A stretch of DNA of 64,000 bases from Candidatus Gemmiger excrementigallinarum (GTDB taxonomy: Bacteria; Bacillota; Clostridia; Oscillospirales; Ruminococcaceae): assembly GCA_019116445.1 (NCBI GenBank), contig DXBP01000049.1:78860-142859 (forward strand), given 5' to 3'. The translations under genes were made by a program, and so were the position numbers. This document shows, in pieces, positions 1 through 64,000 of this stretch. The number at the start of each line of letters is the position of its first letter. Position 1 is the first letter of the stretch. The notes under the pieces were generated by a model. That model saw only the letters and a program-made list of their open reading frames with translations. It was not told where the DNA came from and ran no database searches.

Positions 1-673
1 TCGCCATCCGGGTCAGCAACGTGTCTCCGGCTTCGTGCAGGTCATCCACCAGTACGTCCTCGACAATGCGCCCCTCGTGCACGATGAGCGCCCGGTCCAG
101 AAAATGCTCCACATCCTCCAGATAATGGGTCGTCAGCAGGATGGTTTCGCCGCCGTGGAGGGTGCCGCTCATCAGCTTGATGAAATCCTTGCGGGTGAAG
201 GGGTCCTTGCCCAGGAACGGTTCGTCCATCAGGTAGTAGGCCGCCCGCTTGGCAAACCCGGCGGCCAGTTCCACCCGGGCTTTCTGCCCCGTGGAGAGAT
301 GCCCGATCACATCCTTGCCCGAAAGGCTGAAAAAGTCCAGGAATTCTTTGTACCGTACCTCGTCAAAGGCCGGATTCAGGTCCGCCAGCATGGCGCCGTA
401 CTCCGCCGTCGTCAGGGTGGGGTAGTAGCTGCCCTCGCCGGTGATGTAGCTGATGCGCTCGTACTGCGCCGCCGCGGGTTTGCCGTCGAACAGCGCCTGC
501 CCCTGGGCGGGCAGCAGCCCCGCCATCGACCGCAAAAGCGTCGTCTTGCCGGCACCGTTCTCGCCCAGGATGCCCACGATCTGGCCGTCCGGTACCGTAA
601 AATCCGCCCCCAGCAGGCCCACTTCGGCCCCGTGTTTGCGGTAGGTTTTCCGCAGATTCTTCACTTCGATCAT
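1..673 (-). CDS. ABC transporter ATP-binding protein (partial, runs off window start)
   Basis: Reverse-strand translation MIEVKNLRKTYRKHGAEVGLLGADFTVPDGQIVGILGENGAGKTTLLRSMAG... with Walker A GENGAGKT and a signature-like LSTGQKARVELA; clusters with permease and GntR regulator. Confidence 0.88.
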   Translation of the reverse strand, partial: MIEVKNLRKTYRKHGAEVGLLGADFTVPDGQIVGILGENGAGKTTLLRSMAGLLPAQGQALFDGKPAAAQYERISYITGEGSYYPTLTTAEYGAMLADLNPAFDEVRYKEFLDFFSLSGKDVIGHLSTGQKARVELAAGFAKRAAYYLMDEPFLGKDPFTRKDFIKLMSGTLHGGETILLTTHYLEDVEHFLDRALIVHEGRIVEDVLVDDLHEAGDTLLTRMA

Positions 674-2085
674 GGCAGTATTCCTCCGTCTGTTTGCAGT
701 GTGTCAAAGGTGATAAAACGGTCGGCGTGCAGGTTGCGCGTCTGGTACCACTGCGCCCAGTCCCGCTCATTGCCGGTCTGGATGCGTCCCAGGTAGGTCA
801 TGTGCCCGGTGTCCAGCTCGTAGACCCGCAGCTCGATGCCGTTCTCCGACGGCGAGATGACCTTTCTGTTGCCGCCCAGGTACTGTGCAGACTGTCCCTT
901 GGCCAGCAGTATCTTGTTCCCGGCTTCGTTCAGCGCCACGGCGTCGGGCAGGACGAGGTCCTTGTCCTCCACCAGGTCGGTCATGGTAAAGGCGCCGTTT
1001 TCCGCCCGCAGCAGCACCAGCCAGCTGGCGTCGGCGCTGATCCGCAGGAAGGCTTCGCCGTCGGTGGCGCGGGGCAGCAGCGTGGTGTCGGTAAAAAGGG
1101 CATCCGGCCAGTCCTCCAGTGTGCCCAGCTCCCGGTGATCGGTGCGGCTGCCTGCCGCGTTCACCAGGTCGGCGCAGAGCATCCCCTCCGCCGTGCGGTA
1201 GAGCAGCAGCGTGGAACCATCCGCCATGGCTACCCCGGCCAGCGCCTCCTCGGCGTCCTCCGGGCAGTAGAAGGGTTCCAGCGTGCCGAACTCGGTGGAA
1301 CCGCACAGGATTTCCCGGTCGTAGAGCACCCCGTCCCGGGGCAGGGCGGCAATTTCGTCGGCGGTCAGGCCATCGGCCCGGTACAGCCCCGGTGCCCGGC
1401 CCAGGTAGTCCTTCTCCCAGCAGACGCCGTATCCGGCGCCCAGTGTAAAGCAGCTGCCCCCGGTGGGGTCGTAGGGCCAGGCGTCCTCCGACTGTATACT
1501 GCCGTCGGTCCAGCTGTAGTCGTAATTGGTGCTCAGCTCGGAAACGTGGACCGATTCAGGGGCCAGCGTGGCATGGGCGGTGGCGTAGGGCTCGGTGGGG
1601 GCCTCCCCGGCAGCCAGCCGTATCATCGTGTCGTCGGGCAGACGAAGGGTGTACATCCGCAGCACGGTGTCCACCGGTGCCGAGAGAAACCGGCTGCCGT
1701 CCGAAGCGGAACCGGTGAAGGACGCCGCCCCGTTGACGGCATCCCGGTCCTCCGGCGGGACCACACAGCTGCGGCCCACCGAAAACCAGCTGTACCGACC
1801 GGCCTCCGCGGTTTTGGCCGGGGCGTCCAGTTCCATTTCGGTGTTCAGTTTGCCGTCCTGCAGGGTGAAGTGGAGCAGGTCGTAGTAGCGGTTCCAGCCT
1901 ATCTGTCCCGACAGAGTGAATCCTTCCAGCTGGGAGGCGTCGGCGATCTGGTCGTTGAGGGTGGGCGCAATGCTCCGCCAGCCGCTGTGCAGCCAGAGGG
2001 TCAGTCCTGCCCCCACCAAAAGGCACGCGGCGGCCAGCACCGCCAGCCCCGCCGCCGGGCAAAACCGTTTGCGGGTGACTTTCAT
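670..2085 (-). CDS. membrane-anchored hypothetical protein (paralogue of next gene)
   Basis: 471 aa ORF, N-terminal TM segment, shares motifs LEPFYCPxDA..AL.G.AMADGS.LLLY with the adjacent ORF; overlaps neighbouring start codons. Confidence 0.75.
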   Translation of the reverse strand: MKVTRKRFCPAAGLAVLAAACLLVGAGLTLWLHSGWRSIAPTLNDQIADASQLEGFTLSGQIGWNRYYDLLHFTLQDGKLNTEMELDAPAKTAEAGRYSWFSVGRSCVVPPEDRDAVNGAASFTGSASDGSRFLSAPVDTVLRMYTLRLPDDTMIRLAAGEAPTEPYATAHATLAPESVHVSELSTNYDYSWTDGSIQSEDAWPYDPTGGSCFTLGAGYGVCWEKDYLGRAPGLYRADGLTADEIAALPRDGVLYDREILCGSTEFGTLEPFYCPEDAEEALAGVAMADGSTLLLYRTAEGMLCADLVNAAGSRTDHRELGTLEDWPDALFTDTTLLPRATDGEAFLRISADASWLVLLRAENGAFTMTDLVEDKDLVLPDAVALNEAGNKILLAKGQSAQYLGGNRKVISPSENGIELRVYELDTGHMTYLGRIQTGNERDWAQWYQTRNLHADRFITFDTLQTDGGILP

Positions 2086-3488
2086 GTAAGGTTACCTCCT
2101 TCCAGCGGGTCAAAGGTCAGGTAGCGGTCTTTGCGCTGCCGGCTGTAGGCATCGTAAAGGTTGCCCCAGTCCCGGTCAGTGCCCGTGCGCAGCAGGCCCC
2201 GGTAGCTGGCGCCGCCCGTCAACGGCTGCACTTCCAGCAGAATACCATCCTCCGGCTGGTTGCCGTTGTCGGCGGCAGGCAGCGGTGCGTCGTGGAACCA
2301 GGCCAGCAGCAGGGCGTTGCCCTCGGCGTTGAGCACCGCCGTCACGGCGGTGTTGGCAGGGTCCTGGTCCTGACAGTGTACCACCGTGAACTTACCGTCC
2401 GCCACCCGGAGTGCTGCCAGTTTGGAGGTGCGGTTCTCCGTCCCCGAGGGACTGAGGTCCATGCTGGACAGGCTCACCACGGCGTCCCGGTCGGTGGTGC
2501 GGGTCTTTACTTCGGCGCTGTAGGTGTCGCCCTCCGGCAGGCTGGTCACCTGCTGGTGGTCGATGCGGTTGCCGCTGCCGTCCACCAGGTCGGCCCACAC
2601 CGTGTTGTCGGCGTCCAGGTAGAGCAGCAGGGAACTGCCGTCTGCCATCGCCGCGCCGACCAGCGCCTGCGCAGCGTCGTCGGGGCAGTAGAAGGGCTCC
2701 AGCGACCCGAACCCGGTGGTGGCGCAGAGAATGTCCTCCCCGCCGCGGGTGCCGTCCCGGGGCAAAGCGGCGACTTCGTCTTCGGTCAGGCCGTTCACCC
2801 GGTACAGCCCCGGCGCTTTGCCCAGATAGTCCTGCTCCCAGCAGACCACCGGGACACCGTCCAGCACAAAGGGCCGCGCATCCACGATGGAATCGGGCCA
2901 GCTGTTCCGGGCGGCGGTGTCGGGGTTGTTCCAGTCGAAGTCGTAGCGGTAGTCCAGCTCGTAGTCGTTGGCCTGGCTCTCCAGCATCACCGGCTCTTCG
3001 GGGGTGTACTCCCCGGCGGAAAACCGCACGATGCGGTTCTCCTGCCCCGGGAAGATTACCGACAGGGTGTACATCCGGTCCAGCCGGGTCACCACTGTCT
3101 GCACCGTGCGGTCGCTGTCACTGAGCTGCGGCACTTCGGTGGCACTGCGCTCGGCGGCGGCCCGCTCCGCCGTGGCGATGGCGTAGGTCTGGACGGTGCT
3201 TACGATCGGCCGGTCAAGAAAGGGCGCGTCCTCGTCATCAAACACCAGTTCGGTGTCCAGATACCCGTCGTGCAGCGAAAAATGCAGGCTGTCGTGGCTG
3301 AAGTTCCAGTTCAGGCGGCCGTTCAGCGTGAATCCCCGCAGGGCGGCGGGGTCCCCGGCCAGGTCCTCCAGCGTCACGTCGATGGCACGCCAGCCCAGAT
3401 GCAGCCAGGCCGTGCACAGCAGCACCACCGCCAGCGCCAGCACCCCCAGGGGCGCAAGGCCCCGGCGGAATCGGTTGGTTTTGGGCAT
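2082..3488 (-). CDS. membrane-anchored hypothetical protein (paralogue of previous gene)
   Basis: ORF with likely start MPKTNRFRRGLAPLGVLALAVVLL; same architecture as the 670-2085 product. Confidence 0.75.
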   Translation of the reverse strand: MPKTNRFRRGLAPLGVLALAVVLLCTAWLHLGWRAIDVTLEDLAGDPAALRGFTLNGRLNWNFSHDSLHFSLHDGYLDTELVFDDEDAPFLDRPIVSTVQTYAIATAERAAAERSATEVPQLSDSDRTVQTVVTRLDRMYTLSVIFPGQENRIVRFSAGEYTPEEPVMLESQANDYELDYRYDFDWNNPDTAARNSWPDSIVDARPFVLDGVPVVCWEQDYLGKAPGLYRVNGLTEDEVAALPRDGTRGGEDILCATTGFGSLEPFYCPDDAAQALVGAAMADGSSLLLYLDADNTVWADLVDGSGNRIDHQQVTSLPEGDTYSAEVKTRTTDRDAVVSLSSMDLSPSGTENRTSKLAALRVADGKFTVVHCQDQDPANTAVTAVLNAEGNALLLAWFHDAPLPAADNGNQPEDGILLEVQPLTGGASYRGLLRTGTDRDWGNLYDAYSRQRKDRYLTFDPLEGGNLT

Positions 3489-3502
3489 ACAGACCCCTCC
3501 TT

Positions 3503-4285
3503 TCAGGCCGTTTCGGCGCGGCGGATGGCCCGCAGCGCCCACCAGATGCTGAATACCACCAGTATCGCCAGCACTGCTGCCGACACCAGTGTGTTGTGCA
3601 CCAGAGCGTCATAGGCGCTGTAAAGGGCAAAATCTTTCTCCCACTGGAACAGCAGCAGGCAGCAGACGCCGCACACCACCCCGATGACCACCGCCACGGC
3701 CCGGCGCCAGCCCCGGTGCAGCCGCACGCAGGTCAGCAGCAGCGCCGAAGCCAGCAGCGTCACCGCCAGCAGCACAAACTGGGCGGGGCGGCGGGGCAGC
3801 AGCCAGTAGAGGGAATCGCTGAGCATCACCTGCTCATACAGGCTCTGGGCGGGCATGGCGGCGCCCAGCTTTTCCATCGCCCGGGCGGAATCCATGGCCT
3901 GCACCGGGAAGAAATACACAAGGTACATCACCAGCTGCAGGGCCACCACCCCCAGTTCCAGCACAGCGGCGGTCAGCACCTGGGCCGCCAGCCGGGCAGC
4001 CGGGGGCACCGGCAGCGTCAGCCAGGTGTAGCTGCATTTGGCCCGCTTCCAGTCGTTCACCGCCGGCCCTGCCAGCAGCCCCGCCAGCAGAAATACCAGC
4101 AGGAACACCTGGAACTGGAATCCTTCCTCATAACAGGCTGCCAGCCCCATGCCCAGCATATCATTGCGGCGGGCGGTGAACAGCAGCACGGCCAGCTGTT
4201 CCAGGGCAAAGACCCCGCACAGAATGCCGTAGGCCCGGCGGGCCAGCCGCCAGTTCCAACCGGCCAGGGAAAAAATCTGTTTCAT
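3503..4285 (-). CDS. ABC transporter permease-like membrane protein
   Basis: MKQIFSLAGWNWRLARRAYGILCG..., multiple hydrophobic segments; in GntR/ABC cluster. Confidence 0.65.
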   Translation of the reverse strand: MKQIFSLAGWNWRLARRAYGILCGVFALEQLAVLLFTARRNDMLGMGLAACYEEGFQFQVFLLVFLLAGLLAGPAVNDWKRAKCSYTWLTLPVPPAARLAAQVLTAAVLELGVVALQLVMYLVYFFPVQAMDSARAMEKLGAAMPAQSLYEQVMLSDSLYWLLPRRPAQFVLLAVTLLASALLLTCVRLHRGWRRAVAVVIGVVCGVCCLLLFQWEKDFALYSAYDALVHNTLVSAAVLAILVVFSIWWALRAIRRAETA

Positions 4286-4353
4286 ACCATGCACTCCTTT
4301 TTTGTCGTCCCACGGGCGTATTACTTGGCTAATACACCTGCGGTATAAAAAAT

Positions 4354-4731
4354 TCACTCGTCGCCCCACAGTTCGCTCACCAGGGCGATCACTTTCTTGT
4401 AACTGAGCTGGTTTTGCTTTGCCTCGTCCACAAACCGCTGTACCAGCCCCCGGGTCAGTTCCTCATCGATAGCTTCCTGCAGCTGGGGCGTCAGCCGTAC
4501 CACGCTGCCGTTGTTGCCGTCGGTGTAGATGTAGCCTTCCTCCGTCATCAGGCGGTAGGCTTTCTGGGCCGTGTTGGGGTTGATGCCGGTTTGGGCCGCC
4601 AGTTCCCGGCGACTGGGCATGGTGTCGCCGTCCTGCACGGTGCCCAGCAGGATCTGCCGTTTCAGGTACTCGGCAATCTGCTGGTAGACGGGCGCGCGGT
4701 CATGGAACTGCAGCCCGCTGAAATTGACCAT
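4354..4731 (-). CDS. GntR family transcriptional regulator (YtrA-like)
   Basis: MVNFSGLQFHDRAPVYQQIAEYLKRQILLGTVQDGDTMPSRRELAAQTGINPNTAQKAYRLMTEEGYIYT: classic GntR wHTH. Confidence 0.93.
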   Translation of the reverse strand: MVNFSGLQFHDRAPVYQQIAEYLKRQILLGTVQDGDTMPSRRELAAQTGINPNTAQKAYRLMTEEGYIYTDGNNGSVVRLTPQLQEAIDEELTRGLVQRFVDEAKQNQLSYKKVIALVSELWGDE

Positions 4732-4883
4732 TGAATCCCCTGCCTTTCTATGGATTTTGACTGTATTATACCCATAGTACACGCGCCTGTCAACCCCGGT
4801 TGCGGCATTTTGTGCATCCTGCTGGCAAAAAAGGGCGGTTTCTGGTATACTGTACACAAACCACCCCGACGGGATGTGATAGG

Positions 4884-6092
4884 ATGAAAAAACGCGGACT
4901 TCTTTCCCTGGCGCTGGCGGCGGCGCTGCTGTGCGGCTGCACCGGCGCCGACGGCAAGATCTACGGCCAGGGCAAGGTGCTGGACTATGTGGATTCGGTC
5001 TGCACCGAACCCTATGAGCTGGTGGGCACCGAGCTGGTGGCCGAGGAACCCGACGATATGCGGTACGATTTTGTTACCAGGGAGCGGGGGCTGGCCTTCA
5101 CGGCCCACAGCTACCTTGCGGCAATCACCATCGATGCCACGGTGACCAGCTGGTATACCCGGGAAATCTCCTGCGATTACGTCAGCCGGGTGCACGACCT
5201 CTACCGGGAGGACATCGACGCGGCCCTGGCAAAGGGCAAGACCTGGCTGCCCGAGCCGGAATGGATGTACGCCGTGACCTTTGCCGACCTGGACAACATC
5301 ACCGATACCCTGCTGGCCGCCGATGCCATTTACAGTGCCGAACTGGCCTACAACCCGCCGGAATTCCTGGCCGAACACCCGGCGGCCACGGTGCATCTGG
5401 TGTGGCAGCGCAGCGAGGCGGAAGCCCTGGAACACAAAACCTGGGTCAACCTCACCGATGTTTCCCTCACCGGCCAGCAGGACCGGCAGACCCTCTATGA
5501 CCGGCTGGCCGGGGTCTACGCCCAGGCGGTGGTGGACAAAAAGGTGGAGGATGGCAGCGTCCCGGCGGCCTATCTGGCCGGAAAGCACCGCAGCCGGCTG
5601 GACGCCCTGGAACTGAACGGTGCGCCGCTGGCCTATGATACCGAGGACAACCCCTACAATCCCTTTGGGCTGATCACCGATGATTTTCTGGGCGCCTGGT
5701 ACAGCTACGGGGCGGACAGCTACCTGCTGGCCATGGACATCGGGTATATGAGCGACGGCAGCAGCTTCCCCCTCATTGCCCGGGAGTATGCGCTGGCCCT
5801 GGGGGGCAGCTACACCCGGGAAACCGACGAGAAAGGCCGCAGCGACAGCAGCTGGACCATCGGCGGCGATACCTGGCGGATGCGTTCGACCTACAGGGAC
5901 GGGAAGGTGCTGGACTTCACGGTGGAAAAGAACGGCCAGCCCCTGGACCTGACCTGGTATACCGTGGACCAGGAGAGCGAGGTCGGGGCCACCTTCTGCG
6001 TGGGCTTGCCGGCGGAGGATTTCTGCCGGCTGTTTGGCCTGGGATATGAGGCGGACGAGGATGCCGGCTGCCTGCGGTTTTACACCGCATAA
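4884..6092 (+). CDS. hypothetical lipoprotein
   Basis: MKKRGLLSLALAAALLCGC lipobox; 403 aa. Confidence 0.75.
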   Translation: MKKRGLLSLALAAALLCGCTGADGKIYGQGKVLDYVDSVCTEPYELVGTELVAEEPDDMRYDFVTRERGLAFTAHSYLAAITIDATVTSWYTREISCDYVSRVHDLYREDIDAALAKGKTWLPEPEWMYAVTFADLDNITDTLLAADAIYSAELAYNPPEFLAEHPAATVHLVWQRSEAEALEHKTWVNLTDVSLTGQQDRQTLYDRLAGVYAQAVVDKKVEDGSVPAAYLAGKHRSRLDALELNGAPLAYDTEDNPYNPFGLITDDFLGAWYSYGADSYLLAMDIGYMSDGSSFPLIAREYALALGGSYTRETDEKGRSDSSWTIGGDTWRMRSTYRDGKVLDFTVEKNGQPLDLTWYTVDQESEVGATFCVGLPAEDFCRLFGLGYEADEDAGCLRFYTA

Positions 6093-6109
6093 AGAAAAAA
6101 TGTGTGTAT

Positions 6110-6140
6110 GCGCCCCCGCGCTGAGCGGGGGCGCCTTTTG
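6110..6140 (+). terminator. intrinsic terminator
   Basis: GCGCCCCCGC-GCTGA-GCGGGGGCGC followed by CTTTTGTT. Confidence 0.8.
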
Positions 6141-6277
6141 TTGTGCGGCGCGATCTTCCCCGGAAAAAGGTGGGCACGGGGCAATTTCCACAAAGTTGAC
6201 ACAATATTTTCAGCAGTTTGTTACGATTGGGCCCTACAATACCCCTAAAACCGTTCAAAGGGGGAGAATTTTTCATT

Positions 6278-7387
6278 ATGATAACGGTGGAACACCTGAC
6301 CAAGCGGTATGGCGATTTCACGGCGGTGGACGACATTTCCTTCACCATCGAGGATGGCCATATCTACGGCTTTCTCGGGCCCAACGGCGCCGGCAAATCC
6401 ACGACCATGAACATCATGACGGGATGCCTGGCCGCCACGTCCGGCGAGGTGAAGATCGACGGCTACGATATTTTTGAGCAGGCACGCCAGGCCAAGCAGT
6501 GCATCGGCTACCTGCCCGAGATCCCGCCGCTGTACACCGACGAAACGCCGGAGGAGTACCTGCGCTTTGTGGCGGAGGCCAAGGGGGTAGCCAAGAAGGA
6601 CATCCCGGGCGAGGTGGCCCGGGTCATGGAGGAAACCCGCCTGACCGAGATGGAAAACCGGCTTATCCGCAACCTGTCCAAGGGGTACCGCCAGCGTGTG
6701 GGCATTGCCCAGGCGCTGCTGGGCAATCCGCGGTACATCATTCTGGATGAGCCCACCGTGGGCCTGGACCCCTTGCAGATCATCGAGATCCGCGACCTCA
6801 TCCGGGAACTGGGGCAAAAGCACACGGTCATCCTCAGTTCCCACATCCTCAGCGAGGTGCAGGCCATCTGCGAGAGCGTGCTGATCATTGCCCACGGCAA
6901 ACTGGTGGCCTTCGATACGCCCCAGAACCTGCAGCGGACGCTGGCCGCCAACAACCGCCTGGTGATCACGGCGGAATGTGACGAGGCCGCCCTGCGGGCC
7001 ATCCTGGACGACCAGACGGTGGTGGCGGATTACACGGTGGAACCCGATGCCCGGCCCGAGGCCCCGGCGGCTGCGCCCGCCGAAGCGGCGGAGCCTGCCG
7101 ATGCCGCCGATACCGAAGCCGTGCCGGCGCCCCTGGACCCGGAAACCGCCGTGCTGCCGGCGGACCCGGCCGTTGCCCCCGGGGAACCGGCCCTCTGCAA
7201 GGCTACGGTAACGCTGGCCGGGGACCCTGTGACCGCCTGCCGCACGCTGTTCTTCGCCTTCGCCCAGGCGCGGTGTGCCCTTTTGCAGATGACGCCCCTC
7301 AAGGCGGATCTGGAAAACATCTTCATCGAACTCACCGAGGACGAACCGTCCGGAAAGGAGGCGACAGACCATGAAAGCGGTGTTTAA
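6278..7387 (+). CDS. ABC transporter ATP-binding protein (GldA-like)
   Basis: MITVEHLTKRYGDFTAVDDISFTIEDGHIYGFLGPNGAGKSTTMNIMTG; LSKGYRQRVGIAQALLG; LDEPTVGLDP. Confidence 0.93.
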   Translation: MITVEHLTKRYGDFTAVDDISFTIEDGHIYGFLGPNGAGKSTTMNIMTGCLAATSGEVKIDGYDIFEQARQAKQCIGYLPEIPPLYTDETPEEYLRFVAEAKGVAKKDIPGEVARVMEETRLTEMENRLIRNLSKGYRQRVGIAQALLGNPRYIILDEPTVGLDPLQIIEIRDLIRELGQKHTVILSSHILSEVQAICESVLIIAHGKLVAFDTPQNLQRTLAANNRLVITAECDEAALRAILDDQTVVADYTVEPDARPEAPAAAPAEAAEPADAADTEAVPAPLDPETAVLPADPAVAPGEPALCKATVTLAGDPVTACRTLFFAFAQARCALLQMTPLKADLENIFIELTEDEPSGKEATDHESGV

Positions 7388-8234
7388 GCACGAGCTCAGC
7401 CTCTACTATCATGGGCTGCTGGCCTATGTGTTCGGGGCCTTTTTGCTGGAGTTCATCGGCATCGGCGCCATGATGTACAACATCAACCGGGCCGTGGCCA
7501 ACTTCGAGTACGCCCTGGGCACCTTCTGCATCGGATTTGTGGCGCTGGTGCCCATCCTGACCATGCGCGTCATGGCCGAGGAGAAAAAGCAAAAGACCGA
7601 CCAGCTGCTGTCCCTTCTGCCCATCACCGGCGCAGACATCGTCCTGGGCAAATACTTTGCCATGGCGGTGGTGTTCATCGCCCCCATGCTGGTGGCCTGC
7701 GTCTATCCGTTCATCTTCTCTCTCTACGGGGATGTCTACCTGCCCACCTCTTACGGCGCGCTGTTCGCCTTCATCTGCCTGGGGCTGGCCCTTATCGCCA
7801 TCGGTATGTTCATCTCCTCCCTCACCGAATCCCAGGGCATGGCCGCCGGCATCTGCGTGGTCGTCATGCTGTTCTGCTACTACAGCGCCGACCTGGCGGA
7901 CTACATCTCCTCCACGGCCTTCAACGTGGCGGCGCTGCTGGTGCTCTCGGCCCTGCTGGCGCTGCTGGTGCGCCGCCTGACCCGGTCCGATGTGGCAGGG
8001 CTGATCATTCTGGTGCTCTGCGTGGCGGCGGTAGCCATTACCTGGTTCGTCAGCCCCGACTCGCTCCAGACCCTGCTGCCCGACCTGATGAGCAAACTGT
8101 CGCTGTTCGAGCGGTTCTATACCTTCGTCAACGGCGTGTTTGACGTGACCGCCATCATCTATTACGCCAGTGTGGCGGTGTTCTTTCTGTTCCTCTGCGT
8201 ACAATCCTGGGAGAAAAAGAGGTATAACGGATGA
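7371..8234 (+). CDS. ABC transporter permease (GldF-like)
   Basis: MKAVFKHELSLYYHGLLAYVFGAFLLEFIGIG..., polytopic; overlaps preceding ATPase gene. Confidence 0.85.
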   Translation: MKAVFKHELSLYYHGLLAYVFGAFLLEFIGIGAMMYNINRAVANFEYALGTFCIGFVALVPILTMRVMAEEKKQKTDQLLSLLPITGADIVLGKYFAMAVVFIAPMLVACVYPFIFSLYGDVYLPTSYGALFAFICLGLALIAIGMFISSLTESQGMAAGICVVVMLFCYYSADLADYISSTAFNVAALLVLSALLALLVRRLTRSDVAGLIILVLCVAAVAITWFVSPDSLQTLLPDLMSKLSLFERFYTFVNGVFDVTAIIYYASVAVFFLFLCVQSWEKKRYNG

Positions 8235-9700
8235 AAAACAGCTTGCAAAACAAATGGCAGGGTGCCCTGGCCCGCAACCGGCAGGCCCTGAGCACCCGCA
8301 CCGCCAAGGTTGGCGGCTACAGCTTTGTGCTGAGCCTGGTGGTGCTGGCCATCCTGATCGCCGTCAACGTGCTGGCCTCCAAGCTGCCCACCAGCTGGAC
8401 CCAGTTTGATATTTCCGCCGCCCAGCTCTATTCGCTGACCTCCGATACCAAGGTGGTGGTCACGAACCTCCAGCAGGATGTGACCATCTACTGGATCAGC
8501 CAGGCCGGCAAGGAAGATACCGTCATCCAGAAACTGCTGGACCGCTACCAGGAACTTTCCGACCACATCACGGTGGTCAAGAAGGACCCCGACGTCTATC
8601 CCACCTTTGCCCAGCAGTACACCGAGGAAACGGTGATGAACAACTCGCTGGTGGTGGAATCCGGCGACAAGAGCCGCTATATTTCCTACGATAACATCTA
8701 CCAGTACGACACCGGCAGCTATTACACCACCGGTTCGGTGTCCCAGTCCTTTGACGGCGAGGGCCAGATCACCTCGGCCATCGACTATGTGGTCAGCACC
8801 GACCTGCCCCAGGTCTACCTGCTCAGCGGCCACGGCGAGGCGGCCCTGTCCGAAACCTTCGCCGACGAACTGGAACGCAGCAACTACGAAACGGTGGAGG
8901 ATTTCTCTCTGCTGAACGTGGACGCCATCCCCGAGGAGTGCGACGTGCTGCTCATCAACGCCCCCACCAGCGATATTTCCGATGAGGAACTGACGATGCT
9001 GCGCAGCTATGTGCAGGGCGGCGGCAAACTGGTGGTGCTTTCCGGCCCCCAGGAAAACGCCGACCTGCCCAACCTGCAGGCGCTGCTCTCGGACTACGGC
9101 GTCACCGTCAGCGACGGTGTGGTGGTGGATACCAACCGTGATTACTACGCCTTCACGGCACCCTATGTCCTGATGCCTGAGATCGAATCCTCCGACATCA
9201 CCGACCCCCTCAAGGACGGCGATTACCATGTCATCGTGCCCATCGCCGCGGGCCTGACCGTAGGGGAGGATAACGGCGGCGCCACCGTCACTTCGCTGCT
9301 CAAGACTTCCACAGACTCCTTCTCCAAGGCGGCGGGCTATGCCATGACCACCTACGATAAGGAGGACGGCGACATCGACGGCCCCTTCACGCTGGCGGTG
9401 TCGGTGGAGGATGCCACAGCGGGCGGCCGCCTGCTGTGGGTGGCCAGCGACTACCTGCTGGATGATATGTACAACTCCTATTCGTCGGGGGCCAACCTGG
9501 ACTTCGTCATGAACGGCCTGTCCTGGATGATCGGCAACACCGACGCGGTGTCCATCCGCAGTAAGTCCCTGGACTACAACTATCTGACCATCAGCTCTTC
9601 TTCGGCCGCCTGGCTCAAGGTCTGCATGATCGGCATTATCCCGGTGGGCTTCCTGCTGCTGGGCCTGGATGAAGTACTGCGCAGGAGGAAAAAGGTATGA
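8231..9700 (+). CDS. GldG-family auxiliary ABC component
   Basis: Long extracytoplasmic domain, N- and C-terminal TM (LKVCMIGIIPVGFLLLGLDEVLRRRKKV); coupled gene order with GldA/GldF homologues. Confidence 0.82.
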   Translation: MKNSLQNKWQGALARNRQALSTRTAKVGGYSFVLSLVVLAILIAVNVLASKLPTSWTQFDISAAQLYSLTSDTKVVVTNLQQDVTIYWISQAGKEDTVIQKLLDRYQELSDHITVVKKDPDVYPTFAQQYTEETVMNNSLVVESGDKSRYISYDNIYQYDTGSYYTTGSVSQSFDGEGQITSAIDYVVSTDLPQVYLLSGHGEAALSETFADELERSNYETVEDFSLLNVDAIPEECDVLLINAPTSDISDEELTMLRSYVQGGGKLVVLSGPQENADLPNLQALLSDYGVTVSDGVVVDTNRDYYAFTAPYVLMPEIESSDITDPLKDGDYHVIVPIAAGLTVGEDNGGATVTSLLKTSTDSFSKAAGYAMTTYDKEDGDIDGPFTLAVSVEDATAGGRLLWVASDYLLDDMYNSYSSGANLDFVMNGLSWMIGNTDAVSIRSKSLDYNYLTISSSSAAWLKVCMIGIIPVGFLLLGLDEVLRRRKKV

Positions 9701-11031
9701 ATCGACAGAAAAAACTGGCCGTCCTGGTAGGCGTTCTGGTGGCGCTGTGCGCCATCATCGCCATCGTTTCCGGCGTGCAGAAACACATGGACACCATCTC
9801 CACGGTGGATGAGGAGATCTTCGCCACCGCCGAAAGCGCCCTGACCGAAGTATCCTGGACCAAGGACGGCACCTCGCTGACCTTTACCCAGACCGACGAT
9901 ACCTGGTCCGATGCATCGGATGCCGCCTTCCCGGTGGATCAGGACAAGATGACGGAGTTCCTGGAACATTTCGAGAGCGTCCACGCCAGCTTCATCATTG
10001 AGGATGTGGAGGACTTCGGCCAGTACGGCCTGGATACCCCCTCCTGCACCATCACCTTCACCAGCGCCGACGGCGTAACCACCCTGCAGATGGGCGATTA
10101 CTCCGCCATGGACGAGAAGCGCTATCTGACGCTGGGGGACGGCACCGTCTACCTCATCGACGATGACCTGGAACAGTATATCGCCACCGACCGGGACGAC
10201 CTGATGCGCCAGGACAACATCCCCGACTACGATACGCTGGACGGCCTTACCGCCACCGGCGAAACGGCCTTCACGGTGGAACACCACCCCGATGAGGCCC
10301 TGACCTACACCGACGCCTACGAGTATTATCTCAACGAAAACGGCAGTTACAAGGCGCTGTCCACCACCAAAGTGGAGGACTTTGTGACGACGCTGAAGGA
10401 CCTGGACCGCACCGACTACGCCACCTACACGGCGGATGCCTCGGTGCTGGGGGACTACGGCCTGGACACCCCGGCGGTGACCTTCACCGTGACCACCACC
10501 GCCGATGAGGAACAGAGCACCGCGACCCTGGCCTTCGGCAAAAAAGGCGACAACTGCTATATGCGGATGGACGATTCGCCTATCATCTATAAGGTGGATG
10601 CCGACACCTACGACGATACCATCGCCGCCGCCGGGTACGATACCCTGCGCCCCGATGAGGTACTGGCCCTGAACTGGGACGATGTGCAGAGCATCGACTT
10701 CACCATCGGCGACACCACCTACACCGTGGATAAGAAGGGCGATACCTACCAGATCGGCGACGATGTGGTGGAATTCGACGATGTATCCGCGGCGGTGGAC
10801 GGCCTGGTGGTGAACGAATTTAACACCGAGTCCCCGTCCAAGAAGCAGGAGGCCGCCTTCACGGTCCACCTGGACAACGACGCTTTCCCCACGCTCACCG
10901 TCACAGTCTACCAGTATGACGGCGACAACTGCCTGGTACAGCTGGACGGCACCACGCTGGGACTTGTTTCCCGCTCGCTGGTGGTGGACCTGACCGAAGC
11001 AGTGAACGCCATCACCCTGGGGCTGGAATAA
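9697..11031 (+). CDS. DUF4340-type protein
   Basis: MNRQKKLAVLVGVLVALCAI... repeats of 'DYGLDTP..TFT' blocks as in DUF4340 proteins next to GldG. Confidence 0.78.
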   Translation: MNRQKKLAVLVGVLVALCAIIAIVSGVQKHMDTISTVDEEIFATAESALTEVSWTKDGTSLTFTQTDDTWSDASDAAFPVDQDKMTEFLEHFESVHASFIIEDVEDFGQYGLDTPSCTITFTSADGVTTLQMGDYSAMDEKRYLTLGDGTVYLIDDDLEQYIATDRDDLMRQDNIPDYDTLDGLTATGETAFTVEHHPDEALTYTDAYEYYLNENGSYKALSTTKVEDFVTTLKDLDRTDYATYTADASVLGDYGLDTPAVTFTVTTTADEEQSTATLAFGKKGDNCYMRMDDSPIIYKVDADTYDDTIAAAGYDTLRPDEVLALNWDDVQSIDFTIGDTTYTVDKKGDTYQIGDDVVEFDDVSAAVDGLVVNEFNTESPSKKQEAAFTVHLDNDAFPTLTVTVYQYDGDNCLVQLDGTTLGLVSRSLVVDLTEAVNAITLGLE

Positions 11032-11067
11032 CGCCGCCCCCGCAGCCAGAATCCTGACCGCAACAAA

Positions 11068-11104
11068 GCCCCGCACCGGTTCCACAGACCGGTGCGGGGC
11101 TTTT
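11068..11104 (+). terminator. intrinsic terminator
   Basis: GCCCCGCACCGGT-TCCACAG-ACCGGTGCGGGGC-TTTT. Confidence 0.88.
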
Positions 11105-11278
11105 ACAATGCCAGGGCGTTGTCGTTACAAATGTCGGAAGTTGTCAGGACAAAGGGGAAAGATTAACAGTGTCGGCTGCGGGGCGGGGGTGGTAGTATAG
11201 TACCATTCCCGCGGGGGGCATAAAACGGTACCCCCGCCGCGTACAAAAGGACTAGCAATCGTATGGAGGTGCACCGTT

Positions 11279-12637
11279 ATGGCACAAAATTCTTCCCTGA
11301 AAAATGCCGCGCTCTCTGCCGGTATGGAACAGGTTCTGCATTATCTGGAAAAAGACCCCGAAACCAATATCCCCAAGATCATGAAACTCATCGACACCGT
11401 GACCCCGAAGGACTGGTACGCCAAACAGCGTGCGGCCTTCCGCAAGGCCATCGACGAAAAGAGCAACTGGTACCAGCTGATCATGAAGGTGTACGAGCTG
11501 GACCCCGGTGTGCGGCAGGCTTTCTTCCGCAACTTTATCCTCAACGCCAGCCTGCAGGGCAGCGCCCGGCAGGACGAGGTCAGCGCCCGGGAAAACTGCA
11601 ACGTGCCCTGGGCCATTCTGCTGGACCCCACCTCGGCCTGCAATATGCACTGCACCGGCTGCTGGGCGGCGGAATACGGCAACCGGCTCAACCTCACCTT
11701 TGAGGAACTGGATTCCATCGTCACCCAGGGCAAGGAACTGGGCACCTATATGTACATCTTCACCGGCGGCGAGCCGCTGGTGCGCAAAAAGGACGTTATC
11801 GCCCTGTGCGAAAAGCACAGCGACTGCGAGTTCCTGAGCTTCACCAACGGCACCCTCATTGACGAGGAATTCTGCCGGGAGATGCTGCGGGTCAAGAACT
11901 TCGTGCCCGCCTTCAGCCTGGAAGGGTTCGAGTCCGCCAACGATTCCCGCCGGGGCGAGGGCGCCTACCAGAAAGTCCAGAAGGCCATGAAGCTGCTGAA
12001 AGACCACAAGCTGCCCTTCGGTATTTCGGCCTGCTACACCAGCGCCAACTATGCCGACATCAGCAGCGAAGCCTTCTTTGATTCCATCATCGATGCCGGC
12101 GCGCTGTTTGTCTGGTTCTTCCACTATATGCCGGTGGGCAGCGGGGCCGCGCCCCAGCTGCTGCCCACGCCGGAACAGCGCACCGAAGTCTACAACCGCA
12201 TCCGCGCCTTCCGCCAGACCAAGCCCATCTTCTCCATGGACTTCCAGAACGACGCCGAGTACGTGGGCGGCTGCATCGCCGGCGGCCGCCGCTACCTGCA
12301 CATCAACGCCCGGGGCGATGTGGAACCCTGCGTCTTTATCCACTATTCCAATGTGAACATCCGCAACTGCACGCTGCTGGAAGCGCTGAAATCGCCGCTG
12401 TTCATGGCCTACCACGACGGCCAGCCCTTCAACGGCAATATGCTGCGCCCCTGCCCCATGCTGGAAAACCCCGAAAAGCTGCGCAAGATGGTGCATGACA
12501 CCGGCGCCGTTTCCACCGACTACGAGTCGCCGGAAGCGGTGGACACCCTGTGCGACCGCACCACGCCCTACGCCGAAGCCTGGAAGCCCCAGGCCGAAAA
12601 ACTCTGGAGCGAGAGCCACCCCCACAAGGCGGAATAA
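11279..12637 (+). CDS. radical SAM / SPASM-type protein
   Basis: CNMHCTGC (CxxxCxxC) motif, FTGGEPLVRK, C-terminal CxxxGxxYLHINARGDVEPC...C cluster motif. Confidence 0.93.
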   Translation: MAQNSSLKNAALSAGMEQVLHYLEKDPETNIPKIMKLIDTVTPKDWYAKQRAAFRKAIDEKSNWYQLIMKVYELDPGVRQAFFRNFILNASLQGSARQDEVSARENCNVPWAILLDPTSACNMHCTGCWAAEYGNRLNLTFEELDSIVTQGKELGTYMYIFTGGEPLVRKKDVIALCEKHSDCEFLSFTNGTLIDEEFCREMLRVKNFVPAFSLEGFESANDSRRGEGAYQKVQKAMKLLKDHKLPFGISACYTSANYADISSEAFFDSIIDAGALFVWFFHYMPVGSGAAPQLLPTPEQRTEVYNRIRAFRQTKPIFSMDFQNDAEYVGGCIAGGRRYLHINARGDVEPCVFIHYSNVNIRNCTLLEALKSPLFMAYHDGQPFNGNMLRPCPMLENPEKLRKMVHDTGAVSTDYESPEAVDTLCDRTTPYAEAWKPQAEKLWSESHPHKAE

Positions 12638-12643
12638 GGCGGC

Positions 12644-13195
12644 TCAGGAATGTAAGATATGCCCCCAGGGATTCTGGAACAGCAGCCAGTACAGCTGGTT
12701 GACCATGGTTTCCTTCTCAGCATCGGTGCGCAGGTCCTGCTCCACCAGCAGCCCCGAAATGCCGCAGGTATAAAAGGTCAGGAAGGCTTCCTCATCCGCC
12801 GGTGACATGGCCAGGTTGGGGTGCGCCCGGTGCAGCATATCCTGCAAATAGGTGGTGAACACCTGCACCAGCCGCCGCTCCATCTGTTCCCGCCAGCGGC
12901 TGGCCAAAATATGCTGCAGCGTCCGGCGGTGCTCGGTGGTGTAATCCACAAACAGCCGCAGCGCCTTGCGGGGGTCATCGGTGTGCATACTTTCTTCCAT
13001 CAACTGCTGGGCACCCTGGCGGGTCCACCAGTCCACTACATCCAGCACATCCTCAAAATGGTAGTAAAAAGTCTGCCGGCTGATGCCGCACAGGGCCACC
13101 AGCTCCTTCACGGTGATTTTTTCCAGGCTCTTTTTCTCCAGCAGCTGGAGCAGTGTATTGGCGATCTGCCGTTTGACATCGGCCGGCATAGACAT
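12644..13195 (-). CDS. TetR/AcrR family regulator
   Basis: MSMPADVKRQIANTLLQLLEKKSLEKITVKELVALCGISRQTFYYHFEDVLDVVDWW. Confidence 0.92.
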   Translation of the reverse strand: MSMPADVKRQIANTLLQLLEKKSLEKITVKELVALCGISRQTFYYHFEDVLDVVDWWTRQGAQQLMEESMHTDDPRKALRLFVDYTTEHRRTLQHILASRWREQMERRLVQVFTTYLQDMLHRAHPNLAMSPADEEAFLTFYTCGISGLLVEQDLRTDAEKETMVNQLYWLLFQNPWGHILHS

Positions 13196-13610
13196 TCCCT
13201 CCCGTTCTGTATTGTATCATTGTAGCACAAAACCACAGGTTGCGTCAAAACAGAACCACCCCGCTGTTGTACACAGCAGGGTGGTTTTTTGCTGTGCCGG
13301 CGGGGCGGCAGCCCACGGGGACGCCCCCGGCACCGGCCCGGAAAAAGATTTTTGCACCTGCCACAAAAATGAAAGAATTTTGCATCGCGGCATATTCTGC
13401 AAGGTCCCAAAATGCGGCAAACCCCGTGGCGCAGGCGGATTCTGGAGCGATTTCTGAAAAATCTGTACACTATGTACAAAAAATACTGCCAAAATGTAGA
13501 GAGTATCCCCGCTTGTCATGGCGTATCCTTTCTTTTATACTGGTATTAGGAAAAATGTTTCATTTTTACGGCGCGCCGCCGGGGTGCGTCCCTCCAAAGG
13601 AGTACCATCC

Positions 13611-14456
13611 ATGAATCCGTGTGATTTCTGGGAACTGCTGCGCTCGCGCTACAGCGAGCTGACCCGCTCAGGCCGGGTGGTGGCCGATTACCTGACCCGC
13701 CATGCCGAGGAAGCGCAATATCTGTCCATCTCGGCCCTGGCGGGGGAGTGCGGCGTGGCGGAAGCCACGATTTTCCGGTTCTGCCGCTCGCTGGGGTTCG
13801 ACGGGTACAACGAAATGAAGATCGCCCTGGCCCAGGCCAACGCGCTGCCGGCGGCGGGGGCCAACAAGCTGGAACCCGGCACCGATACCGCCACCCTGTG
13901 CACCCATGCCCTGGCGGTGGTCATGGAAGCCGTCAACGGCACCCGCACAGCGCTGGACCCCGATGCCATCGACGCAGCGGCCACCCTGCTGCAGCGGGCA
14001 AGGCAGGTGTTCTGCTTCGGGCAGGGGGGCAGCCAGATCCTGGCCAACGATATCTGGGCGCGGTTTGCCACGGTATCCACCAAATTCCGCACAGCGGGGG
14101 ACAGCCACATGCAGACCATCGCGGCCAGCCTGATGGTGCCCGAGGATGTGGTGCTGTTTGTGTCCTACTCCGGTTCCACCCGGGATATGATGGAAACCCT
14201 GCGCATCGCCAAGGAGAACGGCGCCAGGGTCATTTTGCTGACCCACTATGCCGACGCCCCGGGCACGGCCCTGGCCGACGTGGTGCTGTTGTGCGGTGCC
14301 AGGGAGAGCCCGCTGGAAGCGGGCAGCATCGCAGCCAAGATCGCGGTGCTTTTTGTGGCCGAAGTGCTGGTACTGCGCTATACCCTGGATAACCAGGAAC
14401 TTGCAGCCCTGGCCCGGGACCGCACCAGCAAGGCCCTGGCCCCCAAGCTGCTGTAA
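13611..14456 (+). CDS. MurR/RpiR family transcriptional regulator (HTH + SIS)
   Basis: LSISALAGECGVAEATIFRFCRSLGFDGYNEMK; SIS domain ending VLFVSYSGSTRDMMETLRIAKENGARVILLTHY. Confidence 0.93.
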   Translation: MNPCDFWELLRSRYSELTRSGRVVADYLTRHAEEAQYLSISALAGECGVAEATIFRFCRSLGFDGYNEMKIALAQANALPAAGANKLEPGTDTATLCTHALAVVMEAVNGTRTALDPDAIDAAATLLQRARQVFCFGQGGSQILANDIWARFATVSTKFRTAGDSHMQTIAASLMVPEDVVLFVSYSGSTRDMMETLRIAKENGARVILLTHYADAPGTALADVVLLCGARESPLEAGSIAAKIAVLFVAEVLVLRYTLDNQELAALARDRTSKALAPKLL

Positions 14457-14468
14457 CACAAAAACAAA

Positions 14469-14503
14469 ACCGGGAGGCCCCTGTGGGGGGCCTCCCGGTT
14501 TTT
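14469..14503 (+). terminator. intrinsic terminator after rpiR-like gene
   Basis: ACCGGGAGGCCCC-TGTG-GGGGCCTCCCGGT-TTTT. Confidence 0.85.
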
Positions 14504-14524
14504 GGGTGGATTCAGGCGGGCTGC

Positions 14525-15133
14525 CTGCCCGATGACGGTGGCCCAGGCGGCGCCGGCCACCCCCCAGTGGCACAGGAAGATGAACACCGGGTCCAGGATC
14601 GTGTTGATAATGGCGCCCAGCAGCATACAGACCATGGAAAAACGGGGGCTGCCGTCGGCACGGATCAGGTTGCTGATGGCGTTGGTCAAAATCAGCAGCG
14701 GCATACCCACGGCGGTGATGCGGGTGTAGGTCAGGGCGTAGGGCATCACGCTGTCGGTGCCGCCGAACAGCCGCAGCAGCTGCGGAGCGAACAGTTCCAG
14801 CACAACCATGTAGGCAAGGCCCAGCACCACCATCATGGTCACGGCGGAGCCCACCACCCGGCGGGCGGCCTCCTGCCGGCCGGCACCCAGATTCAGGTTG
14901 AAGCTGGCGGCGCTGCCCACGCCGATGAGCAGCGCAATGGCCAGGCAGATGGTGGACAGCGGATAGGCCACGTTGGTGGCGGCGTTGCCCAGATACCCCA
15001 CGCCCTGGCCGATGAAGATCTGGTCCACGATGTTGTACAGGGAACTCACCAGCATGGCCAGGATGCTGGGAATGGCGAAGGATGCCAGCAGCTGGGGCAG
15101 CGGGCGGCTGCCCAGCGGGTTTTCAGTCTGCAT
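14525..15133 (-). pseudogene. MATE family efflux transporter, 3'-truncated
   Basis: MQTENPLGSRPLPQLLASFAIPSILAMLVSSLYNIVDQIFIGQGVG... for ~203 aa, then homology stops (VIGQ|AARLNPPKNREAP..) and the ORF reads through the neighbour's terminator; normal MATE is ~450 aa. Confidence 0.8.
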
Positions 15134-15575
15134 GGTCGGGCACCTCCTCCTCGTTCCGGGCTACGGCACACAGGGCTGCCTGTTTAAGGGCGGCCTGCAG
15201 TTCGGCCCGGGTGCCGGGGGCCAGCCCGGTCAGAATTTGTTCCTGCCACTGCTGCCGCAGGCGAAGAATCTCAGGGTAGATATCCAGCGCCTTCCGGGTG
15301 GGGTAGACGCAGAAGGTGCGGCGGTCTTTGGGGTTGCTGCGCCGCTCCAGGAACCCCAGCTTCTCCAGCGCCACAATGGCCCGGGTCACATTGCTGGGGT
15401 GGATGTAAAAAATCTGGAAAAAGCGGTCCTGGGTCAGCCCCGGGTGCTCGCATACCTCCACAACGTACATATATTGGCTGGCGTTCAGCCCGTAGGGGGC
15501 CAGCGCCCGGTCCATGTGCATGGCGGTGTGCCGTGCGCCAATGGACATCCATTTGATGCAATCGTCCATTTGCAT
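15123..15575 (-). CDS. MarR family transcriptional regulator
   Basis: MQMDDCIKWMSIGARHTAMHMDRALAPYGLNASQYMYVVEVCEHPGLTQDRFFQIFYIHPSNVTRAIVALEKLGFLERRSNPKDRRT: MarR wHTH and wing. Confidence 0.93.
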   Translation of the reverse strand: MQMDDCIKWMSIGARHTAMHMDRALAPYGLNASQYMYVVEVCEHPGLTQDRFFQIFYIHPSNVTRAIVALEKLGFLERRSNPKDRRTFCVYPTRKALDIYPEILRLRQQWQEQILTGLAPGTRAELQAALKQAALCAVARNEEEVPDHAD

Positions 15576-15607
15576 ACTCTCCTTTCCCGTACAGCAGTAT
15601 ACACCCG

Positions 15608-15649
15608 ATTCATTGCGTGCGCAAGTAGTAATTTGCGTACGCAATGAAT
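15608..15649. promoter_or_regulatory. twin MarR-type operator in divergent promoter
   Basis: ATTCATTGCGTGCGCAA-N8-TTGCGTACGCAATGAAT; two TTGCGT(G/A)CGCAA palindromes exactly 20 bp apart. Confidence 0.7.
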
Positions 15650-15750
15650 TTTGCCCCGCGGGCCGCTGGCATCTGCCCGCCCGGCGTGGTATAATGCCTT
15701 TGACAGCCACCCGGTTGGCTGTACATTTTTTGTAAGGGAAGCGGTTCCCC

Positions 15751-16164
15751 ATGTGGCTCGTTTTTGCACTGGGGTCGTCGATTTTCGCGGCTCTCACCTC
15801 CATTCTTGCCAAAATCGGCATCGATGGCGTCAACTCCAATCTGGCAACGGCGGTGCGCACCACCGTGGTGCTGGCCATGGCCTGGGGTATGGTGTTTCTC
15901 ACCAACGCCCAGGGCGGCCTTACCCAGATCAACCGCCGCAGCTGGCTGTTCCTGATCCTTTCGGGGCTGGCTACCGGCGCCTCCTGGCTGTGCTACTACA
16001 AGGCGCTGCAGCTGGGCCCCGCCAGCAAGGTGGTGCCCATCGATAAGCTCAGCGTCGTCATCACGCTGGTGCTGGCCGCCCTGCTGCTCCACGAGGGCGT
16101 TACCCCCAAATCGGCCCTGGGGTGCGTGCTCATCGGCGCCGGTACGCTGCTGATGGTGATGTGA
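15751..16164 (+). CDS. half-size EamA/DMT transporter
   Basis: MWLVFALGSSIFAALTSILAKIGIDGVNSNLATAVRTTVVLAMAWGMV... single EamA repeat, 137 aa. Confidence 0.87.
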   Translation: MWLVFALGSSIFAALTSILAKIGIDGVNSNLATAVRTTVVLAMAWGMVFLTNAQGGLTQINRRSWLFLILSGLATGASWLCYYKALQLGPASKVVPIDKLSVVITLVLAALLLHEGVTPKSALGCVLIGAGTLLMVM

Positions 16165-16222
16165 GCATCGCGCTCAAAGAGGGGACCAGGCCCGCACGGC
16201 AAGGACCCGCAGACAAAAATAC

Positions 16223-16256
16223 TCCCCGCCCATCGGGCGGGGAGATTTTCCTTTTC
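16223..16256 (+). terminator. intrinsic terminator
   Basis: CTCCCCGCCC-ATC-GGGCGGGGAG-ATTTTCCTTTT. Confidence 0.8.
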
Positions 16257-17289
16257 AGCAGCGGATGGCCACCTTGATGACGCCGTCCCGGCGGTGCTCG
16301 AACAGGTCGTAGGCCGCCTCGATGTCCTTGAGGTCATAGGTGTGGGTGACCAGCGGGGTGGTGTCCAGCTTGCCCGCGGCGATCAGGTCCAGTGTTTCCC
16401 GGCAGTGGCAGCCGTCCACACCGCCAGTCTTGAAGATCAGGTTCTTGCCGTACATATCCGGCAGCGGCAGCACCTGGGGCGCATCGTACAGCGCCACCAC
16501 CGTCACGATGGCGTTGGGCCGGGCGCACTGCCACGCCAGCCGGAAGGTTTCGTCGCTGCCGGCTACTTCCAGCACGGTGTCGGCCCCACCGTGGTCGCTG
16601 TGGGCCTGCACAAAGTCCGGCAAATCTTCCGGCGGGGCGGTGAGCACCTGGGGATAGTGGGCCCGCACAAAGGCCAGGCGGTCGGCGTCCTTGTCGCACA
16701 CAAGGATGCGTTTGGGGTGGTACAGCGCCGCACACTGCAGGGTGCACAGCCCCGTGGGGCCTGCCCCCAGAATCAGCACGGTGTCCTCCGGTTGGATCTC
16801 GGAGATCTGGGCCGCCCAGTAGCCGGTGGCCAGCACGTCGCCCACAAACAGCGCCTGTTCGTCGGTGACGGTGTCGGGGATCTTCGTCAGCCCCTGGTCG
16901 GCGTAGGGCACCCGCACGTACTCGGCCTGGCCGCCGTCGATGCGGCAGCCCAGCGCCCAGCCGCCCTCGGGGTCGGTGCAGTTGTTCACCCAGCCGTGGC
17001 GGCAGAAAAAGCAGTCGCCGCAGAAGGTTTCCACGTTCACGGCCACCCGGTCGCCGGGACGCACGGTGGTCACCCCGGCGCCTACCTGCTCCACAATGCC
17101 CACCATCTCGTGTCCCACCGTGATGCCCGGCACCGCCCGGGGCACCGACCCGTGCTTGATGTGCAGGTCACTGGTGCAGATGCTGCCCAGCGTCACCTTC
17201 ACGATGGCGTCCCGGTCGTTCTGCAGGGTGGGTTTGGGTTTGTCCAGCAGGGCAAAGGCGCCCTGTTTCACATAGGTATATGCCAGCAT
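16255..17289 (-). CDS. zinc-dependent alcohol dehydrogenase (MDR family)
   Basis: GHEMVGIVEQVGAGVTTVRPGDRVAVNVETFCGDCFFCRHGWVNNC; Rossmann motif VLILGAGPTGLCTLQ. Confidence 0.92.
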   Translation of the reverse strand: MLAYTYVKQGAFALLDKPKPTLQNDRDAIVKVTLGSICTSDLHIKHGSVPRAVPGITVGHEMVGIVEQVGAGVTTVRPGDRVAVNVETFCGDCFFCRHGWVNNCTDPEGGWALGCRIDGGQAEYVRVPYADQGLTKIPDTVTDEQALFVGDVLATGYWAAQISEIQPEDTVLILGAGPTGLCTLQCAALYHPKRILVCDKDADRLAFVRAHYPQVLTAPPEDLPDFVQAHSDHGGADTVLEVAGSDETFRLAWQCARPNAIVTVVALYDAPQVLPLPDMYGKNLIFKTGGVDGCHCRETLDLIAAGKLDTTPLVTHTYDLKDIEAAYDLFEHRRDGVIKVAIRC

Positions 17290-17365
17290 ACAAGATGCCT
17301 CCTTTGCCTTTTATGGTAGCACAGCGCGCCGGAAAAAACCAGTGTTTCCCGGGAAATACAAAAAC

Positions 17366-17392
17366 GGGCAGGCCCCTCGCAGGGGTCTGCCC
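17366..17392 (-). terminator. intrinsic terminator for YibE/F gene
   Basis: Reverse strand GGGCAGACCCCTGCGAGGGGCCTGCCC-GTTTTTG. Confidence 0.8.
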
Positions 17393-17411
17393 GCAAACCG
17401 CGGCAGAAAAA

Positions 17412-18596
17412 TCAGGCGTTCCGGGCGGTGCGGTCGCCGCGGGTCAGCAGCAGCCCCGCCACCACGGCGGTGAAGGGGGCCACCGTCACCAGGCCGAAGC
17501 TGCCCACCAGCGTCTGCAAAATCTCGCTGGCAACGTACTTGTAGTTCAGGATGTTCAGGATGGGGGTGCCCTGGGCCATAAACACCATCAGCTGGGCCAT
17601 GCACCCGCCGGAGTAGGCCAGCAGCAGGGTGGTGGTCATGGTGCCCATGGCCGCCTGGCCGATGCGCATACCGCTGCCCACGGCCTCCCAGGGGCCGATG
17701 CCCGGCTTTTTTCGGATGACCTCGCTCACGCCGCTGGTAATATCCACGGCCAGGTCCATCATGGCGCCTGCCGCCCCGATGAAGATGCTGGCCATAAAGA
17801 TGTTGGTCAGGTCCAGGTTCTGGTACCCGGCGTACAGCAGCGTTTCGCTGTCGCTCATCACGGCGCCGTGGATTTTCAGCAGATGGGTGAACAGGATGCC
17901 CAGGCCGCAAGCGGTCACGGTGCCCAGCATACTGCCCAGTACCGCCACCAGGCTGCGGCGGTCATAGCCGTAGACAAAGACGATGATCACCACCGTCAGC
18001 AGCGCCACCAGCAAAAGGCCCATCACCAGCGGGTTGCCGCCCCGCAGGCAGGTGGGGATCATGACCTTCCAGATGGCCAGCACCGTGATGACGAAGGACA
18101 GCAGCGCCCGCACGCCGCCGGGGCCTGCAAACAGGATGAGCAGCAGCGAGAAGATGACCGCCAGCACGGCTTCCCAGGTGATGCGGTAATGGTCGATCAT
18201 CGTCACCGAGGTGATGGTGTCGCCCTGGTAGCTTACCACCACAAAGGCGCTGTCCCCCACGGCAAAGATCTTGTCCTGGGACAGACTGCCCGAAAGCAGG
18301 TTGGTGCCCTGGACCTCCCGCCCCTGGAACATCCCTTCCTCGATGCGCAGGGTGCAGACCTGATCGCCGGTCTGGATCAGCCCGGTGGAGATGACGGTGT
18401 CCTCGTTGGTGGCCAGCACGGTGGCCCGGACTTTCTGGGTGCCCTGGTAGATGACGGCCCCCTCGTAGCCCGTGGGCAAAGCCAGCAGTACGGCGGTGAG
18501 CAAAAGCCCCGGCAGCAGGGTGGCCCAGCCCACCGGCTGGTCGCCCCAGATACGGCGCAAAAACCGCAGGATCGCGCCAAAGATACGTTGCAGCAT
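17412..18596 (-). CDS. YibE/F family protein
   Basis: MLQRIFGAILRFLRRIW... polytopic, GAAGAMMDLAVDITSGVSEV...GMRIGQAAMGTMTTTLLLAYSG typical YibE/F block. Confidence 0.85.
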   Translation of the reverse strand: MLQRIFGAILRFLRRIWGDQPVGWATLLPGLLLTAVLLALPTGYEGAVIYQGTQKVRATVLATNEDTVISTGLIQTGDQVCTLRIEEGMFQGREVQGTNLLSGSLSQDKIFAVGDSAFVVVSYQGDTITSVTMIDHYRITWEAVLAVIFSLLLILFAGPGGVRALLSFVITVLAIWKVMIPTCLRGGNPLVMGLLLVALLTVVIIVFVYGYDRRSLVAVLGSMLGTVTACGLGILFTHLLKIHGAVMSDSETLLYAGYQNLDLTNIFMASIFIGAAGAMMDLAVDITSGVSEVIRKKPGIGPWEAVGSGMRIGQAAMGTMTTTLLLAYSGGCMAQLMVFMAQGTPILNILNYKYVASEILQTLVGSFGLVTVAPFTAVVAGLLLTRGDRTARNA

Positions 18597-18734
18597 AATC
18601 AGGATTCTCCTAAACCAAAGATTTTTTTCAAACAGGCCCCGTACGCAGCGCGGCCCCGCGGCGCATAGCACTGCGGGGTCGCGCTGTTTTCAACAGAAGG
18701 GGGACAGGAAAGCGGAAGGTTTCACAGCGGGGGC

Positions 18735-20357
18735 TCAGGCCACACCGGTGAGCTCCGCCAGGTTGAAGTAGACCTGGGTGTTGTCATAGTAGCCCTGGAA
18801 CAGGTCCTGGCCGGCGCCCATGGCGAACACCGCCACCGGCAGGCCGGTGTGGCTGTAGCTGGTAAAGCTGATGCCGGACTTGTTGTTCAGGATGTGGGTG
18901 ATGGTGACGCTCAGCGGCTCGTAGGAACCGTAGAGGACGTACTCTTCCTGGCTGAGCTCGGTGTCCTCGGTCTTGGTCATGGTCAGGTCGTAGGCGTCAC
19001 GGAGTTTCTGCAGTTCGTAGTCGGTCATCACCAGGGAACCGCTGGTCACGCCGGTGGGGTGGCTGCTGGCATTGTCGGTGGTCACACCGGTCTCGCCCTG
19101 CTGGCCGGAGGCTTCCTCGGTGGTCAGGCCAAAGAGGTTCTGCACGTCCACCAGCACGTCCTCAAAGGAGGTGCCGTTCTCTTTGTACGCGGCCACATAG
19201 TCGCTGTCAAACTTGGCGTAGCTGATCTTCTGGTTGGCCAGGTTCTGCAGGAAGGTGTCGTAGTTGGTGCCCGCGTAGCCGATGGTCAGGCCGCCGGTCT
19301 CATGGTCGCCGGTCACCAGGATCAGCGTTTCGTCGGGGTGCTCGTTGTAGAATTCCACGGCCTCATCCACCGCGTCGGAGAGTGCCTGGGTATCGCGCAT
19401 GGTGGAACCGGCGTCGTTGGCGTGGCAGGCCCAGTCGATCTTGCCGCCTTCCACCATCATGAAGAAGCCGGTGTCGTTGTCCAGCACTTCAATGCCCTTG
19501 TCCACGTAGTCGGCCAGGCTCCACATATCGTCGGTGCGGTCCAGCTCGTAGGCCATGGCGTCGCCGTCGGCCAGGTGCTCGTCGATCAGGATGGCCTTGC
19601 CGGTGCCGGCGGTGATGGCCTCGGCCTCCGCCTGGGTCTTGGCTACGGTGTAGCCTGCCTCGGCGGCCAGGGCGTACAGGTCGGTCTGGTCCTCGTCGGC
19701 GCCGGTGGGGTCCAGCAGGGCGCCGCCCGCAAAGTAGTCAAAGTTGCTGTCGATCATTTCTAGGCCGATGTCGTAGTAGTTGGAGCGGCTGGCCTGGTGG
19801 CAGTAGAAGGCGGCGGGGGTGGCATGGTTGATGTTCACGCTGGATACCACGCCGATCTTGTAGCCCTTCTGGTCCTTCAGCTTTTCGCTGATGGTTTCAT
19901 AGGCCACGGTGCCGGTCTCGTCCATGTTGATGGTGCCGGAGTAGGTCTTGTGGCCCGTGGACAGCGAAGTGGCCGTGGAGGCGGAGTCGGGGCAGAAAGA
20001 GGTGCTGTCGTAGGTCTGGGCGCTGCCCACCACCGGGAAATCCAGGAAGGTCAGGGTGTCCTCGTGCTGGAGGATGGCGCCGTCGCCGCCCATGCTGGTG
20101 CCATTCTGCAGGGCGCTCAGGTAGTAGTTGGTGCTCTGGATCTGGGGATAGCTCATGCCGTCGCCGATGAAGAGGAAGATGTACTTGGGGGTCTTGGCGG
20201 AAGTTTCGGCGGTGGCGGGGGCGGCGGTCTCTGCCGCGGGGGTAGCCGCGGTGGACTCGCTGGCGGGGGTGGAGGCGGTGCTGCCGCAGGCAGCCAGGCT
20301 GGCGGACATGGCCGCAGCGCCCAGCAGTGCCAGGGCGCGTTTGCTCAGGTTCTGCAT
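18735..20357 (-). CDS. alkaline phosphatase
   Basis: MQNLSKRALALLGAAAMSASLAACGS; IFLFIGDGMSYPQ, DSASTATSLSTGHKTYSG (nucleophile Ser), VTGDHETGG. Confidence 0.93.
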   Translation of the reverse strand: MQNLSKRALALLGAAAMSASLAACGSTASTPASESTAATPAAETAAPATAETSAKTPKYIFLFIGDGMSYPQIQSTNYYLSALQNGTSMGGDGAILQHEDTLTFLDFPVVGSAQTYDSTSFCPDSASTATSLSTGHKTYSGTINMDETGTVAYETISEKLKDQKGYKIGVVSSVNINHATPAAFYCHQASRSNYYDIGLEMIDSNFDYFAGGALLDPTGADEDQTDLYALAAEAGYTVAKTQAEAEAITAGTGKAILIDEHLADGDAMAYELDRTDDMWSLADYVDKGIEVLDNDTGFFMMVEGGKIDWACHANDAGSTMRDTQALSDAVDEAVEFYNEHPDETLILVTGDHETGGLTIGYAGTNYDTFLQNLANQKISYAKFDSDYVAAYKENGTSFEDVLVDVQNLFGLTTEEASGQQGETGVTTDNASSHPTGVTSGSLVMTDYELQKLRDAYDLTMTKTEDTELSQEEYVLYGSYEPLSVTITHILNNKSGISFTSYSHTGLPVAVFAMGAGQDLFQGYYDNTQVYFNLAELTGVA

Positions 20358-20580
20358 CACTGTAATACTCTCCTTGCTCTCTTTTCTTATTCGGCCGGGA
20401 CCACCCGGCAGCACAGCGGCCCCTGGCCGCTTGCCATGGTCATTATACGTGGCCCCCCCGCCGGCCCGAAACCATACACCCGTCAAATCACCGTAAAAAA
20501 TCCGCCAAGAAAATTCCCTGTATGTAAAAAGGCTGCAAGCCCGGGCGGGGGGCGTTTTGCTTCCGGAAGACAAAAAAATC

Positions 20581-20608
20581 CCCTGAACAGAAAAATTCTG
20601 TTCAGGGG
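20581..20608 (-). terminator. intrinsic terminator for PerM gene
   Basis: Reverse strand CCCCTGAACAGAA-TTT-TTCTGTTCAGGGG-ATTTTTTTG. Confidence 0.85.
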
Positions 20609-20635
20609 GCAGGAAAAAACTGTGTAAAGAAACGG

Positions 20636-21757
20636 TCAGCTGCGGGTGGCCAGGTTCTGGCGCTGGCGCACATCGGCGCGGACCAGGCGGTAGATCGTGG
20701 CGGTGATGGGCACTGCCAGCAGCATACCGGCAATGCCGCCGATGCCGCCGCCCAGGGTCACGGCGGTGAGCACCCAGATGCCCGGCAGACCGATGGAGGT
20801 GCCCACAACGCGGGGATAGATGAGGTTGCCCTCCAGCTGCTGCAGGATGGCGATGAAGATGAGGAAGCCCAGGGCCTGCAGGGGGCTGACGGTCAGGATC
20901 ATGAAGGCGCCCACACCCGCACCCAGATAGGCGCCCACCACCGGCAGCAGGGCGGTGGCGCCCACCAGCGTGCCGATCATGGTGGCGTAGGGCAGGCGGA
21001 ACAGCAGCATACCCAGGGTGCACAGCACGCCGATGACGATGGCCTCGGTGAACTGGCCCACAAAGAATTTGGTAAAGGTATCGTGGGCGGTGGCCAGCAC
21101 ATACCACAGCCGGTCACAGAACCTGGCAGGCAGGTAGGTGTCGGCCAGGGCGTGGAACTGGCGGCCCAGCCGCTCTTTGCCGGCCAGGATGTACAGGGCA
21201 AAGATCAGGCTGATGATGACCTGCATCACCACGCCGCCTACGCTGCTCACAAGGCCGATGGCGGAGTTGAACACATCCCCCACGCCGGAGGTCAGGTAGG
21301 TGGTGGCCTTCTGCAGCAGGTCGGGCCAGTTGACATTGAGGGAGCGCAGCCATTTTTCCAGCTGGGGCAGGTCGATGTTCAGGGAATTCAGCCAGGCCAG
21401 GAACTCGTTGACGGCAGGGGGCACGTTGATGAGCATGACGCGGAAGGCGTCGATGAGCTGGGGAATGATGATGACAACGAGGAGCGCCATCACCAGCACG
21501 ATGATGAGCAGCGCCCCGGTGATGCTGATGGCCCGGCGGAAGGGATAGACTTTGGATTGGGGATTGCGCAGCGGGGGCAGGGTTTCCAGGCGGGAAACCA
21601 GGATGTTGAGCACGTACGCCACGCCGCAGCCGATGAACAGCGGCACCAGCAGCGAAAAAAAGAGCCGGATGCCGCCCAGCAGGGCATCGCTGTATTTGAG
21701 CGCCAGCAGCAGCACGGCTGCAGCGGCCAGATACAGCCAGGGTTTTCTACTTTGCAT
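20636..21757 (-). CDS. AI-2E/PerM family transporter
   Basis: MQSRKPWLYLAAAAVLLLALKYSDALLGGIRLFFSLLVPLFIGCGVAYVLN; C-terminal QQLEGNLIYPRVVGTSIGLPGIWVL. Confidence 0.92.
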   Translation of the reverse strand: MQSRKPWLYLAAAAVLLLALKYSDALLGGIRLFFSLLVPLFIGCGVAYVLNILVSRLETLPPLRNPQSKVYPFRRAISITGALLIIVLVMALLVVIIIPQLIDAFRVMLINVPPAVNEFLAWLNSLNIDLPQLEKWLRSLNVNWPDLLQKATTYLTSGVGDVFNSAIGLVSSVGGVVMQVIISLIFALYILAGKERLGRQFHALADTYLPARFCDRLWYVLATAHDTFTKFFVGQFTEAIVIGVLCTLGMLLFRLPYATMIGTLVGATALLPVVGAYLGAGVGAFMILTVSPLQALGFLIFIAILQQLEGNLIYPRVVGTSIGLPGIWVLTAVTLGGGIGGIAGMLLAVPITATIYRLVRADVRQRQNLATRS

Positions 21758-21843
21758 GGAAACAATCCTTTCTGTTTTACGTATAGCTCTACTATACCCC
21801 ATGGCGGCCCGGCACGCAAGGGACAAACCGCAGAAAGTGTAGA

Positions 21844-21874
21844 AAAGCGGCCCCGCCGCTGGGGCGGGACCGCT
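21844..21874 (-). terminator. intrinsic terminator
   Basis: AGCGGTCCCGCC-CCAGC-GGCGGGGCCGCT-TTTCT on reverse strand. Confidence 0.75.
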
Positions 21875-21886
21875 GTGGGCAAAAGG

Positions 21887-23941
21887 TCAGGAAATATCGT
21901 GAAGGGCGGAGAGAGTCCAGGGGGCGTGGGTCAGGTCAGGGGTTTCAAAAACCAGTTCCCGGGTCCCCTCGGGGGCCTGGGTGAAGGTCACAAGCCACTG
22001 CCCCGTGTCGCTGAAATACAGGTCGGTCAGCCGGTTGGCCCCGGTCTGGCCGCTGGCGGCAAAGGGGACATCCGGTTCCACCCAGGTGGAGCCGTCGTCG
22101 GTGGTTGCAAACACATAGGGCCAGGGGCTTCCGTCGTCACCGGGGGCGGTGGCTACCGCGATGCCCGCGTTGTAGAAGCAAAGTCCGTTGAGGGGGCGCA
22201 CCACCCCGTCGGCGGCCTTCGGCGTGGGGAACCGTTCCCAGCTGGCACCGTGGTCCAGCGTCTGGAAAACCTTCACCCAGGGGGCGCCGTTGGCATCGGT
22301 GCCGTTCAGCGCCGCATAGCCCTGGCCGGTACCGGCAAAACCGTAGCACCAGTCGGTGAGGGTATCGCTGCCCAGCATGAGCAGCTGGTCTGTCTGCCAG
22401 GACTGCCCCTGGTCAAAGGAGGTGTAGCTCCATACCTGGCCGTCCTCCACCGTCAGGAAGGAGGCTACATCCCAGCGCAGCACCAACGGCCCCAGGTCGG
22501 CCTCGCTCGTTATGCCGCAGCGGGCGCAGTCCTGGGCATCCAGCACCTGGGAGCAGCCGACGCCGCCGTCCCAGGTGAAAAAGACCCCGTCCTCGTTGAC
22601 GCAGACGTCGATGGTGTCCTCAAACCGGGGCGCCGCCGGGTTCTCTGCCTGGTCCTCCCCGGCAAAAAGGGGACTGTCGGCGGGGCAGAGCAGCAGGGCG
22701 TCGGTGGTGGAGGGGGACAGGCTCACCGGGCTGAGGAGCAGCCCCTGCACGGTGATGTCATTCCCAGCGCCGTCCTGCCAGGGAAAGCTGCGGGCGGTCA
22801 GCGTCCAAATGGGCAGCCCGTCGTCGTCACAGAGGGCCAGCCCCATGCCGTCAAAGTCCTCCCACTGGCGGAAGCGCAGTTCCCCCGACGGGGACTGGAG
22901 CCGGTAGCCGGGCAGGTCGGCGTCCCAGCGCAGGGTGACAGGGTCATCGTAGTGAAAAAAGGTGGTCCAGGCTCCCTCGGGCGGGTCGTCGGGCAGCCGC
23001 TCGGCCGCGCCGGGGGCGGATTCCAGCAGCTGGACCCGCAGGCTGCCGTCGGTGGCGCGGTAGGTCACCGCACAGCAATCGTCCCCCACCCACTGGGCCT
23101 GGAACTCCCCGGTGGACGGATAGGGGAACTCTCCCGCATCCCGGCTGGAAAAGGTGTGCTCCTCTTCCTTCCACACCAGGTCCACCGAGGCGTTGCTGTT
23201 GGGGTTGTCCAGGGTGTAGGACTGGATGCCCATAACACTGGTCGCCAGGGCCACTTCGGTAAACAGAAAAACATAGAGGACCAGCAGCCCCGCCACCAGA
23301 TGGCGGCGCCGCCGGGGCGGCTTGTCGCTGCAGAAAAACGGGATGTCGGTGACCAGTTCCTGCAGCCGGGCGTAGAGAAAGGGCGCTTTCCCGAAGCAGG
23401 CATCGTCGGGGATGGGCACGATCTGCGGGTGCTTCCAGCTGCCCCAGATGAGCACAGTCCAGCCCTTGAACCGCTGCACCATGATCAGGTCGGTGAGGGG
23501 CAGGTCCTCCTCGCCGTCCGGGGTGACCAGATGGAGCCGGTCGGGGTAGAGCGTCCCGTCCTGCAGCCGGCGCAGGGCGCGCCGCAGCAAAAACAGCAGC
23601 GGAAAATCCTTCAGTACCGCCATAAAGAGCAGGTAAAAAACCACGGGCCAGACAAACGCCAGCGGGAAGACCGGCTCCTGGTCCAGAATGACCCGGAGCG
23701 ATCCGATGAACTCGGCCAGCAGCGCCGTCAGGGCGATGCCCCCGATCAGCCGCCGCACCAGCGTGCGGCGGGGCATGGCCCGGCCCGCCATCCAGGCGGC
23801 CAGCAGGGCCTGGGGGTCCTGGGTCAGGGCACCGGGGGCCAGGTCGGCCCAGCGGTCCTGCTCCGGCGCGGCAGTGTCCGCCGGGGTAGCCGGGGTGGCC
23901 TGCGGCTCGGCGGGTACCGGGGTGAGGGTCCTTTCCTCCAT
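21887..23941 (-). CDS. membrane protein with extracytoplasmic BNR/Asp-box (sialidase-like propeller) domain
   Basis: Two TM regions (ALTALLAEFIGSL, VFPLAFVWPVVFYLLFMAV) plus DQGQSW, DHGASWERF, DDGSTWVEP Asp-box repeats. Confidence 0.72.
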   Translation of the reverse strand: MEERTLTPVPAEPQATPATPADTAAPEQDRWADLAPGALTQDPQALLAAWMAGRAMPRRTLVRRLIGGIALTALLAEFIGSLRVILDQEPVFPLAFVWPVVFYLLFMAVLKDFPLLFLLRRALRRLQDGTLYPDRLHLVTPDGEEDLPLTDLIMVQRFKGWTVLIWGSWKHPQIVPIPDDACFGKAPFLYARLQELVTDIPFFCSDKPPRRRRHLVAGLLVLYVFLFTEVALATSVMGIQSYTLDNPNSNASVDLVWKEEEHTFSSRDAGEFPYPSTGEFQAQWVGDDCCAVTYRATDGSLRVQLLESAPGAAERLPDDPPEGAWTTFFHYDDPVTLRWDADLPGYRLQSPSGELRFRQWEDFDGMGLALCDDDGLPIWTLTARSFPWQDGAGNDITVQGLLLSPVSLSPSTTDALLLCPADSPLFAGEDQAENPAAPRFEDTIDVCVNEDGVFFTWDGGVGCSQVLDAQDCARCGITSEADLGPLVLRWDVASFLTVEDGQVWSYTSFDQGQSWQTDQLLMLGSDTLTDWCYGFAGTGQGYAALNGTDANGAPWVKVFQTLDHGASWERFPTPKAADGVVRPLNGLCFYNAGIAVATAPGDDGSPWPYVFATTDDGSTWVEPDVPFAASGQTGANRLTDLYFSDTGQWLVTFTQAPEGTRELVFETPDLTHAPWTLSALHDIS

Positions 23942-24214
23942 AACGATTCCTCCCAGTTTAGACTGATTCTATCTTACACCCGGCGGGCGCCGGGTACAAG
24001 GCGGAGGATTGTAAATTTTTGGGCGGTGACAGGGGCAGGGCCCGGTTGGTACGCCGGTTTTGGGCAGACTGCTTTCGCCAAACTGCCCAAAGAAGCGGCC
24101 TGAAATTAAGCACTCTGACGAAAACGGTGCGGCACAGCGCAGAAACGGTTGACTTCACCGCCGGAGTGTGTTATTCTTTTCACAGATAGCAAGCGGCCCG
24201 GATGGGGCCCTGTT

Positions 24215-24243
24215 GGATTGTTACCGGTAATGCGGGCTAGACC
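24215..24243 (+). promoter_or_regulatory. RAT (ribonucleic antiterminator) upstream of licT-like gene
   Basis: GGATTGTTACCGGTAATGCGGGCTAGACC resembles LicT/BglG RAT; followed by terminator-like pairing (ACCAACTCC / GGGGGCTGGT) and a T8 run. Confidence 0.75.
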
Positions 24244-24336
24244 AACTCCGTTAGGATCTTCTTCTGTTGTCAGGAATGGGATTTTAGGGGGCTGGTTATT
24301 TTTTTTGCCCGCCCCGGACGGAGAGGGGGCGAAGCG

Positions 24337-25203
24337 ATGCGCATCAAAAAGGTCATCAACAACAATATCCTCTGTGTGATCGACGAAAAAGGCAACGAGA
24401 TGATCGTGACCGGCAAAGGGTTGGGGTTTGGCCGCAAGGTGGCGCAGTTCGTGGACCCCGCCCAGGTGGAAAAGGTCTACCGCATGGAGGACAAGTCCGG
24501 CCAGCGGCGGCTGCGGGAACTGGTGGAACAGATCCCGCTGGAGCACCTGGACCTGACCGAAGCCATGATCACCGAGATCAAGGCGGCGATCCCCCAGCCC
24601 CTCAACGAGAGCTTGCTCATCACCCTGGCGGACCACATCAGTTTTGCCATCCAGCGCAAGGCCCAGGGCATCGAGTTCAAAAATCCCCTGGCGGGCAGCA
24701 TCCTGTGCTATTACCCCACCGAGTACCAGCTGGGCCAGCGGTGCCTGGCTATGGTGAAGGAGCGGTGCGGCGTGGAGCTCAACCCCGACGAAGCGGCCTT
24801 CATTGCGCTGCACATCGTCAACGCCGAGCTCAACACCGATATGAGCGAGATGTACGATATTACCCGCCTGATCGAAGGGGTCATCCAGGTGGTGGAATAC
24901 TACTACCGGGACCTGGGCGCCTTTGACCGGGAATCTCTGACCTTCCACCGGTTTGTGGTGCATCTGCGCTACTTTGCCCAGCGCCTGTTCCAGGGCAAAC
25001 TGATGACCGACTCCGACAACGAAAGCGATACCGCGTTCCGCGCGCTGATCGCCCGCAACTGCAAAACGCATTACAAATGTGCCCAGTGCGTGGCGGAATA
25101 CATCGAAAAAACCTGGCATCAGACCCTCTCGCAGGAGGAACTGATCTACCTGACCATCCACCTCAAACGGGTGGCGGGGGACCTGCATGAGATCTCCACC
25201 TGA
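24337..25203 (+). CDS. BglG/LicT/GlcT-family transcription antiterminator
   Basis: MRIKKVINNNILCVIDEKGNEMIVTGKGLGFGRK CAT RNA-binding domain + two PRDs. Confidence 0.95.
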   Translation: MRIKKVINNNILCVIDEKGNEMIVTGKGLGFGRKVAQFVDPAQVEKVYRMEDKSGQRRLRELVEQIPLEHLDLTEAMITEIKAAIPQPLNESLLITLADHISFAIQRKAQGIEFKNPLAGSILCYYPTEYQLGQRCLAMVKERCGVELNPDEAAFIALHIVNAELNTDMSEMYDITRLIEGVIQVVEYYYRDLGAFDRESLTFHRFVVHLRYFAQRLFQGKLMTDSDNESDTAFRALIARNCKTHYKCAQCVAEYIEKTWHQTLSQEELIYLTIHLKRVAGDLHEIST

Positions 25204-25221
25204 ACCACAACAGAATCTTTT

Positions 25222-25258
25222 GGATAGTTACTGCACCTTTGGTAGTGTAGGCTAGACC
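25222..25258 (+). promoter_or_regulatory. RAT upstream of ptsG-like gene
   Basis: GGATAGTTACTGCACCTTTGGTAGTGTAGGCTAGACC; 3' AGACC is shared with the terminator 5' arm. Confidence 0.8.
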
Positions 25259-25307
25259 TGTATGACTTCGCCGCCGGCGTGCGGGGAAGTTGTATGGGTC
25301 TGTTTTT
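25254..25307 (+). terminator. RAT-overlapping terminator (antitermination site)
   Basis: AGACCTGTATGACTTCGCCGC..GCGGGGAAGTTGTATGGGTCT-GTTTTT. Confidence 0.78.
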
Positions 25308-25352
25308 ATATATGTCCCTGTTACATTTTTTTAGGAAATAGGAGGAACCTGT

Positions 25353-27488
25353 ATGAAAGACAAGATCTTTGGCGTTCTGCAGCGCGTGGGCCGTTCGTTT
25401 ATGCTGCCCATCGCCCTGCTGCCGGTCGCCGGCCTGCTGCTGGGTATCGGCAGCTCGTTCACCAACGAAACCATGCTGGAGGCCTACGGCCTGACCGGCA
25501 TCATCCACCAGGGCACCCCGCTGTACACCGTGCTGGACATCATGAACCAGTGCGGCAGCGCCGTGTTCAACAACCTGGCCCTGCTCTTCGCCATGGGCGT
25601 CGCCATCGGTATGGCCAAGAAGGAGAAGGAAGTCGCGGCTCTCTCCGGTGCCATTGCCTACCTGGTCATGAACACCGCCATCAGCGCCATGATCAACGCC
25701 GCCGGCGGCGTGGAGGCCATGGCCCCCAACACCACCACCTCCATGCTGGGCATTACCACCCTGCAGATGGGCGTCTTCGGCGGTATCATCGTCGGTCTGG
25801 GCGTGGCGGCACTGCACAACCGCTTCTATAAGACCCAGCTGCCCCAGGTGCTGTCCTTCTTCGGCGGCACCCGCTTCGTGCCCATCGTCTGCACCGCCGT
25901 CTATCTGGTGGTGGGCATCGTCATGTTCTACGTCTGGCCCGTGGTCCAGACCGGCATCGGTATGCTGGGCAACCTGGTGCTGGGTTCCGGTTATGTGGGC
26001 ACCTGGCTTTACGGCCTCATCGAGCGTGCCCTGATCCCCTTCGGCCTGCACCATGTGTTCTATATGCCCTTCTGGCAGACCGCTGTGGGCGGTACCGCCG
26101 TCATCGACGGTGTCACCGTCCAGGGCGCCCAGAACATCTTCTTTGCGGAGCTGGCCTCCAAGGCAACCACCGAGTTCTCGGTTTCCGCCACCCGGTTTAT
26201 GGCCGGTAAGTTCCCCCTCATGATCTTCGGCCTGCCCGGTGCGGCCCTGGCCATGTACCGCGCCGCCCGCCCCGAAAAACGCAAGGTCGTGGCCGGCCTG
26301 CTGCTCTCCGCCGCGCTGACATCCATGCTCACCGGTATCACCGAACCCCTGGAATTCACCTTCCTCTTTGTGGCGCCTGCCATGTACGCCGTCCACTGCG
26401 TCTATGCCGGTCTGGCCTATATGCTCATGCACATCTTTAACGTGGGCGTGGGCATGACCTTCTCCGGCGGCCTCATCGACCTTACCCTCTTCGGCATCCT
26501 GCAGGGCAACGCCAAGACCCACTGGATCTGGGTGGTCATCGTGGGCGTGTTCTACTTCGTGCTCTACTACTTCACCTTCTACTTCATGATCACCAAAATG
26601 AACCTCAAGACCCCCGGCCGTGAGGACGATGGTGAGGAAACCAAACTCTATACCCGCGCCGACTTCAAGGAAAAGACCGGCGTAGGTCCCGACGCTTCCG
26701 GTGCCAAGAGCAGCGACGGGGTTTCGGCCCTGATCCTTCAGGGTCTGGGCGGCAAGGCCAACGTGTCCGATGTGGACTGCTGCGCCACCCGTCTGCGCGT
26801 CACCGTTGTGGACCCCGCCAAGGTCAACGACGTCCTGCTCCGTCAGAGCGGCGCTTCCGGCGTGGTGCATAAGGGCGACGGCATCCAGGTCATCTACGGA
26901 CCCCAGGTGGCGGTCATCAAGTCCAACCTGGTGGACTATATGGAAAGCCCGGCTTCCGACGCCCCTGCGGCTGTGGAAACCCCGGCGCCCGCCGCTGAAC
27001 CTGCCAAGAAGGAAGAAGCCCCCAAGGAGGCTGTCCCTGCCGAAACCCTCGGCGCCCACCTGGCGGGCACCGTGGTGGCCATGGCCGATGTGAAGGATGA
27101 AGCCTTCGCCTCCGGCGTGCTGGGCGACGGCGTGGCCATTGAACCCACCGAGGGCAAACTCGTTGCCCCGGCGGATGCCACCGTGGATAACCTCTTCGAT
27201 ACCCACCATGCCATCGGCCTGGTGACCGAGGGCGGTGCCGAACTGCTGCTGCACATCGGCATCGACACCGTCAAGCTGAACGGCGAGCACTTCACCGCCC
27301 ACGTAAAGAACGGCCAGAAGGTCAAGAAGGGCGACCTGCTCATCAGCTTTGACATCGACGCCATCAAGGCGGCGGGCTACCTGGTCACCACGCCCATGAT
27401 CGTCTGCAACACCGACCGCTATGCCGCGGTCAAGACCCTGGCGGAAGGCGAAGTGAAGCCCGGCCAGGACCTGCTGCGGGTGGAGTAA
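25353..27488 (+). CDS. ptsG: PTS glucose-type EIICBA
   Basis: EIIC (MKDKIFGVLQRVGRSFMLPIALLPVAGLLLGIG), EIIB (DVDCCATRLRVTVVD), EIIA (HHAIGLVTEGGAELLLHIGIDTVKLNGEHF). Confidence 0.94.
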   Translation: MKDKIFGVLQRVGRSFMLPIALLPVAGLLLGIGSSFTNETMLEAYGLTGIIHQGTPLYTVLDIMNQCGSAVFNNLALLFAMGVAIGMAKKEKEVAALSGAIAYLVMNTAISAMINAAGGVEAMAPNTTTSMLGITTLQMGVFGGIIVGLGVAALHNRFYKTQLPQVLSFFGGTRFVPIVCTAVYLVVGIVMFYVWPVVQTGIGMLGNLVLGSGYVGTWLYGLIERALIPFGLHHVFYMPFWQTAVGGTAVIDGVTVQGAQNIFFAELASKATTEFSVSATRFMAGKFPLMIFGLPGAALAMYRAARPEKRKVVAGLLLSAALTSMLTGITEPLEFTFLFVAPAMYAVHCVYAGLAYMLMHIFNVGVGMTFSGGLIDLTLFGILQGNAKTHWIWVVIVGVFYFVLYYFTFYFMITKMNLKTPGREDDGEETKLYTRADFKEKTGVGPDASGAKSSDGVSALILQGLGGKANVSDVDCCATRLRVTVVDPAKVNDVLLRQSGASGVVHKGDGIQVIYGPQVAVIKSNLVDYMESPASDAPAAVETPAPAAEPAKKEEAPKEAVPAETLGAHLAGTVVAMADVKDEAFASGVLGDGVAIEPTEGKLVAPADATVDNLFDTHHAIGLVTEGGAELLLHIGIDTVKLNGEHFTAHVKNGQKVKKGDLLISFDIDAIKAAGYLVTTPMIVCNTDRYAAVKTLAEGEVKPGQDLLRVE

Positions 27489-27512
27489 ATCCTGCCGCAG
27501 CCGGCACAATAC

Positions 27513-27548
27513 AAAAGGAGCGTCCGCGTGAGCGGACGCTCCTTTTTT
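27513..27548 (+). terminator. intrinsic terminator
   Basis: AGGAGCGTCCGC-GTGA-GCGGACGCTCCT-TTTTTGT. Confidence 0.88.
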
Positions 27549-27561
27549 GTGCTGCAAACTC

Positions 27562-28311
27562 TTACAGGAACAGCTCGTTCTCCTTGCGGGCGGAGCACAG
27601 GGGCTTCAGGGCCAGTTCCAGCCCGCCCACCAGCACGGGGTTCAGGGCCCGGGCGTGCACCGGGCACTGGGCAATGCACCGCATACAGCTGATGCACTTG
27701 CTGCTGTCGGTGACTTTGGGGTCTGCGGCGTCGATGGCGCCCACCGGGCAGACGGCGGCACAGCGGCCGCAGGCAGTGCAGCCCTTGCCCGCCTGGGGCA
27801 CGATGCTGCGCACGCCGCGCTTTTTGTAAGGGCGGTTGCCGGGCAGGGCCGGGGCGGTGGTGTCCCCGGCATCCAGTTTGGCCTGGATCTTGGCCCAGAA
27901 ATCCCGCAGCACGGCTTTGTCGGCCTCGTCGGGGCGGCCTGCGGCATACTTGCGGGCGATGGAATGTTCCGCCAGGGCAGCCACAGCGGCCACGGTGCGG
28001 AACCCGGCAGCCTGGGCGGTATCCGCCAGTTCGGTCAGGGTATCCTCGTAGGCGCGGTTGCCGTACACACAAACCAGCACCGCCCGGGCGCCGCCGCCCT
28101 GTACCCGGCTCAGGCGCTCCACGGCGATTTCCGGCACGCGGCCCCCGTAGGAGGGCACCGCGATGACCGCCACGTCCTGTTCGGTCAGGGGCACGGCGCT
28201 GAAATCCAGGCTGCGGTCACACAGGTCCACCACCTGGCCGCCCGCCAGGGCGTTGGCTACGGCCTGGGTGCCGCCGGTGGGGCTGAAGATCAGTTGATAC
28301 ACCATTTGCAT
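27562..28311 (-). CDS. EFR1-type flavodoxin/ferredoxin fusion (4Fe-4S)
   Basis: MVYQLIFSPTGGTQAVANALA flavodoxin start; CTACGRCAAVCPVGAID and CISCMRCIAQCPVHAR 2x[4Fe-4S]. Confidence 0.9.
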   Translation of the reverse strand: MQMVYQLIFSPTGGTQAVANALAGGQVVDLCDRSLDFSAVPLTEQDVAVIAVPSYGGRVPEIAVERLSRVQGGGARAVLVCVYGNRAYEDTLTELADTAQAAGFRTVAAVAALAEHSIARKYAAGRPDEADKAVLRDFWAKIQAKLDAGDTTAPALPGNRPYKKRGVRSIVPQAGKGCTACGRCAAVCPVGAIDAADPKVTDSSKCISCMRCIAQCPVHARALNPVLVGGLELALKPLCSARKENELFL

Positions 28312-28423
28312 TGCCTTCTTTATATATAGGGTGCCTTTATCATACAAAATCCCGGGCGGTTTGTACAGCCCCCGGGGGAAAAATCGGATATTTTGTGAAC
28401 GTTCATTGCATGAAATGTTAATA

Positions 28424-28450
28424 TTAGCACTCTATGCTTGACAGTGCTAA
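28424..28450. promoter_or_regulatory. CIRCE (HrcA operator)
   Basis: TTAGCACTC-TATGCTTGA-CAGTGCTAA, one mismatch to TTAGCACTC-N9-GAGTGCTAA. Confidence 0.88.
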
Positions 28451-28467
28451 TTTTTCGGTGCTATAAT
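28438..28467 (+). promoter_or_regulatory. sigmaA-type promoter overlapping CIRCE
   Basis: TTGACA - 18 bp - TATAAT. Confidence 0.85.
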
Positions 28468-28589
28468 AAAGGCGTTCCAAGGGAACAGGGCGAAAGCCCC
28501 GGCGGAAGACCTGCCGCCCCGGGAACGGAAAATTCACCTAAGACACCGGAAAAACACCGGTATCCGATAAATTTTGGGAGGCATGACCT

Positions 28590-29060
28590 ATGATGATGGT
28601 TCCTTATATGTTTCACGATGCTTTGTTGGATGACTGGTTCCAGAGCGATTGGGACCGCGACTTTGACCGCATGATGCGGGCTTCTGACCCGCGCCGCGTG
28701 TTTGGCAAACGCAGTGCCAATGTGATGAAGACCGACGTGCGGGAAACCGAAACCGGCTACGATATGTTCGTGGACCTGCCGGGCTTCAAGAAGGAAGACG
28801 TGAAGCTGGACCTGCAGAACGGCTACCTGACCATCACGGCCAGCCGCAACGAGGACCGGGACGAGAAGGACGACCAGGGGCATTACATCCGTCAGGAGCG
28901 GTACACCGGCTCCTGCGCCCGCAGCTTCTATGTGGGCGACCAGATCAAGCCCGAGGATGTGAAGGCCAGCTTCAAGGACGGCATCCTGGAACTGAGCCTG
29001 CCCAAGGCGGAGGCCAAAAAACTGCCGGATAAGCAGCCCAATCAGATCGAGATCCTGTAA
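28590..29060 (+). CDS. Hsp20/alpha-crystallin small heat shock protein
   Basis: VRETETGYDMFVDLPGFKKEDVKLDLQNGYLTITASRNE; CIRCE upstream. Confidence 0.95.
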   Translation: MMMVPYMFHDALLDDWFQSDWDRDFDRMMRASDPRRVFGKRSANVMKTDVRETETGYDMFVDLPGFKKEDVKLDLQNGYLTITASRNEDRDEKDDQGHYIRQERYTGSCARSFYVGDQIKPEDVKASFKDGILELSLPKAEAKKLPDKQPNQIEIL

Positions 29061-29105
29061 CCGCGGCGCGGCCAGCCGCCCGCACCTCCATATTTCATAG
29101 AGAAA

Positions 29106-29142
29106 CGGGGCGTCCCCTTTGCCGGGGGCGCCCCGCTCTTTT
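29106..29142 (+). terminator. intrinsic terminator
   Basis: CGGGGCGTCCCC-TTTGCC-GGGGGCGCCCCG-CTCTTTTG. Confidence 0.8.
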
Positions 29143-29155
29143 GTGAAAATTATCA

Positions 29156-29184
29156 TTGACATTTTTAGAACGATGTGGTACGAT
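29156..29184 (+). promoter_or_regulatory. sigmaA-type promoter for leader RNA/polyamine operon
   Basis: TTGACA - 17 bp - TACGAT. Confidence 0.75.
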
Positions 29185-29190
29185 AACCAC

Positions 29191-29569
29191 GATTTTGAAA
29201 GACGAATCGTGTAGGAGTTTTTCAAAGCAATTTACCTAGGACCGCCCATCAGGGGCTAAGGCCATACGGACAGCCGGGTCCACTGCCGATCGGCAACTTG
29301 GGTTGCCTTATTGATTGAGTTAAAAGCTCAAATTTTATAAGTTGGTTCCTTTTGATAACCAGAAATTGCGTGCACCTCACGCAGACTTGTGAAACGGTCA
29401 ATAAGAGTAGTAAAAGTAGAATTGCTATATAGACTCTGGACACGATACGCCAAAGATACAAAAGCCCCGCCCTTGCCCTCGCTTTATGGAGGACAGGGCG
29501 CTTTGCGGCGAAAAATGGCGAAAGACAACGCAAGTCTGCACCCAATGGTGTGGCTTGCGTTTTTTGTTT
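29191..29569 (+). ncRNA. structured leader RNA of unknown class upstream of polyamine operon
   Basis: ~370 nt non-coding interval with own promoter, serial hairpins (GGCAAC-TTGG-GTTGCC; TGCGTG-CACCT-CACGCA; CGCCCT..CCCTC-gctttatg-GAGG..AGGGCG) and terminal intrinsic terminator. Confidence 0.6.
29527..29569 (+). terminator. leader terminator/attenuator
   Basis: AACGCAAG-tctgCACCcaatGGTGtgg-CTTGCGTT-TTTTGTTT, ~30 nt before decarboxylase start. Confidence 0.85.
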
Positions 29570-29595
29570 GGAGGAACCACGGGACGGAGGAAAAC

Positions 29596-31062
29596 ATGAA
29601 CGGGAACGGAAACCACACCCGTCTGGACCAGCGCCGCGCGCCGATCCACGAGGCGCTGGAAAATTTCCGCCGCATGCGGGTGGTGCCTTTTGATGTGCCC
29701 GGCCACAAGCGCGGCCGCGGCAACCCCGAACTGACGGCCTTTCTGGGCCAGCAGTGCGTGGGCGTGGATGTGAACAGCATGAAACCCCTGGACAATCTCT
29801 GCCACCCGGTGTCGGTCATCCGGGAAGCGGAGGAACTGGCCGCCGATGCCTTCGGCGCGGCCCACGCCTTTTTAATGGTGGGCGGCACCACCAGCTCGGT
29901 ACAGAGCATGGTGCTCACCGCCTGCAAGCGGGGGGACGAGATCATTCTGCCCCGCAACGTGCACCGCAGCGTGCTCAACGCCCTGGTGCTCTGCGGCGCG
30001 GTGCCGGTCTACGTCAACCCCGAGGTGGACCAGCGGCTGGGCATCTCCCTGGGTATGCGGCGGGAACAGGTGGCCAAGGCCATTGCCGAGCACCCCAATG
30101 CGGTGGCGGTGCTGGTGAACAACCCCACCTACTACGGCATCTGCAGCGACCTGCGGGCCATCGTGCGGATGGCCCACGACGCCGGGATGCTCTGCTTGGC
30201 CGATGAAGCCCACGGCACCCACTTCTATTTTGGCGGCGGATTGCCCGTTTCCGCCATGGCGGCGGGGGCCGATATGGCGGCCGTGTCCATGCACAAGAGC
30301 GGCGGCAGCCTGACCCAGTCCAGCCTGCTGCTCTGCGGCCCCAACGTTCATGCGGGCTATGTGCGCCAGATCATCAACCTGACCCAGACTACCTCGGGCA
30401 GCTACCTGCTCATGTCCAGTCTGGATATTTCCCGGCGCAACCTGGCCCTGCGGGGGCGCCAGGTGTTCCACCAGGTGGCCGATATGGCCGAGTACGCCCG
30501 GGAGGAGATCAACGCCATCGGCGGGTACTACGCCTTCGGCAAGGAACTGTGCAACGGCGATTCCATCTTTGACTTCGACACCACCAAGCTCAGCATCCAT
30601 ACCCGGGACATCGGTCTGGCGGGCATCGAAGTCTACGACATCCTGCGGGATGAATATGATATCCAGATCGAGTTCGGTGACATCGGCAACATCCTCGCCT
30701 ACCTTTCCATGGGCGACCGCCCCCAGGAACTGGAGCGGCTGGTCAGCGCCCTGGCCGAGATCAAGCGCCGTTACCACACCGACGGCACCGGCCTGCTCAA
30801 CCAGGAATACATCGACCCCGAGGTGGTGGCCAGTCCCCAGCAGGCCTTCTATGCCGATAAAATCAGCCTGCCCCTGCGGGAAACCGAGGGCCGGGTCTGC
30901 AGCGAGTTCGTCATGTGCTATCCCCCGGGCATTCCCATTCTGGCCCCGGGCGAGCGCATCACCGCCGAAATTCTGGATTACATCGAGTACGCCAAATCCA
31001 AAGGCTGCAGCATGACGGGCCCCGAGGACCCCGACATCCTGCGCCTGAACGTGCTGGCCTGA
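29596..31062 (+). CDS. Orn/Lys/Arg decarboxylase (probably arginine decarboxylase, AAT fold)
   Basis: RRAPIHEALENFRRMRVVPFDVPGHKRG; ADEAHGTHFYF; SMHKSGGSLTQSS PLP-Lys motif; followed by agmatinase. Confidence 0.92.
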   Translation: MNGNGNHTRLDQRRAPIHEALENFRRMRVVPFDVPGHKRGRGNPELTAFLGQQCVGVDVNSMKPLDNLCHPVSVIREAEELAADAFGAAHAFLMVGGTTSSVQSMVLTACKRGDEIILPRNVHRSVLNALVLCGAVPVYVNPEVDQRLGISLGMRREQVAKAIAEHPNAVAVLVNNPTYYGICSDLRAIVRMAHDAGMLCLADEAHGTHFYFGGGLPVSAMAAGADMAAVSMHKSGGSLTQSSLLLCGPNVHAGYVRQIINLTQTTSGSYLLMSSLDISRRNLALRGRQVFHQVADMAEYAREEINAIGGYYAFGKELCNGDSIFDFDTTKLSIHTRDIGLAGIEVYDILRDEYDIQIEFGDIGNILAYLSMGDRPQELERLVSALAEIKRRYHTDGTGLLNQEYIDPEVVASPQQAFYADKISLPLRETEGRVCSEFVMCYPPGIPILAPGERITAEILDYIEYAKSKGCSMTGPEDPDILRLNVLA

Positions 31063-31078
31063 GAAGGAGGGTTTTCCC

Positions 31079-31936
31079 ATGGAAATGTGGTTTTCGGAAT
31101 TTCACACCCCGGACGTAAAACACAGCATCCGGGTGGACCGTCAGCTCTATTCCAAGCAGAGCGACTACCAACGCATTGATATTTTTGAAACGCCGGAGTT
31201 TGGCCGGGTACTCACCCTGGACGGCAACGTCATGCTTACCGAGCGGGACGAGTTCATCTACGACGAGATGATCACCCATGTGCCCATGTCGGTGCACCGG
31301 GAAGCCAAGGATATCCTGGTCATCGGCGCCGGTGACGGCGGCGTGGTGCGGGAACTGACCCGCTACGACCGGGTGGAGCGCATCGACCTGGTGGAGATGG
31401 ACCCCATGGTGGTGGAAGCCTGCCGGGCCTATCTGCCGGGCAACGCCTGCCGTATGGACGATCGCCGGGTGCATATCTACTTTGAAAACGCCCTCAAATT
31501 CATCCGCCGGTGCGAGGATGAGTATGACCTCATCATTGTGGACTCCTCGGACCCCTTCGGCCCGTCGGAAGGTCTGTTCACCCGGGAATTTTACGGCAAC
31601 TGCTTCAACGCCCTCAAAGAGGACGGAATCATGGTGAACCAGCAGGGCAGCCCCTTCTATGCCGAGGACGCCAACGCCATGCAGCGCAGCCACAAGCGCA
31701 TTGCCAGCACCTTCCCCATCAGCCGGGTGTACCAGGCGCACATCCCCACCTTTGCGGCGGGCTACTGGCTGTTCGGTTTTGCCAGCAAAAAGTATCATCC
31801 CATCGATGATCTGGACGCCAAGGCCTGGAACGCTTTGAATATGCGTACCCGGTATTACACCACCCGCCTGCATGTGGGTGCATTTTATCTGCCGGCATTT
31901 CTGGAAGAAATGCTGCGGGAAGTGGAGGATCGTTAA
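31079..31936 (+). CDS. speE: spermidine synthase (polyamine aminopropyltransferase)
   Basis: ILVIGAGDGGVVRELTRYDRVERIDLVEMDPMVVEACRAYLP; LIIVDSSDPFGPSEGLFTREFY. Confidence 0.95.
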   Translation: MEMWFSEFHTPDVKHSIRVDRQLYSKQSDYQRIDIFETPEFGRVLTLDGNVMLTERDEFIYDEMITHVPMSVHREAKDILVIGAGDGGVVRELTRYDRVERIDLVEMDPMVVEACRAYLPGNACRMDDRRVHIYFENALKFIRRCEDEYDLIIVDSSDPFGPSEGLFTREFYGNCFNALKEDGIMVNQQGSPFYAEDANAMQRSHKRIASTFPISRVYQAHIPTFAAGYWLFGFASKKYHPIDDLDAKAWNALNMRTRYYTTRLHVGAFYLPAFLEEMLREVEDR

Positions 31937-32808
31937 TGCTGCCGCGGAATGTTGAAAACTTTATCGGGTGCGACAGCGCCTACCGCACGGCCCAGATCGT
32001 GCTGTTCGGCGCGCCGTACGATTCCACCACCAGTTACCGCCCCGGCGCCCGGTTCGGCCCGGCGGCCATCCGGCACGAAAGCTACGGTATCGAAACCTAC
32101 AGCCCCTACCAGAACACCGACCTCACCGACTGCGAGATCTTCGACAGCGGCGACCTGGAACTGTGCTTCGGCAGCAGCGAAAGCGCCCTCGTCGACATCG
32201 AATCCCGGGCGGCCGAGATTTTGCGGGACGGCAAGCTGCCCCTGTTGCTGGGCGGCGAACATCTGGTGACCTTGGGTTCCGTGCGGGCGGTGGCGGCCCG
32301 CTACCCGGAACTGCACATCGTCCACTTTGACGCCCACGCCGACCTGCGGGACGATTACCTGGGCGCAAAGCTCAGCCACGCCTGCGTCATCCGCCGCTGC
32401 CACGATATTCTGGGCGACGGACGCATCCATCAGTTCTGCATCCGCAGCGGCGACCGGGAAGAGTTTGACTTTGCCGCTGCCCATACCGATATGCACCGGT
32501 TTGATTTTACGGGGCTTGCGGAACTGACCCAGTGGCTGTGCGATACCAAGGTTCCGGTCTACCTGACCATTGATATGGACTGTCTGGACCCGTCGGCCTT
32601 CCCCGGCACCGGCACGCCGGAAGCAGGGGGCGTCACCTTTGTGCAGCTGCTGGACGCCATCCGCACCGTGACCCGGGCCAACATCGTGGGCGCCGACCTC
32701 AACGAACTGGCCCCCATGCTGGATGCCAGCGGCGTGTCCACCGCCACCGCCTGCAAGACCCTGCGGGAACTGCTGCTGGCGCTGGTACATAACCGGCCCC
32801 ACGTTTGA
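31936..32808 (+). CDS. speB: agmatinase
   Basis: GAPYDSTTSYRPGARFGPAAIR; GGEHLVTLG; HFDAHADLRD; TIDMDCLDPSAFPGTGTPEAGG ureohydrolase motifs. Confidence 0.95.
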   Translation: MLPRNVENFIGCDSAYRTAQIVLFGAPYDSTTSYRPGARFGPAAIRHESYGIETYSPYQNTDLTDCEIFDSGDLELCFGSSESALVDIESRAAEILRDGKLPLLLGGEHLVTLGSVRAVAARYPELHIVHFDAHADLRDDYLGAKLSHACVIRRCHDILGDGRIHQFCIRSGDREEFDFAAAHTDMHRFDFTGLAELTQWLCDTKVPVYLTIDMDCLDPSAFPGTGTPEAGGVTFVQLLDAIRTVTRANIVGADLNELAPMLDASGVSTATACKTLRELLLALVHNRPHV

Positions 32809-32853
32809 GGGCGGTTGACCCGGAAGGTTCGCGATGCCGAAAGGCTGCGGAAC

Positions 32854-33138
32854 GTTCCTTTTTGACCGACCAAAAAGGAACCGAAAAAGTCGCCGCTAGT
32901 TCCGAGGCGCGGGGCACGGCTTGGGGGCTGCACGCCCCCAAGACCCCCAAAGAAGAAGTCGCCCACGCCAAAACGGGGAAAAACGCCTGGAAAGACTGTT
33001 TTTCCTGCCGTTTTGGCGGTGCTCCACTTACAATTCGGGCGTGCCCGAACCCCCGCGGCGGCAAAGATTCCGGGTTTTACTTTTTTGTTTTTATATTCGT
33101 TTGGAGTTTTTTCGGTTCCTTTTTTGCAAAAAAGGAAC
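32854..33138. repeat. nested palindromic MITE-like intergenic element
   Basis: Terminal inverted repeats CAAAAAGGAACCGAAAAAG (32871-32889) / GTTTTTTCGGTTCCTTTTTTG (33106-33126); end palindromes GTTCCTTTTTG-ACCGAC-CAAAAAGGAAC and GTTCCTTTTTTGCAAAAAAGGAAC; inner IR CGCCAAAACGG / CCGTTTTGGCG. Confidence 0.7.
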
Positions 33139-33184
33139 AAAAGCAAAGAAGGAACAACAAATCGTACAAAAAGGAGTCATCACC

Positions 33185-34444
33185 ATGAGCAAAGTTCTTG
33201 TCATCGGCTGCGGCGGCGTTGCCAGTGTCGCCATCCACAAGTGCTGCCAGGTCAGCGACGTTTTCACCGAACTGTGCATTGCCAGCCGCACCAAATCCAA
33301 GTGTGACGCCCTGGCCGAAAAACTGGCCCCCACCACCAAAACCAAAATCACCACCGCCCAGGTGGATGCCGACGATGTTGACCAGCTGATCGCCCTCATC
33401 AAGAGCTACCAACCTGACCTGGTCATGAACATCGCCCTGCCCTACCAGGACCTGACCATCATGGACGCCTGCCTGGCCTGCGGCGTCAACTACATGGACA
33501 CCGCCAACTACGAGCCCGAAAACACCGACGACCCCGAGTGGCGCGCCATCTACGAGAAGCGCTGCAAGGAAGCGGGCTTCTCCGCCTACTTCGACTACTC
33601 CTGGCAGTGGGCCTACAAGAAAAAGTTCGAGGACGCCGGCCTCACCGCCCTGCTGGGCTGCGGCTTTGACCCGGGCGTGACCCAGGCTTACTGCGCCTAT
33701 GCCGCCAAGCACGAGTTCGACACCATCGATACCATCGACATTCTGGACTGCAACGGCGGCGACCACGGCTATGCCTTTGCCACCAACTTCAACCCCGAAA
33801 TCAACCTTCGGGAAGTCAGCGCTCCCGGCAGCTACATGGAAAACGGCCGCTGGGTGGAGATCCCGGCCATGAGCATCAAGCGGGAATACGACTTTGACCA
33901 GGTGGGCAAAAAGGATATGTACCTGCTCCACCACGAGGAGATCGAGTCCCTGGGCAAGAACTTCCCCGATGTCAAGCGCATCCGCTTCTTCATGACCTTC
34001 GGCCAGAGCTATCTGGACCACATGCGCTGCCTGGAGGATGTGGGTATGCTCTCCACCACCCCCATCAACTACAACGGCCAGGAGATCGTCCCCATCCAGT
34101 TCCTCAAAGCCTTGCTGCCCGACCCGGCCAGCCTGGGCCCCCGCACCAAGGGCAAGACCAACATCGGCTGCATCTTCACCGGCACCAAGGACGGCCAGCC
34201 CAAGACCTACTACATCTATAACGTCTGCGACCACCAGGAATGCTACCGTGAGGTGGGCAGCCAGGCCATCAGCTACACCACCGGCGTGCCGGCCATGTGC
34301 GGCGCCCTGATGATGCTCACCGGCCAGTGGACCAAGCCCGGCGTCTACACCGTGGAGGAGTTCAACCCCGATCCGTTCCTGGATGCGCTGGATAAGTACG
34401 GCCTGCCCCGCAGCGAGAACCGCGCCCCGGCGCTGGTGGACTGA
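33185..34444 (+). CDS. saccharopine dehydrogenase family / carboxynorspermidine (carboxyspermidine) dehydrogenase
   Basis: MSKVLVIGCGGVASVAIHKCCQ...; gene order with decarboxylase. Confidence 0.9.
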   Translation: MSKVLVIGCGGVASVAIHKCCQVSDVFTELCIASRTKSKCDALAEKLAPTTKTKITTAQVDADDVDQLIALIKSYQPDLVMNIALPYQDLTIMDACLACGVNYMDTANYEPENTDDPEWRAIYEKRCKEAGFSAYFDYSWQWAYKKKFEDAGLTALLGCGFDPGVTQAYCAYAAKHEFDTIDTIDILDCNGGDHGYAFATNFNPEINLREVSAPGSYMENGRWVEIPAMSIKREYDFDQVGKKDMYLLHHEEIESLGKNFPDVKRIRFFMTFGQSYLDHMRCLEDVGMLSTTPINYNGQEIVPIQFLKALLPDPASLGPRTKGKTNIGCIFTGTKDGQPKTYYIYNVCDHQECYREVGSQAISYTTGVPAMCGALMMLTGQWTKPGVYTVEEFNPDPFLDALDKYGLPRSENRAPALVD

Positions 34445-35652
34445 TGTCCGCCGTGGATACCCGCCCGCCCTTTGCGGCCATCGGCGGCAGGGTGCCCGGG
34501 GAATGGGCGAACCTGCCCACCCCCTGCTACCTGCTGGACGAAGGGGCGCTGGCCCGCAACGCCGAGATTCTGGGCGAACTGGCCCGGCGCACCGGCTGCA
34601 AGGTGCTGCTGGCGCAAAAGGCTTTCAGCAACTACGACCTGTACCCCATTCTGGCCCCCCATCTGGCGGGCACCGAGGCCAGCGGCCTGTATGAGGCGCG
34701 CCTGGGTGCCGAGGAAATGCCCGAGGGAGAGGTCCACGTTTTCTGCGCCGCCTACCGGGACGACGAGATGGAGGAACTGCTGCGCTGGGCCGACCACATC
34801 GTGTTCAACTCCCCGGCCCAGCTGGGCAAGTTCGGCCCCGCCGCCAAGGCTGCGGGCAAAAGCGTGGGCCTGCGGGTGAACCCCGAGTGCTCCACCCAGG
34901 AAGGCCATGCCATCTATGATCCCTGCGCCCCCGGCAGCCGCCTGGGCACCACCCGCGCCCAGTGGGACGCCGCGGTGGCCCAAAACCCGGCCCTGCCGGA
35001 ACTTTTGGACGGGCTGCACTTCCATACCCTGTGCGAGCAGGATTCCGACGCCCTGGAGGTAACGCTGGACGCGGTGGCCGCCAAATTCGGTGACCTGCTG
35101 CCCGCCATGAAGTGGCTCAACATGGGCGGCGGGCACCATATCACCCGCCCGGGGTACGATATTGCCACCCTGGAACGCTGCATCGCCCGGGCCCAGGCCG
35201 ACTGGGGCGTGACGGTGTACCTGGAACCGGGGGAGGCCTGTGCCCTCAACGCCGGGTTCCTGCTGACCCGGGTGCTGGATGTGGTGCATAACGGCGATAC
35301 CACGGTGGCCATTCTGGACGCCAGTGCCGCCTGCCACATGCCGGACGTCATCGAGATGCCCTATCGTCCGCCGCTGCTGTTTGCCGCCGACGCGGGGGAA
35401 AAGCCCTGCACCGTGCGGCTGGCGGGCCCCACCTGCCTGGCGGGGGATGTGATCGGGGATTACAGCTTTGACGCGGAACCCCAGCCCGGCGACCTGCTGG
35501 TCTTCGGGGATATGGCGATTTATACCACCTGCAAGAACAACACCTTCAACGGTATGCCGCTGCCCGCCATTCTGGCCCGGGCCGCCGACGGCAGCTGCCG
35601 GGTGCTGAAGGAATTCGGCTACCGGGATTTCAAAGTCCGTCTGGGGCACTGA
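34444..35652 (+). CDS. nspC: carboxynorspermidine decarboxylase
   Basis: LPTPCYLLDEGALARNAEIL; GLRVNPECSTQEGHAIYDPCAPGSRLG; FHTLCEQDSDAL; LNMGGGHHITRPGYD. Confidence 0.93.
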   Translation: MSAVDTRPPFAAIGGRVPGEWANLPTPCYLLDEGALARNAEILGELARRTGCKVLLAQKAFSNYDLYPILAPHLAGTEASGLYEARLGAEEMPEGEVHVFCAAYRDDEMEELLRWADHIVFNSPAQLGKFGPAAKAAGKSVGLRVNPECSTQEGHAIYDPCAPGSRLGTTRAQWDAAVAQNPALPELLDGLHFHTLCEQDSDALEVTLDAVAAKFGDLLPAMKWLNMGGGHHITRPGYDIATLERCIARAQADWGVTVYLEPGEACALNAGFLLTRVLDVVHNGDTTVAILDASAACHMPDVIEMPYRPPLLFAADAGEKPCTVRLAGPTCLAGDVIGDYSFDAEPQPGDLLVFGDMAIYTTCKNNTFNGMPLPAILARAADGSCRVLKEFGYRDFKVRLGH

Positions 35653-35715
35653 AACCGTGTATCGTTTCTTCTCTGTTGGGGCATACTACCCCAAAAAGGG
35701 AAGGAGAGTGTAGGT

Positions 35716-36150
35716 ATGATCGAACCGGATACCATCAAACTGCTGCGGGAATGTGACGCCGGGGTGGCCATGGGCCTTTCGGCCATCGACCAGGTGATGG
35801 ACACGGCCAAAAGCCAGTCCCTGCGGGACGCGCTGGCCCGCTGCCGCACCGAACACCAGCAGCTGCAAAACGAGATCGTCACGGCGCTGCACGATTTTCA
35901 CGACGAGGGCAAGGAACCCAACCCCATTGCCCAGGGTATGTCCTGGATCAAGACCGGGGCCATGCTCACCATGAACGAGAGCGACGCCACCATCGCCGAC
36001 CTCATCACCGATGGCTGCAACATGGGGGTCAAATCCCTGAACCGCTACCTGAACCAGTACGAAGCCGCCAGCGAGGACGCCAAGGACATTACCAAGCGCC
36101 TCATCGCCCTGGAGGAAAAACTGGCCGAGGATATTCGCCGCTTTTTGTAA
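35716..36150 (+). CDS. hypothetical helical protein (DUF2383/ferritin-like appearance)
   Basis: 144 aa all-alpha looking ORF with good RBS. Confidence 0.6.
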   Translation: MIEPDTIKLLRECDAGVAMGLSAIDQVMDTAKSQSLRDALARCRTEHQQLQNEIVTALHDFHDEGKEPNPIAQGMSWIKTGAMLTMNESDATIADLITDGCNMGVKSLNRYLNQYEAASEDAKDITKRLIALEEKLAEDIRRFL

Positions 36151-36166
36151 CGGCACAAACACAGCA

Positions 36167-36202
36167 CCGCCCGCCCGGAAATACCCGGGCGGGCGGTTTT
36201 TT
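36167..36202 (+). terminator. intrinsic terminator
   Basis: ACCGCCCGCCCGG-AAATA-CCCGGGCGGGCGGT-TTTTTTG. Confidence 0.88.
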
Positions 36203-36317
36203 TGCTGCGGAGCGGTGGAAAACAAACCGGCACCTCTCCGGGAGTTCCTGCATGGAAACGTGGAAAATTATACAATTATAGCGAAGAAGATTTCACTTTT
36301 TGGCAGGAGGGTTTTGC

Positions 36318-36914
36318 ATGGAATCGATGGTTTATGGGTATGTGCGTGTTTCCACCAAAGAACAGTGCGAGGACCGGCAGCTGATTGCGCTGCGGGAGTT
36401 CCCGGTTGCGGAGAACCATATTTTTATGGACAAACTCAGCGGCAAGGACTTCAACCGGCCGCAGTACCAGAAGCTGATCCGGCGGCTGAAACCCCATGAC
36501 ATTCTGGTGGTGAAGTCCATCGACCGGCTGGGGCGCAATTACGATGAAATTCTGGACCAATGGCGGGTGATCACCAAAAGCAGGCAAGCGGATATTGTGG
36601 TGCTGGATATGCCGCTGCTGGATACCCGCCAGACGGGCCGGGACCTGACGGGGACCTTTGTGGCGGACTTGGTATTGCAGATATTGTCGTATGTAGCGCA
36701 GACCGAGCGGGAAAATATCCGCCAGCGCCAGCAGGAGGGCATCGCGGCGGCGCGGCTGCGAGGGGTGCGGTTCGGGCGGCCGCGCAAGCAGGTGCCGGCG
36801 GAATTTGAGTGGGTCCGGCAGCAGTGGGAGCAGGGACGCATCACTTCACGGCAGGCGGCACGGCAGCTTGGCGTGGCGCAGGACACGTTTTTGCGCTGGG
36901 CGCACGGAAAATAA
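36318..36914 (+). CDS. serine recombinase/resolvase
   Basis: MESMVYGYVRVSTKEQCEDRQLIALREF..., DKLSGKDFNRPQYQKLIRRLKPHDILVVKSIDRLGRNYDEI, C-terminal HTH. Confidence 0.93.
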   Translation: MESMVYGYVRVSTKEQCEDRQLIALREFPVAENHIFMDKLSGKDFNRPQYQKLIRRLKPHDILVVKSIDRLGRNYDEILDQWRVITKSRQADIVVLDMPLLDTRQTGRDLTGTFVADLVLQILSYVAQTERENIRQRQQEGIAAARLRGVRFGRPRKQVPAEFEWVRQQWEQGRITSRQAARQLGVAQDTFLRWAHGK

Positions 36915-37113
36915 GTCGAAATTCTGCATGGAAAAACTAGGAAATTCCGTTCGATGCCCAGATACATAATTTGTGCCTTTTTTTGGCACAAATCACACGC
37001 TGCGAAGACGAAACCAAGGGGTTTTGGAATCGTTTTTTATTATACGACATAAGAACGATATTGTCTGCCTTTTCGCTCGCGAAGGAAGTCGCAATATGTG
37101 AAGAGGAGGACGT

Positions 37114-40100
37114 ATGAAACGCTTATTTTCCACCATCACAGCGTTGGCTATGGCGGCTTCGCTCTGTATGAGCGCGCTGCCGGTCTATGCTGTGGACGAA
37201 ACAGCGGAAACGCCGGTGTGCACCTGCACGGAGCTGTGCACCGAAGGCACCGTGAATGACACTTGCCCGGTATGTGCCGAGGATTTGACCCAGTGCGCGG
37301 GCAAAGCGGCCGAAACCCCGGCGGATTCCGAAGGCGAACCCGAAGCGGAAACGCCGGTGTGCACCTGCACGGAGCTGTGCACCGAAGGTGCCGTGAATGA
37401 GGCCTGCCCGGTATGCGCCGAGGATTCTGCCCGGTGCGCGGGCAAAGCGGCCGAAACCCCGGCGGATTCCGAAGGTGAACCCGAAGCGGAAACGCCGGTG
37501 TGTACCTGCACGGAACTGTGCACCGAAGGTGCCGTGAATGATGCTTGCCCGGTGTGTGCCGAGGACCTGACTCAGTGCGCGGGCAAGGCGGCGGAACCCG
37601 AAGAGAAACCGGAAGGACCGGAAACCCCGCAGGCCCCGGAAACTTCCGAAGAACAGGCGCCCTCCAACGGGAGCAATACCCCGGTCGCTTTGTCAACCGA
37701 TGGGGAACACGGAACGCACGAGGGGTATACCCCGTTGAATCAGGCTGCACTGGATGCAATGCTTGGTGAAGACGGTTATATCCTTCCCGAAGGCAGCTAT
37801 TACCTGGATGGGAACGTGAGCCTGGGACAATATGAAGTGGCAAATAAAACTGCCCATATCCTAAAAATTGAGGGCAACGTGACTCTTTGCCTTAACGGAA
37901 ACGTACTGAATCTGATGGAAAACCACATCGAGGTACTGGGCGCGGACAGCAGCCTGATAATCCAGGATTGCCAGCCGGGTGTGGTGCATAAGTTCCGGGA
38001 TTTGATGACCACAGGTAGTATTTCTACAGATGAATATGTGGGGACAGGCAAAGAGCAGGATTTGGGCTGGACATTGGATGAGGAGAGCGGGACCTGCATA
38101 GTAAATGGTGGTGTTATTACCAATGGTGACCGTTCGGATGAGATTGCGCCGACTGGAGACCCGGAAAACGTTGGCAAAGGCGGCGCTATCTATGTGGTAG
38201 ATGGCAGTCTGACCCTGGAATCTGGCAATATTGCAGGTAACCGTGCAGGATTTTCACCGGAAGAAGCTTCTGTTACACCAGTGGATGGTTACGGTGGCGC
38301 AGTATATGTAAAAAATGGTTCTTTCACGATGGTGGGAGGAAGAATCACAGGCAATGCTACACCGGGATGGATTTACAGTATAGGTTTGGGTGGAGGCGTC
38401 TGCTTAGATGGAAGTACCTTCACTTTGGAACAGGGGACAATAGATTACAACTTTGCATATGGAGACCGGGGCTCCGGTGGCGGTGTTTTTTTAACGAACG
38501 GAAGTGACGCCGATCTGAAGGGTGGTAGCATATGTAATAATGATAGTTCTTTGGGCGGTGGTATAAACTTAACAGAAAGTAATGCGATTCTCTATGAAGG
38601 GTGTTTTATTAAGGAAAATTATGGTGCAAATGGAGCCGGTGGTGTTGCCTTATATCAAAGTACATTGACAATGTATGGTGGTGCCATCGACAAAAATGAG
38701 AATGGTGCTTACTCTACAGGGGGAGTGGGGATATATAACCAAAGTGTTTTTGAAATGCACGGAGGTTCTATCAGCAAAAACGAAGGCGGCATGAGTGGCG
38801 GCGTTTATGTGTCGCTTAGCCAATTCACGATGTTTGAAGGGCTAATTGATAAGAATCAAAGCCAACGCAATGCCGGTGGTGTAAGTGTGTACTCTGGTCA
38901 GTTTGTTATGAAAGGGGGAACGATATCAAATAACCACGCTGAATATCAGACTGGTACATATGCTGGCGGTGTAAGTATAGAAAGACAAGGAACGTTTGTG
39001 ATGGAACAGGGAACAATTACAAACAACAGTTCTACTAACACCGGCGGCTTGTATAACATGGGAACCACAACCCTGAAAGGCGGTACAATCTCCAACAATT
39101 CGGGAACATGGGTAGGAGGAATTAAGACCATTGGTACACTTAATCTGCAAGGTGGTCAAATATTCGGTAACAAATCCTCAGCAAAGGGTTCCGGCGCCAG
39201 CAAAACTTTTGCAAATGGTATACTAGTAGATAGTAGTGGGAAAATGAGCCTGAGCGGCGCCCCGCAGATCGATTCCGCCGATGATGTGGCGCTGTACATT
39301 GCAGACGCTGCCGCTCCTGACGCGGAAAGAAACAGCTACATCAATGTAGAAGCTGCCTACACCGGCAGTAATACCAGTCCGGCTACCATTACGCCGGTAC
39401 TGAATGGCAGAACCCCCACCTGGCTGGAAGAACCCTCTGCCGCCACCGGCACCAAACTGGTCGTCTTTACCGATGCCGCAGGCGGCGAGTCCGCGGCAGC
39501 GGCCGCCGATACGGCAAAATGGTTTGCGCCCAGCGCCGCTATGCTGGAACAGGAACGCACCCTGGAAGTGGGCCAGAGCCATCCCCAAAAAACCTGGCTC
39601 ACCTTTGTCAAATACGCCGACATTGCCCCCGCGGGCATGACCATCTATGTGGGCGGTCAGGGCTACACCGGCGTGGTGGATGACTCCGGCACCACTGTGG
39701 GGACCAGCAATGGCTTCCCGGTGCCCGGCTTTACGGTCAATATTCCCGGCGTAACCAGCATCGAGGCGGGTGAACTCGGCTTGCAGTACAAAAAGGACGA
39801 AACCACCATGCAGTGGGACGCCCAACTGTACGGTACCGGTGCAACGAAGGTCTATCGGTTTGCACCGGATGAAAACACCGGCAACACCCAGGTGCGCATC
39901 CAGTTCCTGCACCAGGTGGGCGACGAGCAGGTCGTGGTAGACAGCGATGATTTTGTGGTCACCGATTATCTGAACGAAACCCTGGGTATGCGGGTCTACG
40001 GCGAAAGCATCGAGCAGGACTATGTGACCCTGCAATACAATGGCAGAGCCTATTACCTGCGTACCGCCGACTCGCAGATGACCGTGCGCAGCACCACCGA

Positions 40101-41265
40101 CCATGTCCAGTACGGTGCACTGACGAATGACGGCAGTGCGGTCGCCAAGGACGCCCCCGGCGTGGTCGCGCAGTCCGGCACTACCTACACCATCAACGAC
40201 AGCAACGTGCAGGTGGCGGATACCTCCGGTGTGGCGCTGCTCTTTGACAATATCATCGAGAACAACACCAATAAGGAAAACAAGTCCAATACCCAGCTTC
40301 TGCGGGAACGGGCCGATGAAGTCCTGGCAGAGGTGGAAACTCCCAACCTGGATGAAGGCACATACCGTCACTACGAGTGCAAGTATCTGGACCTGGTGGA
40401 CACCAAAAACGGCAATGCCTGGGTCAAGGCCAGCCAGGGTGTAACGGTATACTGGCCGCTGCCCGAAGGCACCGATGCCAGCACCAAATTCGAACTGCTG
40501 CATTTTACCGATATGCACCGCGACATGGGTGTATCCCAGATCGAAAACAAGATCGACACCTGCATAGTAGAGCGGGAAAGCGTAACGGTAGAAGGAGATC
40601 ACATCACCTTTGAAACGGACGGTTTCTCCCCCTACGTGCTGGTATGGCAGACCAATACCTCTTCCAGCCAGGGCGATCTGGTGGTTTCCAAAACGGTGGC
40701 GGGCAGTCAGGGCGAAACCGACCGCCTGTTCAACTTTACCGTGACCCTGAGCGGCAGCACCCTCAACGGCTGGTACGGCGGTATGGAATTCAAGAACGGT
40801 GTGGCGACCTTCCAGCTGCCCCATAATGGCCGCATCATGGCCGAGGGGCTGCCGGCAGGCATCACCTACACGGTCACCGAAACCGAGGCCGGCCAGGATG
40901 GCTACGTCACAACGGTGGCGGATAACAACGCCACCGGCCGCATTGCAGCGGATGGCGTCACCAACGTGGCCTTTGTGAATACCAAAGAGGAAACGACGGA
41001 ACCTGTACCTTCCCCGGACCCCGGCGAAACCCCGGACAATGGTTCCAACAACGGGTCGGATTCCGGCTCCAACACCCCTGCCAAGACCCCGGCCCCGGCA
41101 CAGAATGTTTCTGCCGCCGCGGCACCCGCGGCCCAGGCAGCGGCTGCGGTGATTCCCCAAACCGGCGATGACAGCCAGCCCCTGATGTGGGTGGTGCTGG
41201 CCGCAGGTTCGCTGGGCCTGTTGGCGGTGCTGCTGGCCGCCAAACGCCGCCGCACAGACAAATAA
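37114..41265 (+). CDS. large sortase-anchored surface protein with Cys-rich repeats and beta-helix domain
   Basis: Signal peptide; 47-aa Cys-rich repeats x3; GGAVYV.NGSFTMVGGRITGN-type beta-helix repeats; C-terminal IPQTGDDSQPLMWVVLAAGSLGLLAVLLAAKRRRTDK sorting signal. Confidence 0.92.
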   Translation: MKRLFSTITALAMAASLCMSALPVYAVDETAETPVCTCTELCTEGTVNDTCPVCAEDLTQCAGKAAETPADSEGEPEAETPVCTCTELCTEGAVNEACPVCAEDSARCAGKAAETPADSEGEPEAETPVCTCTELCTEGAVNDACPVCAEDLTQCAGKAAEPEEKPEGPETPQAPETSEEQAPSNGSNTPVALSTDGEHGTHEGYTPLNQAALDAMLGEDGYILPEGSYYLDGNVSLGQYEVANKTAHILKIEGNVTLCLNGNVLNLMENHIEVLGADSSLIIQDCQPGVVHKFRDLMTTGSISTDEYVGTGKEQDLGWTLDEESGTCIVNGGVITNGDRSDEIAPTGDPENVGKGGAIYVVDGSLTLESGNIAGNRAGFSPEEASVTPVDGYGGAVYVKNGSFTMVGGRITGNATPGWIYSIGLGGGVCLDGSTFTLEQGTIDYNFAYGDRGSGGGVFLTNGSDADLKGGSICNNDSSLGGGINLTESNAILYEGCFIKENYGANGAGGVALYQSTLTMYGGAIDKNENGAYSTGGVGIYNQSVFEMHGGSISKNEGGMSGGVYVSLSQFTMFEGLIDKNQSQRNAGGVSVYSGQFVMKGGTISNNHAEYQTGTYAGGVSIERQGTFVMEQGTITNNSSTNTGGLYNMGTTTLKGGTISNNSGTWVGGIKTIGTLNLQGGQIFGNKSSAKGSGASKTFANGILVDSSGKMSLSGAPQIDSADDVALYIADAAAPDAERNSYINVEAAYTGSNTSPATITPVLNGRTPTWLEEPSAATGTKLVVFTDAAGGESAAAAADTAKWFAPSAAMLEQERTLEVGQSHPQKTWLTFVKYADIAPAGMTIYVGGQGYTGVVDDSGTTVGTSNGFPVPGFTVNIPGVTSIEAGELGLQYKKDETTMQWDAQLYGTGATKVYRFAPDENTGNTQVRIQFLHQVGDEQVVVDSDDFVVTDYLNETLGMRVYGESIEQDYVTLQYNGRAYYLRTADSQMTVRSTTDHVQYGALTNDGSAVAKDAPGVVAQSGTTYTINDSNVQVADTSGVALLFDNIIENNTNKENKSNTQLLRERADEVLAEVETPNLDEGTYRHYECKYLDLVDTKNGNAWVKASQGVTVYWPLPEGTDASTKFELLHFTDMHRDMGVSQIENKIDTCIVERESVTVEGDHITFETDGFSPYVLVWQTNTSSSQGDLVVSKTVAGSQGETDRLFNFTVTLSGSTLNGWYGGMEFKNGVATFQLPHNGRIMAEGLPAGITYTVTETEAGQDGYVTTVADNNATGRIAADGVTNVAFVNTKEETTEPVPSPDPGETPDNGSNNGSDSGSNTPAKTPAPAQNVSAAAAPAAQAAAAVIPQTGDDSQPLMWVVLAAGSLGLLAVLLAAKRRRTDK
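37204..37604 (+). repeat. three tandem repeats, 141-bp period
   Basis: GCGGAAACGCCGGTGTG... at 37204, 37345, 37486. Confidence 0.9.
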
Positions 41266-41308
41266 CAAAAGGATTTGTACCGCGGATAACGGGCATACCC
41301 TGTAACGA

Positions 41309-41338
41309 CCGGCCTCCCTCCAGGGAGGCCGGTTTTTT
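41309..41338 (+). terminator. intrinsic terminator
   Basis: ACCGGCCTCCC-TCCA-GGGAGGCCGGT-TTTTT. Confidence 0.85.
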
Positions 41339-41458
41339 GCCGGGCTGGCGCGGCGAGTTGTGGTTTTTTTGTAAAAACCTTGTGCGGAAACGGCAAATGC
41401 GGTATAATACCTTTATATGTCACCCAACTATGATTTCAGCCCATGGAGGTTTGTCGAT

Positions 41459-42073
41459 ATGAAACGTACCCGCACCTGGATCGCTCTGGCGCTGGCCCTG
41501 TGCCTGGCCCTTTCGCTGTCCGCCTGTTCCCCCAAGCAGGCAATGAAAGATTTTGTTGTCAAAGCCGTCACGGTTCTGGGCTTCCGCGAGGAAGGCGCCG
41601 GCGAGGATGAGGAAGCCGCCAAGGTCATGGCCACTGCGGGCGGCGACGTTACCTTCCCCGAAGGATTCGACTCCACCTCCGCCAAGCTGGTCACCCAGGC
41701 GGCGGGGGATACCCTGTACGTGGCCTTCAACGGCATCCAGAACCGCAGTACCGAATACTTTGTCCCCGCTTCGGACAGCATCACCGTTACCGGTTATGCC
41801 ACCACCGAATCCACCAACGAAAACTATCAGGTCTTCAAGGTGGCGATATGGCAGCTCTCCGACGATAAGACGATGACCAGCTATGTGCAGGGTTCCACCA
41901 TCTACTACACCACCGACGGCACCTGCTACAACTACACCATCACCGGTCTGACCCCCGGCAAGCAGTACAAGGTCAACATCAGCTACGATTCCAGCATCTA
42001 CTACATCACCGGCGGCCTGAAGATCCAGGGTCTGGGCAGTGAGGAACTGACCACCGTCGAAGAGGATGCGTAA
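41459..42073 (+). CDS. hypothetical lipoprotein with Fn3-like C-terminus
   Basis: MKRTRTWIALALALCLALSLSACSPK lipobox; YTITGLTPGKQYKVNISYDSS. Confidence 0.75.
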   Translation: MKRTRTWIALALALCLALSLSACSPKQAMKDFVVKAVTVLGFREEGAGEDEEAAKVMATAGGDVTFPEGFDSTSAKLVTQAAGDTLYVAFNGIQNRSTEYFVPASDSITVTGYATTESTNENYQVFKVAIWQLSDDKTMTSYVQGSTIYYTTDGTCYNYTITGLTPGKQYKVNISYDSSIYYITGGLKIQGLGSEELTTVEEDA

Positions 42074-42092
42074 CACCCAAACAAATGAATAC

Positions 42093-42137
42093 CGTGCCGC
42101 CCGTGCCGTCAGTGTAGACGGTGCGGGCGGTTTTGTG
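42093..42137 (+). terminator. intrinsic terminator
   Basis: CCGCCCGTGCCGTC-AGTGTA-GACGGTGCGGGCGG-TTTTGT. Confidence 0.78.
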
Positions 42138-42163
42138 GCTACAAAGGGAGGAAAAAACAAAGG

Positions 42164-43069
42164 ATGGAAAACAAAAAACAACTGCGCAACACCCTGCTGC
42201 TGGTGTTTGCGGCGCTGCTTTGGGGCACCTCCTTTGTGGCCCAGAGCGTGGGCAGCGGTTACATGGGGCCGTACACCTTCCTGGCCGGCCGCAGCTGGCT
42301 GGCCTGTGCCTTTCTGCTGGGGCTTATGGGGGCGCGCCGGGCTGCCCAGCACCACAGGGGACAGCGCCTGCCCTTCTGGCTCCACGGCAAAACCCTGGTC
42401 ACCGGCGGCGGGTTGTGCGGTATCGTGCTGTTTACGGCCTGCGCCGCCCAGCAAATGGGCATCGGCACCACCAGCGCCGCCAAGGCCGGCTTCATGACGA
42501 CCCTGTACGTGGTGCTGGTGCCGGTGTGCGGGATTTTTCTGGGCCGTCGCCCCGGCCCCAAACTGTGGGTCTGTGTGGGGGTCAGTGTGGCGGGGCTGTA
42601 TCTGCTCTGCCTGGCCGGGCGGGACAGCCTGGCCCTGACCGGCGGCGAATGGCAGCTGCTGCTCTGCGCGGTGCTGTTCACGCTGCAGATCCTGCTGGTA
42701 AACCACTTCAGCCCCCGGCTCGACGGCGTCCAGCTCAGTTTTGCCCAGTTCTTTACCATGGCGGTGTTGTCCACCGTCTGTATGTTCCTCTTTGAACAAC
42801 CCACCCTGGCGCAGTTTGCCGGGGCGGCGGTGCCGGTGCTCTACTGCGGCATTATGTCCAGCGGCGTGGCCTACACGCTGCAGATCATCGGGCAAAGGGA
42901 ACTGGACCCCACCATCGCCAGCCTGGCCATGTGCCTGGAAAGCGTCTTCAGCGCTCTGGCCGGTTGGCTTGTGCTGGGGCAGACGCTTTCGGACTCCGAG
43001 CTGGCGGGCTGTGTGCTGATGTTTGCCGCCATCATGGTCAGCCAGCTGCCGGACAAAAAGCGCTGCTGA
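42164..43069 (+). CDS. EamA/DMT family transporter
   Basis: LLLVFAALLWGTSFVAQSVGSGYMGPYTFLAGRSWLA; two EamA repeats. Confidence 0.92.
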   Translation: MENKKQLRNTLLLVFAALLWGTSFVAQSVGSGYMGPYTFLAGRSWLACAFLLGLMGARRAAQHHRGQRLPFWLHGKTLVTGGGLCGIVLFTACAAQQMGIGTTSAAKAGFMTTLYVVLVPVCGIFLGRRPGPKLWVCVGVSVAGLYLLCLAGRDSLALTGGEWQLLLCAVLFTLQILLVNHFSPRLDGVQLSFAQFFTMAVLSTVCMFLFEQPTLAQFAGAAVPVLYCGIMSSGVAYTLQIIGQRELDPTIASLAMCLESVFSALAGWLVLGQTLSDSELAGCVLMFAAIMVSQLPDKKRC

Positions 43070-43120
43070 CCCGCCGTTTTTGGTATAGGAAATCCGTGAA
43101 CCCAAAAGGAGGGACCGTCT

Positions 43121-44854
43121 ATGCAGGATCTTCGGCTGATCTTCCGTTACAGCAAACCTTACCGGCGCGATCTCATCGTGGCGGTGGGACTGCTCTTTCT
43201 TGAATGTGGATGCGAAATGGTCATCCCGGTACTTATGTCCACCCTTATCGACGAGGGCGTCCCCGCCCATGATATGTCCATCATCCTGCGCCAGGGCGGC
43301 CTGATGGCCCTCTGCGCGGTGCTGGCCCTCGTTACCGGCCTGCTGTACGCCCGCTTTGCCGCCCGCTATGCCAACGGCTTCGCGGCGGAACTGCGCCTGG
43401 CCGAGTATGCCGCCGTCCAGAAATTCGACTTCGCCAACCTGGACCACTTCTCCACCGCATCCCTGGTCACCCGTATGACCACCGATGCCACCGTGCTCCT
43501 CAATGCCGTCAACACCGGTTTGCGGCCGCTGGTGCGCAGCCCTCTTATGCTGTTCATGGGCCTGGGCATGGCCTTCATCCTCAGCCCGCGGCTTACCCTG
43601 GTGTTCCTGGTGGCCACGCCCATCCTGGCCGTCATGCTGGCCTGGATCGTCAGCAAGGTGGCGCCCCTCTACGGCCGCCAGCAAAGCGCCGTGGACCATC
43701 TGAACAGCCGCATCCAGGAGGGCCTTACCGCCATCCGCGTCATCAAGGCCTTTGTGCGGGGCGACTGGGAAAACCAGCAGTTCGGGGAAGTCAACGCCGA
43801 ACTCAGCGACGCCAGCACCGAAACCTTCCGCTTTGCCGTGCTCAATATGCCCTCCTTCCAGGTGGTCATGTACACCTGCATCGTCTGCATCATGTGGTTC
43901 GGCGGTAACTTTATCCTTACGGGGGATATGAGCGTGGGCCAGCTCACGGCCTTCCTCAGCTATGTGCTGCAGGTGCTCAACTCGGTCATGATGTTCTCCG
44001 GCGTGTTCCTGCAGATGACCCGGTCCCTGGCCAGCGCCCGCCGCATCCGCGAGGTGCTCACCGAACAGCCCGATCTGGCCAACGCCGAACAGCCCGTTAC
44101 CGAGATCGAAAACGGCGCCATCGACTTCGAGAATGTCAGCTTCAAATACAACGAACAGGCGGAGAAAAACGCTCTGTCCGACATTACGCTGCACATCCCG
44201 GCAGGGGCCACCGTGGGCATCATCGGCGGCACCGGTTCGGCCAAAACCACTCTGGTCCAGCTGATCCCCCGCCTGTACGACGCCACCGCCGGCACCGTCA
44301 AAGTGGGCGGCCGGGACGTGCGGGACTACGACCTGGCGGCCCTGCGGGATGCCGTGGGCATCGTGCTGCAAAAGAACCTGCTGTTCTCCGGTACCATCCG
44401 GGACAACCTGAAATGGGGCAACCCCGACGCCACCGACGACCAGCTGTGGGAAGCCTGCCGCGCGGCCCGCGCCGATGAATTCCTGAACCGGATGCCCCAG
44501 GGCCTGGACACCGACCTGGGCCAGGGCGGCGTCAATGTATCGGGCGGTCAGAAACAGCGCCTGTGCATCGCCCGCACCCTGCTCAAACATCCCAAGGTGC
44601 TGATTTTTGATGACTCCACCAGCGCCGTGGACACCGCCACCGAATCCGGCATCCGCCACGCCCTGGCGGAACTCACCGATGTGACCAAACTCATCATCGC
44701 CCAGCGCATCAGTTCGGTGCAGAGCGCCGACCTCATCGTCATCCTGGACGACGGCAGGCTCCACGCCGTGGGTACCCACGCCGACCTGCTGGCCCACGAT
44801 ACCATTTATCAGGAAATCTACCAATCGCAGCGGAAAGGGGGCGACGCACAATGA
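43121..44854 (+). CDS. ABC exporter, fused TMD-NBD, subunit 1
   Basis: IGGTGSAKTTLVQLIPRLYD, VSGGQKQRLCIARTLLKHPKVLIFDDSTSAVDT. Confidence 0.94.
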   Translation: MQDLRLIFRYSKPYRRDLIVAVGLLFLECGCEMVIPVLMSTLIDEGVPAHDMSIILRQGGLMALCAVLALVTGLLYARFAARYANGFAAELRLAEYAAVQKFDFANLDHFSTASLVTRMTTDATVLLNAVNTGLRPLVRSPLMLFMGLGMAFILSPRLTLVFLVATPILAVMLAWIVSKVAPLYGRQQSAVDHLNSRIQEGLTAIRVIKAFVRGDWENQQFGEVNAELSDASTETFRFAVLNMPSFQVVMYTCIVCIMWFGGNFILTGDMSVGQLTAFLSYVLQVLNSVMMFSGVFLQMTRSLASARRIREVLTEQPDLANAEQPVTEIENGAIDFENVSFKYNEQAEKNALSDITLHIPAGATVGIIGGTGSAKTTLVQLIPRLYDATAGTVKVGGRDVRDYDLAALRDAVGIVLQKNLLFSGTIRDNLKWGNPDATDDQLWEACRAARADEFLNRMPQGLDTDLGQGGVNVSGGQKQRLCIARTLLKHPKVLIFDDSTSAVDTATESGIRHALAELTDVTKLIIAQRISSVQSADLIVILDDGRLHAVGTHADLLAHDTIYQEIYQSQRKGGDAQ

Positions 44855-46713
44855 TGCGAGTTACCGGCGGGCGCCGCCCGCAGAACCTGGGGCATACCCT
44901 CCGCTGCCTGGGCGGCTATCTCAAACATCACCGTATCATGCTGGCCCTGGTGGCGGTGCTGGCTTCCCTCAGCGCCATTGCCTCCCTGATAGGCACCTAC
45001 ATGATCCGCCCCGTGGTCAACGGTTTGCTGGAAAACGGCAGCCTGACCTACCTGGCCGCCGGTGTGGGTCTGACGGCGGTGGTCTACATCGTCGGCGCTC
45101 TCTGCACCCTGGGCTACAGCCAGATCATGGTCCGCGCCGCCCAGAAAATTCTGCGGGAGATTCGCCGCGACCTCTTTGCCCATTTGCAGACGCTGCCGCT
45201 GCAGTTCTTCGATACCCACCGCAAAGGCGACCTCATGAGCCTGTTCACCAACGACGTGGATACCGTATCCGACGCGCTGAACAACAGCTTTGCCCTGGTC
45301 ATCCAGACCTTCATCCAGGTGGCGGGCACCCTGATTCTGCTGTTTGTGCTCAACTGGCAGCTGTCGCTGCTCATTGTGGTGGGCTACGCTGCCATGTTCT
45401 GGTATATCAACTTCAGCACCCGGCACAGCCGCGTCTACTATGCCAAGCAGCAGGGCTGCCTGGGTGAGCTGGACGCCTATATCGAGGAGATGATCGCCGG
45501 GCAGAAGGTCATTAAGGTGTTCAACCATCAGGATGCCGACCTGGCCGGCTTTGCCGAACGCAACGAAAAACTGCGCAAGGCCGGTACCGGCGCCCAGAGC
45601 TACGCCGCCACCATGATCCCGGCGGTGGTCAGTATCGGCTATATCAACTACGCGGTCATCGCGGTGCTGGGTGGTCTTATGGTCATGAAAGGCTGGACCG
45701 ACCTGGGCAGCCTGGCCAGCTATCTGGTCTTTGTGCGCCAGACCACCATGCCCATCAACCAGTTCACCCAGCAGGGCAACTTCCTGCTGGCCGCGCTGGC
45801 CGGTGCCGAGCGCATCTTTGCCACCATGGAGGAGGACCCGGAAGTGGACGAGGGTACCGTGGACCTTGTCACGGTGCGGCAAGGCCCCGACGGTACCCTC
45901 ACCGAGTGCGCCCAAGGGGAAACCACCGGCCGCTGGGCCTGGTGTGACCGCAGCCGTCCCGGGGTGCCGTTCCAGCCGCTGGAAGGGGATGTGCGGTTCC
46001 ATAATGTGGACTTCGGCTATGTGAAAGGTCAGAAGATTCTGCAGGGGCTGTCCCTTTACGCCAAGCCCGGCCAGAAGATCGCTTTTGTCGGCTCCACCGG
46101 CGCAGGCAAGACCACCATCACCAACCTTATCAACCGCTTTTATGATGTCACGGCGGGCTCCATCACCTACGACGGCATCGATGTGCGGCTTATCCGCAAG
46201 GATGCCTTGCGCCGCAGCCTGGGCATCGTGCTGCAGGACACCCATCTGTTTACCGGTACCGTGGCGGACAACATCCGCTTCGGCAAGCTGGATGCCACGC
46301 AGCAGGAGATCGAGGAAGCCGCCAAAATTGCCAACGCCGACTCCTTCATCCGCCGTCTGCCCCAGGGCTATGATACCATGGTCACCGCCGACGGCGCCAA
46401 CCTCAGCCAGGGCCAGCGCCAGCTGCTGGCCATTGCCCGGGCAGCCGTGGCGGACCCGCCGGTGCTGATCCTGGACGAAGCCACCTCCAGCATCGATACC
46501 CGCACCGAAGCGCTGATCGAAAAGGGTATGGACCGCCTGATGGAAGGCCGCACGGTGTTCGTCATTGCCCACCGGCTTTCCACGGTGCGCAACGCCGATG
46601 CCATCATCGTGCTGGAGCACGGCCACATTGTGGAGCGCGGCACCCACGAGGAACTGCTGGCCCACAAGGGCGAGTACTACCAGCTGTATAACGGTATGTT
46701 TGAACTGTCCTGA
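44851..46713 (+). CDS. ABC exporter, fused TMD-NBD, subunit 2
   Basis: VGSTGAGKTTITNLINRFYD, LSQGQRQLLAIARAAVADPPVLILDEATSSIDT; overlaps subunit 1. Confidence 0.94.
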   Translation: MMRVTGGRRPQNLGHTLRCLGGYLKHHRIMLALVAVLASLSAIASLIGTYMIRPVVNGLLENGSLTYLAAGVGLTAVVYIVGALCTLGYSQIMVRAAQKILREIRRDLFAHLQTLPLQFFDTHRKGDLMSLFTNDVDTVSDALNNSFALVIQTFIQVAGTLILLFVLNWQLSLLIVVGYAAMFWYINFSTRHSRVYYAKQQGCLGELDAYIEEMIAGQKVIKVFNHQDADLAGFAERNEKLRKAGTGAQSYAATMIPAVVSIGYINYAVIAVLGGLMVMKGWTDLGSLASYLVFVRQTTMPINQFTQQGNFLLAALAGAERIFATMEEDPEVDEGTVDLVTVRQGPDGTLTECAQGETTGRWAWCDRSRPGVPFQPLEGDVRFHNVDFGYVKGQKILQGLSLYAKPGQKIAFVGSTGAGKTTITNLINRFYDVTAGSITYDGIDVRLIRKDALRRSLGIVLQDTHLFTGTVADNIRFGKLDATQQEIEEAAKIANADSFIRRLPQGYDTMVTADGANLSQGQRQLLAIARAAVADPPVLILDEATSSIDTRTEALIEKGMDRLMEGRTVFVIAHRLSTVRNADAIIVLEHGHIVERGTHEELLAHKGEYYQLYNGMFELS

Positions 46714-46833
46714 CCGCAGGCTGCGGCCGGGCCGGCCCTGTGAAATACAAAAAGTTTTTTGTGCAAACCTCTTGACAGGCACCCCGCCTTGTGCTATTAT
46801 AATCTAGCACCCCAACGCGGGATGCCTGAATAT

Positions 46834-46909
<76 letters not shown>

Positions 46910-46913
46910 ATGA

Positions 46914-46948
46914 AAAACAGCCGTCCATTTCGGACGGCTGTTTTTTAT
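46914..46948 (+). terminator. intrinsic terminator after tRNA
   Basis: AAAACAGCCGTCC-ATTTC-GGACGGCTGTTTTTT. Confidence 0.88.
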
Positions 46949-47187
46949 TGCCTGAGGTAGGGTTTGAACCACGGCTTTGGAATGTGAGACCGGTGAGCGG
47001 AGCTCGTGGGGCAAAAAATCCGACCGCCGCCAGCGGCGGGTGCAGGGAGGATTTTTTGGCGCAGCGGTCGACAAGGGTGAGGCGGCACCGTCCGCCGAAG
47101 GTCGAGCCGGGCACCGCAAGAGGGAGCGGGCCTGCCCTTCTTCAGTGGCAACCTGAAAGCATTTTGGCACCACCCCCGCAACCACTA

Positions 47188-47226
47188 AAAGAGCGTTGAA
47201 ACGCAAAGTTTCAACGCTCTTTTCTT
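47188..47226. terminator. bidirectional terminator
   Basis: AAAAGAGCGTTGAAAC-GCAAA-GTTTCAACGCTCTTTTCTTTTT. Confidence 0.85.
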
Positions 47227-47350
47227 TTTGATTGTTTGCAAAAATGCAAGTTTGTCCGTGGAGGGCCCGTTTCTAAAAGTTTTAATGCCCTCAAGCAAAC
47301 CGGCGTTTTGTAACTCTTGTTTGATTGATATATTTGCCAATTCTGTTGTA

Positions 47351-47566
47351 TTAAAACAAATGGAACAAATCAGCAAAGAGTTTTTTGAAAACACACACTT
47401 TATCATACTCATACACATAAACCTCTGCTAGTAACAACGCTTCTTTTACTGATTTGAAATTGCTTTTCCAGTATTCGGCGGGGATAAAATTATGTGCCTT
47501 TATATTTGTATCCAACCATATATCTGCAACTTTATTTATATCATCCCTTTGAAATTCTCTAATCAT
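47351..47566 (-). pseudogene. GNAT acetyltransferase fragment
   Basis: MIREFQRDDINKVADIWLDTNIKAHNFIPAEYWKSNFKSVKEALLLAEVYVYE then loss of family similarity; no acetyl-CoA motif. Confidence 0.65.
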
Positions 47567-47578
47567 AACGGTGACTCT

Positions 47579-47791
47579 CTATAAACTTGAATTGATTGTT
47601 TTTAGGCCTCTATCAAGCTCAATCCTTTCGTCGGTCAGACGCCCGGTTTCCTTGATTGCAGAATCATAGCCTGTGAGGGCGGCGAAGGGCGCGAACTGCG
47701 CTGCTCGATCTGACATCGGAATCTGTGGTCGCGTCTTGGAGACGTGGTGAGGAAGAGACAGGATCTCATCGTATTTGTTGCTCGTACGCAT
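47579..47791 (-). pseudogene. YolD-like protein fragment (integrative-element cargo)
   Basis: KYDEILSLPHHVSKTRPQIPMSDRAAQFAPFAALTGYDSAIKETGRLTDERIEL. Confidence 0.65.
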
Positions 47792-48176
47792 TTTGCATCT
47801 CCCTTCCAGATAACCGGGGATTTATTCCTTATTCATCTCTTCGTTGTTGGGATTCTGATATGCGTGGTTCTCCACATATACCATCATGCGGTTATACAGG
47901 GGGATATTTTGTTTATATACTTTTGCAAACGACGAACTCAGCGGTAAATCTCTCCCCTGCCCTACAGAGCGGTTTGCATTTGGTGCCGGGTGGGAGTGCC
48001 CTCGATGTCAACCGGGAGTCTCGGTGGCCATGGTCTCGCCGATCGGCAGTACTGTTTTCATCTGCGTTCCTCCGTAACCGGGCATGCCCGATTTTATAAG
48101 ATAATTGTCGTTTTTTCGATGTCGTGGTATACTGATAGAAAACGCACCGGAAATCTGAAAGAAAGGAAAAATTATC

Positions 48177-49469
48177 ATGCCGACACAAGAATTACAACAG
48201 CGGCAAATCTTATCACAGCAGCAACTGCAAGCCTTGAACATCCTGTCCCTGGACGGTGCCGCCCTGGACGAGATGCTGAAAAAAGAGGAGATCGACAATC
48301 CCCTGTTCGACCTGGACAAGATCCATGGCACGGTCGAGCGGCCCATCAGCGTGCAGACGCCGGATAAGGAGGGCAACCTGTCGGAGCGGGCTGCCCCGGA
48401 TAAAACGGCGCAGGACCTGTACCTGTTTTTGGAGAGTCAGCTCCCCGACAATGCCACGAAAGCCGAGCGCGGCGTCTTTCGCCATATGGTGGAGTTCCTT
48501 GAACCCGGCACTGGCCTGCTGCCCGAAACCGTGGAAGAGGTGGCTGAGATTTTGGCTGCACCCTTGTATGTGGTCGAGCGCTGTCTGTCCTGGCTGCACC
48601 AGATGGAGCCTGCCGGTGTGGGCGCGGCCACGACCTCGGAAAGTCTGGTGCTGCAGGCATTCCACAAGGGGGTGACAGACCAGACGCTGCTGGGCATCCT
48701 GTTCGATCATCTGGAGGATGTAGCCGCCAAGCGCTACCGCACCATCATGCGGGCCTACGGCCTGACGATGGAGGAAGTGCAGCACTATGTCTCACTGATC
48801 CGCACGCTGGAGCCGTACCCGACGGCAGCCTTTGGCGGCGGTGAGAGCGCTGGTTTCATTGTGCCAGATTTGGAGTTCTATTGCAAAGACGGCCAGTGGG
48901 GTGTGCGCGTGCAGGACCGCTGGAGCAGCGGCGTGCCCTACAGCAGCTACTACGACCTGTCCGGCACGGACGCAACGCCGGAGCTGCGCACCTATTTGCA
49001 GGAGCAGCACCGCCACGCGGATTACATCGTGCAGTGTGTGGAGAAGCGCCGCAGCACCCTGCAGCAGCTTGGTCAGCTGATCTTGAACACCCAGCTTGCC
49101 TTTTTAGCCGAAGGCCAGCCCCTGCACACCCTGACGGCTGATATGCTGGCCGAGCAGATGGGCGTCAATCCGTCCACCGTCAGCCGCGCCATAAAGGGAA
49201 AATATGTCAAAACACCCACCAAGGTCTATCCCCTCTCCTACTTCCTGACAAGGGCAGGCAACCGCAGCGGGGACGCTGCACCGGACAGCCGCAGCGAGGT
49301 TCTGGCCGCCCTGCATAAACTGCTGCAGGAGGAAGATCCCGTCCATCCTCTCTCTGACGCACAGTTGGCGGATCAGCTGACGGCCCAGGGCATTACCACC
49401 ACCCGACGCACCGTGGCCAAGTATCGGCTGCTGCTGGGCATCCCCGGCGCGTTTGAGCGCAAGCAGTGA
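48177..49469 (+). CDS. rpoN: RNA polymerase sigma-54 factor
   Basis: N-terminal QQRQILSQQQLQALNILSLDGAALDEML...; C-terminal RpoN-box-like TTRRTVAKYRLLLGIP. Confidence 0.93.
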   Translation: MPTQELQQRQILSQQQLQALNILSLDGAALDEMLKKEEIDNPLFDLDKIHGTVERPISVQTPDKEGNLSERAAPDKTAQDLYLFLESQLPDNATKAERGVFRHMVEFLEPGTGLLPETVEEVAEILAAPLYVVERCLSWLHQMEPAGVGAATTSESLVLQAFHKGVTDQTLLGILFDHLEDVAAKRYRTIMRAYGLTMEEVQHYVSLIRTLEPYPTAAFGGGESAGFIVPDLEFYCKDGQWGVRVQDRWSSGVPYSSYYDLSGTDATPELRTYLQEQHRHADYIVQCVEKRRSTLQQLGQLILNTQLAFLAEGQPLHTLTADMLAEQMGVNPSTVSRAIKGKYVKTPTKVYPLSYFLTRAGNRSGDAAPDSRSEVLAALHKLLQEEDPVHPLSDAQLADQLTAQGITTTRRTVAKYRLLLGIPGAFERKQ

Positions 49470-49500
49470 CCGCCAGCTTTGACTAAATACTTACAAAAGA

Positions 49501-49542
49501 ATCGCCGATCAGAGCCTCATAGGTTCCGATCGGCGATTTTTA
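49501..49542. terminator. intrinsic terminator between rpoN and aldolase gene
   Basis: AATCGCCGATC..GATCGGCGATTTTT. Confidence 0.8.
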
Positions 49543-49570
49543 TGAAGGATGCTTTTACGGTAATGGAAAA

Positions 49571-50200
49571 TCAGTTGCGGCCGATGCGGCTGACCAGGTC
49601 ACGGACATAGGCCTCGCATGTCTCCCAGTCGTTGGCAGCCACGGCGTCCTTGGGCATCAGGCTGCTGGCCAGACCTACGCTCAGGTAGCCGGCGTCAAAG
49701 AACTGGCGGATATTCTGCGGGTTCACACCGCCAATGGCCATGTAGTGGGTATCGTCGAAGGGACCCTTCAGGTCCTTCAGATAGCTCATCGGCATGCTGC
49801 CAGCAGGGAAAAGCTTCATGGTCTTAAAGCCATACTCCAGGCTGACGGCCACATCGGTGGGGGTCAGCACGCCGGGCAGTAGGGCAATATCGTTCTTGGC
49901 GCAGTACTCCAGCACGTCCACAGGGGTGCCGGGTGTCAGCAGAAATTGGGCACCGGCGTCCACTGCGGTGCGGCAGCGCTCGGTGGTGATGGCCGTGCCG
50001 CCGCCTACCAGGCAGCGGTCACCAAAGTGCTTGCGCAGCATGGTGATCTGCTCCAGCGCGTGGGGGCTGTTGAGGGCCACCTCAAAGAACGCTACGCCGC
50101 CGCGCACAGCGGCATCGGCATAGTCGATGGTTTTTTCCAGCGGGACATTGCGTAGGATGCCCAGCAGCGGGTGCTCTGCGGTAATTGCATACATATCCAT
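49571..50200 (-). CDS. eda: KDPG/KDPGal-type (4-hydroxy-2-oxoglutarate) aldolase
   Basis: GGVAFFEVALNSPHALEQI; VGGGTAITTERCRTAVDAGAQFLLTPGT; KLFPAGSMPMSYLKDLKGPF. Confidence 0.92.
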   Translation of the reverse strand: MDMYAITAEHPLLGILRNVPLEKTIDYADAAVRGGVAFFEVALNSPHALEQITMLRKHFGDRCLVGGGTAITTERCRTAVDAGAQFLLTPGTPVDVLEYCAKNDIALLPGVLTPTDVAVSLEYGFKTMKLFPAGSMPMSYLKDLKGPFDDTHYMAIGGVNPQNIRQFFDAGYLSVGLASSLMPKDAVAANDWETCEAYVRDLVSRIGRN

Positions 50201-50224
50201 AATGGTATTTCCTTTCCGGTCTGC

Positions 50225-51370
50225 TTACCACTCGGCCATGGTGCCGTCGTAGTTACGCCACTTGGGGTTGGTCCAATGCAGGCCCTCGGCGGAAACTTCC
50301 TTGACGAGGTCCTCGTCGATCTCCAGGCCCAGGCCGGGCTTGGTGGGTACATCCACATAGCCATCCTTGTACTGGAAGATGTCCTTATTCTTGACGAAGT
50401 CCAGCAGGTCAAAGCCCTTATTGTAGTGGATGCCCAAGCTCTGCTCCTGGATAAAGACGTTGGGAGAGCAAACATCCACCTGCAATGTAGCGGCCAGCGC
50501 AATGGGGCCGTAGGGCGCGTGGGGCGCGGCAGCCATATCAAAGGCCTCAGCCATGGCGACGATTTTTTTGGTCTCCAGGATGCCGCCGACCAGGGCAACG
50601 TCAGGCTGGATGATGTCGATGGCACCCTCACGGAAGAGGTTCTTGTACTGCCAGCGGCTGACCAGACGCTCGCCGGTAGCCAGCGGGGTGGAGACCTGGT
50701 TGGCGACCTCGCGGAAGCCTTCCTCGTTCTCGGGCAGGACAACTTCCTCCATGAACATCAGCTTGTAGGGCTCCAGTTCATGGGCCAGCACCTTGGCCAT
50801 CGGCTTGTGCACACGGCCGTGGAAGTCGACAGCGATGCCGAAATCATTGCCACAGGCCTCGCGGATGGAGGCAACGCGGTCCACAACAGCCTGGATCTTC
50901 GCAAAGGAGTCAATGTAGTGCAGCTCCTCGGTAGCGTTCATTTTGACAGCGTCAAAACCCATGGCACGGCGCTCCAGCGCGGCCTTGGCCACGTCGTCGG
51001 GACGGTCACCTCCGATCCAGGAGTAGACCTTGATGCGGTCGCGGGCCTTGCCACCCAGGAACTCATACACGGGCACGCCAAAAGCCTTGCCCTTGATGTC
51101 CCACAGGGCCATCTCCATGCCGGAGACGATGGTGCCGTTGATAGGGCCGCCGCGGAAGAAGGACTTGTACATCTCCTGCCACAGGCGCTCGATCTCGAAC
51201 GGGTCACGGCCAAGCAGATACTCGCCCATTTCCTTGGCACCTGCCACGACGGTTTCGGTCTTGGTGCCGGAGATCATCTCTCCCCAGCCCTCGATGCCTT
51301 CATCGGTGGTGATCTTAACAAAGATCCAGCGGGGTTTGACCTCATATACGGTAATACCGGAAATTTTCAT
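50225..51370 (-). CDS. enolase-superfamily sugar-acid dehydratase (galactonate dehydratase-like)
   Basis: MKISGITVYEVKPRWIFVKITTDEGIEGWGE; ALWDIKGKAFGVPVYEFLGG; DFHGRV; AAPHAPYGPIALAA. Confidence 0.9.
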   Translation of the reverse strand: MKISGITVYEVKPRWIFVKITTDEGIEGWGEMISGTKTETVVAGAKEMGEYLLGRDPFEIERLWQEMYKSFFRGGPINGTIVSGMEMALWDIKGKAFGVPVYEFLGGKARDRIKVYSWIGGDRPDDVAKAALERRAMGFDAVKMNATEELHYIDSFAKIQAVVDRVASIREACGNDFGIAVDFHGRVHKPMAKVLAHELEPYKLMFMEEVVLPENEEGFREVANQVSTPLATGERLVSRWQYKNLFREGAIDIIQPDVALVGGILETKKIVAMAEAFDMAAAPHAPYGPIALAATLQVDVCSPNVFIQEQSLGIHYNKGFDLLDFVKNKDIFQYKDGYVDVPTKPGLGLEIDEDLVKEVSAEGLHWTNPKWRNYDGTMAEW

Positions 51371-51473
51371 TGGGAAACCTCCTCGTACATACAGTGCAAA
51401 GGGGCAGCCGCAGACGTTTCACGGCCTACAAAACTGCCCTTTGCACTATCTTGAAATTCGTTAGCGGAATTGC

Positions 51474-52736
51474 TTAGTGGAACAGACCTGCAACAACGCT
51501 CAGCAGGTAGGAGAGCAGGTGGGTACCAGCATCCTCAGTGGAGACGAGAGCGGCACCGGCCAGGTCATAGCCGCCAGCCACAGCCAGTGCGGTGTGGACA
51601 GGAGCCAAAGAGGTGGCGATGAACAGCATGATGATGGTGAAGATTACGCAGGAAATATAGCTGCGGACAACATTGCCCTTGCTGAATGCGACCGGGTAAG
51701 CGGACAGCCACATGGCCTGGTAAGCAATATCAGAGATGGGCAGCAGACGGTTGAAGGGCAGGACCATGGCCAGGATGATGGTGGTAGGGACCATCAGGAT
51801 GCCAACGGCGATGCAGCTGGGGTTAGCGATGGTCAGGGCAGCATCGATACCGATGTGGAACTTATTGCCGCTGAACTTCTTGTTCAGCAGCTCCTTAACG
51901 GCATCAGCAAACGGAATCAGGCCTTCCATCAGGACCTGCATCATCTTCGGGGTCAGGACCATAGTAGCAGCGGTGTACATAGCAACGGTCATAACGCCGG
52001 CAACATCGTTGCCGCCCAGGATGCCGAACACAGCGCCCAGGATGGTGCCGATCATCAGAGGCTCGCCGAGGACGCCGAACTTTTTCTGGATGCTCTCGGG
52101 GTCAGCCTGCAGCTTGTTCAGGCCGGGGATGTGGTCGTAAACTTTGTTCAGCAGGTAAGCCAGAGGTGCCCAGCTGATGCTGTTGGAGGTGGGGAAGGAA
52201 ACGCCGGGCAGGCCGAACTCTTCCTCAACGACAGGCTGGGTCCAGTCGGCCAGCTTGAAGGTAACGATAGCGCAGATAGCACCGCAGATCAGGCCGATGA
52301 TGGCGCTGCCGGAAGCATAATAGCAGATAGCAGCGCAGAAGATGAAGTGGTTGTAGCTCCAGAAGTCGACCATAACGCAGTTGGTAGCCTTCAGAACCAG
52401 CATCAGGATATTGATACCCAGGACGACGAAGACGACCACAGCGGCCAAGGGGTAAGCCCAGGTAGCGGCGGCACGGGCAGGCCAACCCACATCCATGATG
52501 TCGGTATGCAGGCCAAAGCGGGTGACCATGTTCTGCACGCTGGGGCCAACCTGTGCAACAAAGTTGTTGATGACCAGGTTGACACCGCAGAAGCCAACGC
52601 CGGTGGTGATGCAGCACTTCAGCAGGGTGCCGATCTTAACACGCAGACAAATACCGATAACGAACATGATGATGGGCATCATGCACATGGGACCCAAACC
52701 ACAGATCCAGTTCAAGGCGTCAATAACAACTTGCAT
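51474..52736 (-). CDS. PTS EIIC, galactitol (Gat) family
   Basis: MQVVIDALNWICGLGPMCMMPIIMFVIGICLRVKIGTLLKCCITTGVGFCGVN. Confidence 0.92.
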   Translation of the reverse strand: MQVVIDALNWICGLGPMCMMPIIMFVIGICLRVKIGTLLKCCITTGVGFCGVNLVINNFVAQVGPSVQNMVTRFGLHTDIMDVGWPARAAATWAYPLAAVVVFVVLGINILMLVLKATNCVMVDFWSYNHFIFCAAICYYASGSAIIGLICGAICAIVTFKLADWTQPVVEEEFGLPGVSFPTSNSISWAPLAYLLNKVYDHIPGLNKLQADPESIQKKFGVLGEPLMIGTILGAVFGILGGNDVAGVMTVAMYTAATMVLTPKMMQVLMEGLIPFADAVKELLNKKFSGNKFHIGIDAALTIANPSCIAVGILMVPTTIILAMVLPFNRLLPISDIAYQAMWLSAYPVAFSKGNVVRSYISCVIFTIIMLFIATSLAPVHTALAVAGGYDLAGAALVSTEDAGTHLLSYLLSVVAGLFH

Positions 52737-52820
52737 TTTATAACTCCTCCGGTTTTATAATTTTGCAGCGGCCATTTCAGGGGCAGTGGTACCGCCGCGC
52801 TTTCCTATTTCTTTCTGCAA

Positions 52821-53111
52821 TCAGCCGCGCAAGATCTTGATGATCTCGTCGATGGCCTCTTTCTCGCCAACGCCGGTCACGAAGCAGGTGCCGCGCACAA
52901 CGGGAACGGAATCTGTCAGGCTGTCCTTCAGTGCGCCGGTGGGCACGATAACGTCGGGGCGCTCGACCTTGACTTTGCCCTGGACCTCGGCGAACTTGCA
53001 CTGAATGAACTTGACATCAATGCCAGCGTTGGCCATAGCGGTTTTCAGCTTGTTAATAGCGATGGTAGAGGTGATCATGGAAGAACCACAGCAAACCATA
53101 ATCTTTTTCAT
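52821..53111 (-). CDS. PTS EIIB, galactitol (Gat) family
   Basis: MKKIMVCCGSSMITSTIAINKLKTAM; P-loop Cys motif. Confidence 0.92.
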   Translation of the reverse strand: MKKIMVCCGSSMITSTIAINKLKTAMANAGIDVKFIQCKFAEVQGKVKVERPDVIVPTGALKDSLTDSVPVVRGTCFVTGVGEKEAIDEIIKILRG

Positions 53112-53117
53112 AAGAAA

Positions 53118-53579
53118 TCATCCTTCTTTCTTTAAAATGTTCATAACATCTTGCGGGGTGTCGGCCTTGACCAACTGTCCCATCACGTCCTTGTCCGCCA
53201 GGACCGCCATGATCTCCTGCAGGATGTCAATCTGCTTGCCGTTAACATCCAATGCAATGTTGAAGATCACACTGACGTCCACCGTGGCTTCATCGTCATC
53301 CATGCGCTGGAATGTAACGGGCGTATCCAGGACCGCAATGCCCATGGCAGAATGTTCAACATGAGCCGGGACCACATGAGGAATTGCTGCATTGTACTCC
53401 TCCAGTTCAAGGCCGGTGGGGTAATTGCGCTCACGCTCCAAGACAGCATCGTAAAAACTGGTCTTTACCTTCCCGTTTTTCAAAAGAACTTCATACAGCT
53501 GGTGCAGAGCATCCTCTTTACTTTTTGCTTTCATGTGTGTAATCACACATTCAGGGAAAAGAATATCTCGCATAGCCAT
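53118..53579 (-). CDS. PTS EIIA, Gat/fructose-mannitol type
   Basis: ERERNYPTGLELEEYNAAIPHVVPAHVEHSAMGIAVL with active-site His. Confidence 0.92.
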   Translation of the reverse strand: MAMRDILFPECVITHMKAKSKEDALHQLYEVLLKNGKVKTSFYDAVLERERNYPTGLELEEYNAAIPHVVPAHVEHSAMGIAVLDTPVTFQRMDDDEATVDVSVIFNIALDVNGKQIDILQEIMAVLADKDVMGQLVKADTPQDVMNILKKEG

Positions 53580-53641
53580 CTGTGTAGTTCACCTCCTTTT
53601 CTCTTGTACCGTAGTGCTGCATTTGCTCCAATACAAAAATG

Positions 53642-53673
53642 TGGGTGCAAGGGATCTGGAACCCTTACACCCA
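53642..53673. terminator. hairpin between levR and gat operon (terminator or 5' leader structure)
   Basis: TGGGTGCAAGGG-ATCTGGAA-CCCTTACACCCA; on reverse strand followed by CATTTTTGT. Confidence 0.6.
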
Positions 53674-53680
53674 TATATAT

Positions 53681-53697
53681 AGCAAGTTACGTGCCAA
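53681..53697 (-). promoter_or_regulatory. sigma-54 (-24/-12) promoter
   Basis: Reverse strand TTGGCACGTAACTTGCT, matches TTGGCACG-N4-TTGCT consensus; 102 bp upstream of gatA-like start. Confidence 0.92.
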
Positions 53698-53717
53698 CTT
53701 TCTGGCAGAATTTGATC

Positions 53718-56531
53718 CTATTTTAGGAAATCGTAGATCTCCTTGGCATTTTTTGCAGATAATAGCTTCTTTACGTTATTTTCGTCTTTAATAATATCGC
53801 AGAAATTTTGTACAAATCCCTGGCATTTTTCGTCCAGCGCAAACAAAAAAACAATTTCAGCCACAAATCCGCCCGCCCAGTCCAACGGATGGCAGATTTT
53901 GGCGACGCAGATGGCAGGCTTTGTGACGTAGGCGGGCTCGCCGTGGGGGATGGCGATATGCCCCGGCAGGCAGGTTACGCCTAAGTTCTCCCGCTTGTAG
54001 ACGCTCAGCAAAAATTCCGGCTTGACGCAGCCTTTCTCCATCAGCATCGTGCACATGGTGTCCAGCGCATCGTTCTTGTCCTGGAAATCCGCATCGCAAA
54101 GGATTAGCTGCGGGTCCAGCAGATCGCCGATGCCGCTGTTGTGCTGGCAGTGTGCCTCCAGCAGGTTTGTCAGCGCCATCGAGCCGCGGCCAGAGAAGAT
54201 GTAGTTCATCGGCAAAAACGGAATGCCCGGCAGTTCCGGATTGATGGTGCCTACCGCGGCCACGATGTCGTAGTCCCGGCGCAGTTCTTCCACGCGGGCC
54301 AGCATAGCATCGCGGTTCAGCAGGCCCACATCCACAATTTTGATGTCGCTGCACTCCACCACGGTGGCTTTCAAGAAGCTCTCTATGCGGCGGGCGTAAC
54401 CCTCGCCGGTGATGCAGACCGTCAGGATCGCAGACGGCTTACCGGTACGCTGCTCCAGATCGGAGAATCCGGCGTGCAGACGACCGATTTCCAGCGCATC
54501 CGCTAGTTCATCCAGCGTGCATTTATCCCGGAAGCTGGCCCGGTTCACGGCGTCCAGCGCCATCAGCGTATCCACGCGGGCCACGCACCGCACGCTGACA
54601 CCGGTGCGCAGGGAAATCTCCGGCGCAAAGGACGCCAGCGAACCCATATCCACCAGCAGCAGGCAGCCCAGCCCCTCATCCACCTGTTGGACCAGACGGA
54701 TGGCGCGCTCCAACACCTGCTCGTTGGGCTCGTCCCAGCCCATGGAGAAGCCGATGGCGTTGTCGTCCTGCAGCACATGGTTCACAACCTCAGCCATGGC
54801 CGGGCCGACCTGGCCGTGAGCCATCAGTATGATCCGGATGCGCCGCTCCATCTTGCGGGCCGAGAATGCCACCAGGCACAGGGTGAGCATCTGCCGCTTG
54901 TAGTCGCTTATATTGCAGGGCCGCTTGGCGCGGAAACGGTCAATAAACTGTTGGGCCAGCTCCATCTCAGCTGGGTACTTTTCCGCCAGTGAAATCTGTG
55001 CACCGTTGGCGTTTTGGGGCACATCCGTGGTCAGGCTGAGGACTAACGCGTCCTCAAAGTCTTTGTGGCAGGAATTCAGGCTGTCCCGCATCTCGGCCAG
55101 CACAGCCAGCACGACCTTGCGCACTTCCTGCCGCTCCTGCTCCAGCGATTTCGCCGTGTTGTTATTGTGCAGGTTGTTCTGCGGCAGCACGCGGCCCAGC
55201 AGTACGGTCTGCAGGGCTTTCATCCGCGCTTCAGGCGTGCAGTCTTCCTCGGCAATTTCTTTCAGTCGGGAGTACATTTTATCCAGCGTTTGACTGGCAT
55301 CGTCCTCCACCTGCGGGAAGACCAGCTGCCGATCATAACAGCTTTCCACTTCCAGCGAACGGGTCAGGCTGCCCGCCGAGATCAACTGCTGCACCAGTTC
55401 GGCACGGATGTAAACGGTGTCTTCCTGCTTGGAGACGCTCTCCAAAAACGCGTTGGCGCAGCAGACCTGGATGTCGCTCTGCATCTGGCCGATGTTGCCG
55501 GGACAATCATATTGCAATAAGATGCGCACGGCCTCCCGCTCCACCACCAGCTTGCGGTCGATCTTCTTGTACTCTCCCGCAAAGATGCTTTGCAGCACGG
55601 CAAACCGCTCCGCCATCGGGCGGTCAGCGATGCCGGGCATCGAGATGACGATGGGGATACGGCGGCGGAACGTCAACAGCAGGGCCGACTCCGGCGAAGA
55701 GGTGGTAGCGGCGATCAGCCGCACATTGACCTTGCGTGCCGGGCCGGAATCGCCAAGTCGGCGGTAGCTGCCCTTGTCCAGCAGGTAGAAAAGCATTTCC
55801 TGCCCTTCCCCGGACAGACGGTGGATCTCATCCAAAAACAGGATGCCGCCGTCTGCCTTCTGCACCAGGCCGTCCTTGGTGGCGTTGGCGCCGCTGAACG
55901 CGCCGCGCACATAGCCAAACAACTGGCTGTTCAGCAGCTGCGGGTTGTCGGCGTAATCGGCGCAGTTGAAGGAGACAAAGGGGGCATCCGGCGCCAGTAG
56001 GCCCTGCTGCACCGCATAGTGGTACATATTCTCTGCCAGAAACGTTTTGCCGGAACCAGACGGACCAATAATGAGTGTGTGCAGGCCGTTGGGCGGATAA
56101 GATACCGCCGCCTTCGCCTGATGGATCTGCGCTTTCAGGCCGCCGTCGTAGCCGATCATCCCGGCAAACACGTTGGTGTCCTCGGTCTCCTCTTGCGTGG
56201 TGATTTCTACGGCCGGTTCAGGCTGCGGCTCGGCTTCTTTTTCTGGCAAATTGCTGTGCAGTTCCTTTACCAGATAGCGCGAGACATTGTAGCCCATCGC
56301 GTTCAGCCGCAGGGTCAGCGACCGATCCGAAAGCCCCGGCTCCTGCTCCAGAAGTTTCTGCATCTCTACCACCAGCGCCGGGCGCGGCCGCATCCAGGAG
56401 TTAGGAATGCCGTTGATCCGCCGCAGTTCCACTACCTGTTCGCGGCGCAGCTGCAACATCTGGGCCAGTTGTTCATCGGTATAGGGGCGTTTGGGGTCTT
56501 CCTGTCGGATCAGTTCAGTCAGAGTGGCCAT
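53718..56531 (-). CDS. LevR-type sigma-54-dependent PTS activator (HTH-AAA+-PRD-EIIA)
   Basis: GPSGSGKTFLAENMYHYA, YVRGAFSGANATKDGLVQKADGGILFLDEIHRL (GAFTGA-type loop), C-terminal PRD and EIIA-like domains. Confidence 0.94.
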   Translation of the reverse strand: MATLTELIRQEDPKRPYTDEQLAQMLQLRREQVVELRRINGIPNSWMRPRPALVVEMQKLLEQEPGLSDRSLTLRLNAMGYNVSRYLVKELHSNLPEKEAEPQPEPAVEITTQEETEDTNVFAGMIGYDGGLKAQIHQAKAAVSYPPNGLHTLIIGPSGSGKTFLAENMYHYAVQQGLLAPDAPFVSFNCADYADNPQLLNSQLFGYVRGAFSGANATKDGLVQKADGGILFLDEIHRLSGEGQEMLFYLLDKGSYRRLGDSGPARKVNVRLIAATTSSPESALLLTFRRRIPIVISMPGIADRPMAERFAVLQSIFAGEYKKIDRKLVVEREAVRILLQYDCPGNIGQMQSDIQVCCANAFLESVSKQEDTVYIRAELVQQLISAGSLTRSLEVESCYDRQLVFPQVEDDASQTLDKMYSRLKEIAEEDCTPEARMKALQTVLLGRVLPQNNLHNNNTAKSLEQERQEVRKVVLAVLAEMRDSLNSCHKDFEDALVLSLTTDVPQNANGAQISLAEKYPAEMELAQQFIDRFRAKRPCNISDYKRQMLTLCLVAFSARKMERRIRIILMAHGQVGPAMAEVVNHVLQDDNAIGFSMGWDEPNEQVLERAIRLVQQVDEGLGCLLLVDMGSLASFAPEISLRTGVSVRCVARVDTLMALDAVNRASFRDKCTLDELADALEIGRLHAGFSDLEQRTGKPSAILTVCITGEGYARRIESFLKATVVECSDIKIVDVGLLNRDAMLARVEELRRDYDIVAAVGTINPELPGIPFLPMNYIFSGRGSMALTNLLEAHCQHNSGIGDLLDPQLILCDADFQDKNDALDTMCTMLMEKGCVKPEFLLSVYKRENLGVTCLPGHIAIPHGEPAYVTKPAICVAKICHPLDWAGGFVAEIVFLFALDEKCQGFVQNFCDIIKDENNVKKLLSAKNAKEIYDFLK

Positions 56532-56553
56532 TGCTGCCCCTCCTTTTTCTATG

Positions 56554-57483
56554 TTAGTCGTTATATTTCCAGGCGAAAATTCGTTTGGGGTTCTCTATCA
56601 TCATTTTGTGGAAGTTTTCTTCGCCGATGTAAGGCAGCAGTTCCGCCTTCAGGTCGGTCAGGATATAGGTGAAGCCGGGCTTACCGCCGTAGGCAGGCAG
56701 ATAGTTCTTTTTGCCCATATCGCCGGCCAGGGTCACGTGGTCTACGCAGCCGGCCTCCACCAGCGCCGTGACCATCCGCACGCGATAGGAATCGCGATCC
56801 TGCAGTTCTCGGCCAACATGGTCCAGGCAAATGGTAGCGCCCTCGCGGCAAAGCCGGATGGCATAGTCCGTATCCATCTTGCTGTCAATGTGGCACAGCA
56901 GCACATTCTTCGGATCGACACCGTGTTTTTCCAGCAGGCGCAGCTGGTCCATGCCCATTGTGCCCTTGTCGCAGTGGGTGCTGATGGGGATGCCCGTGTC
57001 GCGGTGTACGCGGGCCACTGCCTCGATGGAGCGCTTTTCGGCGGCGGTCACTTCCTCAAAGCTGGTGCCCAGCTTGATAACACCCGGGTGGATCTCGGTG
57101 TCATCCAGGCCATTCATCACTTCGTTCATCAGAATATCATACAGCTCACCGTCGGTTTTATCGCCAAACCAGGGCGGCATAAACAGCTGCTTGTGGAAGC
57201 CTGTGCAGCAGATGACATGCACACCGGTAGCCTGCGCAATGCGCTGATAGGCCTTTACGTTGCGGCCGTAGTTGATCGGCGTCATCTCCACCAGGGTCTC
57301 ACCCCCGGCTGCGGAAAAACTGCGGGTCTCCTCCGTCGAAGCCGCCTCGTCATCCAGCGTATAAGGAATATAATACTCATCCGGCAGCTGGGGTTTTACC
57401 ATCAGGTGCTCATGCACATAGGTAACGCCCAATTTGTTTACATTTAGCGGGCCACATACAGTAACGGCCGTATTACGAATCAT
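56554..57483 (-). CDS. phosphotriesterase/lactonase-family amidohydrolase
   Basis: YVHEHLMV metal-binding HxH; PISTHCDKGTMG; LLCHIDSK; LAGDMGKK. Confidence 0.88.
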   Translation of the reverse strand: MIRNTAVTVCGPLNVNKLGVTYVHEHLMVKPQLPDEYYIPYTLDDEAASTEETRSFSAAGGETLVEMTPINYGRNVKAYQRIAQATGVHVICCTGFHKQLFMPPWFGDKTDGELYDILMNEVMNGLDDTEIHPGVIKLGTSFEEVTAAEKRSIEAVARVHRDTGIPISTHCDKGTMGMDQLRLLEKHGVDPKNVLLCHIDSKMDTDYAIRLCREGATICLDHVGRELQDRDSYRVRMVTALVEAGCVDHVTLAGDMGKKNYLPAYGGKPGFTYILTDLKAELLPYIGEENFHKMMIENPKRIFAWKYND

Positions 57484-57719
57484 CGTCGTATTCCTCCATT
57501 TTGGCAAAGCAAAGCCCTGCCCACATTTGAAAGCCAGGCAGATTCCAGATACCTAGGCAGCCCAAAAATGTGAAACTCGGAGAAATTATGCAGCACGTAC
57601 ATTGCCATTATTATAAATCGACAATTTTATATTGTAAAGAGATTCACGGTAAAATAGATGTCATTTTTCGTAATTGAACATCGTCGGGACGAACATTGTT
57701 CACCTGCGGATTTGCGTTG

Positions 57720-58551
57720 TCACTCGCTTTGCGGACGCATGAAACTATCTTCAATTGCATTCTGAAAGTGGCAAGCACAGTTTACAAGAATGCTCAAGAA
57801 GGTGGGATCCTTCATCTTTGCAGTAAGATTAACACCATTGACGGTCTTTGCCCCATCAGGAGCCTCCGGGAACCAAACACCGGCCTGCATCTGATATTTC
57901 CACGTATTATAGGTGGGAAAATCAGTGAATAGCAAATGTCCGATCTCATGGTAAAGAAGGCCGAGGACAGCACAGTGCTTGAATTCACGCGCAGTCTGCA
58001 ACTCAACGAGGTCACAGGCTGCGTTGATCCAAATGTTTTTGTCGTCGAACATGGATACTGCCGTGTAAGCTGTTTCGCCGCCAGGGATAAAATCCATGGA
58101 AGTGTGTAGCTTACTCAGGTTTCGCTTTTCCTCATACTCGGATGCATTGAACCCTTCCTTACGCAAGGTGTAGAAGGCGCCGGCGATGATGTTCTCTGCT
58201 TTCTTTTGGATAGTCCGACAAGAAACAGGCACAGGAGCGTAGCATATCTACGCCCTCCTGGGTGTTTTCGTCTGCCTTGCAGAATTCATCGAACTGCTTT
58301 GCGAAAACGGAATCATCCATCAGCACGGCAAAGATTGCCATGAAGAAGGGCGCTGCGGTTTCCGAACCAACCTTGTATGCAGAGCCGCTCATACTGGCCT
58401 TGAAATCACCGGTGGTGTAATCATAAGCCACACACACAACTTCACCGAAACCAACATCGGTGCCGGTAAAGTTTTTGTTCAGGGTTATTTCTGCGATAGC
58501 AGAATGATCGTTTTTCTCCCCAGTCGATTTGGAGTGCCTGACCAGGAGCAA
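57720..58551 (-). pseudogene. remnants of integrative-element gene(s) with HEIGH metallopeptidase-like motif
   Basis: YHEIGHLLFTDFPTYNTWKYQMQAGVWFPEAPDG and upstream AEITLNKNFTGTDVGFGEVVCVAYDYTTGDFKASMSG in a different frame, fused to an IS21 fragment. Confidence 0.5.
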
Positions 58552-59036
58552 ACCTCAATGGAATAAAAACTTCATTTTCCTTGCGCTCTGCCTTGGCTTC
58601 ATGAACTGCCGCTCGGATGGCAGACTCGCTGCCCGTGTAACCAAATTCTTCTACGAGCCGGTTGTAAATCCGCCGTGCTGTGTGACGCTGCTTCTTTATA
58701 CCCTCCGCAGCATCTGTATCGAGGCAGTGCTCAATGAACTGCTTTACTTCTGGCGTTATGACAGAGGCTTCTCGCTGGTAGGCTTTCCAATCCCATGGAA
58801 CTGCGTCGCCCATCCAATATTTCTTGACTGTGTTTCTGGAAATTCCCAGAATTTTAGCTGCTGCACGCTGACTGGTTACTCCTTCAAGTTGCAGCGCGCG
58901 GATTGATTTGTAGACATCCACCGATGTGACCACCTTTCTATCGCCTCCCGCATAGTAGTCTACATCTATTATACGGGAAGCAATTAGGTGGCTCAAATAT
59001 TCGCTGTCATTTTGCTGGAAAGTGGCTCAAGTATAT
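58480..59036 (-). mobile_element. IS21-family IstA N-terminal fragment (istA interior and istB lost)
   Basis: DVYKSIRALQLEGVTSQRAAAKILGISRNTVKKYW, TARRIYNRLVEEFGYTGSESAIRAAV, APGQALQIDWGE; ends abruptly after first catalytic Asp. Confidence 0.8.
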
Positions 59037-59372
59037 ATTAGCATTCACAGCGTCCCATTCATAAAAGCCGGTGGCAGGGATCACGCAGCGCTGGAAGGCA
59101 ATACTGCGGCGAAACATCGGCTTTTCCGTCACGGTCTCGGCGTGGGCATTGATGATTTGCTGCCTGCCGCGAAAACATGGCAGCCCCCATTGCTGGAATT
59201 CGCCCACGATTTTCTCCCCGCGTGAAACCAGCACCGGTGCCACCTGCGAGGGGCAGATATCCCCTGCCATTGGGAAATTGAGTTCATTTCCCTCGCTGCG
59301 GCGCTGTGCATCGCGCACGATTTGGCGAATTTCTTTATATTCATCGGCAGAAAACTGATACCGTCCACACAT
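59037..59372 (-). pseudogene. SRAP (YedK/HMCES) domain protein, 3'-truncated by IS21
   Basis: MCGRYQFSADEYKEIRQ (catalytic Cys2)...INAHAETVTEKPMFRRSIAFQRCVIPATGFYEWD then IS sequence. Confidence 0.85.
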
Positions 59373-59406
59373 ACGCGATGCTCCTTCCTTATAACAAGCT
59401 TAAAAG

Positions 59407-60297
59407 ATGTCAGTGTCACAATACCGTGGGATTAGGTTAAATTTGTTGCATTGGAGTAGCGATAGTTTTCCGCAGGCAGGTAAACCGGCACAACAACTGT
59501 TAAACGCACAAATTGTTGACAAAGCCGATATGGCGATTGCAATTTTTTGGACCCGCTTTGGGACGCCTACAGATGGATATGGTTCCGGGACGGAAGAAGA
59601 AATTGCTAGACTTATAAAATCCGAAAAACAAGTTTTCTTGTACTTTCTTGAAAAAGCACCGCCCTTGTTGATAGCGGAAAGACCGGAGTTTTCAAAAGAG
59701 AGACAAAAGATACGGAATTTCCGTGATGGATACAGAGGGCTGTATTCTGTGGTTCAAGATGAATCAAAGCTGGAAGAAAAGCTGACATCCGATTTAGATA
59801 AATATTTTGACAGTAGCGAGCAAAAAAGCCCTTCAACAGAACCTAAAGGCGAAGCGCGCTGGTTTAGAGCTGATACCAAAGAAGAAGTAAAGAGGGACCA
59901 GCTTATTCGATACGGAAATATAACCGCACAAATCGATGGAAGCGTTGGACGCATGCAGGTTGCGTTGCCCGACGGGAAAACGGTGTATTCGGAATATGAT
60001 ATCGAAAAAAAGCAGCTCGGGAATATTGTCGCAGAGGGGTTTCCGCAGGAGTATAAAGTTTCGGTTCCTCCTCAGATAGTTATTACCAAAAAAGACTTCT
60101 CTCTAAAATTAGAGGGGAATATGTACAGAGCGGAACTTTATCAATTAAAATTCGGAGGTCGCTTATTGGCTTTATACGATCTTGCAGAAAACAAACTTCA
60201 ATCCTTTGAAGCTAAGGCTCCTGCCGGAATGATAGCTCACATAGATCCCAAAAGCAAAAGGGTAATATTTGTGGATAAAAGCGAATGTCCTGTTTGA
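59407..60297 (+). CDS. DUF4062-like protein, apparently N-terminally truncated
   Basis: HWSSDSFPQAGKPAQQLLNAQIVDKADMAIAIFWTRFGTPTDGYGSGTEEEIARLIKSEKQVFLYFLEK; lacks the usual opening strand of the domain. Confidence 0.65.
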   Translation: MSVSQYRGIRLNLLHWSSDSFPQAGKPAQQLLNAQIVDKADMAIAIFWTRFGTPTDGYGSGTEEEIARLIKSEKQVFLYFLEKAPPLLIAERPEFSKERQKIRNFRDGYRGLYSVVQDESKLEEKLTSDLDKYFDSSEQKSPSTEPKGEARWFRADTKEEVKRDQLIRYGNITAQIDGSVGRMQVALPDGKTVYSEYDIEKKQLGNIVAEGFPQEYKVSVPPQIVITKKDFSLKLEGNMYRAELYQLKFGGRLLALYDLAENKLQSFEAKAPAGMIAHIDPKSKRVIFVDKSECPV

Positions 60298-60305
60298 TAA
60301 AATCA

Positions 60306-60346
60306 CAGCCGTTGTACTGCTCCTGTCAGAAGCAGTACAACGGCTG
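60306..60346. terminator. perfect 16-bp inverted repeat between convergent genes
   Basis: CAGCCGTTGTACTGCT-CCTGTCAGA-AGCAGTACAACGGCTG. Confidence 0.7.
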
Positions 60347-60383
60347 TTGATATATCGTTGAATCGTCTTAAAATTTTATGCGG

Positions 60384-61433
60384 CTACGCTCCGTTCCCGA
60401 ATTTCGCTGTTCCTACCGGTACGATGCCACGCATAGCGGCTCGCATCGCTTCATCCCGAGGATGAACATAGAAGTGAGTGGTAGTTGTCACATCGGCGTG
60501 GCCCAGCAGGCCCGATACTGTTGCAACGTCGATGCCGTTTTCGATGGCACGTGTCGCAAACGTGTGTCGCATGGCGTGAAATTTGACATGTTCCAGGTGA
60601 AGCTGGCGAAGAATCCGAGAAAAATAATGGCTGAGGTTGTCCGGGTCCATCACACGGCCGCAACGATTAAAAACGATAAAATCTTCGTCGCCGGCTTCAT
60701 GACCAAATTCTTTTGCGAATCGTTCGCGCTGCAACTTTAACAATTGTTGTACTACATCAGGCATATATAACTCTCGTTCCGAGGAAGTGGTCTTTACAGA
60801 ACCGAATACCAGTTGCGTCTTTGGGGCTGTCGGGCTTGAGTCGATATCACTGATGCGGCGCACGGTACTTTCAACGGAAAGCATCCCAGTGGATTGCTGA
60901 TAATTTTTCCACCGCAGGGCGCAGATCTCGCCCAAACGCATACCCGTGTACAGTGCCAGTAGAATGCCGGCTTCTTTGTGGCCGAAATGTTCAAACAAAT
61001 ATGTTTCCAAGACCCTCTGGGAGTCATTTGTCATGATTTGAACCCGGCGGCTTTTCACAGACTTGATTGCGGTCAGCGGGACGGGATTGCTGGGCATCAA
61101 TTCTTCGGCCGTGGCGAGCTTCAATGCAACATCCAACACGGCCCGCATATTGCGCAGGCTCTTTGTGGACAGTGGTCCCCCGGTACGAAGATTGCCTGTC
61201 CGTGCCTGCTCGTTAAAAAAACGCTGCAACACGCGAGGCGTCAAGTTTCCGAGCTGGATTTCTCCGATTGCAGGGATGATATGTTTTACGCAATTATCTC
61301 GATAGTGCTCATAGCCGGACGGTTTGGAAACGGGTTTTACATAAGCGTCAAGCCAATATAGCAGCCAATCTTCCAGAGTGGTTTCTTCGGAAAAGTCAAG
61401 AACACTTTTTCCTTTGTCTTTTGTAACCTTCAT
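60384..61433 (-). CDS. phage/ICE-type tyrosine recombinase (integrase)
   Basis: SAM-like N-terminal domain; TGMRLGEICALRW; HAMRHTFATRAIENGIDVATVSGLLGHADVTTTTHFYVH. Confidence 0.94.
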   Translation of the reverse strand: MKVTKDKGKSVLDFSEETTLEDWLLYWLDAYVKPVSKPSGYEHYRDNCVKHIIPAIGEIQLGNLTPRVLQRFFNEQARTGNLRTGGPLSTKSLRNMRAVLDVALKLATAEELMPSNPVPLTAIKSVKSRRVQIMTNDSQRVLETYLFEHFGHKEAGILLALYTGMRLGEICALRWKNYQQSTGMLSVESTVRRISDIDSSPTAPKTQLVFGSVKTTSSERELYMPDVVQQLLKLQRERFAKEFGHEAGDEDFIVFNRCGRVMDPDNLSHYFSRILRQLHLEHVKFHAMRHTFATRAIENGIDVATVSGLLGHADVTTTTHFYVHPRDEAMRAAMRGIVPVGTAKFGNGA

Positions 61434-61683
61434 AATGTGTACTCCTTTTATCGGAAAACACACGGCACAGGTCAATTTGTGAAACAAACACATCAGCCTT
61501 GTCATATCATAAGAACGCTGCTATACTGAATTCGGTACGGTGCAGCAAGTCTGTTGTGTAGGTGGTCGCATCACCTGCGCAGGTAAACGGGAGGGTCCAG
61601 CTTCCGCTTACTGCCGTGCTGTTTTTGTGCTTATAATACGAATTGTATAGAAATGTGAGCGTATAACTATTCGGCGTTTCGTT

Positions 61684-61703
61684 CGCATGGCTCACTGCAT
61701 GCG
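61684..61703. repeat. hairpin in candidate IS605-type right end
   Basis: CGCATG-GCTCACTG-CATGCG just 3' of tnpB. Confidence 0.5.
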
Positions 61704-61809
61704 CGTTTTACCCGGAACGCCCGGGCGAGCAGGCAGAATTCATTCCGGCACAATTTCGCACGGCCTGCCTGTGCGCAAAAGTTCCCATGTGCCCAAGGAA
61801 TGGAATTTC

Positions 61810-62922
61810 TTATTTTGCCTGACGCAGTCCCTCATGCAGAATGTTTTTGGCGGCATTAAGATCCCGCTGCATTTGCGTTCCACATTGTGGGCAACGAAAA
61901 ACGGAGAATGCCAAGGGAAGTTTGCCAAGATGTGCACCGCATGCCGAGCAAATTTGCGAGCTAGGATAATAGCGGTCGACTCGTACGACACGTTTTCCCT
62001 GCATGATAGCTTTACTTTGCAGCTTTTGCAAAAAGGCGGGGTACTGATTATCTTCTATTTTGGGGGTAAGGCGAGGATTGTGACGCTTCATACCCACAAA
62101 ATCCAGATTTTCGGTAGCAATGAGGTCGTGATTCTGCAGGAGACGCTTAGATTGTTTGTATTGCCAATCACGACGTTGATTTTGAGTATGTCGGTCCAAC
62201 TTGGCCAGTTTGGCGCGCAGGGCACGCCAGCGTCGGCTGCCGGTGTGTGCACGGGACAGAGCTTGCTGCAAGGCTTCCCGTTTGGGTTTGGATTTTGCCG
62301 CGAATCCGGGATATTCGGCACTGTGACCATTAGAATCACGGTATAGACCGTCTTGTGCGTAATCCAGACCGATGGCCCGGTCATAGAGCACAGGCGTGAT
62401 AGGGGCCGGCAATTTTGCCGTGTACACGATAAGTATATGAGCGTAGTAGCGCCCTTCATAGGTGCTGTAAAAGATTTGGCCGCTGAGTGCTTTTGCACCG
62501 GCCGGGAGCGGGCGATGAGTATCCCGCAGGATTGTCCCGATAGTGGGAACAATAATATGGAATTCGCTGACCGCCATTGTTTTAAAATAGAAGCAGCGCT
62601 GATTCCGTGTGACCGGGCGCAAATAAATCTTGTTGTAGCTTCCCTGCCATAGTTTTTGCACTGCCTGGTACAGTTCCTTTCGGGTGTGATCCAGGGAGCC
62701 TTGGTAGTCGATACCGGGGCAAGAAATACTATACTGGCGAATAGCAGTTTCTGCATCGCTTTTGTGGGCTCGTTTCCCATACAGCTCGTTAATGCGGCGT
62801 GCCATGGCATTATAATTTTCATCCTCAAAGTCAAATCGGTCGGCAAGCATAGTCTGCTGCTCGGCGGTAGGATAAAGGCGATATACATAGGTCCGATACA
62901 GGACAGTTTCCAGTTGATTCAT
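61810..62922 (-). mobile_element. tnpB: IS200/IS605-family TnpB (RNA-guided nuclease), no TnpA visible
   Basis: MNQLETVLYRTYVYRLYPTAEQQTML; RuvC D (AIGLDYAQDGLYRDSNG), E (LIATENLDFVG), zinc ribbon (CSACG..CPQCGTQMQRDLNAAKNI). Confidence 0.92.
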
Positions 62923-63499
62923 AAAGAGTAGACCTCCACTTGTGTTTTGAAATTGTGTGTTGTACAATGGAGGCAGGAAATCGTAATGCAAAATGATTTT
63001 CCTGCCGAGCGCAGATCCATGTTGCCGCATGGGTTTGCGCTATTTTCTTTTTCGATGTTTTCTGGTCCAATACTTGGGGTCATGACCGCAATCACGGCGC
63101 ATATGCAATGCAAGGGAGGCGGTCAAATTCATTGGGAACTGAAGATAGCTATAAACAGACATTTTCATAAAGCACACCTTTCCGGGCGTAATACCCTGTA
63201 TCAAAAAAGAAAAATAGACGGAAGCAACATAACCATCTGACGGCAAAACCGGGATTGCCGGTATGAAGTCGGTTCAGATGAACGGGTACATTCAAATGGT
63301 CAAGAATAAATACTATCATAGAATCATCCTCTTTTTGTAACTGCGGAGTTGTTTTTGTAACTCTATGGTTTAATTATATCCTGAAAAGTTTCTCTTGTCA
63401 ACTACTTTATTCACTTTTTAATTACTTTTTTCGGCCGAAAGATTGACTTTGTGTACTTCTGAAGGTATACTGTTAAAAAGGAAAAGGACGGTGTTATCG

Positions 63500-63712
63500 A
63501 TGGCAATGACAGAGAAAATTAAAATTGCTCTCATAAAAAAGGGAATGTCGGTAAAAGATCTTGCTGCCAGCCTGGGATGCACCTCACAGAATATCAGCGG
63601 AAAATTCAAGCGCGATAACTTCAGTGAAAAAGAGCTGCAGGAAATTGCTGACGCCATGGGCTGCGAGTTCCGCGGATTATTTATCGATAAAGAAACCGGC
63701 GAAGAAATTTGA
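63500..63712 (+). CDS. small XRE-family HTH protein
   Basis: MAMTEKIKIALIKKGMSVKDLAASLGCTSQNISGKFKRDNFSEKELQEIADAMGC. Confidence 0.88.
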   Translation: MAMTEKIKIALIKKGMSVKDLAASLGCTSQNISGKFKRDNFSEKELQEIADAMGCEFRGLFIDKETGEEI

Positions 63713-63757
63713 AACGGCGTTTTTATGACGGCGTACTTATGAAACCTAAAAGCAAAG

Positions 63758-63800
63758 CCCCCCAACCTTTGGCGATGGCCGACAAAGGTTGGGGGGCTTA
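63758..63800 (+). terminator. intrinsic terminator
   Basis: AGCCCCCCAACCTTTG-GCGATGGCCGA-CAAAGGTTGGGGGGCT-TATTCT. Confidence 0.8.
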
Positions 63801-63979
63801 TTCTGTGTGAGGTTACACTTTCGGAAGGCAGTTTTTTATGTATTGTTGAACATCAAAAGGGACAAGTTTAGATAGCGTATAATCGAGTTCGCAAAAGCAA
63901 ATAAAAAATAGACAAGCCATTAGGGCTCCTGTAAAATGAAAGTTGTCCAGACAATCACGATACAAAGGAGAAAACCCTA

Positions 63980-64000
63980 ATGGCTCAAAAGAATCATACC
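63980..64000 (+). mobile_element. start of probable IS transposase (MAQKNHT...), truncated by window end
   Basis: AAAGGAG RBS + ATG preceded by an IS-end-like, non-coding ~100 bp with foldback repeat. Confidence 0.35.

Follow-up and report, generated by a model that had tools for sequence, protein, structure and literature searches.

A conserved leader RNA of polyamine genes in Bacillota, with the core catalogued as SpF59, is a candidate polyamine-responsive transcription attenuator

The window analysed here, a 64,000-nucleotide stretch of the Candidatus Gemmiger excrementigallinarum genome, contains speA-, speE- and speB-type genes followed by genes for carboxy(nor)spermidine dehydrogenase-like (CANSDH) and decarboxylase-like (CANSDC) proteins (Table 1). 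No AdoMet decarboxylase (PF02675) was detected in the whole assembly, which is 83% complete, and the same gap has been reported for pneumococcus (PMC7990898). Given that speE is present without AdoMet decarboxylase, spermidine may be produced from the operon through a carboxyspermidine or carboxyaminopropylagmatine route, with the CANSDH-like and NspC-like scores both lying under their cut-offs. Between speB and the CANSDH-like gene, positions 32810-33180 form a dispersed repeat with 25 matches in the genome: long copies (83-91% identity) are few, while short ones of its 3' part (TTCGGTTCCTTTTTTGCAAAAAAGGAAC) are numerous. A serine-recombinase (resolvase) gene lies just downstream of the operon region (36300-36914).

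The TTGACA-17-TACGAT promoter described in the initial annotation is present upstream of speA, with a TG preceding the -10 element, and is the sole sigma70-like site in 28600-30000 (0.4 expected). Ahead of the RNA, a promoter matching at 10/12 or better was found in 72% of 181 homologous leaders, compared to 3% of shuffles. No gene was assigned to the region between this promoter and speA (29156-29595), in keeping with its earlier description as non-coding, because the long frames crossing it overlap conserved stems and because the hairpins of homologues differ in length by numbers not divisible by three. The strong intrinsic terminator that had been noted was also recovered (-22.2 kcal/mol, z = -4.4), some 20-30 nt before the RBS and ahead of the ATG at 29596. 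Both transcript ends given here are predictions. Between promoter and terminator lies a structured RNA of ~225 nt (29214-29438), with a folding energy of -69 kcal/mol (z = -2.6) that was equalled by 1 of 200 shuffles.

Table 1. Features of the leader RNA and the operon downstream (window coordinates)
Feature	Position	Strand	Evidence or remark
Sigma70-type promoter TTGACA-17-TACGAT, TG before -10	29156-29184	+	predicted transcript start ~29191
Closing stem P0, 5' strand	29214-29232	+	outer 29214-29220, inner GCAAUU 29227-29232; in unconstrained MFE
RF02440 match (SpF59 / ldcC RNA)	29239-29289	+	66.4 bits
P1; P2; P3	29239-29243/29277-29281; 29244-29247/29253-29256; 29260-29262/29273-29275	+	inside RF02440 match
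Near-invariant loop CAUACGGACA	29263-29272	+	RF02440 match also has UGCCGA
Aptamer strands UGCCGA and AGAGUAGUAAAAG		+	within leader RNA
Hairpin P4, GGCAAC-UUGG-GUUGCC	29292-29307	+	two-sided changes in 6/6 pairs among homologues
P5 domain, UAUUGA/UCAAUA	29309-29403 (29309-29314/29398-29403)	+	encloses P6-P9; alignment, pair counts, MFE
Hairpin P6	29315-29319/29327-29331	+	inside P5 domain
P7	29337-29342/29385-29390	+	inside P5 domain
Hairpins P8; P9	29343-29347/29357-29361; 29367-29372/29378-29383	+	inside P5 domain
Switch strand GCAGACUUGUG	29381-29391	+	in P9/P7 with aptamer folded, otherwise in antiterminator
Conserved AGAGUAGUAAAAGUA strand and P0 3' strand UUGCUAUAUAGACUCU	29404-29438	+	near-invariant in 99 sequences
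P0 3' strand within UUGCUAUAUAGACUCU	inner 29420-29425, outer 29431-29437	+	P0 covariation, MFE
Intrinsic terminator	29528-29566	+	29528-29535 with 29553-29560, plus U-run; predicted terminated RNA ~376 nt
Antiterminator partner CGCAAGUCUGC	29529-29539	+	11 bp with 29381-29391; overlaps terminator 5' arm
speA-type Orn/Lys/Arg decarboxylase (AAT fold)	29596-31062	+	PF01276, 222 bits
speE, polyamine aminopropyltransferase	31079-31936	+	NF002010, 371 bits
speB-type agmatinase/ureohydrolase	31936-32808	+	TIGR01230, 272 bits
Carboxy(nor)spermidine dehydrogenase-like (CANSDH/CASDH)	33188-34444	+	NF043000, 406 bits; curated cut-off 800 not reached
Carboxy(nor)spermidine decarboxylase-like (NspC; CANSDC)	34444-35652	+	TIGR01047, 397 bits; just under cut-off 409

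A single Rfam family, RF02440 (SpF59 sRNA, "ldcC RNA"), matched the leader significantly, exceeding its gathering threshold of 37.2 bits and aligning over the whole 54-nt model (positions 1-54), and this is the only copy in the source genome. No second Rfam family was found over the remainder of the RNA in 15 homologues; matches to mir-1249, CC2171 and SMAD5-AS1 (E 0.2-2) were far under the cut-off and were discarded as chance. The leader had initially been put forward as a new RNA of no recognised class. The first part of that description did not survive, since Rfam already catalogues the core of the RNA, though only as a 54-nt "sRNA", and its pneumococcal homologues have been in sRNA lists since 2012. 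The second part agrees with our search, as the sole family matched has no ligand in its title or type and no known class with an unrelated ligand was hit. The pneumococcal RNA (F59/srn235/SN20/Spd_sr49) is located between SP0915 and SP0916 (PMC3395615) and is listed as a 327-nt element (PMC12323649); SP0916 encodes arginine decarboxylase (PMC7990898), and the label "ldcC RNA" shows that someone has linked RF02440 to a decarboxylase gene. The terminated RNA of ~376 nt would be what the pneumococcal studies list as an sRNA. Searches of the open literature, with bioRxiv and subscription papers outside their scope, found no paper treating RF02440 as a riboswitch, nor its full-length structure, a switch, or a polyamine-wide gene association (including potABCD).

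To collect homologous loci, RF02440 genome searches were combined with a pattern scan of named genomes. RF02440 was detected in 38/148 genomes of the window's family and 18/398 of its phylum, and Lactococcus lactis was positive among the control genomes. Genera recovered by the pattern scan include Paenibacillus, Bacillus, Neobacillus, Acidaminococcus, Phascolarctobacterium, Faecalibacterium, Gemmiger, Blautia and Flavonifractor. The RNA occurs commonly in gut Clostridia and is also found in Bacilli, Negativicutes and Lactococcus, with pneumococcus added on the strength of the published sRNA. Conservation reaches far past the 54-nt core, with one architecture common to the homologues: well over half of ~200 positions are invariant or nearly so in an alignment of 99 sequences. 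A 200-position covariance model built on this alignment (R1) found the RNA in 49/391 genomes of the class. One Spirochaetes metagenome-assembled genome carries a copy that was recovered by both the pattern scan and R1. The only plasmid record is a 2.7-Mb Paenibacillus replicon, and in phages neither the IMG/VR pattern scan nor blastn gave a match. At one locus (G832:C99:37495-37933), R1 gave two weak matches, of 42.6 and 38.1 bits, arranged in tandem; they may represent a tandem or split aptamer.

Because RNAalifold on MAFFT columns omitted P4 and P9, the structure was instead drawn on the window sequence. Among the hairpins initially proposed, GGCAAC/GTTGCC (29292-29307), TGGTT/AACCA (29343-29361) and TGCGTG/CACGCA (29367-29383) proved to be real and recur in homologues, while CGCCCT/AGGGCG, between aptamer and terminator, and ACGATT/AATCGT, near the transcript start, fall outside the conserved fold. 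Absent from the initial annotation were the RF02440 match, four long-range stems (P0, P1, P5 and P7) and the pairing of 29381-29391 with 29529-29539 in the antiterminator. Paired cells amounted to 94.6%, compared to 90.5% in shuffled alignments and 32-40% with the partner slid, and two-sided changes were present in 22 of 55 pairs; the observed values were reached in 0/500 shuffles. Compensatory changes, the suggested check on the leader, occur in most helices, with P1, P2, P4 and P6 carrying the majority. P5, most of P7 and a local alternative, P10/P11, hardly vary, so that covariation cannot test them.

Pairing of the P0 strands covaries across 123 loci, with a duplex energy of -13.8 kcal/mol for a locus's own strands, -7.4 when shuffled and -11.2 when swapped between loci (p about 2e-21 and 1e-12, respectively); Wilcoxon and shuffle values throughout ignore sequence relatedness, which inflates the shuffle statistics, and the swap tests partly guard against this. 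P0 is also part of the unconstrained minimum free energy (MFE) fold of the window. The local hairpin P10/P11 (AGAGUAGUAAA/UUUGCU..ACUCU) showed no two-sided changes and was rejected. P0 is accordingly the better-supported partner of the 3' strand, with its strands aligning poorly past the first positions.

The genes following the RNA serve almost exclusively polyamine synthesis or import. At 188 loci with enough flank, a set in which some genomes were sampled twice, the RNA is followed first by speD in 72 cases, speA in 57, potA in 33, CANSDH in 24 and another gene in 2, so that a polyamine gene comes first in 186, on the same strand and about 200-620 nt downstream of the RNA. In three of four representatives, PotA passed curated spermidine/putrescine or polyamine cut-offs; the next gene encodes a PotB-type permease. 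In Bacilli, the RNA lies ahead of CANSDH-CANSDC without speA beside it. Within the family sample, CANSDH accompanies the RNA in 32 of the 38 genomes that have it and occurs in 46 of the 110 that lack the RNA, and four of the six RNA-positive genomes without CANSDH have the RNA at potA. Two divergent copies (L054 and L055; 36-46 bits with R1) precede a gene for a C39-peptidase-like lipoprotein rather than a polyamine gene, and at one locus (L128) the RNA is followed by a P-II-type nitrogen regulator gene and then potA.

The switch strand links this aptamer to the terminator. A near-invariant ACUUGUG closes P7, the bases preceding it form the 3' arm of P9, and among homologues this variable P9 arm changes jointly with the terminator arm, locus by locus. 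As an ungapped search underestimated the antiterminator pairing, it was assessed by RNA duplex energy against shuffled and swapped controls, the swaps being downstream regions of other loci. Across 133 distinct leaders the duplex energy was -20.2 kcal/mol for a leader's own strands, -15.4 for shuffled strands (p 3e-22) and -17.6 for swapped ones (p 1e-14). The switch partner lies inside the terminator 5' arm in 101 of 151 homologous leaders; at the other 50, a simple scan detected no terminator overlapping the partner with its 5' arm. In the window, the MFE fold of the leader (-128.6 kcal/mol) contains both aptamer and terminator, and forcing the antiterminator raises the energy to -112.4 kcal/mol. 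Judged by sequence and computed energy, aptamer plus terminator on one side and antiterminator on the other are mutually exclusive folds, and the covariation of an aptamer strand with the terminator arm implies that the folded aptamer goes with the terminator and opposes the antiterminator. Conservation and covariation of the RNA, the genes it precedes and the conserved terminator/antiterminator switch together give strong support to the earlier proposal of an attenuating leader of a polyamine operon.

The leader combines three hallmarks of a riboswitch, namely a covarying 5' aptamer, coherent downstream genes and, by sequence and energy, an exclusive expression platform. We consider that it probably belongs to a widespread Bacillota class of cis-regulatory RNA, with RF02440 as its 54-nt core, that acts as a transcription-attenuating polyamine OFF switch, spermidine being the likeliest ligand. 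RNA polymerase would start near 29191 and transcribe the ~225-nt aptamer, which would form the closing stem P0, the P1-P3 arm, P4 and the P5 arm with P6-P9. Stabilisation of the aptamer would keep 29381-29391 in P7/P9, the terminator (29528-29566) would form and the ~376-nt RNA would be released; without stabilisation, 29381-29391 would pair with 29529-29539, blocking the terminator and allowing transcription of the spe operon. The stabilising ligand would most likely be a polyamine, spermidine first, giving end-product repression of both synthesis and import, which fits an OFF switch.

The choice of ligand, which we infer from the downstream genes, bears on the leading alternative, a riboswitch that responds to a substrate or neighbouring metabolite (arginine, agmatine, putrescine or decarboxylated SAM) or that acts as an ON switch. 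Operons with speA first start with an amino-acid decarboxylase, specific for arginine in the characterised pneumococcal homologue, and speA alone is compatible with arginine or agmatine. Spermidine, made or imported, is however common to speD, speE, CANSDH-CANSDC and potABCD, and the occurrence of the RNA before potA-type importers, and in Bacilli before CANSDH-CANSDC without speA, favours it over arginine or agmatine; an ON switch is at odds with an antiterminator that dismantles the conserved P7/P9, from which the direction of regulation is read. We regard this alternative as unlikely. It is also rather unlikely that the fold is stabilised by a polyamine- or amino-acid-responsive RNA-binding protein. 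Many attenuators work in this way and large conserved RNAs can bind proteins, but no regulator gene was seen travelling with the RNA in the loci inspected, a non-exhaustive set, and its size, its near-invariant junction and loop nucleotides and its association with both biosynthesis and import genes resemble metabolite aptamers.

An independent trans-acting sRNA, as which RF02440 is typed in Rfam and the pneumococcal homologue is listed, with a fitness effect in the lung, appears an improbable identity for the terminated RNA. Adjacency to spe genes would then be secondary, whereas all but two of the 188 loci have the RNA ahead of, and on the same strand as, a polyamine gene, and covariation of an aptamer strand with the terminator arm is needless for a free sRNA; the insertion fitness effect may be polar on speA. 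Ribosome- or tRNA-dependent attenuation would have the identical promoter-leader-terminator layout, and a leader peptide is known to act in the polyamine control of E. coli speF, but such attenuation is highly improbable here, as the leader has no T-box match up to E 5, homologues share no visible leader ORF, and their hairpins vary in length by amounts not divisible by three.

Polyamines bind RNA non-specifically, and selective sensing by RNA has therefore been an open question. A rare spermidine riboswitch class, a SAM-I variant upstream of speE, speB and ldcC, was reported in 2023 by authors who wrote that more polyamine-sensing RNAs must exist (Salvail et al. 2023, PMC10853860). The leader RNA shares with it the kind of genes and, as proposed here, a transcription-termination OFF switch for polyamine synthesis, but differs in fold, being larger, having P0-P9 and also preceding potA-type importers; neither a SAM-I family match (E up to 5) nor the SAM-I four-stem aptamer was found in 28900-29800. 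On balance, we favour the view that it represents another natural riboswitch class for a polyamine (spermidine), the second after the SAM-I variant and without structural relation to it. This class would be widespread in Bacillota, have a ~225-nt aptamer hidden until now in databases as a 54-nt pneumococcal sRNA, and control synthesis (speD, speA or CANSDH operons) and import (potABCD). It would offer a ready system for testing selective polyamine sensing. The pneumococcal "sRNA", with its lung fitness phenotype, would become the leader of the arginine decarboxylase operon, and the setting of polyamine output by gut bacteria would be easier to understand.

Other described elements resemble the leader RNA to varying degrees. 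RF02440 is the same RNA, its whole model being matched by the window and by the homologues; the Rfam model covers P1-P2 and a tail and is typed as an sRNA, whereas a 200-position structure, an expression platform and a gene association are described here. The ABC-leader upstream of potABCD in Haemophilus somnus and Pasteurella multocida (Naville and Gautheret 2010, PMC2965389) is likewise structured, with a premature terminator before a spermidine/putrescine importer; it is known from these two gammaproteobacteria and was compared here at the level of its description. The odc1 motif, a conserved leader element of the ornithine decarboxylase gene with a uORF and pseudoknot (PMC8632094), is also a polyamine-gene leader but differs in fold. 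At one homologous locus (L031), the polyamine leader has a c-di-GMP-I riboswitch (2514-2605) as a neighbour ~1 kb away.
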